Below, piece after piece: positions 1-37,126 of a DNA stretch of 37,126 nucleotides. Both the position numbers and the translations under genes were made by a program. Location of the stretch: the IMG/VR virus record IMGVR_UViG_3300027508_000018, positions 1-37,126 of that record; one strand, given 5' to 3'. The notes below the pieces were generated by a model that was given only the letters and a program-made list of their open reading frames with translations, searched no databases and was not told where the DNA came from. This DNA comes from a virus. The first letter of the stretch is position 1, and each line of letters begins with the position of its first letter.

Positions 1-10
1 TTCTCGGCCT
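1..10. other. Probable fold-back artefact at contig start
   Basis: Bases 1-18 are the exact reverse complement of bases 76-93. Bases 11-18 belong to the true genome, because the same sequence continues at 37001, but bases 1-10 do not match the genuine upstream sequence at 36991-37000. The genuine 8-bp inverted repeat (11-18 and 76-83) is the likely switch point for a chimeric fold-back during amplification or assembly. These 10 bases should not be treated as phage sequence. Confidence 0.8.
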
Positions 11-136
11 GCGCGGGCTGCGCTGGAAGACCTCGGGCTTGACCAGACAGAATTGATGGAGACAAAGTTGTTGTCGCCCGCGCAGGCCGAGAAGGTGCTG
101 AAGAAGCACAAGCTGGCCATGCCCGACGACTTGATT
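11..136. repeat. Terminal overlap, left copy (same as 37001-37126)
   Basis: These 126 bases are identical to 37001-37126 at the other end. The DUF2800-like reading frame passes through both copies without interruption. This fits a circular assembly of a circularly permuted or terminally redundant genome of 36,990 bp. A genuine short direct terminal repeat is the alternative, but it would fall inside a coding region and lack its usual context. Confidence 0.9.
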
Positions 137-241
137 GTCGCCGTCTCATCAGGTGACACGCTGGCAACCGAGGATGATCCTCGCCCGGCGTCGTTACAGA
201 TCGGCCGCCAGTTGGCGACCGCTCTTGGTAAACTCTCGTAA
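11..241 (+). CDS. RecB/Cas4-like nuclease (DUF2800 type), C-terminal part
   Basis: This is the 3' end of the gene that begins at 36092. Joined across the terminal overlap the whole protein is 379 residues (303 codons before base 37001, then 76 residues here and a TAA at 239-241). This part holds a lysine-rich helical region and no catalytic residues; those are described at 36092. The next gene starts 12 bp downstream, behind an AAGGAA ribosome-binding site, so the two are probably co-transcribed. The first methionine inside this fragment, at 53, is not the real start. Confidence 0.88.
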   Translation, partial: ARAALEDLGLDQTELMETKLLSPAQAEKVLKKHKLAMPDDLIVAVSSGDTLATEDDPRPASLQIGRQLATALGKLS

Positions 242-253
242 AGGAACGGTAAA

Positions 254-916
254 ATGAACGAAGTCGCGAAATTCGGTAACGCTAACCTCCCCTCCGTGCA
301 ATCGCTGGCGCAGTCCCTGCGGTCGCTGGACACCGGCGTGGGCCTTGGCAATACGGTCATCCTGAAGATGGACAAGACCGGCCATTGGGTCTTCGGCGCT
401 GACCAGACCGAAGTGGAAGACGACAGCACTTGGGCGGTCAACCCGTTCTCCTTCACCCATGGCTTCATCGCGTGGGGTGACGGTGACGTGCTGGGCGAGA
501 AGATGGTGCCGGTATCGCATCCCCTGCCGGAACTGGAGCCTGCCCCGGCGGGTTCCAAGCGTGGCTGGGAAACGCAGGTGGGCATGTCCCTCCAGTGCAT
601 GAGCGGCGAAGACAAGGGCATGGAAGCCCGCTTCTCGACCACCTCGGTGGGCGGCAAGCGCGCCGTGCAGGTGCTGGCGCTGGCCATCGCCACGCAGGTG
701 GAGAAGGATCAGTCCAAGCCTGTGCCGGTGGTGCGCCTGAAGAAGGAACACTACACCCACAAGTCCTACGGGCGCATCTACACGCCTGTGTTCGACGTGG
801 TGTCGTGGGTGAGCCTTGAAGGCCCTGCCGCTGCGGAGCCTGAAGCCGAGGCGGAAGCCGAGGAAGAGGCGCCCGCACCGGTCGAGACTGGCCGTCGCCG
901 TCGTCGCGCGGCCTGA
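254..916 (+). CDS. Early phage protein, possible ssDNA-binding protein
   Basis: The protein has 220 residues and I do not recognise a catalytic motif. The body (about 1-185) looks like a soluble alpha/beta protein. The tail (about 186-213) is a run of Ala/Glu/Pro with many acidic residues, followed by a terminal stretch of five arginines. An acidic tail and a place between a RecB-like nuclease and the DNA polymerase are common for phage single-stranded DNA-binding proteins, so that role is a reasonable inference. The very basic final residues are unusual for it. The start at 254 has AAGGAA about 7 nt upstream. A Rho-independent terminator follows directly. Confidence 0.8.
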   Translation: MNEVAKFGNANLPSVQSLAQSLRSLDTGVGLGNTVILKMDKTGHWVFGADQTEVEDDSTWAVNPFSFTHGFIAWGDGDVLGEKMVPVSHPLPELEPAPAGSKRGWETQVGMSLQCMSGEDKGMEARFSTTSVGGKRAVQVLALAIATQVEKDQSKPVPVVRLKKEHYTHKSYGRIYTPVFDVVSWVSLEGPAAAEPEAEAEAEEEAPAPVETGRRRRRAA

Positions 917-923
917 GAAGGTT

Positions 924-951
924 CGGCCCCGGCGCAAGTCGGGGCCGTTTT
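924..951 (+). terminator. Rho-independent terminator before the DNA polymerase
   Basis: An 8-bp all-G/C stem (924-931 with 940-947) closes an 8-nt loop and is followed by TTTT at 948-951. The form is classical. It lies 8 bp after the stop at 916 and ends 3 bp before the polymerase start at 955, so its 3' arm occupies the place of the polymerase ribosome-binding site. Expression of the downstream replication genes must therefore depend on read-through or antitermination. Confidence 0.8.
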
Positions 952-954
952 CAG

Positions 955-2919
955 ATGATCCTCTGGCTTGATTTCGAGACCCGCAGCCGCTGCGACCTGA
1001 CCAGCGCGGGCGTTTACAATTACGCGCAGGACGGCAGCACCGAGGTGCTGTGCATGTCCTACGCCTTCGACGATGAGGACGTGGTGACCTGGCAGCCGGG
1101 TCAGCCTTTCCCCGACCGCGTGGCGCAGCACCGGGGCCAAATACGCGCCCATAACGCCGCCTTCGAGCGGCTGGTCTTCTGGTATGTGTTGGCGCCCGAG
1201 CATAATTTCCCAGAGCCGGCGCTGGAGCAGTTCTATTGCACCGCGACGCAGGCGCGGGCCAACTGCGCGCCCGGCAGTCTGGAGGACGTGGGCCGCTTCG
1301 CCGGCGCAGGCATGAAGAAAGACCACCGCGGCGCCCAACTCATCCGTGCCCTGTCGATCCCCAAGCCCGACGGCGCCTTCCGCGAGGACGCCGACCTGCT
1401 GGCCGAGATGGTGGCTTACTGCGAACAGGACGTGCGCGCCATGCGCGCCGTCAGCAAGGCCATGCGCGAGTTGTCCGACGATGAGTTGGCCGACTACCAT
1501 GTGAACGAGCGGATCAACGACCGTGGGGTGCTGGTGGACACCGCGCTGTGCGCGGCTGCGGTGCGCTACGCCGCCGACGAACTGGTGGAAATACAGCAGA
1601 CCGTGCGCGAGGTGACCGAGGGCGTCATCACCAGCGTCAGAAGCCCCAAGATGCGGGCGTGGGTCGAACACCGGGTGGGCGCGCAGGCGCGCAAGCTGAT
1701 GACCGTCTACAAGGACGGGGTGCCCAAGGTGTCAATTGACAAGACCGTGCGCGCCAACCTGTTGGCACTGGCCGATGAGAACGCCGACGAGGTGCCGCCC
1801 GATGTGGCCGAGGTGATCCAGTGCGCCGACGACCTGTGGGCTAGCAGCGTGGCCAAGTTCAGCCGTGCGGCGGCGCTGGCTGACGCCGAGGACCAGCGGG
1901 TGCGCGGGGCGTTTGTCTTTGCCGGTGGCGCTGCCACGGGCCGGGCCAGCAGCTACGGCTTGCAGGTCCACAACTTCCCCCGCAAGTGCGCCGAGGCGCC
2001 CGACGATGTGCGGCAGGCCATGGTGCGCGCGCATCAGATCGTGCCCCGCTACGGCAAGCGCGTCACGGACGTGCTGAAGGGCATGCTGCGCCCTGCCCTG
2101 CTGCCGTCGCCCGGCAAGGTGCTGGTGGCGGCCGATTGGTCGGCCATCGAGGCGCGCGTGAACCCGTGGCTGTCCGGTGCCGGCGACGACAAGCTAGAAC
2201 TGTTCCGCACCGGCAAGGACGTCTACAAGGTCAATGCGGCTGCGACCTTCCGCGTGGCCATGGACGATGTCACCAAGGACCAGCGCCAGGTCGGCAAGGT
2301 GCAGGAGTTGGCCTGCGGCTTCGCGGGCGGCGTGGGCGCCTTCGCTGCCATGGGGCGCGTCTACGGCGTTCACATGCCCGAGAGCGAGGCGCAGCGCATG
2401 GTGGACGCGTGGCGCCGGGCGAACCCGTGGGCCGTGCCGTTCTGGCAGGGGCTGGAGAGCGCCTACACCCGCGCCATGCGGAACAAGGGGCATGAGTTCA
2501 GCGCCGGGCGGGTGACGTATTTGTTCGACGGGGTGCATCTTTGGTATGCGCTGCCCTCTGGTCGTGTGCTATGCTACCCCTTTGCGAAGCTAGAACCGGA
2601 TGGGGTCACCTATGCCAAAGCCTCATGGAAGCCCGGCGCGGACGCTACCGAGTGGCCGCGCGCCCGCCTGTGGCGCGGGCTGGCCTGCGAGAACGTCACG
2701 CAGGCGGCGGCCCACGACCTGCTGCGGCACAGCCTGCGGCGGCTAGAGGCGGATGGGCAAGACGTGGTGCTGCATGTGCATGATGAGATCGTGGTCGAGA
2801 CGGCCGACCCCGACGCCACCGTCGCCGCTATGGAGCGGGCGATGTGTGTGCCACCGAATTGGGCGGGCGGCATCCCGCTCAATATCGAGGCCGAAGTGAT
2901 GACGCGTTACGGGAAATGA
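955..2919 (+). CDS. Family A DNA polymerase with 3'-5' exonuclease
   Basis: The protein of 654 residues copies the phage genome. The proofreading domain is at the N-terminus: ExoI LDFETRS (D6, E8), ExoII-like HNAAFE, and ExoIII-like YCEQD. The polymerase domain shows motif A ADWSAIEARV (D394), motif B RQVGKVQELACG (R444, K448) and motif C HVHDEIV (D610, E611). There is no 5'-3' nuclease domain, as is usual for phage enzymes of this class. The start at 955 is set by the N-terminal exonuclease motif; the ribosome-binding site is poor and lies within the terminator hairpin. The primase-helicase follows after 10 bp. The family assignment is secure, and all the main catalytic residues appear intact. 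Confidence 0.97.
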   Translation: MILWLDFETRSRCDLTSAGVYNYAQDGSTEVLCMSYAFDDEDVVTWQPGQPFPDRVAQHRGQIRAHNAAFERLVFWYVLAPEHNFPEPALEQFYCTATQARANCAPGSLEDVGRFAGAGMKKDHRGAQLIRALSIPKPDGAFREDADLLAEMVAYCEQDVRAMRAVSKAMRELSDDELADYHVNERINDRGVLVDTALCAAAVRYAADELVEIQQTVREVTEGVITSVRSPKMRAWVEHRVGAQARKLMTVYKDGVPKVSIDKTVRANLLALADENADEVPPDVAEVIQCADDLWASSVAKFSRAAALADAEDQRVRGAFVFAGGAATGRASSYGLQVHNFPRKCAEAPDDVRQAMVRAHQIVPRYGKRVTDVLKGMLRPALLPSPGKVLVAADWSAIEARVNPWLSGAGDDKLELFRTGKDVYKVNAAATFRVAMDDVTKDQRQVGKVQELACGFAGGVGAFAAMGRVYGVHMPESEAQRMVDAWRRANPWAVPFWQGLESAYTRAMRNKGHEFSAGRVTYLFDGVHLWYALPSGRVLCYPFAKLEPDGVTYAKASWKPGADATEWPRARLWRGLACENVTQAAAHDLLRHSLRRLEADGQDVVLHVHDEIVVETADPDATVAAMERAMCVPPNWAGGIPLNIEAEVMTRYGK

Positions 2920-2929
2920 GGAGGGGAAG

Positions 2930-5239
2930 ATGGACTTCATAGAGTTTCTGGAAAGCCTGGCGCCGCAGCGGGAGACGCTGCTGGTGGTCAGACAGAAGCC
3001 TGTCATGCGCGAGGGCGCGCAGGTGCTACACGCGGACGGGTCGCCGAAATACACCTGGCCGGCGTTCCTGCCGTCCAAGCGGAAAGGGGAGGGGGCTTGG
3101 TACGCCAACACCGGCTCCTTCATTCTGGAGCGGTTCAAGGACGGCCAACCGTCAGCCTCGTCGGCCAATTGCGAATACGTCCTTGTGATGATGCTGGACG
3201 ACGTGGGGACCAAGGCCAAGACCCCTCCCCTGCCGCCGACATGGGTCATGGAGACCAGCGAGGGGTCGTTCCAATGGGGCTACGCCTTCAGCGACCAGCC
3301 CACTAAGGGCGAGTTCACCGCAGCCATGGACGCCATCGCGGCGGCTGGCTACACCGATCCCGGTGCGACCAACGCGGTGCGGAACTTCCGCCTGCCGGGC
3401 AGCGTGAACCTGAAGCCCGGCCGCGGTGAGTTCAAGGCGCGGCTGGTCGAGTTCCACCCCGGCCGCGAGTTCACCCTGCCGCAGATATGTGAAGCGCTGG
3501 GTGTCGCGCCCGCCACAGCTGACACGGCAGCGCAGCGCGCGTTCAAGCTGCGCGACACGGGCAAGGACAGCGTTCTGGGCTGGCTGAACGAGCAGGGCCT
3601 AGTTCTGTCTGGCGTCAACGCCGAGGGCTGGCTGGGCGTCGTCTGCCCCAACCATGGCGAGCATACCGACGGCCAGATCGGCGCCCGCTACAAGCCGCTG
3701 GATCGGTCGTTCTGCTGCTACCATGGCCACTGCGAGCATCTGGACACGCGGGCCTTCTTGGGCTGGGTGGCAGACAACGGCGGCCCGCGCGTCACGCCCG
3801 GCTTGCGCGACGAACTGCTGGCTGAACACATGGCCCGCGCCATGGACAAGCTGGCGCCCACAGCCGAGTACCCCGACCGGGCGGCGGAGATCATCGCCGA
3901 GGTTGACCGCAAGGAGGCCAGCCGGGTCCAAAAGTCGCAGTGGTATGAGCGTTTCGCCTATGTCGTGTCGGACGACAGCTTCTTCGACCTTCAGGAACGC
4001 CGGGAGATTACCCGGTATTCCTTCAACGCCCTGTTCCGGCACGTCCCCTGCAAGTCGATCCACAACGCCCGCAAGATCGAAGCCGCCACCTGCTTCGACG
4101 AGAACAGGCAGGCCATGGGCGCGCGGGTGCTGGAGGGCGTCACTTACGCGGCGGGCGAGAGCGTGTTGGTCACGCGCAATGGTGTTGTTTATGGCAACCG
4201 CTGGCGCGATGGCCGCCCCGACGTGTCGAAGGTGGCGCATGAGGACATCAGCATCTGGCAGCAGCATTGCCGGCGGCTGGTGCCTGACGAGGCCGAGTTG
4301 AACCACCTGTGGGACATCATGGCGTTCAAGACGCAGAACCCGCGCGTCAAGATCAACCACGCCGTGCTGCACGGCGGCCATGGTGGCTCCGGTAAGGACA
4401 CCATGTGGGCGCCGTTCCTGTGGGCCGTGTGCGGGCCGGGGCTGGTCAACCGCGGATTGGTCGATGGCGATTCGCTGAACAGCCAGTGGGGCTACGCGCT
4501 GGAGAGCGAAGTGATCATCCTGAACGAGTTGAAGGAGCCGGAAGCCGCGACCAGGCGCGCGTTGGCCAACAGGCTGAAGCCCATCATTGCCGCGCCGCCG
4601 GAGATGTTGACGGTCAACCGTAAAGGGCTGCACCCTTACGATACCGTGAACCGCGCCTTCGTGTTGGCCTTCAGTAACGACCCGGTTCCAATCACGATCA
4701 GTAGCGACGACCGCCGTTGGTTCGTCCTGTGGTCGCAGGCGCCCATCATGGAAGAGGCCGAGGCCAAGCTGATCTGGCGCTGGTACAAGGAAGGCTTGGG
4801 GTTTGAGAAGGTCGCCAAGTGGCTGCACGCCCGCGACGTGTCGGCGTTCAACCCGGGTGCTGCCCCGGTGCTTAACGACGCTAAGGCCAACCTGATCGAG
4901 CATAGCATGAGCATGGCCGAAAGCTTCATTGTCGAACTGATCCGCAACCGCCAAGGCGACTTCGCCAAGGGCGTCATCGCCTCGCCCTTCCATGCCGTGT
5001 GCGACCGCCTGAGCGGCTTGGCCCCGCCAGGCGTCAAGATACCGCAGCCGGCGCTGCTTCACGCGCTGAAGGAAGCCAAGTGGGTGGATGTTGGCAGGGT
5101 GGGGACGGTCGAATTGATGAACAAGAAGCACATCTTTGCGACGCCCGAGATGGCCAAAAAATACAGCAAAAGCGACCTCCGGCGCATTGTAGAAGAGGAA
5201 GCTGCGCCGAAGGTGGTCAACCTCAAAGCGGTGGGTTAG
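2930..5239 (+). CDS. Primase-helicase (AEP-like primase and SF3/D5-type helicase)
   Basis: The 769-residue protein probably combines primer synthesis and DNA unwinding. The N-terminal half has an archaeo-eukaryotic-type primase look, with LDDVGTK (D90, D91) and RNFRLPGSVNLK. A Cys/His cluster follows (C239 in CPNHGEH; C262, C263 and C268 in FCCYHGHCEH), which may bind zinc. The C-terminal half carries SF3 motifs: Walker A HGGHGGSGKDT (K489), Walker B IILNEL (E533) and motif C FSNDP (N583), like the D5/DUF5906 helicases. A strong GAGGAGGGG precedes the start. The stop overlaps the end of the convergent gene at 5223 by 17 bp. Helicase assignment is firm; the primase call is slightly less so. 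Confidence 0.92.
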   Translation: MDFIEFLESLAPQRETLLVVRQKPVMREGAQVLHADGSPKYTWPAFLPSKRKGEGAWYANTGSFILERFKDGQPSASSANCEYVLVMMLDDVGTKAKTPPLPPTWVMETSEGSFQWGYAFSDQPTKGEFTAAMDAIAAAGYTDPGATNAVRNFRLPGSVNLKPGRGEFKARLVEFHPGREFTLPQICEALGVAPATADTAAQRAFKLRDTGKDSVLGWLNEQGLVLSGVNAEGWLGVVCPNHGEHTDGQIGARYKPLDRSFCCYHGHCEHLDTRAFLGWVADNGGPRVTPGLRDELLAEHMARAMDKLAPTAEYPDRAAEIIAEVDRKEASRVQKSQWYERFAYVVSDDSFFDLQERREITRYSFNALFRHVPCKSIHNARKIEAATCFDENRQAMGARVLEGVTYAAGESVLVTRNGVVYGNRWRDGRPDVSKVAHEDISIWQQHCRRLVPDEAELNHLWDIMAFKTQNPRVKINHAVLHGGHGGSGKDTMWAPFLWAVCGPGLVNRGLVDGDSLNSQWGYALESEVIILNELKEPEAATRRALANRLKPIIAAPPEMLTVNRKGLHPYDTVNRAFVLAFSNDPVPITISSDDRRWFVLWSQAPIMEEAEAKLIWRWYKEGLGFEKVAKWLHARDVSAFNPGAAPVLNDAKANLIEHSMSMAESFIVELIRNRQGDFAKGVIASPFHAVCDRLSGLAPPGVKIPQPALLHALKEAKWVDVGRVGTVELMNKKHIFATPEMAKKYSKSDLRRIVEEEAAPKVVNLKAVG

Positions 5240-5426
5240 GACGGCCCAAGGTTTCATTAGGCTGGATGCGGACCTCTTTATTGGGCCACGTCCAGCACTG
5301 CCCTGTGGCGTCTTGGAAGCAGACCCATAGCAGGTCTGCCTCCGGCCCGTAATCGATCACCAGATGCGCCCACGCCCGCCCCTTGGGCGTCAACAGTGGC
5401 AGGGGCGGGTTTAGTTGCTGGATCAA
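5223..5426 (-). CDS. Small hypothetical protein, last of the leftward unit
   Basis: A 67-residue protein rich in Trp and Pro, with no domain I can name. It resembles a small type seen in many phage early regions. The start is a TTG at 5426, overlapping the TGA of the upstream gene by 4 nt (TTGA). A GGGAGAAAAGG ribosome-binding sequence lies just before it, which supports the rare start. No ATG or GTG is available nearby. Its 3' end overlaps the convergent primase-helicase gene by 17 bp with no terminator in between. Confidence 0.72.
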   Translation of the reverse strand: MIQQLNPPLPLLTPKGRAWAHLVIDYGPEADLLWVCFQDATGQCWTWPNKEVRIQPNETLGRPNPPL

Positions 5427-5641
5427 GCCTTTTCTCCCTGCTCCGCGCGGGCGTAAACGTCGGGCGGATCATCAACGCCCTTTTCCCATGCCCTAGCTTT
5501 CATTGCCTTTACGCCCCATTCAGCGGCTTTGTCTTGCGTTGGTTCATACCCGATAGTCAGGATCTCGTTGCCGCGCAGGACCGCGGCCATCCAAAGGTCG
5601 CGCGCCGGGTCGAAACCAACGACGATTTTAAGGTCGCTCAT
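5423..5641 (-). CDS. Small hypothetical early protein
   Basis: A 72-residue acidic protein with no recognised motif. It begins MSDLKIVVGFDPARDLWMAAV, which reads like a compact beta-rich fold, and ends in a helical segment. The ATG at 5641 overlaps the stop of the upstream gene by 4 nt (ATGA), and a GGGAGAAAAGG ribosome-binding site lies inside the end of that upstream gene. It is clearly part of the leftward train; function unknown. Confidence 0.75.
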   Translation of the reverse strand: MSDLKIVVGFDPARDLWMAAVLRGNEILTIGYEPTQDKAAEWGVKAMKARAWEKGVDDPPDVYARAEQGEKA

Positions 5642-5662
5642 TCCTTTTCTCCCAGCGCCGCG
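5636..5662. repeat. Gene-junction repeat, copy 1
   Basis: These 27 bp match 5968-5994 at 26 of 27 positions. On the minus strand the repeat encodes the shared C-terminal end ALGE(K/N)E of two adjacent unrelated proteins, the ribosome-binding sequence GGGAGAAAA and the ATGA overlap that starts the next gene. A shorter relative (CCTTTTCTCCC on the plus strand) lies near 5428-5438. Confidence 0.75.
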
Positions 5663-5973
5663 TCAATCCTGCGTAAGTCTTGCGTGTAAAGTATCCGGTC
5701 ACTAAGCTCACACGCATGAGATACAGCGAAACGCGCTAACAGCAGCGCCGCCCGCAGCTTTTCTATTTCACCTCTGGCTTCTTGGTAATCAGATAGATAA
5801 GCATGGTTTGAGGCGGCGAGTTTCGCGTTCTCCGACCGCAGCTTATCGTTCTCTGCCCGCAGCGCATCACGCTCTGCGGCGAGGGATCGGATCATAGTGG
5901 CGGGAACGTCCAAGCCCCAAAAGTCGTGCGTGTACTTCGCCTGACGTTCCGCTTCTTTCGTGGCTATGCTCAT
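5638..5973 (-). CDS. Coiled-coil early protein
   Basis: The protein has 111 residues. Residues of about 28-75 form a strong predicted coiled coil (RDALRAENDKLRSENAKLA and onward), flanked by a short N-terminal region and a C-terminal end ALGEKE. There is no catalytic motif; a role as an oligomeric adaptor is possible but unproven. The ATG at 5973 overlaps the upstream stop by 4 nt. The last codons belong to a 27-bp junction repeat also found at the end of the next gene upstream. Confidence 0.75.
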   Translation of the reverse strand: MSIATKEAERQAKYTHDFWGLDVPATMIRSLAAERDALRAENDKLRSENAKLAASNHAYLSDYQEARGEIEKLRAALLLARFAVSHACELSDRILYTQDLRRIDAALGEKE

Positions 5974-5994
5974 TCATTTTCTCCCAGCGCCGCG
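5968..5994. repeat. Gene-junction repeat, copy 2
   Basis: These 27 bp match 5636-5662 at 26 of 27 positions and again span the end of one gene (residues ALGENE), the ribosome-binding site and the start of the next. Identity at a junction of otherwise unrelated genes suggests a site for cassette exchange or tandem duplication. Confidence 0.75.
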
Positions 5995-6266
5995 CGCGTT
6001 TCCGGCTTCAGCTTGTCCCAATCGCCGCGCCAGACATGGCCGGCGAGGTCGTGCATGGCCGCGCGCAGGCCCGCCACCTCGGCAGGCTCGGCCTCGGGCG
6101 GCTGCTGCGGCACGAACAGCTTGCGCGCCCGCTTAACGTGTTCGGACGCATTGTCCAGCGATTGCAACACCGCGATGCTCTGCTTGATCCGCGCCGCGCC
6201 CCAATGGTCGCCTTCGCGCTCGGCGATGGCCAGATTGTCGCGCAGGCGCTCCAGAAAGGTCTTCAT
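5970..6266 (-). CDS. Hypothetical early protein
   Basis: A 98-residue, mostly helical protein without a motif I recognise. Its N-terminus (FLERLRDNLAIAEREGDHWG) looks amphipathic, a Pro/Glu-rich linker follows near residue 55-62, and the end is ALGENE. The ATG at 6266 overlaps the upstream stop by 4 nt (ATGA). Position in the leftward train is the only functional clue. Confidence 0.72.
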   Translation of the reverse strand: MKTFLERLRDNLAIAEREGDHWGAARIKQSIAVLQSLDNASEHVKRARKLFVPQQPPEAEPAEVAGLRAAMHDLAGHVWRGDWDKLKPETRAALGENE

Positions 6267-6595
6267 GCTGCCTCCGTGCCGTAAAACGGCTTCAAGCCCT
6301 TCAGGGCCTCGTATAGATTGCGCTCTGGCGTCGGCATCACGTCAGGATCCAGCCCGTCCAAATTGAACGGGCCAGGCTGGCCCTCTAGCCCGTCCTGCCA
6401 TGCCCAGGCCAGCGACCAGTAGGCCGCCTCCGCCACCTTCAGAAACGCCTTCAGGCGCGCGTCGGCGTCGTCAGCGCGCAGGTCGGCAAGCTGCGCCCGC
6501 TGGTAGTGGTGCCACGCTATCTGTGCTTGCGCCATGTGCGCCTGCTCCAGTTCGGCCACGCGCTTGCGTAGCCCGTCATGCGTTAAATCTTCCAT
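6263..6595 (-). CDS. Hypothetical early protein
   Basis: The start is placed at the ATG at 6595 (MEDLTHDGLRKRV), giving 110 residues. It has an AGAGGG ribosome-binding site 5-6 nt upstream and avoids overlap with the gene ending at 6613; an earlier start at 6640 would overlap that gene. The N-terminal half is helical, possibly a coiled coil; the C-terminal part is Pro/Asp/Gly-rich. No domain is recognised. A good sigma-70-type promoter lies 46 bp upstream, inside the preceding gene, so this and the genes to its left may be separately boosted. Confidence 0.72.
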   Translation of the reverse strand: MEDLTHDGLRKRVAELEQAHMAQAQIAWHHYQRAQLADLRADDADARLKAFLKVAEAAYWSLAWAWQDGLEGQPGPFNLDGLDPDVMPTPERNLYEALKGLKPFYGTEAA

Positions 6596-6612
6596 TTTTC
6601 CCTCTTCCCTTA

Positions 6613-6912
6613 TCAGTCTGCCGTGCGGCAGCGCGCGCACATTCTATTACCCGGCCCACTACTGTCAAACATTATCTGACAGCGGAGGCACTTGCGCGGC
6701 GTGTAGCCCTTGGCCTCGCGCTCTCGCGTGGGGCTCTTATGGTAGGGGCTGTATGCCCCGCGCTTGGCCCACCAGGTGGACAAGGTCTTGGCCGACACAC
6801 CCACGGTTCGGCTAATCGCCTCCCACGTCGTCCCCTTGCGCCGCTCGTGGGCGATGAAATCGACATGGGCGGCAGCGATGCCTTGCGGCAGTCGGTTGTC
6901 AGGCTTTGGCAT
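6613..6912 (-). CDS. HTH plus zinc-ribbon protein, possible regulator
   Basis: The 99-residue protein combines a helix-turn-helix-like segment at about 27-51 (GTTWEAISRTVGVSAKTLST) with a C-terminal zinc-ribbon pattern, C75-x2-C78-x13-C92-x2-C95. The fold of parts suggests a DNA-binding regulator of phage or host genes; this is inference. It overlaps the upstream gene by 14 bp and contains, within its zinc-ribbon codons, the promoter for the next gene. It is the only clear DNA-binding regulator candidate in the window, so it is a candidate to bind the iterons or the palindromes. Confidence 0.78.
   Translation of the reverse strand: MPKPDNRLPQGIAAAHVDFIAHERRKGTTWEAISRTVGVSAKTLSTWWAKRGAYSPYHKSPTREREAKGYTPRKCLRCQIMFDSSGPGNRMCARCRTAD
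6641..6668 (-). promoter_or_regulatory. Leftward sigma-70-type promoter
   Basis: On the minus strand there is a perfect -35 TTGACA (6663-6668), a 16-bp spacer and a -10 TAGAAT (6641-6646) within the 10-mer GTAATAGAAT. The next gene to the left starts at 6595, 46 bp downstream of the -10. It lies inside the coding region of the HTH/zinc-ribbon gene. The 10-mer recurs at 9631 and 9993. Confidence 0.68.
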
Positions 6913-7093
6913 GGTGCGCCTTCCACAGCTTTTCGGCCTCGTCCAATTGCTGGCCCAGCAGCGCCAAGGCGCGCTGGATGCGCCAATACTCTTCCGACCC
7001 CTCCCATGCCTGCTTCAGCAGTTCCTCGTGGGTTTGTATGCTGGCCATGATAACGCGCAGCGATTTAAACGCTGGCGGGCTAGTCTTGATCAT
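6899..7093 (-). CDS. Small helical hypothetical protein
   Basis: 64 residues from the ATG at 7093, which has GAGG about 10 nt upstream and overlaps the end of the 40-residue membrane protein gene by 14 bp. The internal ATG at 7048 (MASIQTHEEL) has no ribosome-binding site and is less likely, but the first 15 residues lack obvious conservation features. The sequence is helical and charged in its second half; no function can be given. Confidence 0.65.
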   Translation of the reverse strand: MIKTSPPAFKSLRVIMASIQTHEELLKQAWEGSEEYWRIQRALALLGQQLDEAEKLWKAHHAKA

Positions 7094-7202
7094 TGTCTAG
7101 TTCCCTCGTTGCGGTTTCAATCCAATAGGCCAGCAGGGCCACTATGCCCCCGCCCAGCAGCAGGCCCACTATGGCCATGCGTAGCCAATCCAAAATTGTC
7201 AT
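7080..7202 (-). CDS. 40-residue membrane protein
   Basis: The protein has one clear transmembrane helix (AIVGLLLGGGIVALLAYWI, about 10-28) and a short acidic tail. The start at 7202 overlaps the end of the 34-codon ORF upstream by 4 nt (ATGA). Its stop lies inside the beginning of the next gene. Such tiny membrane proteins in phage early regions can act on the host envelope or on superinfection, but no such function is shown here. Confidence 0.65.
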   Translation of the reverse strand: MTILDWLRMAIVGLLLGGGIVALLAYWIETATRELDNDQD

Positions 7203-7303
7203 TGCATCCCCCTCGGGCGCGGTGTATCATAATCTTGTGCGTGGGTGGCTTTCCCTCCCCGACAAGCCCACGCACCGCCGGCCGGGTTGAGCATCTGCCT
7301 CAT
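7199..7303 (-). CDS. 34-residue ORF linked by ATGA overlaps at both ends
   Basis: The ORF fills the gap between the genes at 7300-7545 and 7080-7202. It begins in an ATGA overlap with the first and ends in an ATGA overlap with the second. The protein is polar, with many Gly, Arg and Pro, and has no motif. The two overlaps favour real translation, or at least ribosome relay. The alternative is that this stretch is non-coding and matters for the hairpin at 7237-7275. Confidence 0.4.
   Translation of the reverse strand: MRQMLNPAGGAWACRGGKATHAQDYDTPRPRGMQ
7237..7275. repeat. Inverted repeat within the leftward train
   Basis: Arms 7237-7245 and 7267-7275 are a perfect 9-bp inverted repeat (GTGCGTGGG and its complement) separated by 21 bp. 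It lies inside the 34-codon ORF. As RNA it would form a stable stem without a following T-run, so an mRNA structure is more likely than a terminator. Confidence 0.5.
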
Positions 7304-7545
7304 GGCTCCCCGGTCGGCGGCCCTTCCACAGGGCTTGGATCATAGTTCCAGCCCGGCAGGTTTACCGTCACGGCGTAACGCTCGCCCGTGAACGTCACCG
7401 CCTTGATGCGCGCCAGCCTGACGCCTGACCGCATCATGGGTTCCGCCCATTCAATCGCGGTTTCTGCATGTTCCGGCAGGGGCATGGCGTCCCGCTCTGC
7501 CAGCCAGCGCGCGTATTGAATGGCTTTCTTTTCGTCAGCGTTCAT
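7300..7545 (-). CDS. Small hypothetical early protein
   Basis: The start is placed at the ATG at 7545 (MNADEKKAIQY), giving 81 residues, because GAGGAAG lies just upstream; a longer frame to 7683 would overlap two other genes. The N-terminal half is helical and the C-terminal part ends in a Pro/Gly-rich tail. It is not recognised. Its stop forms an ATGA overlap with the next ORF. Confidence 0.7.
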   Translation of the reverse strand: MNADEKKAIQYARWLAERDAMPLPEHAETAIEWAEPMMRSGVRLARIKAVTFTGERYAVTVNLPGWNYDPSPVEGPPTGEP

Positions 7546-7601
7546 CTTGTCTTCCTCATTGCGATTAGCAGGCACAAGGCCCGCAGGATTAGGGTAAGCA
7601 T
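7542..7601 (-). CDS. 19-residue hydrophobic micro-ORF
   Basis: The frame encodes one hydrophobic helix (LTLILRALCLLIAM) followed by basic residues. It starts inside the end of the gene at 7589-7741 and ends in an ATGA overlap with the next gene at 7545. A frame this short can occur by chance; the evidence is only the overlap and the membrane-helix-like sequence. Confidence 0.3.
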   Translation of the reverse strand: MLTLILRALCLLIAMRKTR

Positions 7602-7741
7602 GGCAGCGCGGCCTTGTCTTGCTGCGCCAGAACGGCGCGCAGTATCTCGTCAGCGTCGGCCTTGGTTGGCCATGGGAAGCCATGAAACGCCCCGCCAGGG
7701 GCGTTTACCAGATACCAGAACAAGCCAATTTTCTTCACCAT
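7589..7741 (-). CDS. Small hypothetical early protein
   Basis: 50 residues from the ATG at 7741 (MVKKIGLFWYLVNAPGG). The start has GGGGAG about 10 nt upstream and overlaps the end of the preceding gene by 7 bp. An earlier ATG at 7774 has no good ribosome-binding site. The N-terminal part is rich in aromatic and beta-branched residues. No known domain is seen. Confidence 0.65.
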   Translation of the reverse strand: MVKKIGLFWYLVNAPGGAFHGFPWPTKADADEILRAVLAQQDKAALPCLP

Positions 7742-7959
7742 TGGCTGCGGTCTCCCCTGTCTAGGCTCGCCCATTGATGCACCGCCGGGCGCCCGGTTAG
7801 GGCGGGCATTTCAAAAACGGCGGCGGGCTTCTTGTCCGTGGTCAGGTCCCAATCATTGCGCCATAGGCGCACGGCCTCAATGGGGTTGTGCGCTTCGACG
7901 ACTAGGCTCATATCGTCGCCATTCTCGTCATCGGAATAGACTAGGTAAATGCGCGTCAT
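7735..7959 (-). CDS. Small hypothetical early protein
   Basis: 74 residues, beginning MTRIYLVYSDDENGDD. It looks like a small alpha/beta protein with an acidic N-terminal half; no family is recognised. The ATG at 7959 overlaps the upstream TGA by 4 nt (ATGA), and it overlaps the gene below by 7 bp. Confidence 0.7.
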   Translation of the reverse strand: MTRIYLVYSDDENGDDMSLVVEAHNPIEAVRLWRNDWDLTTDKKPAAVFEMPALTGRPAVHQWASLDRGDRSQW

Positions 7960-8090
7960 GGCTTGGCGGCCTTGGCTTGCGCTGCCCCTTCGGCCAATAT
8001 GCGCCGCACCTCGGCGCAGGCTTCAGCGTGAGTAGGTTCGCGCCCTAGTCGATCGGCTAGGGCTTCCCATATTGTCGGCTTGCGTGTCAT
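7956..8090 (-). CDS. 44-residue hypothetical protein
   Basis: The frame M-TRKPTIWEALADRLGREP runs to a TGA at 7956. It is joined to its neighbours by ATGA overlaps on both sides (8087-8090 and 7956-7959), which is good evidence that it is translated. The protein is a probable helical pair with an Ala/Lys-rich end. Function unknown. Confidence 0.65.
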   Translation of the reverse strand: MTRKPTIWEALADRLGREPTHAEACAEVRRILAEGAAQAKAAKP

Positions 8091-8392
8091 GCTGCGACCC
8101 CCTTGGCCTTGGCGATAGCCGCGCGGCATATGCCCTGAATGGTGGCGATAACGTCGTGGTCGTCGTCATCGCGCGATGATTCGGCCATGATATCTTGCAG
8201 CGCGGCCAGCATGTCTGGCGCGGCCGCGATTAGCCGGGCGTTGGCTTCCCGTTGCGCCGGCAGGTCGCGGCCCCTTTCGGCCGCGTATTGCGCCACCTCG
8301 CGGCCGGGATGGTCAAGCTTGGCAGGGCCAACGTGAAGCGCGCCATAGGCGCCTTTCCAAGTAACCCATGGGCCGGTCGTGTGTTGTGTCAT
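8087..8392 (-). CDS. Conserved small phage protein
   Basis: The start at 8392 (MTQHTTGPWVTWKGAYG) is chosen for the GAGAGGGAAG just upstream; it gives 101 residues. A longer frame to 8488 has no such site. The segment REANARLIAAAPDMLAAL (about 61-78) is a motif I associate with widespread small phage proteins of unknown function. The C-terminal region has an acidic loop with a run of four Asp and a His. Part of the leftward train; no function can be assigned. Confidence 0.72.
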   Translation of the reverse strand: MTQHTTGPWVTWKGAYGALHVGPAKLDHPGREVAQYAAERGRDLPAQREANARLIAAAPDMLAALQDIMAESSRDDDDHDVIATIQGICRAAIAKAKGVAA

Positions 8393-8426
8393 GTTCTTCC
8401 CTCTCATATTCGGCAGTAGCGCCGTC

Positions 8427-8477
8427 GCAGGGCGCCGCATGGGCGCCTTGCGAGGGCGGGGCGCCGTAGCGCCCTGC
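8427..8477. repeat. Compound inverted repeat between two early genes
   Basis: Outer arms 8427-8435 and 8469-8477 are a perfect 9-bp inverted repeat (GCAGGGCGC and complement). A second inverted repeat, built on GGCGCC, lies inside it. It fills the 89-bp gap between the genes at 8482 and 8392. There is no T-run on the transcribed side, so it is more likely an RNA structure than a simple terminator. Confidence 0.5.
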
Positions 8478-8481
8478 TTAG

Positions 8482-8811
8482 TCACCATGCGCCAAGCGCT
8501 TCCAAGGTTTGGCGGTCTTTGTCCATCGCGATGCGCGTGCCCTTGGGCAGCGCATCAAATAGCGCTGTCACCTCTTTCTGTATGGCGCGCTGTTCTGGCG
8601 TCATGAATAGCAGCGCCGCGATGCTCGCCTTGTACGGATTACAAGACAGCATGGCGCCCTGCCATGCGGCATAGGCTAGGCTTTGGCTTGGTGGCGCGGC
8701 CGACAATAGCCGCCCCTTGCGAGGGCCGCGCGTGACAAGCGCGCCCTGCAGCGCGGCAACGGCAGCATCGGATAGGTTAGCAATGGCTTGGGTAACGGTG
8801 GTGGTTGTCAT
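8482..8811 (-). CDS. Hypothetical early protein
   Basis: 109 residues from the ATG at 8811 (MTTTTVTQAIANLS), five bases after the end of the DUF7227-like gene, so the two are probably one unit. The frame stays open further upstream, to 9060, but that part overlaps the neighbour entirely and is Arg-rich shadow sequence. The protein is mainly helical, with a central part LSCNPYKASIAALLFMTPEQ. No function is recognised. Confidence 0.7.
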   Translation of the reverse strand: MTTTTVTQAIANLSDAAVAALQGALVTRGPRKGRLLSAAPPSQSLAYAAWQGAMLSCNPYKASIAALLFMTPEQRAIQKEVTALFDALPKGTRIAMDKDRQTLEALGAW

Positions 8812-8815
8812 GGCG

Positions 8816-9496
8816 TTAGCCTTTCGCAATGGTTGCGGCGGCGCGCTTGGCAGCGCCATGGGCGGGGAAGCCGACAATAACCTTGCGATCCCGCACGGCG
8901 CATAGGCCGCACGATGCACAGGTGACGTCGTCGCGGTACGTGGCCGGGCAGGTCGCGACCTTGCGGCCTTCTGGCGTAACGGTATCGGCACGCGTACCCT
9001 CCACCGCATCCTGCACCACGACGACGGGGCCGATATTAAGCGCGGCCAATTGGTCAGCATGCGCCAGCGTGTTGGCGCTCAAATTAACGGTAAAGCCCAT
9101 GTTGTTTGCGTGCGCGATTAGGTGCGCGTTGTGGCCAACGTGCGCGGGCTTATGCGTGTACGTGAAGCCGCGCCTGCGCCCATTGGACCCGATTAACTGA
9201 TGCATCGCGCTATCATCAATAGCGTCGCCCTCGCCGGGTAAATCCCCGGCCACATTGTGGCGCCATAGCGTACCCTCTGGCAGCGCCATTATATCGTCGC
9301 ACAAGGCATCTAGCGTGCCACCGCGCGCGCCTTCTGTCACCGCGCGCCAATGCATGGCCAAAGGGCCGCCCTTGGCATAGCAGCCCTTAGCCTTCAACGG
9401 GCAAGCATCCGGGCAAGTGTCGGCGCTGGTTACCGTCGTCGGGATAGGTCCGGTTTTACGGTTTTGGCTTTTGCGCGTGAAATGGTAATTTGTCAT
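8816..9496 (-). CDS. DUF7227-like cysteine-rich phage protein
   Basis: The start at 9496 (MTNYHFTRKSQNRKTG) has a strong GGGGAGGAT 8 nt upstream and gives 226 residues. Two cysteine groups stand out: C28-x3-C32-x6-C39 near the N-terminus, and C183 with C193-x2-C196-x2-C199 near the C-terminus. Both could bind iron-sulfur clusters or zinc. Between them are WRHNVAGDLPGEG, TYTHKP and NLSAN, which read like strand ends of a barrel. I believe it belongs to the family named DUF7227, which has no known function; the name is from memory. A radical-SAM-like relation is possible, but the exact CxxxCxxC motif is absent. Confidence 0.82.
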   Translation of the reverse strand: MTNYHFTRKSQNRKTGPIPTTVTSADTCPDACPLKAKGCYAKGGPLAMHWRAVTEGARGGTLDALCDDIMALPEGTLWRHNVAGDLPGEGDAIDDSAMHQLIGSNGRRRGFTYTHKPAHVGHNAHLIAHANNMGFTVNLSANTLAHADQLAALNIGPVVVVQDAVEGTRADTVTPEGRKVATCPATYRDDVTCASCGLCAVRDRKVIVGFPAHGAAKRAAATIAKG

Positions 9497-9513
9497 GGTT
9501 TGATCCTCCCCGA

Positions 9514-9585
9514 TCAAAAAACTAGAAGCCAAACGAATAGCGCCAGAAAGAAAGCGCAGATTGCAGCGTCGTGCCACATATTCAT
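9514..9585 (-). CDS. 23-residue membrane micro-protein, first gene of the leftward unit
   Basis: The frame MNMWHDAAICAFFLALFVWL plus three residues is a single hydrophobic helix with a short polar start. The ribosome-binding site GGAGGG lies 8 nt before the ATG at 9585, the best in this unit, and a minimal ATG-TAA pair sits between them. A GTAATAGAAT promoter-like element lies 46 bp upstream. The good translation signal argues that this very small gene is real. It could act at the host membrane; no function is known. Confidence 0.6.
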   Translation of the reverse strand: MNMWHDAAICAFFLALFVWLLVF

Positions 9586-9630
9586 TTACATGTCCCTCCG
9601 AAAAATAGGCAATCCGTTTTGCCGATGCAG

Positions 9631-9640
9631 ATTCTATTAC
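9631..9640 (-). promoter_or_regulatory. Promoter-like 10-mer GTAATAGAAT, copy 2
   Basis: Identical on the minus strand to the -10 region at 6641-6650. It lies 46 bp before the start at 9585, the same distance as for the other copy and its gene at 6595. No good -35 hexamer is seen at the normal spacing, so an activator or a phage-specific signal may be needed. A GACCTA element lies next to it (9642-9647). Confidence 0.5.
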
Positions 9641-9736
9641 AGACCTATTGTGGCAAGAATAAGGCAAATCAGAGTGTAACAGAAAGTTTTATCTTACATT
9701 TTGTCCATGTTTGGCGGAAATCGGCAACGCTAGCCA

Positions 9737-10092
9737 TGACCTAGCGCGGTATTTGGCCCGGTCGCTCATGTAGCTGGTTTTACTAGCTTTTTTCAGTTTT
9801 CCTGGGTTTTCTAGGTTATACTAGTTATCTTGAGACCATCTTAAATATTATGTAAAAATATATAGTAGTATGACCTATAGACTGTCGAGCTGTAGCGATG
9901 TTTTTGGCATGACCTAGAATGCCTAGATGACCTATCCACGACCTAGGCCCGCGCAAACGCCCCGCGCATAACGGCCGCGCATCCCACACTATATTCTATT
10001 ACGCATAGCGCTGGCAGCTAGCTGGCGCGTGTCGCGCTGGCGCGATGTTTTCGGCATGACCTATTTGACCTATTTGACCTATTTGACCTAGG
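9737..10092. repeat. TGACCTA iteron cluster
   Basis: TGACCTA occurs at 9737, 9871, 9910 and 9928, with a partial GACCTA at 9940-9945. A tight array then runs from 10057 to 10092, where the 9-bp unit TGACCTATT is repeated three times and followed by a fourth TGACCTA. All copies point the same way. A repeated heptamer with a clustered array suggests binding sites for a phage or host protein, in replication initiation or transcription control. Confidence 0.8.
9993..10002 (-). promoter_or_regulatory. Promoter-like 10-mer GTAATAGAAT, copy 3
   Basis: Third exact copy, on the minus strand. No gene starts within 50 bp to the left, so if it is a promoter it would give a long leader that runs through the iterons to 9585. 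No clear -35 is present. Confidence 0.35.
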
Positions 10093-10110
10093 CGCGCGAC
10101 CAGGCGGAAT

Positions 10111-10128
10111 GTTACGTTATAACGTAAC
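10111..10128. repeat. Perfect 18-bp palindrome
   Basis: The sequence built on GTTACGTTA and its complement is a gap-free perfect palindrome, 19 bp after the iteron array. It is short enough to be an operator for a dimeric protein. No T-run follows on either strand. Confidence 0.75.
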
Positions 10129-10159
10129 AGATTATGCTGCAACGCAATATAAACATCTA

Positions 10160-10185
10160 AACATCTGAATAGCTATTCAGATGTT
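10160..10185. repeat. Perfect 26-bp palindrome before terS
   Basis: The two 13-bp halves (AACATCTGAATAG and its complement) are exact, with no central gap. A further half-copy, AAACATCTA, lies just upstream. Being A+T-rich and 106 bp before the late-operon promoter, it fits an operator or a cruciform-forming element; a terminator is less likely because no T-run follows. Confidence 0.8.
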
Positions 10186-10290
10186 CATGCCTGGCCTCGC
10201 CCATCCGGCCCCGCGCCGAAGGCCGGGGGGAGGGGGGCCGGCGGCCGCCCCGTCCCGGTCACGGAGGGTCCGCAAACAATTTTTTATTTT

Positions 10291-10318
10291 TTGCAAACCC
10301 AACCAGCCATGCTATACA
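10291..10318 (+). promoter_or_regulatory. Late rightward promoter, possibly giving leaderless terS mRNA
   Basis: A -35 TTGCAA (10291-10296), 16-bp spacer and -10 TATACA (10313-10318), preceded by TG as in an extended -10, lie directly before terS. Only six bases separate the -10 from the ATG at 10325, so transcription would start at or next to the A of the start codon. No ribosome-binding site is present, which agrees with leaderless translation. Confidence 0.5.
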
Positions 10319-10324
10319 AAATCT

Positions 10325-10765
10325 ATGGCAGTCTTTTCGCTCCCCTATGAGCCGCGCAAACTGGAAGCCACCGAGGCGCGGTTGGAAGCCATTTATGACG
10401 CCGCGCGTAATGGATTGCGTGGCGAGGCGCTGGCGCTCGCATCCGGCATGACGCCGACCGAATACCGCGCGCTGTGCGAGTTCGACCCGCTGGCGGCGTT
10501 GGCCGCGGAGAAGGGCCGGGCCGACGGCGAGATGGAGATGTCCAAGGTGCTGCATGACGCCGCCCGCGCCGGCGACGCCAAGGCGGCGCTGGATGTGCTG
10601 AAGCACGTCCACGGCTGGGTCGCCAAGCAGGCCGTGCAGGTCGAGGTCAACCAGACCATCTCCATCACCTCCGCACTGCAAGAGGCTCAGCGCCGCGTAA
10701 TTGAAGGTGTGGCTGAGGCGGCGCACGTAATCGAACAGGCAGAAGATGCAAACCACACGGTATAG
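10325..10765 (+). CDS. terS: Terminase small subunit
   Basis: The protein of 146 residues recognises phage DNA for packaging and recruits the large subunit. The N-terminal half holds an HTH-like segment (ALALASGMTPTEYRALCE, about 38-55) and the second half is helical, with a region AKAALDVLKHVHGW often seen in such proteins. The start at 10325 (MAVFSLPYEPRKLEA) is preferred; a longer frame from 10181 gives an Arg/Pro-rich non-protein-like leader and runs through the palindrome. No ribosome-binding site precedes 10325. It overlaps terL by 20 bp, which supports the assignment. Confidence 0.85.
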   Translation: MAVFSLPYEPRKLEATEARLEAIYDAARNGLRGEALALASGMTPTEYRALCEFDPLAALAAEKGRADGEMEMSKVLHDAARAGDAKAALDVLKHVHGWVAKQAVQVEVNQTISITSALQEAQRRVIEGVAEAAHVIEQAEDANHTV

Positions 10766-12269
10766 CGCCGACGACGAAATGGAACTGATGAGCCGGCTGT
10801 GGACGCCGGCCATCAAGGACGACCCGCTGAAGTTCGTGCTGTTCGTGTTCCCGTGGGGCCAGCCTGGCACACCGCTGGAACACTTCGACGGCCCGCGCAA
10901 GTGGCAGCGCCAGGTGCTGCAACGCATGGCCGACCACGTGAAGCAGAACAACGGCAAGATCGACTTCGACACGCTTAGGATGGCGACGTCATCCGGCCGC
11001 GGGATCGGCAAGTCGGCGCTGGTCAGTTGGCTGGTCATCTGGATGCTGACCACGCGGATCGGCTCGACAACCATCGTGTCGGCCAACTCCGAGGCGCAGC
11101 TTCGGTCGATCACATGGGCGGAAATTACCAAGTGGCTCAGCATGGCGCTCAACAGCCACTGGTTCGAGGTCAGCGCCACGCGGCTGATGCCGGCCAAGTG
11201 GCTGACGGAACTGGTGGAGCGCGACCTCAAGATGGGCACCCGGTACTGGGGCGTCGAGGGCCGGCTGTGGTCGGCGGAGAACCCCGACGCCTACGCGGGG
11301 GTTCACAACTTTGCCGGGGTCATGCTGGTGTTCGACGAAGCCAGCGGTATCGACGACAGCATCTGGTCGGTCGCGGCGGGTTTCTTCACGGAGAACACGC
11401 CGCACCGCTTCTGGCTGGCGTTCAGCAACCCGCGACGCAACAGCGGCTACTTCTACGAATGCTTCCACTCCAAGCGCGACTTCTGGGACACCAAAATCGT
11501 GGACGCGCGCACGGTCGAGCATACGGACAAGCAGGTCTATCAGCAGATCATCGACGAGTACGGCCCCGACAGCACCCAGGCCCACGTCGAGGTGTACGGT
11601 CAGTTCCCCAACGCGTCCGACGACCAGTTCATCGGGGCATCCACTGTCGACGACGCCATGCGCCGGCCGCAGCACAAAGACCCGTCGGCGCCGATTATCA
11701 TCGGCGTGGACCCGGCGCGGTTCGGGTCTGACAGCACGGTCATCGCCATCCGGCAGGGACGCGACATCGTGGCGATCAAGCGCCACAAGGGCGACGACAC
11801 CATGACGGTGGTGGGGCACGTCATCGACGCCATCGAGACGTACAAGCCGGCGCTGGTGGTGATCGACGAGGGGGGCTTGGGCGCCGGCATCGTCGACCGG
11901 CTGAAGGAGCAGCGGTACAAGATCAAGGGGGTCAACTTTGGGAACAAGTCGAAGAACCCGCTGATGTGGGGCAACAAGCGGGCCGAGATGTGGGGCGAGA
12001 TGCGGACCTGGCTGAAGGACGCGTCCATCCCGCTGGACCGTTACCTCAAGAACGACCTGACCGGGCCGATGATGAAACCGGACAGTAAAGGGACTATCTT
12101 CTTGGAAAGCAAGAAGGATATGAAGGCCCGCGGGCTGGCCTCGCCCGACGCGGCCGACGCCATCGCGGTGACCTTTGCGTTTCCTGTGGCGCATAGGGAA
12201 TATGTTGCAACCGCGCCCAAACGCGGCTATACTGCGGGAGGTATAGCAACATCTTGGATGGGGGCGTAA
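10746..12269 (+). CDS. terL: Terminase large subunit
   Basis: The 507-residue packaging motor and nuclease. The N-terminal ATPase has Walker A SSGRGIGKS (K89) and Walker B LVFDEASG (D197, E198). The C-terminal RNase H-like nuclease has GVDPARFGSD (D322), VVIDEGGLG (D374) and SPDAADA (D468, D471), giving the expected metal-binding acids. The start at 10746 overlaps terS by 20 bp; a second ATG at 10779 is possible. The last 18 residues (12213-12266) are repeated, in a diverged form, behind the HNH gene at 12753-12809, so the present C-terminus may have arrived with that gene. The circularly permuted assembly would suit headful packaging, but that is inferred. Confidence 0.96.
   Translation: MQTTRYSADDEMELMSRLWTPAIKDDPLKFVLFVFPWGQPGTPLEHFDGPRKWQRQVLQRMADHVKQNNGKIDFDTLRMATSSGRGIGKSALVSWLVIWMLTTRIGSTTIVSANSEAQLRSITWAEITKWLSMALNSHWFEVSATRLMPAKWLTELVERDLKMGTRYWGVEGRLWSAENPDAYAGVHNFAGVMLVFDEASGIDDSIWSVAAGFFTENTPHRFWLAFSNPRRNSGYFYECFHSKRDFWDTKIVDARTVEHTDKQVYQQIIDEYGPDSTQAHVEVYGQFPNASDDQFIGASTVDDAMRRPQHKDPSAPIIIGVDPARFGSDSTVIAIRQGRDIVAIKRHKGDDTMTVVGHVIDAIETYKPALVVIDEGGLGAGIVDRLKEQRYKIKGVNFGNKSKNPLMWGNKRAEMWGEMRTWLKDASIPLDRYLKNDLTGPMMKPDSKGTIFLESKKDMKARGLASPDAADAIAVTFAFPVAHREYVATAPKRGYTAGGIATSWMGA
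12213..12269 (+). repeat. terL 3'-end duplication, copy 1 (in use)
   Basis: The last 18 codons and stop of terL (residues APKRGYTAGGIATSWMGA). The DNA of the last 18 bp, TCTTGGATGGGGGCGTAA, is identical to copy 2 at 12753-12809; upstream the two copies have diverged. Confidence 0.85.
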
Positions 12270-12748
12270 TGTTGACGCAAAATGAACTATCAGATTTATT
12301 TGAATACCGCGACGGCCGTTTATACAGCCGCGTATTTCGAGGTAAGATTACGCCGGGAACGTGCATAGGAAACCGGCGTAAAGACGGGTATTTTCATGCT
12401 GAAATAAACAAACGAAAATACTTGTTACACCGGCTTATTTTTACATTAAAGCACGGCTACACCCCGGTTTTTATAGACCACATAAACGGGGACAGATCAG
12501 ACAACCGAATTGAAAATTTGCGCGATGTTACCCGTGGGCAAAATAACCGTAACGCTAAACGACGCAAAAACAGCAGATCGGGCGTAAAAGGGGTTTCTTG
12601 GTACGCTAAAGACCGCAAATGGGTTGTCCGTCTGTACATAGGCGGAAAAAATAAGTATTTTGGGTCTTTTGATTTACTTGAAGACGCCGAAAAACACGTG
12701 CAACAAATTCGTGAGCAGTTACACGGGCCATACGCACGACATTGTTGA
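12269..12748 (+). CDS. HNH homing endonuclease with AP2-like domain
   Basis: 159 residues from the ATG at 12269, which overlaps the terL TAA by one base; a TTG at 12254 is an alternative start. The HNH core is HRLIFTLKHG...FIDHINGDRSDNRIENLR, the type that pairs H, DH and N residues for metal-dependent DNA cleavage. The C-terminal part, from about 105 (GVKGVSWYAKDRKWVVRLYI), is AP2-like and likely binds DNA. The gene is clearly richer in A and T than its neighbours, as expected for a mobile element. It sits exactly between terL and a duplicated terL tail and looks like a free-standing homing endonuclease. Confidence 0.92.
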   Translation: MLTQNELSDLFEYRDGRLYSRVFRGKITPGTCIGNRRKDGYFHAEINKRKYLLHRLIFTLKHGYTPVFIDHINGDRSDNRIENLRDVTRGQNNRNAKRRKNSRSGVKGVSWYAKDRKWVVRLYIGGKNKYFGSFDLLEDAEKHVQQIREQLHGPYARHC

Positions 12749-12752
12749 CAGG

Positions 12753-12809
12753 GCACCGCGCAGGGCCTATGCTCCGGGCGGAATTTCAAACTCTTGGATG
12801 GGGGCGTAA
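12753..12809 (+). pseudogene. terL 3'-end duplication, copy 2 (orphan remnant)
   Basis: In one frame these bases encode APRRAYAPGGISNSWMGA and a stop, matching the end of TerL at 12 of 18 residues with no gaps. It follows the HNH stop by 4 bp. The remnant is probably the original end of terL, displaced when the HNH gene entered with its own version of that end. Its GGGGG also serves as the ribosome-binding site of the next gene, starting at 12812. Confidence 0.82.
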
Positions 12810-12811
12810 CC

Positions 12812-13222
12812 ATGGCCTACACGAAACCAATCGGCGTAGCGTTCACCGATCAGGACATCAGCGGCGCGAACATTATCTTGACCGATGAGCAGCTTGGCTA
12901 CACCGCCGAGGGTCAGGGCACGGTAACGCAGGCGACCAGCAAGTCGACCGCGGTGACGCTGAACAAGCCCGCCGGCCAGATCACGATGAACAACGCGGCG
13001 CTGGGCGCTACGACTAACGTGACGTTTACGCTGAACAACACCTTCATCAGCACCAACGACATCCTCATCCTGAACGTAGCCGCCGGCGCTACCGCGGGCG
13101 CGTACAACTGCTGGGTGTCTGGCCTAAGCGCCGGGGCTGCGTCCATTACGGTGCGGAACATCAGCGCCGGGTCGCTGTCTGAAGCGGTCGTGATCAACTA
13201 CGCGCTGATCCACTGCGTCTAA
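12812..13222 (+). CDS. Beta-rich phage structural protein (possible head decoration)
   Basis: 136 residues, almost entirely Thr, Ala, Asn, Gly and Val with alternating polar and apolar residues, so an all-beta fold is likely. The segment QATSKSTAVTLNKPAGQITM resembles small virion proteins common in aquatic phages. It lies in the head-gene region. The ATG at 12812 uses the GGGGG inside the terL remnant as ribosome-binding site, 8 nt upstream. A decoration or fibre-like role is inferred from composition and place. Confidence 0.75.
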   Translation: MAYTKPIGVAFTDQDISGANIILTDEQLGYTAEGQGTVTQATSKSTAVTLNKPAGQITMNNAALGATTNVTFTLNNTFISTNDILILNVAAGATAGAYNCWVSGLSAGAASITVRNISAGSLSEAVVINYALIHCV

Positions 13223-13249
13223 CACTCTCACCGGCACAGCGGGGACGCG

Positions 13250-13507
13250 ATGGCCAAGAAAAGTGTTTCGCTGGCCGTAGGCCGAGGCGAGAAGCTACCG
13301 ACCGATAAGGGCGCGGGCCTGACCGCCAAGGGCCGCGCTAAGTACAATCGTGAGACAGGCTCCAACCTAAAGCCTCCGGCCCCCAGCCCCAAGACCGAGG
13401 CGGACAAGGGGCGTAAAAAATCTTTTTGCGCCCGCATGGCGGGTGTGGTAGCCAAGGCTGAGAACGCCGACAGGGCGAAGGCCAGCATGAGAAGGTGGAA
13501 GTGCTGA
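13250..13507 (+). CDS. Small basic phage protein (DUF6321-like)
   Basis: 85 residues, rich in Lys and Arg. The stretch GAGLTAKGRAKYNRETGSNL (about 24-43) and the motif KKSFCARM match what I recall of DUF6321, a family found in many phages near the terminase and portal genes; the function is unknown. GGGGACG precedes the start. The stop overlaps the next start by one base (TGATG). Together with the next two small genes it forms a run of three basic proteins before the portal. Confidence 0.8.
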   Translation: MAKKSVSLAVGRGEKLPTDKGAGLTAKGRAKYNRETGSNLKPPAPSPKTEADKGRKKSFCARMAGVVAKAENADRAKASMRRWKC

Positions 13508-13668
13508 TGGCAAAACCAGGGCTATATTCCAACATCGCAGCCAAGAGGGCGCGCATTGCGGCCGGGTCTGGCGAGAAGATGCGGAAGGTCGGCTCCAAGG
13601 GCGCCCCGACCGCGGCGGCGTTCCGTGAATCTGCCAAGACGGCCAAGCCAGCCAAGAAGGGCAAGTGA
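13507..13668 (+). CDS. Small basic phage protein (53 residues)
   Basis: The frame encodes MAKPGLYSNIAAKRARIAAG followed by SGEKMRKVGSKGAPTAAAF and a Lys/Ala-rich end. This is a familiar small protein in many environmental phages, usually beside the portal; its function is not known. The strong positive charge suggests contact with DNA, perhaps as a minor virion component, but that is inference. The start shares one base with the upstream stop. Confidence 0.78.
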   Translation: MAKPGLYSNIAAKRARIAAGSGEKMRKVGSKGAPTAAAFRESAKTAKPAKKGK

Positions 13669-13669
13669 C

Positions 13670-13807
13670 ATGCCGCTGGTGAAGTCCACCTCCAAGGACG
13701 CCTTCCGCAAGAACGTGAAGGCCGAAATTGCTGCCGGCAAGCCGGCAAAACAGGCTGTCGCCATTGCGTACGCAACCAAGCGCGCAGCGGCTAAGAAAGG
13801 CAAGTAA
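13670..13807 (+). CDS. Small basic phage protein (DUF6496-like, 45 residues)
   Basis: The protein MPLVKSTSKDAFRKNVKAEI, then AAGKPAKQAVAIAYATKRAA and a Lys-rich end, fits a small helical family common in phages. The name DUF6496 is from memory. The stop TAA shares its last base with the portal ATG (TAATG), so translation of the portal may be coupled to it. Function unknown. Confidence 0.78.
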   Translation: MPLVKSTSKDAFRKNVKAEIAAGKPAKQAVAIAYATKRAAAKKGK

Positions 13808-15984
13808 TGGCCGCCAACGATGTAGAAGCCGCAGGCAAGGTATCGGACAGCGACGACAAGGACCGTCTGTCCGTCATGCGCCGGCGCTACACCATGGCGC
13901 TGTCGGCCTACTCGGACAGCCGCGAGGACGAACTGGACGACCTGCGCTTCATGGCCGGGTCGCCTGACAACCAGTGGCAGTGGCCGGCGGACGTGCTGGC
14001 GACCCGCGGGTCTGTGCAGGGTCAAACGATTAACGCGCGGCCGTGCCTGACGATCAACAAGCTGCCGCAGCATGTGCGCCAGGTGACCAACGAGCAGCGG
14101 CAGAACCGGCCGACCGGCAAGGTGATCCCGGCCGACGACCGCGCGGACGTGCGCGTGGCCGAGATATTTGACGGCATGGTGCGGCACATTGAGTATATCT
14201 CAGACGCCGACGTGGCTTACGACACGGCCTGCGACAACCAGGTTACCTACGGCGAGGGCTACATCCGCATTTTGACGGAGTACGCCCGCGAGGACAGCTT
14301 CGACCAGGACATCAAGATCGGACGGGTGCGGAACTCGTTCTCGGTCTACATGGACCCGGCCATTCAAGACCCGTGCGGCGCCGACGCCGAGTGGTGCTTC
14401 ATCACCGAAGACGTGAGCAAGGCCGACTATGAACGCATGTTTCCAGACGCTGCGCCGATTTCTAGCCTCATGTCGCAAGGCGTGGGCGACCAGAGCCTTT
14501 CTCAATGGCTCTCGGAAGACATGGTACGTATCGCCGAATACTTCTACTACGAACACGAAAAAGCGACGCTAAACCTCTACCCCGACAACATCACAGCCTT
14601 CGCCAACTCGCCGCAGGACAAGCAACTGAAGGCGATGTTTGGCAAGCCGCTGCGTAGCCGCTCGGTGGACCGCAAGAAGGTCAAGTGGGTCAAGACCAAC
14701 GGGTTTGAGGTGCTGGAAGAGCGCGATTGGGCGGGCAAATACATCCCCGTCGTGCGCGTAATCGGCAACGAGTTTGAGGTCGACGGTCAGCTTTACGTGT
14801 CGGGCCTTGTGCGGAACGCCAAGGACGCCCAGCGCATGTACAACTACTGGGTCAGCCAGGAAGCCGAAATGCTGGCTCTGGCACCCAAAGCACCCTTCAT
14901 TGGCTATGGCGGCCAGTTTGAAGGCTACGAGATGAACTGGAAGACGGCTAACACGAACAACTGGCCGTACCTAGAGGTCAATCCAGACGTTACGGACGGC
15001 GCAGGAAGCCCTCTGCCGCTTCCGCAGCGCGCACCGCCGCCGCTGGCCCAGACCGGCCTCATACAAGCTAAATTGGGCGCTGCTGACGACATCAAAGGCA
15101 CCACAGGCCAGTACGACAGCAGCCTAGGGGCGCAAAGCAACGAGCGGTCTGGCCGGGCCATTCTGGCGCGCGAGAAGCAGGGCGACACGGGCACCTACCA
15201 TTACGTCGACAACCTGTCCCGCGCGATCCGGCACGTCACCCGGCAACTTGTGGACATGATCCCCAAGATTTACGACACCGCCCGCGTGGCGCGTATCGTG
15301 GGCCTAGACGGCGAAGTGGGCATGGTGCGGATCAATCCGACCCAGCCGGAGCCTGTGAAGGAAATCCGCGACGAAAACGGGCTTGTGATCGACAAGATTT
15401 ACAACCCGTCGGTCGGCGTTTACGACGTGTGCGTGACCACTGGGCCAGGCTACATGACCAAGCGTCAGGAAGCCTTGGACGCCATGTCTATGCTGTTGCA
15501 GTCTAACCCGCAGCTTTGGACGGTCGCCGGTGATCTGTTCATCAAAAACATGGATTGGCCGGGCGCGCAGGAGATGGCGGCGCGGTTTGCTAAGATCATT
15601 GATCCAAAGGTTATGGAAGGCGAAGACCAATCGCCCGAAATGCAGATGGCCAAGATGCAGATCGAAGCCCTGACCAAGGAACTGAACCAAGTCGTCGGCA
15701 TGTTGCAGCGCGTCGAGCAGTCGATCGAGGCGCAGGAAGTGCAGATCAAGGCCTACGACGCCGAAACCAAGCGCATTTCCGCGGTCCAGGCCGGCATGAC
15801 GCCCGATCAAATTCAAGACATCGTGATGGGCACCATCGCAGCAGCTATGGATACCGGCGATCTGGTTGGCCCCGGCGGCCCAGTTTCACGTGAAATGCCG
15901 GAAATGCAACCGGAAATGGGCGGAATGCCACCAGACATGGGCGGAATGCCACCTCAAATGCCGCCAGGAGGCCCAATGCAATGA
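13807..15984 (+). CDS. Portal protein, P22 type
   Basis: The 725-residue protein forms the dodecameric DNA gateway at one capsid vertex. The length equals that of P22 gp1, and the sequence style agrees (FMAGSPDNQWQW, RPCLTINKLPQHVRQVTNEQ, NQVTYGEGYIRI, SLGAQSNERSGRAILAREKQ). The C-terminal third is helical, as in the P22 barrel (about 600-660). The last 30 residues are a Met/Gly/Pro-rich low-complexity tail in which the unit MGGMPPDMGGMPP is repeated. The gene's TGA overlaps the next ATG by 4 nt. Confidence 0.95.
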   Translation: MAANDVEAAGKVSDSDDKDRLSVMRRRYTMALSAYSDSREDELDDLRFMAGSPDNQWQWPADVLATRGSVQGQTINARPCLTINKLPQHVRQVTNEQRQNRPTGKVIPADDRADVRVAEIFDGMVRHIEYISDADVAYDTACDNQVTYGEGYIRILTEYAREDSFDQDIKIGRVRNSFSVYMDPAIQDPCGADAEWCFITEDVSKADYERMFPDAAPISSLMSQGVGDQSLSQWLSEDMVRIAEYFYYEHEKATLNLYPDNITAFANSPQDKQLKAMFGKPLRSRSVDRKKVKWVKTNGFEVLEERDWAGKYIPVVRVIGNEFEVDGQLYVSGLVRNAKDAQRMYNYWVSQEAEMLALAPKAPFIGYGGQFEGYEMNWKTANTNNWPYLEVNPDVTDGAGSPLPLPQRAPPPLAQTGLIQAKLGAADDIKGTTGQYDSSLGAQSNERSGRAILAREKQGDTGTYHYVDNLSRAIRHVTRQLVDMIPKIYDTARVARIVGLDGEVGMVRINPTQPEPVKEIRDENGLVIDKIYNPSVGVYDVCVTTGPGYMTKRQEALDAMSMLLQSNPQLWTVAGDLFIKNMDWPGAQEMAARFAKIIDPKVMEGEDQSPEMQMAKMQIEALTKELNQVVGMLQRVEQSIEAQEVQIKAYDAETKRISAVQAGMTPDQIQDIVMGTIAAAMDTGDLVGPGGPVSREMPEMQPEMGGMPPDMGGMPPQMPPGGPMQ

Positions 15985-16343
15985 GTTGCGCTGAATTTAT
16001 CGGCTGCATGTTTTTGGCCCGCGATGTGGCCCATTCGGTCCATCTAAACACCCGCAGTTTTGCCAAACACAAGGCTTTGGGCGGGTTTTACGACAATGTA
16101 ATCGACCTAGCCGACAAGTTTGCCGAAGCCTATCAAGGCCGGCACGGGCTTATTGGTCCAATTTCCTTGCACTCCGCGCGCAAAACCTCCAATATCACCG
16201 AATTTCTTGAGGATAGCCTCAAAGAAATTGAGGATATGCGCTATAAAGTGTGCGACAAGTCTGATACGGCGTTGCAGAACATCATCGACGAGATTGTCGG
16301 GCTGTATTTGACGACGCTGTATAAACTGAAATTCCTCGCGTAA
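15981..16343 (+). CDS. Ferritin/Dps-like small protein (DUF5856-like)
   Basis: 120 residues. The segment HSVHLNTRSFAKHKALGGFY followed by DLADKFAEAYQG has the spacing of His, Asp and Glu found in Dps/ferritin-like four-helix proteins, and the end TALQNIIDEIVGLYLTTLYK resembles the family I know as DUF5856. The protein may protect DNA or hold iron, or may have only a structural role. It is translated from an ATGA overlap with the portal gene. The assignment rests on pattern only. Confidence 0.7.
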   Translation: MSCAEFIGCMFLARDVAHSVHLNTRSFAKHKALGGFYDNVIDLADKFAEAYQGRHGLIGPISLHSARKTSNITEFLEDSLKEIEDMRYKVCDKSDTALQNIIDEIVGLYLTTLYKLKFLA

Positions 16344-16352
16344 GGACGTGCC

Positions 16353-16661
16353 ATGGAACTCCCGATCACTAACCCGCTTTCGGACGCCGATTTTCCCACC
16401 CGCACCGCGGCTTTTACCGCGACGGCCGCGTCTACGGCTACTTGGCCGGCAGGCCCTCAAGCTGTTTCCGTGTGGGCGACCACTGCGTGTCATGTGCTTG
16501 TGGGTGAGGGTGTAACTGCCACCACGGCGTCTTTTGCGATCCCGGCCAACACCCTTGTGAACCTGATTTTGCCTACCGGCACCGGGGCTCCGTGGCGGGT
16601 CAGCGCAATTCAAACAGCCGCTGGCGGTACGCTTTACGCGCGCCCCATTAACTACAAGTAA
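16353..16661 (+). CDS. Small beta-rich head-region protein
   Basis: 102 residues, rich in Ala and Thr, with alternating residues typical of a beta-sandwich. No known domain is recognised. AAGGA lies 6 nt before the ATG. Its position between portal and scaffold suggests a decoration or head-fibre component. Confidence 0.68.
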   Translation: MELPITNPLSDADFPTRTAAFTATAASTATWPAGPQAVSVWATTACHVLVGEGVTATTASFAIPANTLVNLILPTGTGAPWRVSAIQTAAGGTLYARPINYK

Positions 16662-16684
16662 CACCGTACGGTAGGGGCGCGCAG

Positions 16685-17128
16685 ATGACTAACGTCAAAA
16701 TTTCTGAACTCCCGGCCGCTACCACGCCGCTTACCGGCGCGGAGTTGGTGCCGATTGTCCAGAGCGGCGTTACTGATCAGGTCAGCGTGTCTAACCTAAC
16801 TTCCGGCCGCGCCGTGCCTGTAGGTTCTTTGACGCGCGGCGCCCCGGTCACAAAAACGGCCAGTTTTACCCTTGCGGATACCGAAAACTGGGTCATTTGC
16901 AACGGTACGGGGTCCATCACCATCACATTTCCCTCCGCGGCGTCTTGGACCGGCCGCGAGGTAATGGTCAAAACTATCGCCGCGTTTACGGTTGTGTCGG
17001 CGTCGTCCAACATCGTGCCGCTTATTGGCGGCGTGGCAGGGACGGCTATTTTGGCAGCGACCGCCGGTAAATGGGCCACTCTTGTAAGCGACGGCACGAA
17101 CTGGGTCATAATGGCCGCCGTTGTCTGA
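16685..17128 (+). CDS. Fibre-like virion protein
   Basis: 147 residues. The start VKISELPAATTPLTGAELVP is a familiar N-terminal module of phage fibre and tail-associated proteins. The remainder is beta-rich (FTLADTENWVICNGTGSITI and on), as in small capsid or tail fibres. AGGGG precedes the start. Being in the head region, it may be a head fibre; this is inference. Confidence 0.72.
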   Translation: MTNVKISELPAATTPLTGAELVPIVQSGVTDQVSVSNLTSGRAVPVGSLTRGAPVTKTASFTLADTENWVICNGTGSITITFPSAASWTGREVMVKTIAAFTVVSASSNIVPLIGGVAGTAILAATAGKWATLVSDGTNWVIMAAVV

Positions 17129-17171
17129 CAACCGTACTGGTGCGGTCCACCAGGGTTCGTAAGGAACACCA

Positions 17172-17954
17172 ATGTCTGAAGCAGTACAAGACTTAGCGGA
17201 AGTACCCGCGCCGGAACAGGCCGCTACGGCGGCGCCTGTAACCGATGCCTCATTGCCGGAAGACCAAACGACAGAAGCGCCTAAGACCTTCACCCAAGAA
17301 GAGTTGGACGCGATTGTCGGCAAACGCCTTGCCCGTGAACAACGGAAATGGGAGCGTGAGCAAGCCCAAAGGCAGGCTGAACTGGAAACGCGTCGGGCGA
17401 TGCCCGTCAACCCTCCAGCGCCTGATGATTTCAACAACGCTGCTGAGTATGCGGAGGCTTTGGCTGAGCGAAAAGCACAAGAGTTGGTTCGTCAGCGTGA
17501 AGCCGCCCAGCAGCAAGCTAGATTGCTGGAAACATACCACGAGAAAGAGGAAACCGCCCGCGGTAAATACGACGACTTTGAACAGGTCGCGTACAACCCG
17601 AGCCTTCCTGTGACCGATGTTATGGCCCAGACAATTCAGGCTTCTGACGTTGGCCCCGACATCATCTATTGGCTAGGGTCCAATCCGAAAGAGTCTGCGC
17701 GTATCGCCAACCTTCCGCCAATTTTGCAGGCCAAGGAAATCGGCAAAATCGAAGCCAAGATGGCTTCTGATCCGCCGCTGAAAAGAACCTCAACCGCGCC
17801 CGCCCCTATTGCTCCGGTGACTGCGCGTTCAACTTCCTCCCCTGCCTATGACACGACAGACCCTAGATCTGTTAAATCCATGTCAACGTCAGAATGGATT
17901 GAAGCGGAGCGTATGCGCCAGATCAAGAAGTGGGAGGCTTCCCGCAACCGCTAA
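17172..17954 (+). CDS. Capsid scaffolding protein
   Basis: 260 residues that guide capsid assembly and then leave. It has the usual composition: an acidic, Pro/Ala-rich N-terminus, the motif TFTQEELDAIVGKRLAREQR (about 39-58), a long Gln/Glu/Arg coiled coil to about residue 130, and a helical basic C-terminus (SEWIEAERMRQIKKWEASRN), which in P22 is the coat-binding end. It directly precedes the coat gene. AAGGAA lies before the start. Assignment by context and composition is strong. Confidence 0.88.
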   Translation: MSEAVQDLAEVPAPEQAATAAPVTDASLPEDQTTEAPKTFTQEELDAIVGKRLAREQRKWEREQAQRQAELETRRAMPVNPPAPDDFNNAAEYAEALAERKAQELVRQREAAQQQARLLETYHEKEETARGKYDDFEQVAYNPSLPVTDVMAQTIQASDVGPDIIYWLGSNPKESARIANLPPILQAKEIGKIEAKMASDPPLKRTSTAPAPIAPVTARSTSSPAYDTTDPRSVKSMSTSEWIEAERMRQIKKWEASRNR

Positions 17955-17972
17955 GTATAAGGATCAGCCACC

Positions 17973-19178
17973 GTGGCTAATTCACTTCTTACCATCGACA
18001 TGATCACCCGGAAAGCTCTCGAAATCCTCGAGAACAACCTTGTGATCACCCGCACCGTGAACCGCCAGTACGACGACAGCTTTGCCGTCGAAGGCGCGAA
18101 GATCGGCTCCACCCTCCGCATCCGTCTGCCAGACCGCGCTCTGGTGACCGACGGCGCCGCGCTGCAAGTGCAGGACGACAACGAACAGTTCACCACGCTG
18201 ACGGTTTCCAGCCAGAAGCACATCGGTGTGAACTTCACGTCTGCTGAACTGACCATGCAGTTGGACGACTTCGCCGAGCGCGTTCTCAAGCCGCGTATTT
18301 CGCAGCTTGCGTCCAGCATCGACGCTGACGTGGCCAACTCCTACAAGTCGATCTTCCAGTCTGTCGGCACCCCCGGCACGACCCCGGCGACCTCTCTGGT
18401 GCTGCTCCAAGCCCAGCAGAAGTTGAACGAGTCTGCTGCCGTCATGTCCCCGCGCTACGCGACGGTCAACCCGGCCGCCAACGCTGGGCTGGTTGAAGGC
18501 TTGAAGGGCCTTTTCAACCCGGTCAACACTATCTCCCGCCAGTTCAAGAACGGCCTGATGGGTGAAGGTGTGCTGGGTCTTGAAGAGATCAACATGTCTC
18601 AGTCCATCAAGCAGCACACGACCGGCAGCCGCACCGGCGCGCATACCGTGACCACCACGGTGTCCACGCAGGGCCAGGCGACCATCAACATCACCGGCAC
18701 CGGCTCGCAGACCATCGCCGCCGGCGACGTGTTCACCATTGCCAGCGTGTTCGCGGTCAACCCGCAGACCCGCGAATCGACCGGCTCGCTTCAGCAGTTT
18801 GTCGTGACCGAAGCCAACACGGCTTCCGGTGGCGCCTACACCTCGGTGAAGATCAGCCCGGCGATTTACACCTCCAGCAACGCGCTGGCGACTGTAGACA
18901 GCTTCCCGCAGTCCTCTGCCGTTGTGACGTTCCTCGGCTCTGCTTCCACGCAGTACCCGCAGAACCTCGTGTACCACAAGGACGCGATTTCCTTCGCCAC
19001 CGCCGACCTTCTGCTGCCGCAGGGCGTCGACATGGCCTCCCGTCAGGTCCACAACGGCATCTCCATGCGTGTTGTGCGCCAGTACGACATCAACAACGAC
19101 CGTCTGCCGTGCCGTATTGACGTACTGTATGGCTTCAGCACCATTCGCCCGCCGATGGCCGTGCGGATGTGGGGCTAA
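17973..19178 (+). CDS. Major capsid protein, P22 coat family
   Basis: 401 residues, close to the 430 of P22 gp5. The N-terminus (NSLLTIDMITRKALEILENN) and the segment DDSFAVEGAKIGSTLRIRLP are typical of the P22 coat family. The fold is expected to be HK97-like with an inserted domain. The start is GTG at 17973, with AAGGA about 9 nt upstream; the first in-frame ATG is at residue 10 and is too late. Codons are strongly biased to C and G in the third position, as expected for the most abundant product. It lies 18 bp after the scaffold gene. Confidence 0.94.
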   Translation: MANSLLTIDMITRKALEILENNLVITRTVNRQYDDSFAVEGAKIGSTLRIRLPDRALVTDGAALQVQDDNEQFTTLTVSSQKHIGVNFTSAELTMQLDDFAERVLKPRISQLASSIDADVANSYKSIFQSVGTPGTTPATSLVLLQAQQKLNESAAVMSPRYATVNPAANAGLVEGLKGLFNPVNTISRQFKNGLMGEGVLGLEEINMSQSIKQHTTGSRTGAHTVTTTVSTQGQATINITGTGSQTIAAGDVFTIASVFAVNPQTRESTGSLQQFVVTEANTASGGAYTSVKISPAIYTSSNALATVDSFPQSSAVVTFLGSASTQYPQNLVYHKDAISFATADLLLPQGVDMASRQVHNGISMRVVRQYDINNDRLPCRIDVLYGFSTIRPPMAVRMWG

Positions 19179-19203
19179 CAGGTAGAGATAGGAGAATAAG
19201 ATC

Positions 19204-19620
19204 ATGGCACTTCCTTCTGTCGGTGGCGGCTATCAGATTGGTGATGGCAACCTCAACGAACCGGAAATCGTCACTGTTCCCGCGCCGGCGACGGCTACGG
19301 ACAGCGCGACGCTGACGTCCGCGCAGCTTACTAACGGCATCATCATCGGTACGCCGACGACGACCGCCGCTTACACGCTGCCGCTGGCGTCTGATCTGGA
19401 CGCCTACCTGAACAACTCCAAAGTAGGGTCTGCGTTTGACTTCCGCGTCATCAACACGACGACCGCGGGCGTCATCACGATGACCACCAACACTGGCTGG
19501 ACAATCGGCTCCAGCGGTTCGCAGGGTCTTATGACCATTGCAGCCACCGCCGGCACCGTGCGCTCCTTCCGCGCGCGTCGTCTGGGGGATAACTCCTGGG
19601 CGCTGTACGCGATTTCGTAA
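19204..19620 (+). CDS. Probable capsid decoration protein
   Basis: 138 residues, beta-rich. The stretch SAQLTNGIIIGTPTTTAAYT followed by LPLASDLDAYL and a strand-rich end is familiar from small proteins next to the coat gene in aquatic phages. It shares the coat gene's strong codon bias, so it should be made in large amounts, which suits decoration. AGGAG precedes the start. A stable hairpin follows the stop. Confidence 0.75.
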   Translation: MALPSVGGGYQIGDGNLNEPEIVTVPAPATATDSATLTSAQLTNGIIIGTPTTTAAYTLPLASDLDAYLNNSKVGSAFDFRVINTTTAGVITMTTNTGWTIGSSGSQGLMTIAATAGTVRSFRARRLGDNSWALYAIS

Positions 19621-19626
19621 CCGACC

Positions 19627-19650
19627 CGGCCCCTGCTTCGGCAGGGGCCG
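19627..19650 (+). terminator. UUCG-loop hairpin after the capsid genes
   Basis: A perfect 10-bp G/C-rich stem (19627-19636 with 19641-19650) closes on a TTCG loop with C-G, the very stable UUCG tetraloop. There is no T-run after it, so it is probably a partial terminator or a 3' block that protects the capsid mRNA from exonucleases. This would set capsid genes above tail genes in expression. Confidence 0.6.
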
Positions 19651-19666
19651 ACCTTCAGAGGTTTGT

Positions 19667-19885
19667 ATGGCCGTAATCTATCTACAGCACCCCCATCACG
19701 GCACTAAGGTTGCCACGATGGACGCCGAAGCAATTTATGATGAAGAGTGCGGCTGGATGCGCTATAACCCTGCTGCGCCGGCTCCGGCCCCGGAACCTGC
19801 CGAAAGCATAAACGGGTTAGCTAGCCGGCGCCGCAGCCGGCCTCGCGTAGTTAAAGAGGATAACGGCGATGACAACAGCGGGTGA
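19667..19885 (+). CDS. Small conserved phage protein
   Basis: 72 residues from the ATG at 19667 (MAVIYLQHPHHGTKVATMDA). The N-terminal half resembles a small protein often found between capsid and tail genes of podoviruses; its role is unknown. The C-terminal half is Ala/Pro-rich, then basic (RRRSRPRVVK), then acidic. A longer frame upstream runs through the hairpin and is not used. It overlaps the next gene by 17 bp. Confidence 0.75.
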   Translation: MAVIYLQHPHHGTKVATMDAEAIYDEECGWMRYNPAAPAPAPEPAESINGLASRRRSRPRVVKEDNGDDNSG

Positions 19886-20579
19886 TCAAATCAATGGCGC
19901 GCTTCGCCTGCTGAATGTTTTGGCTGAAGGTGAAACGCCGTCGGCGGAAACTTCACAAGACGCGCTGTACGCTCTTAACCAGATGATCGACAGTTGGAAC
20001 ACGGAACGGCTGTCCGTGTTTTCCACGCAAGACCAAGTAGAAACTTGGCCTCCAGGCACTATTTCGCGCACGTTTGGGCCGACCGGAGATATTGTAGGCG
20101 AACGTCCCATTTTGGTTGACGACAGCACCTACTTTCGCGATCCGGCTTCCGGCATCTCCTACGGCCTTAAGCTGATCAATCAGCAGCAATACAACGGCAT
20201 TGCGGTCAAGACCGTTACCAGCACATATCCGCAGGTACTGTGGATCAACATGACGTACCCCAACATTGAAATGTACGTCTATCCGGTGCCGACCAAAGTG
20301 CTAGAATTTCACATCGTGTCGGTCCAACCACTGACGCAACCCGCTAATCTGGCTACAACGCTGGCGTTTCCGCCCGGCTATCTGAGGTGTTTTCGCTATA
20401 ATTTGGCGTGCGAATTGGCTCCTGAATTTGGCATAGAGCCTACTCCGCAAGTGCAACGAATTGCGATGACATCTAAACGCAATCTCAAGCGCATCAACAA
20501 CCCTGACGACATCATGGCGCTGCCTTACAGCATTGTGGGCACTCGCCAGCGGTTTAACATTTTTGCCGGCAACTACTGA
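19869..20579 (+). CDS. Tail accessory factor, P22 gp4-like (portal adaptor)
   Basis: 236 residues. The protein begins TAGDQINGALRLLNVLAEGE and has DALYALNQMIDSWN at about 29-42, both typical of the gp4 head-to-tail adaptor family. It would attach to the portal ring after packaging and hold the DNA in. Its length is somewhat greater than the 166 residues of P22 gp4. The order gp4-like then gp10-like agrees with P22. The stop shares a base with the next start (TGATG). Confidence 0.88.
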   Translation: MTTAGDQINGALRLLNVLAEGETPSAETSQDALYALNQMIDSWNTERLSVFSTQDQVETWPPGTISRTFGPTGDIVGERPILVDDSTYFRDPASGISYGLKLINQQQYNGIAVKTVTSTYPQVLWINMTYPNIEMYVYPVPTKVLEFHIVSVQPLTQPANLATTLAFPPGYLRCFRYNLACELAPEFGIEPTPQVQRIAMTSKRNLKRINNPDDIMALPYSIVGTRQRFNIFAGNY

Positions 20580-22126
20580 TGAAGACGCCGATCCTTGGGT
20601 CCACCTATGTAGCCCGCAGCGTCAACGCTGCGGACAGCCGCATGGTCAACCTCTTTCCAGAACTTGTACCGGAAGGCGGCAAGGAGCCGGCGTTTCTTCA
20701 GCGGGCGCCAGGTTTACGGCTATTGGCTACAATAGGCACAGGCCCTGTGCGCGGCCTTTGGCAGATGGGCGCCTACGCGTATGTGGTGTCTGGCGACACG
20801 CTGTATAAACTCAACAGCAACTGGACCGCGACAACGTTAGGCACGATTGCCAACACCGGGCCTGTGTCCATGACGGACAACGGCACTCAGTTGTTTATCG
20901 CAGCCAACGGCCCCAGCTACATCTACAACACGTTCACAAACGTCTTCCAGCAAATCAATGACATCGACTTTCCTGGCGCTGTGACGGTTGGGTACATCGA
21001 CGGCTATTTTGTGTTTAATGAACCAAACAGCCAAAAGTTCTGGGTGACCAGCTTGCTGGAAGGTACGCAGGTAGACCCGCTGGACTTTGCCAGTGCGGAA
21101 GGTTCGCCTGACGGGCTTGTGGCTTTGATCGTCGACCACCGCGAAGTCTGGCTGTTTGGCACTACCTCCGTCGAAGTTTGGTACGACGCCGGCACCGCGG
21201 ATTTCCCGCTGCAACGCATCCAAGGGGCGTTCAACGAAATCGGCTGCGCCGCAGCCTATTCGGTTGCCAAGTTGGACAACGGCCTGTTTTGGTTGGGCGC
21301 CGACGCGCGCGGGCGCGGTATTGTTTATCGCGCAAACGGCTATAGCGGCCAGCGCGTTTCCACACACGCCGTTGAATGGCAAATCCAACAGTACGGCAAT
21401 TTGTCCGACGCAATTGGCTACACCTATCAGCAAGACGGCCATTCGTTCTATGTGTTGGTCTTTCCGTCAGCCAATACGACATGGGTGTACGATGTGGCTA
21501 CCCAAGCCTGGCACGAGCGCGCCGGCTGGGATAACGGCCAGTTTACCCGGCACCGCGGCAATTGCCAGATGAACTTCAACGACGAAATTGTCATCGGCGA
21601 TTACGAGAACGGCAACATCTACGCTTTTGATCTTGACGTGTACGCTGACAACGGCGCCGAGCAAAAATGGCTGCGGTCGTGGCGGGCGCTGCCTACTGGC
21701 CAAAACGACCTGCGCCGCACCGCGCACCACGCGCTTCAGTTGGATTGCGAAACTGGAGTGGGGCTAAGCACGGCGCCGTCTGACGACGAGGTATTCGACA
21801 GCGCATACTTGTCGGGCGCGCTTTTGGCTGAAGGCGACGATTTCTTAATAACTGAGAGCGGCGATTATATTTACGCCACCGCGACCAATCTTGCCACCAT
21901 GGTACCGCGCGCGATGCTGCGCTGGTCTGATGACGGCGGCCATACCTGGTCCAACGAGCATTGGAAGTCTATGGGCCAGATCGGGCGGTTTGGCTACCGC
22001 ACCATTTGGCGGCGCCTTGGCATGACACAGAAAATCCGCGACCGAGTGTACGAGGTGTCGGGCACTGACCCGGTTAAAATAACCATTTTGGGCGCCGAAC
22101 TGGCGATTAGCCCGACCAATGGCTAG
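20579..22126 (+). CDS. Packaged-DNA stabilisation protein, P22 gp10-like
   Basis: 515 residues; P22 gp10 has 472. The N-terminus GSTYVARSVNAADSRMVNLF and PGLRLLATIGTGPVRGLWQM are typical of the family (Phage_stabilise), which forms the tail hub between the gp4 ring and the needle. The middle is a repeated beta structure (e.g. YVVSGDTLYKLNSNW, FIAANGPSYIYN). The start overlaps the upstream TGA by one base and its end overlaps the next gene by 8 bp. Confidence 0.93.
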   Translation: MKTPILGSTYVARSVNAADSRMVNLFPELVPEGGKEPAFLQRAPGLRLLATIGTGPVRGLWQMGAYAYVVSGDTLYKLNSNWTATTLGTIANTGPVSMTDNGTQLFIAANGPSYIYNTFTNVFQQINDIDFPGAVTVGYIDGYFVFNEPNSQKFWVTSLLEGTQVDPLDFASAEGSPDGLVALIVDHREVWLFGTTSVEVWYDAGTADFPLQRIQGAFNEIGCAAAYSVAKLDNGLFWLGADARGRGIVYRANGYSGQRVSTHAVEWQIQQYGNLSDAIGYTYQQDGHSFYVLVFPSANTTWVYDVATQAWHERAGWDNGQFTRHRGNCQMNFNDEIVIGDYENGNIYAFDLDVYADNGAEQKWLRSWRALPTGQNDLRRTAHHALQLDCETGVGLSTAPSDDEVFDSAYLSGALLAEGDDFLITESGDYIYATATNLATMVPRAMLRWSDDGGHTWSNEHWKSMGQIGRFGYRTIWRRLGMTQKIRDRVYEVSGTDPVKITILGAELAISPTNG

Positions 22127-22676
22127 TCCTCCTAACGTAACCAATATCCCGGCCCCTCGGGTGCCGTTGATTGACGACCGCACTGGGTTAATGGCGCGCG
22201 AGTGGTACAGGTTCTTTTTCAACTTGTTCAATCTTACCGGCGGCGGGTCCAACACCGACACGCTCCAAGACGTGCAGCTAGGGCCTCCGTCAGAAGACCC
22301 AGCGGTCTTCGTGCAGGCGCTGCAAGCTGCCGCGCTAAACCCCACAGACACCTACGCAGCCAACGCTGACGCGGTCTTGCAGAGCCAAGTGCAGGCCCTA
22401 GCGGTCACGCCGCCACGCATCGACGAGGTGCCAGGCTGGCTTATCCTGCCGCGCGCCATAGCCGCCGGCGCGTCGCCTTTCACCTTTCAAAACACCACCG
22501 GGCGGTCTATAGATGTCATTGTGACGGGTGGCACGGTATCTGCCATTGCTTTCTCGCGCGACAACGTAACTTTCTATGGTGTCGGCTCGACTTCTGGGGT
22601 ATTTTGGTTGTCGCCTAATGATCGGTTGCGTGTAACATACACTGTTGCACCTACCTTAACCCTTGTGCCGAGGTAG
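22119..22676 (+). CDS. Tail protein, probably a fibre-joining component
   Basis: 185 residues. The N-terminal part RVPLIDDRTGLMAREWYRFF followed by FNLFNLTGGG is a motif I associate with small phage proteins encoded just before the tail fibres. The C-terminal half (VPGWLILPRAIAAGASPFTF and on) is beta-rich. It overlaps the gp10-like gene by 8 bp. Its place suggests an adaptor between tail hub and fibres. No tail-needle (gp26) protein is otherwise seen. Confidence 0.72.
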   Translation: MASPPNVTNIPAPRVPLIDDRTGLMAREWYRFFFNLFNLTGGGSNTDTLQDVQLGPPSEDPAVFVQALQAAALNPTDTYAANADAVLQSQVQALAVTPPRIDEVPGWLILPRAIAAGASPFTFQNTTGRSIDVIVTGGTVSAIAFSRDNVTFYGVGSTSGVFWLSPNDRLRVTYTVAPTLTLVPR

Positions 22677-22679
22677 AGC

Positions 22680-23381
22680 ATGGCCGTTGTTATCTCACTC
22701 TTTGCCGGCGTCGGAGGGCAATTTTTCGACAACAACGGCGACCCGCTTACGGGCGGCCTGATCTACACTTACGAGGCGGGCACCACGACCCCGGTAGCGA
22801 CCTACACGTCGTCTTCTGGCACGACACCACATGCCAACCCGATTGTTTTGGACGCTGCTGGCCGCGTAAACGAGATTTGGTTGGACGACCAGACAGCCTA
22901 CAAATTTGTGCTGAAGACCTCGACAGGCGTCACGATTGCGACTTACGACAACGTGTACGGCCCGGCGGCCAGTTTCAGCCCCGTCGTAAACGGCGATCTG
23001 TATGTCAACGGCAACGCCTACGTCAGCGGCAGGATTGCCATAGGCGGGACAAGTTCCGCGGTTAAGCTGTCCATCCTATCCACAGACGCCGTTCTGGTGC
23101 CCGTAGGGACTACCGCAGAGCGTCCTACAGGCGCGTCAGGGTATTTGCGGTTCAACACGACGTTGAGCAGCTTTGAAGGATACAATGGCACTTTGTGGGG
23201 TAGTATCGGCGGCGGCGCGGCTGGGGGCGGCACTGACAAGATATTCTACCTTAACGACCAGACCGTGACGACCAACTACACTATCCCAACTGGTCAAAAT
23301 GCAGGTACGTTTGGGCCAATTTCTGTCGCGAGCGGCATTACTGTAACCGTTCCGTCAGGCAGCACATGGACGGTGACGTAA
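22680..23381 (+). CDS. Tail fibre/tailspike protein with head-binding-type N-terminus
   Basis: 233 residues. The N-terminus (GGQFFDNNGDPLTGGLIYTY, then EAGTTTPVATYTSSSGT) is a phage tail-fibre attachment module, followed by ANPIVLDAAGRVNEIWLDD. From about residue 95 a repetitive beta region leads to an end VTVPSGSTWTVT. It lacks a large enzymatic beta-helix, so it is more likely a short fibre or a base for the next fibres. Directly followed by another fibre gene 1 bp later. Confidence 0.85.
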   Translation: MAVVISLFAGVGGQFFDNNGDPLTGGLIYTYEAGTTTPVATYTSSSGTTPHANPIVLDAAGRVNEIWLDDQTAYKFVLKTSTGVTIATYDNVYGPAASFSPVVNGDLYVNGNAYVSGRIAIGGTSSAVKLSILSTDAVLVPVGTTAERPTGASGYLRFNTTLSSFEGYNGTLWGSIGGGAAGGGTDKIFYLNDQTVTTNYTIPTGQNAGTFGPISVASGITVTVPSGSTWTVT

Positions 23382-23382
23382 G

Positions 23383-24033
23383 ATGCCGGTAAAACTCTCC
23401 TCCACAGGTGGCGGCAGCGTCACCCTAACCACGCCCAGCACGGCGACGGATTACACGGCTACGTTTCCGGCGAATACTGGGAATGTGGTGACGGATAGCG
23501 CAACTCAAACGCTTACCAATAAGACGCTGACAAGCCCGGTTATTACTGGCGCTTCTGTGTCATCTATGGCGAGCAGCGTTATTACTTCCGGCACTTCGCA
23601 AGCCAGCACCAGCGGCACCAGCATTGATTTTACCGGCATCCCGTCTTGGGTAAAGCGCATCACGGTAATGTTTAATGGGGTTAGTACGAATGGTACGAGT
23701 CCTGTAATTGTTCAGCTTGGCACCGGGGCTACGCCGACATATACAACCAGTGGCTATCAGAGTTTTGTTCTTTATAACGGTGGAACTACAAATATTACAA
23801 ATGGTTTAACAACCATAGGTATTGGCGCTTCCGATACTCGGTGGGGATCAATGATACTTTCCACATCTGGATCAAATAGTTGGACAGAAATTGTTGGGAA
23901 TGCAGTAGGTACTAACGGTGGGGCAGGCGGAGGCGGCATTACTCTTGGAGCCGCCCTTACCGCTATTCGTATCACAACGTCCAACGGCACCGACGCCTTC
24001 GACGCCGGGTCCATCAACATCCTGTACGAGTGA
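23383..24033 (+). CDS. Tail fibre protein A (shares blocks with fibre B)
   Basis: 216 residues. Regions: an N-terminal repeat typical of fibres (DSATQTLTNKTLTSPVITGA, 37-56), a 38-residue block at about 69-106 identical to fibre B (encoded at 24987), a variable Gly/Thr-rich centre, and a shared C-terminal end NGTDAFDAGSINILYE. Probably a trimeric receptor-binding fibre whose middle part decides specificity. Base composition falls to a more A+T-rich level in the variable centre, which hints at exchange. GTA-AG-ATG spacing places it close behind the previous fibre gene. Confidence 0.82.
   Translation: MPVKLSSTGGGSVTLTTPSTATDYTATFPANTGNVVTDSATQTLTNKTLTSPVITGASVSSMASSVITSGTSQASTSGTSIDFTGIPSWVKRITVMFNGVSTNGTSPVIVQLGTGATPTYTTSGYQSFVLYNGGTTNITNGLTTIGIGASDTRWGSMILSTSGSNSWTEIVGNAVGTNGGAGGGGITLGAALTAIRITTSNGTDAFDAGSINILYE
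23587..23700 (+). repeat. Fibre block repeat, copy 1
   Basis: These 114 bp match 25125-25238 except at 10 positions, all synonymous; both copies encode the same 38 residues, starting SGTSQASTSGTSIDFTGIPS. A second shared block, 23968-24033, ends the gene. Confidence 0.85.
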
Positions 24034-24041
24034 GGTAAGCA

Positions 24042-24542
24042 ATGCCCATAACCATCTCAGGCTCCACGGGTATCGCGGGTGTTGACGGCTCTGCCTCCAC
24101 TCCAGCCCTTCAAGGAACCGACACAAACACTGGCGTTTATTTTGGCGCTGATACGATTTCCTTCTCAGAGGGTGGCGCTCTTGTTGGGCAGTTTGATAGT
24201 AGCGCAAATTTCCAATTTAACTCCGGCTACGGCTCCGTTGCCACGGCGTATGGGTGCCGGGCTTGGGTGAATTTCAATGGAACCGGGACGGTAGCGATTA
24301 GGGCCAGCGGAAACGTCACTAGTATTACTGATAATAACACTGGCGATTACACGGTCAACTTTACTAATGCCATGCCTGATGCAAATTATGGTGTTGCAGT
24401 GGCTATTCAATCCCAAACAAGTGGCGCGGCGGGTTTGTCTAGGAATGTATCAGCGACAGCATCGGCATACAGATTGTTGACGACAGATAGTTCTGGGACT
24501 GCAATTGATGCCGCCTATCTAAATGTTTCAATTTTCCGTTAA
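24042..24542 (+). CDS. Tail fibre-like protein
   Basis: 166 residues. It opens ITISGSTGIAGVDGSASTPA and then GTDTNTGVYFGADTISFSEG, a module common to fibre genes, and continues as a beta-rich C-terminal domain ending DAAYLNVSIFR. It lacks the end shared by fibres A and B, so it probably has a different tip. Codon use is more A+T-rich than in the capsid genes. Confidence 0.78.
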   Translation: MPITISGSTGIAGVDGSASTPALQGTDTNTGVYFGADTISFSEGGALVGQFDSSANFQFNSGYGSVATAYGCRAWVNFNGTGTVAIRASGNVTSITDNNTGDYTVNFTNAMPDANYGVAVAIQSQTSGAAGLSRNVSATASAYRLLTTDSSGTAIDAAYLNVSIFR

Positions 24543-24554
24543 TAGGAGTTAATC

Positions 24555-24755
24555 ATGGACCAACGCATCATCTACCCAACAGAAGATGGTGGTGTTTCCG
24601 TCATCATTCCTACGCCTGATTGTGGGCTGACGATTGAAGAGATTGCCGCCAAGGATGTGCCAGAGGGTAAGCCATTCAAGATCGTGGATGTCGCTGACAT
24701 CCCGGCAGACCGCACCTTCCGTGGTGCTTGGACCTATGTGGAGGAAGATCAATGA
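24555..24755 (+). CDS. Small protein of the tail-fibre assembly type
   Basis: 66 residues, with the pattern IIYPTEDGGVSVIIPTP, TIEEIAAKDVPEGKPFKIVD and DRTFRGAWTYVEED. This pattern is familiar from small proteins next to phage tail fibres, often regarded as fibre-assembly partners; the exact role is unknown. AGGAG precedes the start. It overlaps the next gene by 4 nt (ATGA). Confidence 0.72.
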   Translation: MDQRIIYPTEDGGVSVIIPTPDCGLTIEEIAAKDVPEGKPFKIVDVADIPADRTFRGAWTYVEEDQ

Positions 24756-24985
24756 TCCGAATTGACATCACCAAGGCCAAGGTCATCGCGCATGATATGC
24801 GCCGATCCGCTCGTGCTGCTGAGTTTGTCCCGCATGATGAGGTGATTGCTAAGCGCATTCCCGGCACTGCGGAAGCGGAGGCAGAGGCCGCCCGTCAGGC
24901 AATTCGTGATAAGTATGCAGCGGTGCAAATTGCCATTGATGCGGCTACGACACCAGATGAAATCAAGGCTGCGTTAGGAGTTTAA
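24752..24985 (+). CDS. Small helical protein of the tail-fibre assembly type
   Basis: 77 residues from the ATG at 24752 (MIRIDITKAKVIAHDMRRSA), within an ATGA overlap with the gene above. The rest is an Ala/Glu-rich helical region (GTAEAEAEAARQAIRDKYAA) and a C-terminal DAATTPDEIKAALGV. A helical protein of this type regularly follows the one above in other phages, and both probably act in fibre folding. The upstream TTG at 24728 is not needed. Confidence 0.72.
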   Translation: MIRIDITKAKVIAHDMRRSARAAEFVPHDEVIAKRIPGTAEAEAEAARQAIRDKYAAVQIAIDAATTPDEIKAALGV

Positions 24986-24986
24986 G

Positions 24987-25586
24987 ATGTCCACCCTACA
25001 ATCCACCAACCTGAAGCATGAATCTTCTGCAACAAACAACATTGTCCTGGATGCGAGTGGAAATACCGCAATTCAAGGTACGTTGCGGGTTGGCGGAGTG
25101 GCCACGAACATTTATCCTCTGGTATCCGGCACCTCTCAAGCCAGCACTAGCGGCACTAGCATTGATTTTACCGGCATCCCTTCTTGGGTAAAGCGCATCA
25201 CGGTAATGTTTAACGGCGTCAGCACGAATGGCACGAGTAACAAGCAAATTCAGCTTGGGGACTCTGGCGGTTTTGAAACGACAGGATATTTGGGGGCAAG
25301 CGTTCAATTAACTGATGCTGCCTCTGTTAACGCGGCGACAATCACAACAGGCTTTGGTATTCGGTCTCCGCTTGCCGCCGATACGATAAATGGCGCCGTG
25401 GTCATCACAAACCTTACCAGCAACACTTGGGTTGCCCAAGGCGCGCTGACTGATTCTTCGCGCGGCGCCGGGTATCTCGTGGGCGGCGCAAAAGCTTTGT
25501 CTGATGTGCTGACGCAAGTTCGCATCACGACTGTCAACGGCACCGATGCGTTTGACGCCGGGTCCATCAACATCCTGTATGAGTGA
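24987..25586 (+). CDS. Tail fibre protein B (shares blocks with fibre A)
   Basis: 199 residues. The N-terminus (STLQSTNLKHESSATNNIVL) is a known fibre opening. From about residue 47 the 38-residue block identical to fibre A begins, then a variable middle (about 85-178), then the shared end RITTVNGTDAFDAGSINILYE. Two fibres that share frame regions but differ in the centre suggest an alternative receptor-binding pair. AGGAG precedes the start. No reverse transcriptase or template repeat is present, so variation is probably by recombination rather than a retroelement. Confidence 0.82.
   Translation: MSTLQSTNLKHESSATNNIVLDASGNTAIQGTLRVGGVATNIYPLVSGTSQASTSGTSIDFTGIPSWVKRITVMFNGVSTNGTSNKQIQLGDSGGFETTGYLGASVQLTDAASVNAATITTGFGIRSPLAADTINGAVVITNLTSNTWVAQGALTDSSRGAGYLVGGAKALSDVLTQVRITTVNGTDAFDAGSINILYE
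25125..25238 (+). repeat. Fibre block repeat, copy 2
   Basis: Pair of 23587-23700: 104 of 114 bases are the same and the encoded 38 residues are identical. The C-terminal shared block here is 25521-25586. Confidence 0.85.
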
Positions 25587-25596
25587 GGGTTAACCC

Positions 25597-25935
25597 ATGG
25601 CCGTAACCGTAACCGTCCTGATCCCGGCGAAGACCGCCGAGAACACGCAGACGACGCAATATACGTCGACCGGCGTGACCACAATCATCGACAAGTTCAC
25701 CGCGACCAACTACACCGGCACGGCCGCGACGATCAGCATCAACTTGGTGACGGGCGCTGGCGCTGCCGGCAACGACAACCTGATCGTCCAGAACAAGACG
25801 CTGCAAGCGGGCGAAACCTACACCTTCCCTGAGATTGTGGGCCAGGTGTTGTCCCCTAGCGCGTTCATCTCGACGATTGCCGGCACTGCGTCGGCGATCA
25901 ACATGCGCGCCAGCGGGCGCCAGGTGACGCAGTGA
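25597..25935 (+). CDS. Small beta-rich tail-region protein
   Basis: 112 residues. The segment TQYTSTGVTTIIDKFTATNY and the end TIAGTASAINMRASGRQVTQ resemble a small structural protein of phages that often follows the fibres. Composition points to an all-beta fold. Its stop overlaps the GTG start of the next gene by 4 nt (GTGA). No function is known. Confidence 0.7.
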   Translation: MAVTVTVLIPAKTAENTQTTQYTSTGVTTIIDKFTATNYTGTAATISINLVTGAGAAGNDNLIVQNKTLQAGETYTFPEIVGQVLSPSAFISTIAGTASAINMRASGRQVTQ

Positions 25936-26474
25936 AGCATTTTCTCTGCGTAGCCGAACACGTCGACGTTACGCCGGTACTGCGCGAATTGGCGGTGCAG
26001 CCCGAACTATGGGACCAGAACACCCTTCGGACTACACATCCAGAAACCGCCCACAGCGCGGTGAACGACATCTGGCTGTGGTTTAACGAGGTGTCCGATG
26101 ATCTTTCCGCCGTTACCAACGACATCCAGACGCGCCCCTATCCTGCATGGACGGCGCTGCCGTCGCTGCGCCGGCTGGTGCTGGACCTAATTCGCCGCGT
26201 TGATGGAGTTCAGTTGGGGCGCGCGGTCGTCACCAAGCTGCCGTCAGGCGCCATCATATACCCGCATGTCGATCGCGGCACGTCAGCCGAATTTTACACC
26301 CGGTACCAAATTGCGTTACAATCCCGCCCCGGCGCGCTGTTTCACTGCGAAGACGAAACCGTCAACTTTCGCCCTGGCGAAGTTTGGTGGGTCAACACCC
26401 GCGTGACACATTCCGTCGTAAACAACAGCGACGATGACAGGATTGTCTGCATCGTAGATATTCGGAGCGGCTGA
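25932..26474 (+). CDS. 2-oxoglutarate/Fe(II) oxygenase, Asp/Asn hydroxylase-like
   Basis: 180 residues. The metal-binding triad is visible: H112 and D114 in YPHVDRG, and H160 in NTRVTHSVVNN; R170, ten residues later, is well placed to bind 2-oxoglutarate. This matches the aspartyl/asparaginyl beta-hydroxylase-like cupin family. It would hydroxylate an unknown protein side chain or small molecule. The start is GTG at 25932 in a GTGA overlap with the upstream stop. It is paired with a GNAT-like gene 2 bp downstream and lies within the tail genes. Confidence 0.85.
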   Translation: MKHFLCVAEHVDVTPVLRELAVQPELWDQNTLRTTHPETAHSAVNDIWLWFNEVSDDLSAVTNDIQTRPYPAWTALPSLRRLVLDLIRRVDGVQLGRAVVTKLPSGAIIYPHVDRGTSAEFYTRYQIALQSRPGALFHCEDETVNFRPGEVWWVNTRVTHSVVNNSDDDRIVCIVDIRSG

Positions 26475-26475
26475 C

Positions 26476-26931
26476 GTGATTACGGCGCAAGTTGAACCTT
26501 GGAGCGAGTTCCTTGTTGACGCAGTAGAACTCTTTCCCGCGCATTGGGAAGAGTTGGCGCTGAACAAGGACAAGGTGCCGCTGTCCATGCGGTACGACGT
26601 GTACGCGGCCAGCGAGGCCGCCGGCGAACTCCTTGTCGTGACGCTGCGGCAAGACGCGCGGCTGGTCGGGTATTTCGTCGGTTTTGTCCTCCCCGGCCTG
26701 CATTACAGCACTTGCCTGACCCTTCAGATGGACATCTTCTGGACCCACCCTAACATCCGCGGGCGCATGGAAGGCGTAAAGCTTTTTCGGGCGGTAGAAG
26801 CTGAGGCCAAGCGCCGAGGCGTCCAGCGCATGTTTTTTGGGTCCAAACTGCACAAAGACGCTTCTAGGCTGTTTGAGTATTTGAAAATGCAGCCTGTTGA
26901 GGTGTATTACACCAAGTGGATTGGAGACTGA
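26476..26931 (+). CDS. GNAT-like acetyltransferase
   Basis: 151 residues. The pattern fits a GNAT fold: beta strands GELLVVTLRQDARLVGYFVG, then a strand TLQMDIFWTHPNIRGRMEGV with the loop-helix of the acetyl-CoA site, then LFRAVEAEAKRRGVQRMFFG. The usual Q/RxxGxG/A loop is altered to RGRMEG. The start is GTG at 26476. Similar acetyltransferases occur near ejection-protein genes of other podoviruses. The substrate is unknown. It ends 5 bp before the next gene. Confidence 0.78.
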   Translation: MITAQVEPWSEFLVDAVELFPAHWEELALNKDKVPLSMRYDVYAASEAAGELLVVTLRQDARLVGYFVGFVLPGLHYSTCLTLQMDIFWTHPNIRGRMEGVKLFRAVEAEAKRRGVQRMFFGSKLHKDASRLFEYLKMQPVEVYYTKWIGD

Positions 26932-26935
26932 CGCC

Positions 26936-27727
26936 ATGGTCGGAGCAGCAGCTATTGTAGGTGGCGCCGCCTTAATCGGCACAGTCGGCAGCATGTACGC
27001 GGCGGACAAAGCGGCAGGAGCGCAGAAGAGAGCCGCGCGCGACGCGGCTGCCGCTACCTCCGAGGCCGCGCAGCAGTCCATCGACGCCCAGGAACGGATG
27101 TTCGGCAAACAGGTCGAACTGCAAGAACCATTTCGCCAAGCCGGCCTGTCCGCGCAAAACAGGCTGATGGATTATTTGGCCTTAAGCGAAAATAAAACCG
27201 CGCCCGGCTATGGTAAATACGCCCGCGACTTTAGCATGGCCGACTATACTGCCGACCCCGGCTACGGGTTTCGTGTCAGCGAGGGCATGAAGGCGCTTGA
27301 ACGGTCAGCGGCCGCGCGCGGCGGCCTTCTGTCTGGCTCTACGCTCAAGGGCATCACGCGGTTCGGGCAGGACACGGCGTCTGAAGAGTACCAGAACGCG
27401 TTCAACCGCTACCAGGTGAACCGCGCCAACCAGCTTAACCCGCTGCAAAGCCTTATGGGCGCGGGCCAGACCAGCGCAAACGCTCTGACTTCGGCGGCCG
27501 GCCAAACCGGCGCCGGGATGGGCAGCACTTACATGGGTATGGGTGCCGGCCTGTCAAACGCTGCGCTGGCCGGGGGCGCTGGCCGCGCGTCCGGCTACAT
27601 AAACATGGCCAACGCATTAAACCAGGGCCTTAGCACCGGCGCCAATCTGTACATGCAGGGGCAGTATCTCGGCGGGGTAAACGAGCTTAACGCAGCTAGA
27701 ACTGCGTATTACAACCGCCAGGTGTAA
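26936..27727 (+). CDS. Ejection (DNA transfer) protein, P22 gp7-type position
   Basis: 263 residues. It starts with a hydrophobic Gly/Ala helix (GAAAIVGGAALIGTVGSMYA), then a long Ala/Gln-rich helix (KAAGAQKRAARDAAAATSEA), then GFRVSEGMKALERSAAARGG, a combination I associate with phage DNA-transfer/injection proteins. The C-terminal part is Gly/Ala/Asn-rich. It would be packaged in the head and ejected to form part of the channel across the cell envelope. The ATG at 26936 is chosen; an upstream frame overlaps the GNAT gene. Confidence 0.82.
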   Translation: MVGAAAIVGGAALIGTVGSMYAADKAAGAQKRAARDAAAATSEAAQQSIDAQERMFGKQVELQEPFRQAGLSAQNRLMDYLALSENKTAPGYGKYARDFSMADYTADPGYGFRVSEGMKALERSAAARGGLLSGSTLKGITRFGQDTASEEYQNAFNRYQVNRANQLNPLQSLMGAGQTSANALTSAAGQTGAGMGSTYMGMGAGLSNAALAGGAGRASGYINMANALNQGLSTGANLYMQGQYLGGVNELNAARTAYYNRQV

Positions 27728-27738
27728 GGAGATAGCGC

Positions 27739-29733
27739 ATGTCCGGTTCCTTCCCTCCTTTGCCTGAACTTCGGCCTTTTCAGGCGCCTAACCTTGTAGC
27801 AATGTCCAACGCGATGCAGGAGCAATCGCTAAACGCGATGCGCGAACAGCAGTTAATGGGCGCTGAGCGAGAGCGGGGCAATATCCGCCGGCTAATGTCT
27901 TCGCCAGACTTCGATATTTCAGCCCCCGACGCGCCTAACCGTTTGCTGGCGGTCGCGCCAACAACGGGCGCGGCGGCGTATCAAGCGTTGACCGCAGGGT
28001 TAAACCAGCGCCGCCAAGCGCAAAACGCAGATGTTCAACGCGGTATCCAACTAACCCAACAATACCGCGACGAAATGCCGGGGCTTACCCCCGACACTTA
28101 CGCTGATTTTCTTGCCCGTGTGCAACGGGACGTACCGGGCTGGTCACGGCAGTTACCGCCGACTTTTGACCGAGCGCGCCTAGACGTACTTATGCAAAAA
28201 GCCGATCAATCGCTTGCGGAATGGGAAAAAATTGAAATAGAAGGCACGCCGTTCTTGATGAACCGGCGCTTAGGGCAAATCGTACCTTTTACTGAAGGCC
28301 CGGCGCGTAACGCTGCGCCCCCTGCCGCAGCGCCGATGGCTACACCTATGTCGGCCCCGGCGGCGCTAGGCGCAACCGCTGGCGACACGATCCCGCTGTC
28401 CGCGCCCGCAACAGGCGCCGCCCCCGTCCCCACGTCGCGGTCCACGGACATCTCTACCATTCTGCCCGCCATAGACCGCGGCGAAGGCCGCGGGGCTAAC
28501 CCGGCGTCGTCGGCGCGGGGCCAATTCCAGTTCATCGACCCCACGTTTATCGACGAGTTTAAGCGCAATTTCCCTGACATCGCGCGCGGGTTGAGCAATT
28601 CTCAAATCCTGTCCTACCGCAATTCCACGTTGCCGGACGGCCGCCCCATCGAAGAATTTTTGGGCGAGGCGCACACCAACCGCAATGCGGCCACGCTATC
28701 CCGCGCAGGGTTCGAGCCTAACGGCGCCAACCTCTATCTGGCGCATTTTGCTGGCGCCGGCGGCGCGCGGTCGCTGCTGTCTGCCAATCCTAACGCGCCT
28801 GTAGAAAGCGTGTTGTCTAAAGACGCAATCGACGCCAATCCGTTTTTGAAGGGCAAGACCGTCGGTCAAATTCTCCAATGGGCGGGCGACACGGTAGACT
28901 ACGGCCCCGGCGCTGCCCGGCGCCGTCTGCTTGCCATGGGCGCACCGGACAACCGCGTAGAGCCTGGCGCGGCGCTTACGTCGCCCGTCGTCCAAACACC
29001 GTTGGCGGATATGGGAGCGGTCAACGCCATGACGGCGACGCCCGTGTCCAACGCGTTTGTCAAGCCGTCCACGGGCGGCGGCATGAAGGCTGACGCCTTC
29101 CTCGACGACGCGACCTTGGCCAGCAACCCCTTGGCCATGCCTGTGTCTGACGTGCGCCCGGCGGCACCCGGCCTGCCACGGAGCATCGCCGAAGCCCGCG
29201 AAATGCGGCTCCAACGCGAAGAAGAACAAGCACGGGCGCGTCAGCGCGGAACAGAGGCCGTCAAATCGGAAAAAGAACGCGAAGACAGCGTACGCAACAT
29301 CGACAGCGCGATGGATATTATCAACCGCGTAATCCGCGTCGATCCTAATACCGGAACAAGCACGTTGGGCCGGGCAACCGGCAGCGGTGTTGGCGCGGCT
29401 CGCGATTTTGCCTTGGGCCAAGTCGGCATTTCCACGGACGCGTCTAAAGCCGCCGCCGATTTGGAAACCGCCCACGCGCGGCTTGTGTCTATGCTGCCGA
29501 GAATGCGCGGCGACCTTAACAAGTCCGAATTTGACTCTTTGCAAGCCCAGGCGGCCCGGTTGGGCGACCGCAGCCGGCCTAATGCGGAACGCGCCAGCGC
29601 GCTTAGAACTTTGCAAACCGATCTTTTGGCAATTCGTGAACGGTTATCCGGTCAGCGCGGTTCAGCAGGCGGCGCCTCGACCGCTCCCGCAGCCCCAGCA
29701 GAAGGTGGGTGGTCGATCCGCCCAGTGCAGTGA
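27739..29733 (+). CDS. Ejection protein with lytic-transglycosylase-like domain
   Basis: 664 residues. The N-terminal 160 residues are helical. After a Pro/Ala-rich linker (about 190-240) a lysozyme-like domain follows: E249 in DRGEGRGANP is the probable catalytic glutamate, with SSARGQFQFIDPTFIDEF and LYLAHFAGAGGARSLL as later motifs. The C-terminal third is a charged coiled coil (REMRLQREEEQARARQRG). It should open the peptidoglycan during DNA entry and corresponds in position to P22 gp20. AAGGAG precedes the start. Its stop shares a base with the next ATG. Confidence 0.86.
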   Translation: MSGSFPPLPELRPFQAPNLVAMSNAMQEQSLNAMREQQLMGAERERGNIRRLMSSPDFDISAPDAPNRLLAVAPTTGAAAYQALTAGLNQRRQAQNADVQRGIQLTQQYRDEMPGLTPDTYADFLARVQRDVPGWSRQLPPTFDRARLDVLMQKADQSLAEWEKIEIEGTPFLMNRRLGQIVPFTEGPARNAAPPAAAPMATPMSAPAALGATAGDTIPLSAPATGAAPVPTSRSTDISTILPAIDRGEGRGANPASSARGQFQFIDPTFIDEFKRNFPDIARGLSNSQILSYRNSTLPDGRPIEEFLGEAHTNRNAATLSRAGFEPNGANLYLAHFAGAGGARSLLSANPNAPVESVLSKDAIDANPFLKGKTVGQILQWAGDTVDYGPGAARRRLLAMGAPDNRVEPGAALTSPVVQTPLADMGAVNAMTATPVSNAFVKPSTGGGMKADAFLDDATLASNPLAMPVSDVRPAAPGLPRSIAEAREMRLQREEEQARARQRGTEAVKSEKEREDSVRNIDSAMDIINRVIRVDPNTGTSTLGRATGSGVGAARDFALGQVGISTDASKAAADLETAHARLVSMLPRMRGDLNKSEFDSLQAQAARLGDRSRPNAERASALRTLQTDLLAIRERLSGQRGSAGGASTAPAAPAEGGWSIRPVQ

Positions 29734-31748
29734 TGGAATATGAAGTCACAGCCCCTGACGGGCGCCGGTTCATTGTCACTGCCCCCCAAGGCGCGACGCA
29801 AGAACAGGTGTTGTCATACGCGCGGCAAAATTTTCAACCGCAGTCCACACCGTCACCGGGCGAAGGCATTCCCGGCCCTCGTTCGTACGCCGCGTCCGAA
29901 GTGCCGGGCGCCGCGGTCAGCAATCTACCGCGCAGCGCGCAACACTTTTACGGCGGTCTTGTTGAAGCCGTCACCAGTCCAATTGAAACCGCAAAAAGTC
30001 TGGCCCAACTAGGACTTGGCGCCATGCGTAGGGCCAACCCTTTGCTGGCTCGCGCAGGCGACGCGCTGTACAAGCCGGAGTTTGCCGCGCAATCCGACGC
30101 AGCGTTTAAGGCAGTTCTTGACCAATATGCTGAACGGTATGGGTCTATGGACGCCGCGCTGCGGACAATTGCCGAAGACCCCGTAGGATTTGCCGCTGAC
30201 GCGTCCATGGTATTTGGCGGCGGGGCTGCCGCTGCGCGAGGCGCGGGCATGACCCGCACAGCGCGAGTGTTGCAAGGCGCAGAAACGGCCACTAATCCTC
30301 TGACACCTGTGATTGCGCCCGTTCAACTGGCAGGGCGCGCCGCGGGTAAAGTGGCGGATGTCGCTTACGACATGACCGATCCAATGGCCCGCGCGTATGC
30401 CGAAGCCGCGCGCGGGCGGGGCCCCGAAATTCTTCAGGCGTTGCGTAATCCTAATGCTGAGTTTGTGCCGGGGGCGCGGCCAACAACTTCTCAATTGGCC
30501 GCTTCCGCTGGCGCGCCAGAATTTGCGGCTTTTGCTCGAACGGGCGAAGAACTTACCGGCGAACTACCGCGTATTTTGGACGAGCAAAGCCGCGCTAGGC
30601 AGTCATATATGCAACAAGTAAGCGGAGCGCCGGCTAATCCTGTTACCGGGCAGCGGGGCGCTTTAGAGGTTGCCAAAGAAGCTCGTACCCAAACCTCGGG
30701 CGCCGCGTATCGTAGGGCCGAACCGGAAGTCTATCGCGCTGACGCGACCATAGAAACATTGTTTGACCGACCGTCCATACGCGACGCGCTGTCGTGGGCA
30801 GAAGAAGTAGCCCGCGAAAAAGGCCAGACATTTACTATTAGACGTCCCGCGCCGCCCGCAGCACCAACGCCGACAGGTATGGTGGATGCGCAAGGCCGGC
30901 CTATCATGACAACGCCTGCACCGGCAGCGCCCGTTGAATATACGGTGCGCGATTTAGACCGACTGCAAAAGGCGCTAAAAGATTACGTCAAAGAAAACCC
31001 AAAAAACTTGGGTGTTGAGCAACGCAACGCCATTTCTGCCACGCGAAAAGAATTGTTGGATTGGATTGACAACCAATCGGCGGCGTACAAAGCGGCACGG
31101 GAAGGTTTTGCCCAAGCCAGCGGGCCTATCAATCGCATGGCGGTTGGCCGTGAAATACAAAACGCGTTGACAAACCCATTGACAGGAGAGGCATCGCGCG
31201 CGGGCATGTTTGCCGCCGCGGTTGAAAACGCGCCGCGCACTATCAAGAGGTCCACGGGCGAAAGCCGGTTCTCTTACCTGTCGGATGTTTTGACACCCGC
31301 GGATATTAAAGTGGTGCAAGACATTGGAAAAGATTTACGCCGGGCTGAACGCGCGGAAGATTTGATTGCCGCCGGGCGCCGGACGGATATACCGGACATT
31401 TCTAAAGCTGCTACCGAAGCCGCGGCAACCGGCGGCCCACGGCTCTCGCTGTTAAACCGCGCGTACACGTTGGCGCAAAACCTTTATCAACGGTTTGAGG
31501 GCCGCCTAAACCGCGAAATGGCGGAACGTATCGCCCGCGATTTGCTTGACCCTAACACCACAGCGTTTCAGCTTGACCGCGCGCTTCGCCGCGAAGCCAA
31601 CCGGGCCAAAACGGTGTCGCGTATTGAATCACCGTTTCAGGCGGCGGCTAGAGGTCTTCGAAATCCGGCGTTCCGCGTAGAGCCGCAAGTGTTAAATGCT
31701 TTAGCCCCGCCTTCGCGCGAAGACCCTGTTGTAAATGCTTTTCGTTGA
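29733..31748 (+). CDS. Large ejection protein, P22 gp16-type position
   Basis: 671 residues from the ATG at 29733, which overlaps the upstream TGA by one base; a GTG at 29709 would add 8 residues but lacks sense. The first 40 residues (YEVTAPDGRRFIVTAPQGAT, then QEQVLSYARQNF) are a small module seen at the N-terminus of various phage virion proteins. The rest is mainly helical, Ala/Arg-rich, with a Pro-rich segment near 375-405. By size and place it is the third ejection protein; no enzymatic motif is visible. Confidence 0.8.
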   Translation: MEYEVTAPDGRRFIVTAPQGATQEQVLSYARQNFQPQSTPSPGEGIPGPRSYAASEVPGAAVSNLPRSAQHFYGGLVEAVTSPIETAKSLAQLGLGAMRRANPLLARAGDALYKPEFAAQSDAAFKAVLDQYAERYGSMDAALRTIAEDPVGFAADASMVFGGGAAAARGAGMTRTARVLQGAETATNPLTPVIAPVQLAGRAAGKVADVAYDMTDPMARAYAEAARGRGPEILQALRNPNAEFVPGARPTTSQLAASAGAPEFAAFARTGEELTGELPRILDEQSRARQSYMQQVSGAPANPVTGQRGALEVAKEARTQTSGAAYRRAEPEVYRADATIETLFDRPSIRDALSWAEEVAREKGQTFTIRRPAPPAAPTPTGMVDAQGRPIMTTPAPAAPVEYTVRDLDRLQKALKDYVKENPKNLGVEQRNAISATRKELLDWIDNQSAAYKAAREGFAQASGPINRMAVGREIQNALTNPLTGEASRAGMFAAAVENAPRTIKRSTGESRFSYLSDVLTPADIKVVQDIGKDLRRAERAEDLIAAGRRTDIPDISKAATEAAATGGPRLSLLNRAYTLAQNLYQRFEGRLNREMAERIARDLLDPNTTAFQLDRALRREANRAKTVSRIESPFQAAARGLRNPAFRVEPQVLNALAPPSREDPVVNAFR

Positions 31749-31760
31749 TAGAGGCCGCCC

Positions 31761-31991
31761 ATGACGCAAGACCTGTACAACATCATCGTGGGCATTGCCG
31801 GCGCCGCGATTGGCTGGATGATGAAAGTGGTGTGGGAGAGCGTCAGGGCGCTGCAAACCGACATGAAGGCCATTGAGCGCGAACTGCATACAAGCTACGT
31901 CAGCAAGGACGATTACAAGTCAGACGTGCAAGAAATCAAAGAGATGTGCCGGGCCATCTTTGAGCGGCTTGAGCGTAAGGCCGACAAGTAA
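31761..31991 (+). CDS. Membrane-anchored coiled-coil protein of the lysis region
   Basis: 76 residues: an N-terminal transmembrane helix (YNIIVGIAGAAIGWMMKVVW) and a charged coiled coil to the end. This layout resembles XhlA-type lysis accessory proteins or a short inner-membrane spanin; no classical Rz/Rz1 pair is seen elsewhere. The TAA shares its final base with the next ATG (TAATG), and it directly precedes the holin and endolysin genes. Confidence 0.72.
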   Translation: MTQDLYNIIVGIAGAAIGWMMKVVWESVRALQTDMKAIERELHTSYVSKDDYKSDVQEIKEMCRAIFERLERKADK

Positions 31992-32455
31992 TGGAACTGC
32001 CCAAGCTGACGCCTGTTGTGCAGTTTGCGACGGCCAGCTTCGCGCTGGCTGTTGGCGGCTACTCTGCGGGTGAAAAGTTTGGCTGGTTCAAGAACGAGAT
32101 TATCGCGTGGGCGCCGGAGCATTTCAGGATCGTCGACACCAAGATTGGCCAGCCCGTTACGGTAACAGTGGCGCGGGTCAAAAAGCGCGACGACTGTTCG
32201 GTCGAAGGGTTCGAGGTGACCGTGCGCGACGGCGCTGGCGTCATCCACCAGGCCACACCAAGCATGACGCGGTTCACCGGTCCCGCTGGCCCTGAGATCG
32301 ACACCTTCACCTACCTGCTGGACATTGCCGACAAGGAAACCATCGCCCAAGGACGGGCGACGCTGTTGGCTACTATTAAGTACAAGTGTCCTGAAGGTGA
32401 GCGGACTGTCACCTACCCCCGGCACCAAAACCTGACCTTCATGTTGGAGCGATAG
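31991..32455 (+). CDS. Hypothetical membrane-anchored protein of the lysis region
   Basis: 154 residues. A probable N-terminal membrane segment (VVQFATASFALAVGGYSAGE, about 9-28) leads to a soluble beta-rich domain (IGQPVTVTVARVKKRDD, FEVTVRDGAGVIHQATP, FTYLLDIADK). It has no lipobox. Its place between a coiled-coil membrane protein and the holin suggests a role in lysis, perhaps spanin-like, but nothing in the sequence proves it. Confidence 0.7.
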   Translation: MELPKLTPVVQFATASFALAVGGYSAGEKFGWFKNEIIAWAPEHFRIVDTKIGQPVTVTVARVKKRDDCSVEGFEVTVRDGAGVIHQATPSMTRFTGPAGPEIDTFTYLLDIADKETIAQGRATLLATIKYKCPEGERTVTYPRHQNLTFMLER

Positions 32456-32456
32456 T

Positions 32457-32975
32457 ATGGACCAGCTTCTGAACCTTGTCCGCACGGTCGCGCCGTCCAT
32501 CGCCAGCGCCGTCGGCGGCCCTCTAGCGGGCATGGCCACACGCGCCATTTCTGAGGCTCTGCTGGGCAAGCCAGACGGCACCGAGGCTGAACTGACCGAA
32601 GCTGCGGCCAAGGCCACACCGGAGCAGCTTCTGGCGCTGAAGACCGCCGAGCAGGACTTCGCGGTCAAGATGCGCGAGTTGGACATCGACTTAGAACGAA
32701 TCGCCAACGCCGACCGTGACAGCGCCCGCAACCGCGAGGTCGCGGCGAAGGATTGGACCCCGCGTGTCCTAGCCGGGCTGGTTACGGGTGGCTATTTTGG
32801 GGTGCTGTTTTATATGTTGATCAATGGCCTTCCAACGCACGGCGGGTCTGAGGCCATGTTGGTGATGCTTGGCACTTTGGGGACGGCCTGGGGTGGCATT
32901 ATGGCATACTACTTTGGCAGCAGCGCCGGCAGTAAAGAGAAGACCGACGCGATGAATAGGATGGCTCGCAGGTGA
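32457..32975 (+). CDS. Holin (3TM / GTA-holin type)
   Basis: 172 residues. Two clear membrane helices lie near the C-terminus (VLAGLVTGGYFGVLFYMLIN and LVMLGTLGTAWGGIMAYYFG), followed by SSAGSKEKTDAMNRMARR, the typical end of the phage 3TM holin family. The N-terminal part is an amphipathic helix (TVAPSIASAVGGPLAGMAT). It would open the inner membrane at a set time. The stop overlaps the endolysin start by 4 nt (GTGA). Confidence 0.88.
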   Translation: MDQLLNLVRTVAPSIASAVGGPLAGMATRAISEALLGKPDGTEAELTEAAAKATPEQLLALKTAEQDFAVKMRELDIDLERIANADRDSARNREVAAKDWTPRVLAGLVTGGYFGVLFYMLINGLPTHGGSEAMLVMLGTLGTAWGGIMAYYFGSSAGSKEKTDAMNRMARR

Positions 32976-33583
32976 TCACTTCCAAGTTAATGCAGGGTTT
33001 GGGTTGGGCCGATCCGGTCGAATGGGCCGCAGTGTTGGACGACGCCTGCGACCGGCACGGCATCATCACACCCAAGCGCATCGCCATGTTCCTAGCCAAC
33101 ACGGGCCACGAGAGCAACGGCGGCCGCGCCATCCGCGAGAACCTGAACTACAAGCCCTCTGCGCTGGTGGCGCAGTGGCCCAAGTACTTCTCGCCCGAAT
33201 ACGCCGAAGAAGTGGGCCGCACGGACGCGCACCCGGCGGATCAGAAGGCCATCGCCGAGGCGGCCTATGGCGGCCGCATGGGCAACAAGAACCCTGGCGA
33301 CGGCTGGCGCTTCATCGGCCGCGGGCTGATGCAGACGACCGGGCGGTACAACTACGAAAAGCTGGCGCAGACCATGGGTATGCTGGTAGATGATCTGCCA
33401 AGCTGGATCGAAACCAAGGAAGGCGCCGCCGAGAGCGCGGCGTTCTACTGGGCCGCCAACGGCTGCAACGAACTGGCCGACGCTGACGCGCTGGACAAGT
33501 GCCGGCAGCGGATCAACGGCGGCCTGATCGGCATAGTGGACGTGCGCGAGCGGTATATTAAGGCGCTGGGCTTGTTGACGTAG
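32972..33583 (+). CDS. Endolysin, glycoside hydrolase family 19
   Basis: 203 residues that should cut the peptidoglycan at lysis. The catalytic glutamate is E47 in LANTGHESNGG; YGGRMGNKNPGDGWRFIGRG and LMQTTGRYNY are the family's core motifs, and RINGG is near the end. There is no signal peptide, so export depends on the holin. The start is GTG at 32972, overlapping the holin TGA. Length is normal for a single-domain phage GH19 endolysin. Confidence 0.94.
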   Translation: MITSKLMQGLGWADPVEWAAVLDDACDRHGIITPKRIAMFLANTGHESNGGRAIRENLNYKPSALVAQWPKYFSPEYAEEVGRTDAHPADQKAIAEAAYGGRMGNKNPGDGWRFIGRGLMQTTGRYNYEKLAQTMGMLVDDLPSWIETKEGAAESAAFYWAANGCNELADADALDKCRQRINGGLIGIVDVRERYIKALGLLT

Positions 33584-33592
33584 GAGCCGACG

Positions 33593-34216
33593 ATGGAACG
33601 GAACTCAATGCGGCGGGCGCGGAACCCTGACAAAGACGAAAGCGTCAACGCATTCGTCCGGGGAAACGACGAATACGACATCAACGACTACACCATGCGG
33701 CTGTTGCGGCTTTCACAGAACGAAGGCCTGCCCGACGTATTTTCCGTTCCAATACAAAGCGGTCCTGTTATGGGGCGGTTTACAACAACCGATTATGCCC
33801 CGGTTCTTAACGAAAAAGACACCGCGCGACTTATGTTGACGGGCATGTACCCGGTTACGGACAACATGCAAGTCGGTTCGCGTATGATGACGCAACAAGA
33901 TGGAAGCACGGTGTTGCTTCCCGCTTTGAGCGCGGCCTATGGCCCTATCCAAGCGTCGGCGGGGTACCAAGGTGTAGTACCGGCAGACCGCCGCGCCCCA
34001 ACGTCTTTTGTGCCCAACTACAATTTGAACGTAAACACGCCGGTAGGCGAAGGATTTTTGGCCGCCGGGGCCAACAAAACCGCTGGCCAACGCGACCCAT
34101 TCATGTTTGCCTCATACGAGCGGCCTTTTATGGGCGGGTCTTTGGGCCTAGACGCGTCCGCTGACACGCGGCTCCGAAACATGGCTATCATGCTCGGTTA
34201 CCGCCGGGCGTTCTAG
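33593..34216 (+). CDS. Beta-rich protein with a terminal Phe, last late gene
   Basis: 207 residues. The N-terminal 35 residues are charged. From about residue 60 there is a run of segments with alternating residues (MLTGMYPVTDNMQVGSRMM, LSAAYGPIQASAGYQGVVP, MFASYERPFMGGSLGLDAS), ending MAIMLGYRRAF. The alternation and final aromatic residue resemble outer-membrane beta-barrel strands, but there is no signal peptide. It could be a virion protein ejected to the envelope; this is conjecture. Its TAG overlaps the convergent gene's TAG in a CTAG. Confidence 0.72.
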   Translation: MERNSMRRARNPDKDESVNAFVRGNDEYDINDYTMRLLRLSQNEGLPDVFSVPIQSGPVMGRFTTTDYAPVLNEKDTARLMLTGMYPVTDNMQVGSRMMTQQDGSTVLLPALSAAYGPIQASAGYQGVVPADRRAPTSFVPNYNLNVNTPVGEGFLAAGANKTAGQRDPFMFASYERPFMGGSLGLDASADTRLRNMAIMLGYRRAF

Positions 34217-34398
34217 CCCTGCGGCGCCGACGTAAGCAGTTCCCGCCGCTCGCGCATGGCGCGGAGCGCGGTGAACCGCTGGTGCATACGGATCATCAGG
34301 GTGGTGCGGCGCTCTCCCTGACGTTCTTCTTCAATTAGGTTGGCCAACTCGTCTTCGCGCAGGCTGCTCAACCGGGCGTTCAATTCCCGCCAATTCAT
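34213..34398 (-). CDS. Small helical protein
   Basis: 61 residues, helical and highly charged (ELNARLSSLREDELANLIEE, then MIRMHQRFTALRAMRERREL). It is the last gene of the short leftward unit. The ATG at 34398 overlaps the helicase stop by 4 nt (ATGA), so it is co-translated with the helicase and may act with it. No family is recognised. Confidence 0.7.
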   Translation of the reverse strand: MNWRELNARLSSLREDELANLIEEERQGERRTTLMIRMHQRFTALRAMRERRELLTSAPQG

Positions 34399-35753
34399 TC
34401 TTTCGGTCCCTTCAGTTCGTCCAAGGCCATGTCTGAGATGGCGCGTTTGTCATAAAGCCCGGCCCATATACGCTCGTCAATGGTTTTGTTGCAGAGCAGG
34501 ACATAGACCCAGACCGGCGCGGTCTGGCCGCCGCGGTGCAGCCGCCCGACGACCTGCTCGTACAGTTCGAGCGACCACGGGATCGACATCAGCACCATCT
34601 TGTTGCCGCCATACTGAAGGTTTAGCCCGTGCCCGGCCGACTTGGGGTGGATCAACAGCAGTTCGACCTTGCCGGCGTTCCACCGGGCGATGGCGTCGGG
34701 ATCGTCAATCGTCACGGCGTGAGGATAGCGCCGGCGCAACTCGGCCAGTTCTTCCTTGTAATTGTAAACGACGATGGTGTTGTCGCGCTGGTTGCCCTCT
34801 AAAATATCGTGCAGCAGGTCGAATTTGTGGTAAGAAAACCAGACCGCTTCCTGAATGGGCGTAAATTTTCCTGCGATTTCATGCGCTACGCTCTGGCTAT
34901 TGTAGACGAACCCGCTGGACATCTGCTGTAGTTTGCTGGTGACCGCAGCGGCTGACAGCGCCGTGATCTGCTGGCCGTCCAACTGCACCAAGAAGTCCTT
35001 CTTCATCTGCTCATACGGCAGCCGGTCGGTCATGTTGCAGCGCATCTCGACCACGTTCAGCGGCGGCAGCTTGTCTTGGTACTCGCCTGGCTCCAGCACA
35101 AAGGTGGCCGGGCGAATGGCGTCCATGACCGCGGCCAGCGCGTCCTTGCGCGGCGCCCACTCGCCGTATTCGCGGTTGATGCAGACGAAGTACTTCTGCA
35201 AGAACGCGCCCTTAGACCGGCCCAGCAGCGCCTGATCCACCATCTTGCACTGTCCAAACACGTCCTCAAGACCGTTGCTGGTGAAGCTGCCGGTCAGGCC
35301 CCAGCGGTATTTGAACCAGCCAATGATCTTCTCCAGCGCCTTGAACCGCTTGCCGGCGGGGTTCTTGAGCCGGGTCAACTCGTCGAACACGATGCCGTCA
35401 AACGCCCCTATCCCGCCGGGGATGCGTTCAATGTTGTCGTAGTTCGTCACCACCACCTGCGCGTCACCCGCGAAGGCGTCCACGCGCTGCTTGGGCGTCC
35501 CGACGGCCACAGCCACCTTCATGCCGGGCGCCCACTTGGGCGCCTCGACCGGCCAGACATCCGTGCAAACGCGCTTCGGCGCTAGCACCAGCCAACGCTT
35601 GACGTGGCCGTCGGCCAGCATGGCCTGCATGGCGGTCAGCGTGATAGCCGTCTTGCCCGCCCCCACCGGGGCTAAGATCATCGCGCGGTCGTGCGCGTAA
35701 AGGAAGTCCGCCGCGGTATCTTGGTAGGGCCTTAACCGCAATTCGTTGCCCAT
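34395..35753 (-). CDS. SNF2/SF2-type helicase
   Basis: 452 residues from the ATG at 35753 (MGNELRLRPYQDTAADFLYA), whose Q motif RPYQ is usual for this superfamily; the frame extends to 35876 but that part overlaps the nuclease gene. Walker A is LAPVGAGKT (K34, T35), motif II is FDELT in place of DEAH, motif III is LTGSF, and motif VI is QVVGRLHRGGQ. Such proteins move along or remodel DNA using ATP. It overlaps the VRR-NUC gene by 22 bp, and the pair is a known phage arrangement, suggesting joint work on branched DNA in recombination or replication. Confidence 0.93.
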   Translation of the reverse strand: MGNELRLRPYQDTAADFLYAHDRAMILAPVGAGKTAITLTAMQAMLADGHVKRWLVLAPKRVCTDVWPVEAPKWAPGMKVAVAVGTPKQRVDAFAGDAQVVVTNYDNIERIPGGIGAFDGIVFDELTRLKNPAGKRFKALEKIIGWFKYRWGLTGSFTSNGLEDVFGQCKMVDQALLGRSKGAFLQKYFVCINREYGEWAPRKDALAAVMDAIRPATFVLEPGEYQDKLPPLNVVEMRCNMTDRLPYEQMKKDFLVQLDGQQITALSAAAVTSKLQQMSSGFVYNSQSVAHEIAGKFTPIQEAVWFSYHKFDLLHDILEGNQRDNTIVVYNYKEELAELRRRYPHAVTIDDPDAIARWNAGKVELLLIHPKSAGHGLNLQYGGNKMVLMSIPWSLELYEQVVGRLHRGGQTAPVWVYVLLCNKTIDERIWAGLYDKRAISDMALDELKGPKE

Positions 35754-36007
35754 TGGTCCACTTGCTCCTTCGTCCAGAGGCAGACATAACGCTGCCCCAA
35801 TCGTTCCATTTCCTGCGCGAACACCTTCTGCAACGGCGCTAGGCGGCCGCCCTTGGTCTTCAACTCCACAAACCAAGTCTGGCCGTTTGGCAGGCAGACA
35901 ACCCGATCCGACACGCCGCGGTGATTGGTCGACTTGAACTTGTAAGCCGCGCCGCCCATGCGGACGACGTGCCAGACCAAGTGCCGCTCTATTTCGCTCT
36001 CACGCAT
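35732..36007 (-). CDS. VRR-NUC domain nuclease
   Basis: 91 residues, a minimal PD-(D/E)XK nuclease. The active site reads GVSDRVV (D34), then WFVELKTKGG (E48, K50) and Q60 in LAPLQ. VRR-NUC enzymes cut branched DNA. It is first in the leftward unit, with the SNF2-like helicase overlapping its end. GGGGG lies 12 nt before the ATG, which is far for a ribosome-binding site, so start efficiency is uncertain. A TTGCAC to TAAAAG pair with a 17-bp spacer lies directly upstream and might give a leaderless mRNA. Confidence 0.9.
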   Translation of the reverse strand: MRESEIERHLVWHVVRMGGAAYKFKSTNHRGVSDRVVCLPNGQTWFVELKTKGGRLAPLQKVFAQEMERLGQRYVCLWTKEQVDQWATNCG

Positions 36008-36034
36008 AAAATTCTTTTACCCCCAATTTAGGAC

Positions 36035-36063
36035 TTGTGCAACAGGTTCTGTTGCGATATACG
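36035..36063 (+). promoter_or_regulatory. Rightward early promoter
   Basis: A -35-like TTGTGC (36035-36040), a 17-bp spacer and a -10-like TATACG (36058-36063) precede the nuclease gene at 36092. Transcription would begin near 36070, leaving a short leader with GAGGGA 7 nt before the ATG. A perfect dyad fills the spacer. Confidence 0.5.
36039..36055. promoter_or_regulatory. Dyad operator candidate inside the early promoter
   Basis: GCAACAG (36039-36045) and its exact complement CTGTTGC (36049-36055) are separated by GTT. The dyad lies between the -35 and -10 elements, where a bound dimer would block RNA polymerase. It also lies upstream of the leftward nuclease gene, so one protein could control both units. 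No second copy was noticed. Confidence 0.55.
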
Positions 36064-36091
36064 GTTGCCACACACTTCGAGGGAAAGTCAA

Positions 36092-37126
36092 ATGGCACCA
36101 CATTCCAATATCGTCGGCGGTTCGACCGCCAAGCGGGTCATCGCCTGCCCGGCCAGCGTCAAGCTGGCGCAGCAGATGCCGCCCAAGCCGTCGTCTAAAT
36201 ACGCCGACGAAGGCACCCTGCTGCACAACATCATGGACGCGGTGCTGATGGACAGCCGCAAGCCGGAAGAGTTCATCGGCGCGGAACTGAACGGCGTGGT
36301 CGTCACCGCGGAACTGATCGAAGCCAAGGTGTTGCCGGCGCTGGCTGCGCTGGATGAAATCGACCCCGACAAGCAGATGGAATATGAGTGCGAAACCATC
36401 GTCAGTTTCGGCGAAGCGTTGCCCGACGTATTCGGCTCCGCCGACCTTATCGGCCGCAAAGTTAACCGCGCCATCGTGTTGGATTTCAAGTTTGGTGACG
36501 GCGTTGACGTGGTTGTGGAAGAGAACCCGCAGGCGATGTTCTACGCAGCCGGAGGTATGCGGACGCCCGCCGCGCAGTGGGCTTTTGAGGGTGTCGATGA
36601 AATAGAATGCGTCATCGTGCAGCCAACCGCCCGCACCCCGGTCAAGCGCTGGGTGACCACGCCCGCCCGCATCCGCGCCTTCGAGCGCGACCTGTTCGCA
36701 GCCGTCAGGGCGGCGCTGGGACCGAAGCCTGTCATGGCCGCCGGCGACCACTGCCGCTGGTGCCCAGCCAAGCCGATCTGCCCGCTGCTGACCGGCAGCG
36801 TCGACCGCGCGTTGCAGGCGCAGATCAAGGCGCTGGACGCGCCGCTGATCGGCGAGATGCTGACCAAGGCCGACCTGCTGGAGCAGTGGATCACGGACTT
36901 GCGGGCGCTGGCGTTTCAGATGTTGCAGGCAGGCGGCGCGGTGCCCGGCTACAAGCTGGTGCCGAAGCGCGCCACCCGGCAGTGGGTCGACCCCGAGAAG
37001 GCGCGGGCTGCGCTGGAAGACCTCGGGCTTGACCAGACAGAATTGATGGAGACAAAGTTGTTGTCGCCCGCGCAGGCCGAGAAGGTGCTGAAGAAGCACA
37101 AGCTGGCCATGCCCGACGACTTGATT
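36092..37126 (+). CDS. RecB/Cas4-like nuclease (DUF2800 type), N-terminal part
   Basis: The frame starts at 36092 with GAGGGA upstream and runs off the window; it continues at base 11 (full length 379 residues). It shows all the features of a RecB/Cas4-type PD-(D/E)XK nuclease: E40GTLLH45, D118 in GSADLIG, D131-F-K133 in LDFKFG, and Q147-x3-Y151 in NPQAMFYA. Cysteines C19, C221, C224 and C230 (CRWCPAKPIC) match the four ligands of an iron-sulfur cluster. It likely processes DNA ends in replication or recombination. First gene of the replication unit. Confidence 0.93.
   Translation, partial: MAPHSNIVGGSTAKRVIACPASVKLAQQMPPKPSSKYADEGTLLHNIMDAVLMDSRKPEEFIGAELNGVVVTAELIEAKVLPALAALDEIDPDKQMEYECETIVSFGEALPDVFGSADLIGRKVNRAIVLDFKFGDGVDVVVEENPQAMFYAAGGMRTPAAQWAFEGVDEIECVIVQPTARTPVKRWVTTPARIRAFERDLFAAVRAALGPKPVMAAGDHCRWCPAKPICPLLTGSVDRALQAQIKALDAPLIGEMLTKADLLEQWITDLRALAFQMLQAGGAVPGYKLVPKRATRQWVDPEKARAALEDLGLDQTELMETKLLSPAQAEKVLKKHKLAMPDDLI
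37001..37126. repeat. Terminal overlap, right copy (same as 11-136)
   Basis: Exact copy of 11-136; shows that the contig closes into a circle of 36,990 bp. Confidence 0.9.

Follow-up and report, generated by a model that had tools for sequence, protein, structure and literature searches.

Constant edges as probable reassortment points in a fibre-like domain family of environmental phages

Introduction

Two neighbouring fibre-like genes, which we call A and B, share a block of identical protein sequence and a nearly identical C-terminal end, while the stretch between these two parts has diverged strongly. How did this pattern arise, and are the constant parts merely preserved, or do they serve as points at which fibre segments are exchanged? 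A first-pass annotation of the DNA favoured an old duplication or transfer in which the constant part came under strong purifying selection, and also raised the idea that the constant blocks act as recombination points for the exchange of unrelated middle parts.

Both genes are encoded in a 37,126-base virus record (IMG/VR IMGVR_UViG_3300027508_000018), which we refer to as the window. It carries a P22-like podovirus gene set, including the portal (PHROG 156), scaffold, major head protein, head closure Hc3 and DNA ejection protein. A and B are flanked by the genes for head closure Hc3 (20579-22126) and DNA ejection (26957-27727) and adjoined by two further fibre-like genes (22680-23381 and 24042-24542), with the start codon of A directly following the stop codon of the gene upstream. 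Given this position amid virion genes, and the tail fiber annotation found on some isolate homologues, A and B are tail fibre candidates. Their parts are listed in Table 1; loci of relatives are denoted by L and a number.

Table 1. Parts of the fibre-like genes A and B and the gene located between them (window coordinates)
Feature	Position	Strand	Basis or remark
Fibre-like gene A, 216 aa, stem and C-terminal domain	23383..24033	+	Open reading frame; PHROG 29482 match
Stem of A, residues 1-68	23383..23586	+	Varies within a population that is otherwise almost identical
N-terminal constant block of A, 38 residues	23587..23700	+	Repeat shared with B
Hypervariable centre of A, homologous to the B centre but divergent	23701..23965	+	Family profile
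C-terminal constant block of A, including stop codon	23966..24033	+	70-nt repeat, 87% identical to 25519-25588
Fibre-like gene of a family other than that of A and B	24042..24542	+	PHROG 11355, tail fiber protein, E=5e-20
Fibre-like gene B, 199 aa	24987..25586	+	Open reading frame; AGGAG motif 5' of the start codon
N-terminal constant block of B	25125..25238	+	Versus A block: 91% DNA and 100% protein identity
Hypervariable centre of B	25239..25518	+	Also carried on different stems by L010-L012 and L014
C-terminal constant block of B, including stop codon	25519..25586	+	Repeat shared with A

Results

A and B share one C-terminal domain

The profile of PHROG 29482, a family that carries no function assignment, matches residues 69-214 of A (E=1.3e-7) and residues 52-197 of B (E=4.4e-10). 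B is also matched weakly by PHROG 18673 (tail fiber protein, E=8e-4), and a Pfam scan of both proteins returned no family. As first noted, the 38 residues of the N-terminal block are identical in A and B, and their DNA differs at 10 of 114 nucleotides; all ten differences are synonymous and lie at third codon positions. The ends are likewise nearly identical, with 20 of the last 21 residues the same. Within the window, blastn recovers the block pair with E=5e-42, so the similarity is not due to chance.

By contrast, the claim that the middle parts are unrelated turned out to be wrong. BLASTP aligns A and B over the entire C-terminal domain (47% over 195 columns), and in the family alignment the middles are approximately 24% identical. 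A profile of the middle only, built without A, detects the middle of A among 1000 shuffled copies with E=5e-9; the pairwise alignment of the two middles is moderately significant, with 9 of 2000 shuffles scoring equally high. Furthermore, the AlphaFold2 models (pLDDT 79.1 for A and 83.6 for B) predict an identical order of 11 strands in the two C-terminal domains. As judged from sequence comparison and predicted structure, the middles are divergent homologues.

A family with constant edges and a hypervariable centre

The domain comprises about 150 residues, is predicted to be all-beta in A and B, and occurs commonly among tailed phages from the environment, in many cases with two to four copies per locus on differing stems. 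A scan of IMG/VR with B yielded at least 577 confirmed relatives; relatives in isolates come from phages of Rhizobium, Aminobacter, Rhodobacter, Rhodovulum, Pelagibacter and Pseudomonas. In 162 loci, some of which overlap on the same contig, we found 254 domain hits, all of them ending at most three residues from the C-terminus and never two in one open reading frame, and 74 of these loci hold two to four copies.

In the layout of the domain, constant edges (the first ~38 and the last ~21-33 residues) enclose a centre that spans some 80 residues and is hypervariable. In the family profile, mean information amounts to 3.1-3.8 bits in the first 38 columns and 3.1-4.0 bits in the last 33, and drops to 1.3-2.4 bits per column in most of the centre. 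When 226 distinct proteins were clustered by their parts, they fell into 34 stem clusters, the largest of which may be chained, and 190 centre clusters. Ten of the 11 multi-copy stem clusters are paired with several centres, and five centre clusters occur with several stems.

Among 84,980 bacterial and archaeal species genomes, the domain is present in two contigs only, both derived from metagenome-assembled genomes (MAGs), and the family therefore appears to be mainly virus-borne, which says nothing on whether the phage is strictly lytic. The two contigs (L238 and L239) belong to an Opitutae MAG and a Patescibacteria MAG, and are perhaps viral sequences that were binned along.

Pfam searches across 118 domain copies gave nothing beyond single weak matches, a profile search of PDB sequences pointed to no known solved fold, and none of the papers in the library searched contained the motif strings of the domain. 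Since Foldseek returned no PDB match at E<=0.001 (best 2.7e-3, TM 0.32-0.34), we do not claim a fold name. In BFVD, 101 matches were obtained at E<=0.001; among the matches listed, most are unnamed or uncharacterised and a few are named fibre proteins.

The blocks share more recent ancestry than the centres

One explanation for the shared blocks is an old duplication followed by strong purifying selection on them, with no special role for recombination. The estimates for the block (dN=0, dS=0.51) are consistent in part with purifying selection, and block conservation spans the whole family. The silent sites, however, tell a different story: the A and B blocks differ synonymously at 10 of 36 codons, far less than the middles (12 of 17), in which dS is saturated and yields no estimate, and less than typical pairs of the family (0.53-0.64). 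Among 119 distinct copies, pairs with a centre identity below 40% have a mean N-block synonymous difference of 0.64, and just 0.8% of them lie at or below 0.35; the value for the A/B pair is 0.28. As selection on protein cannot itself hold silent sites alike, the blocks of A and B, on the evidence of these sites, are of more recent common ancestry than their centres, by way of recombination or conversion.

Long exact matches in the DNA point in the same direction. Across 23,576 pairs with a centre identity below 45%, exact runs of at least 40 nt occur 21 times in the N block and 50 times in the C block, compared with none in 30,000 codon-shuffled pairs and none in the real centres. When codons were shuffled inside GC3 bins, a control that accounts for GC3 and does not cover host codon bias in full, such runs numbered 5 against a mean of 0.05 in the N block and 16 against a mean of 1.0 (maximum 5) in the C block. 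Likewise, copies from the same locus are more alike at the silent sites of their edges than GC3-matched copies from different loci, both in the N block (0.545 versus 0.610; 0 of 200 draws) and in the C block (0.478 versus 0.525; 0 of 200 draws). The centres are not clearly more alike (0.603 versus 0.615; 24 of 200 draws).

Thus, the part of the original interpretation that invoked purifying selection on the block is supported in part, but selection alone is insufficient and the relationship is not simply one of old duplication. With the low silent divergence of the blocks, the exact runs in excess of shuffled controls and the direct chimeras described below, duplication and selection by themselves are already disfavoured, and we consider them an unlikely account.

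Natural chimeras switch at or inside the blocks

Relatives whose centres and stems have been swapped were indeed found, and the switch points fall at the constant blocks or within them. Together with the excess of exact runs, they support the earlier proposal that the blocks act as recombination points. L008 and L015 are approximately 100% identical in DNA from -420 through most of the N block, mostly 33-50% identical in the centre and 93-100% identical in the C block, and they diverge again downstream. Compared with the window, L015 has the stem and C block of B around a different centre (29% aa identity). In L010-L012, a B centre (97% nt) sits in the position of A on a different stem, and in L009, the DNA upstream and downstream of A is kept around a different centre. 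In L014, the end of the A stem (83 of 85 nt) and the opening ~27 nt of the A block are joined to a B-type block and a B centre (86% aa); the informative block sites of this locus split accordingly, and one to three of them are discordant, depending on which B-type parent is chosen.

A finer pattern is seen in L006: across 8.2 kb, its substitutions relative to the window consist almost entirely of 14 in the A stem and three B-type markers at the start of the A block. The informative sites of the block split cleanly, with three B-type followed by seven A-type, and L004 has one of the same three markers. The pattern in L006 looks like a short conversion tract, but could also be an assembly effect.

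Could the swaps and the similarity of A and B in general be artefacts of metagenome assembly from repeats? All close relatives are metagenome contigs, in which short repeats can yield chimeric assemblies, and the markers in L006 and L004, within otherwise near-identical sequence, are the kind of single short tract to which this concern mainly applies. The comparisons of L008 with L015, L009 and L011, however, rest on several hundred nucleotides of flank, several loci have different centres inside matching flanks, and the window types of A and B recur in several contigs (L003-L007). We therefore regard an assembly origin as highly unlikely. Least probable of all is that the blocks are conserved as DNA (for RNA structure, as a recombinase or endonuclease target or for regulation) with protein identity secondary: the genome has an HNH endonuclease gene (12254-12748), which shows no link to the blocks, but the family keeps the block protein, yet ~0.53-0.64 of the comparable positions carry different synonymous codons, so that no fixed DNA motif is visible, and neither an invertible arrangement nor a retroelement was found.

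Exchange also extends beyond the blocks. In L005 and L006, which are otherwise nearly identical to the window, 14 substitutions fall within 63 nt of the A stem (23398-23460); stems thus recombine as well, and the blocks are not the sole switch points. In a separate comparison with L007, which is 96% identical to the window, substitutions cluster at 22750-23000 and 24250-24750. As these clusters lie in the two adjoining fibre-like genes, both of them also look like exchange hotspots.

Discussion

Having weighed these alternatives, we find it likely that A and B are paralogous short fibre-like proteins whose stems, centres and C-terminal edges are reassorted at the constant edges, with the centre as the putative receptor contact. 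The DNA of the constant edges is similar enough between copies to provide homology for recombination, and reassorted products exist in relatives. The edges would maintain the fold, while the centre would contact the receptor, and reassortment would thereby alter host recognition. Recombination may be carried out by homologous recombination enzymes of the phage or the host, either during co-infection or between copies inside one genome, such that A and B could supply sequence to one another and to co-infecting phages. Along with receptor binding, we infer that A and B may be displayed jointly. A bolder version, which we put forward tentatively and with more doubt than confidence, is that a multi-copy genome represents a built-in archive, in which the constant edges allow conversion between paralogous fibre domains, without a retroelement. 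If so, a single phage lineage would be able to renew its fibre tips with no second phage involved.

The swapping of adhesin segments at conserved motifs is already known; what is new is a protein family without assigned function that does so. At the gp38 adhesin locus of T-even phages, hypervariable segments are flanked by conserved motifs and swapped by recombination (Tetart et al. 1998, J Mol Biol 282:543, as cited in PMC3797505 and PMC12529663). The chimeras and permutation tests reveal the same principle here. However, gp38 has alternating glycine-rich motifs, whereas in A and B a single beta domain is bordered by one constant block on either side, and this domain often occurs in multiple copies within a genome. 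As Pfam and PHROG scans gave no gp38 match, the two work alike, but A and B are not members of the gp38 family. Flexible gene modules with flexible receptor-binding genes have also been described in environmental phages from cryoconite (Bellas et al. 2020, PMC7468147). There, the exchanged units are described as gene variants between phages, whereas here the switch points lie within one domain, copies of which are also found inside one genome.

The targets of diversity-generating retroelements, such as Mtd, likewise have a variable C-terminal region on a fixed scaffold, and one relative, in Pseudomonas phage AH02, is annotated as 'major tropism determinant'. In A and B, by contrast, whole homologous centres vary. 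Within the window we found neither a template repeat, with self-blastn of A and B returning the A/B blocks alone, nor a credible reverse transcriptase: a [YF]xDD scan gave three matches without other support, and none of the 30 window proteins scanned against PHROGs was identified as such. We therefore rejected a retroelement. On repeat arrangement and strand, we also rejected an invertible tail-fibre cassette of the Mu/P1 type: the constant blocks repeat in direct orientation, the inverted repeats at 22000-27500 are all weak (72-80%), and each of the 219 distinct domain copies lies on the + strand of its locus.

On this reading, the domain, to which no function has been assigned, is likely a receptor-binding tip open to swapping, and it is widespread among environmental phages. 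The start and end of its variable part are now marked, and the exchange of fibre tips becomes traceable from sequence in uncultured phages.

The surroundings of A and B offer some further observations. The G+C content of the fibre genes (23383-25586) is 52-53%, compared with 60% for the genome, which is consistent with exchange. Inside the virion cluster, downstream of B and past one small open reading frame, lies an aspartyl/asparaginyl beta-hydroxylase-like gene (25932-26474; PF05118, E=3e-13), and next to it a GNAT acetyltransferase-like gene (26476-26931; PF00583, E=4e-5).
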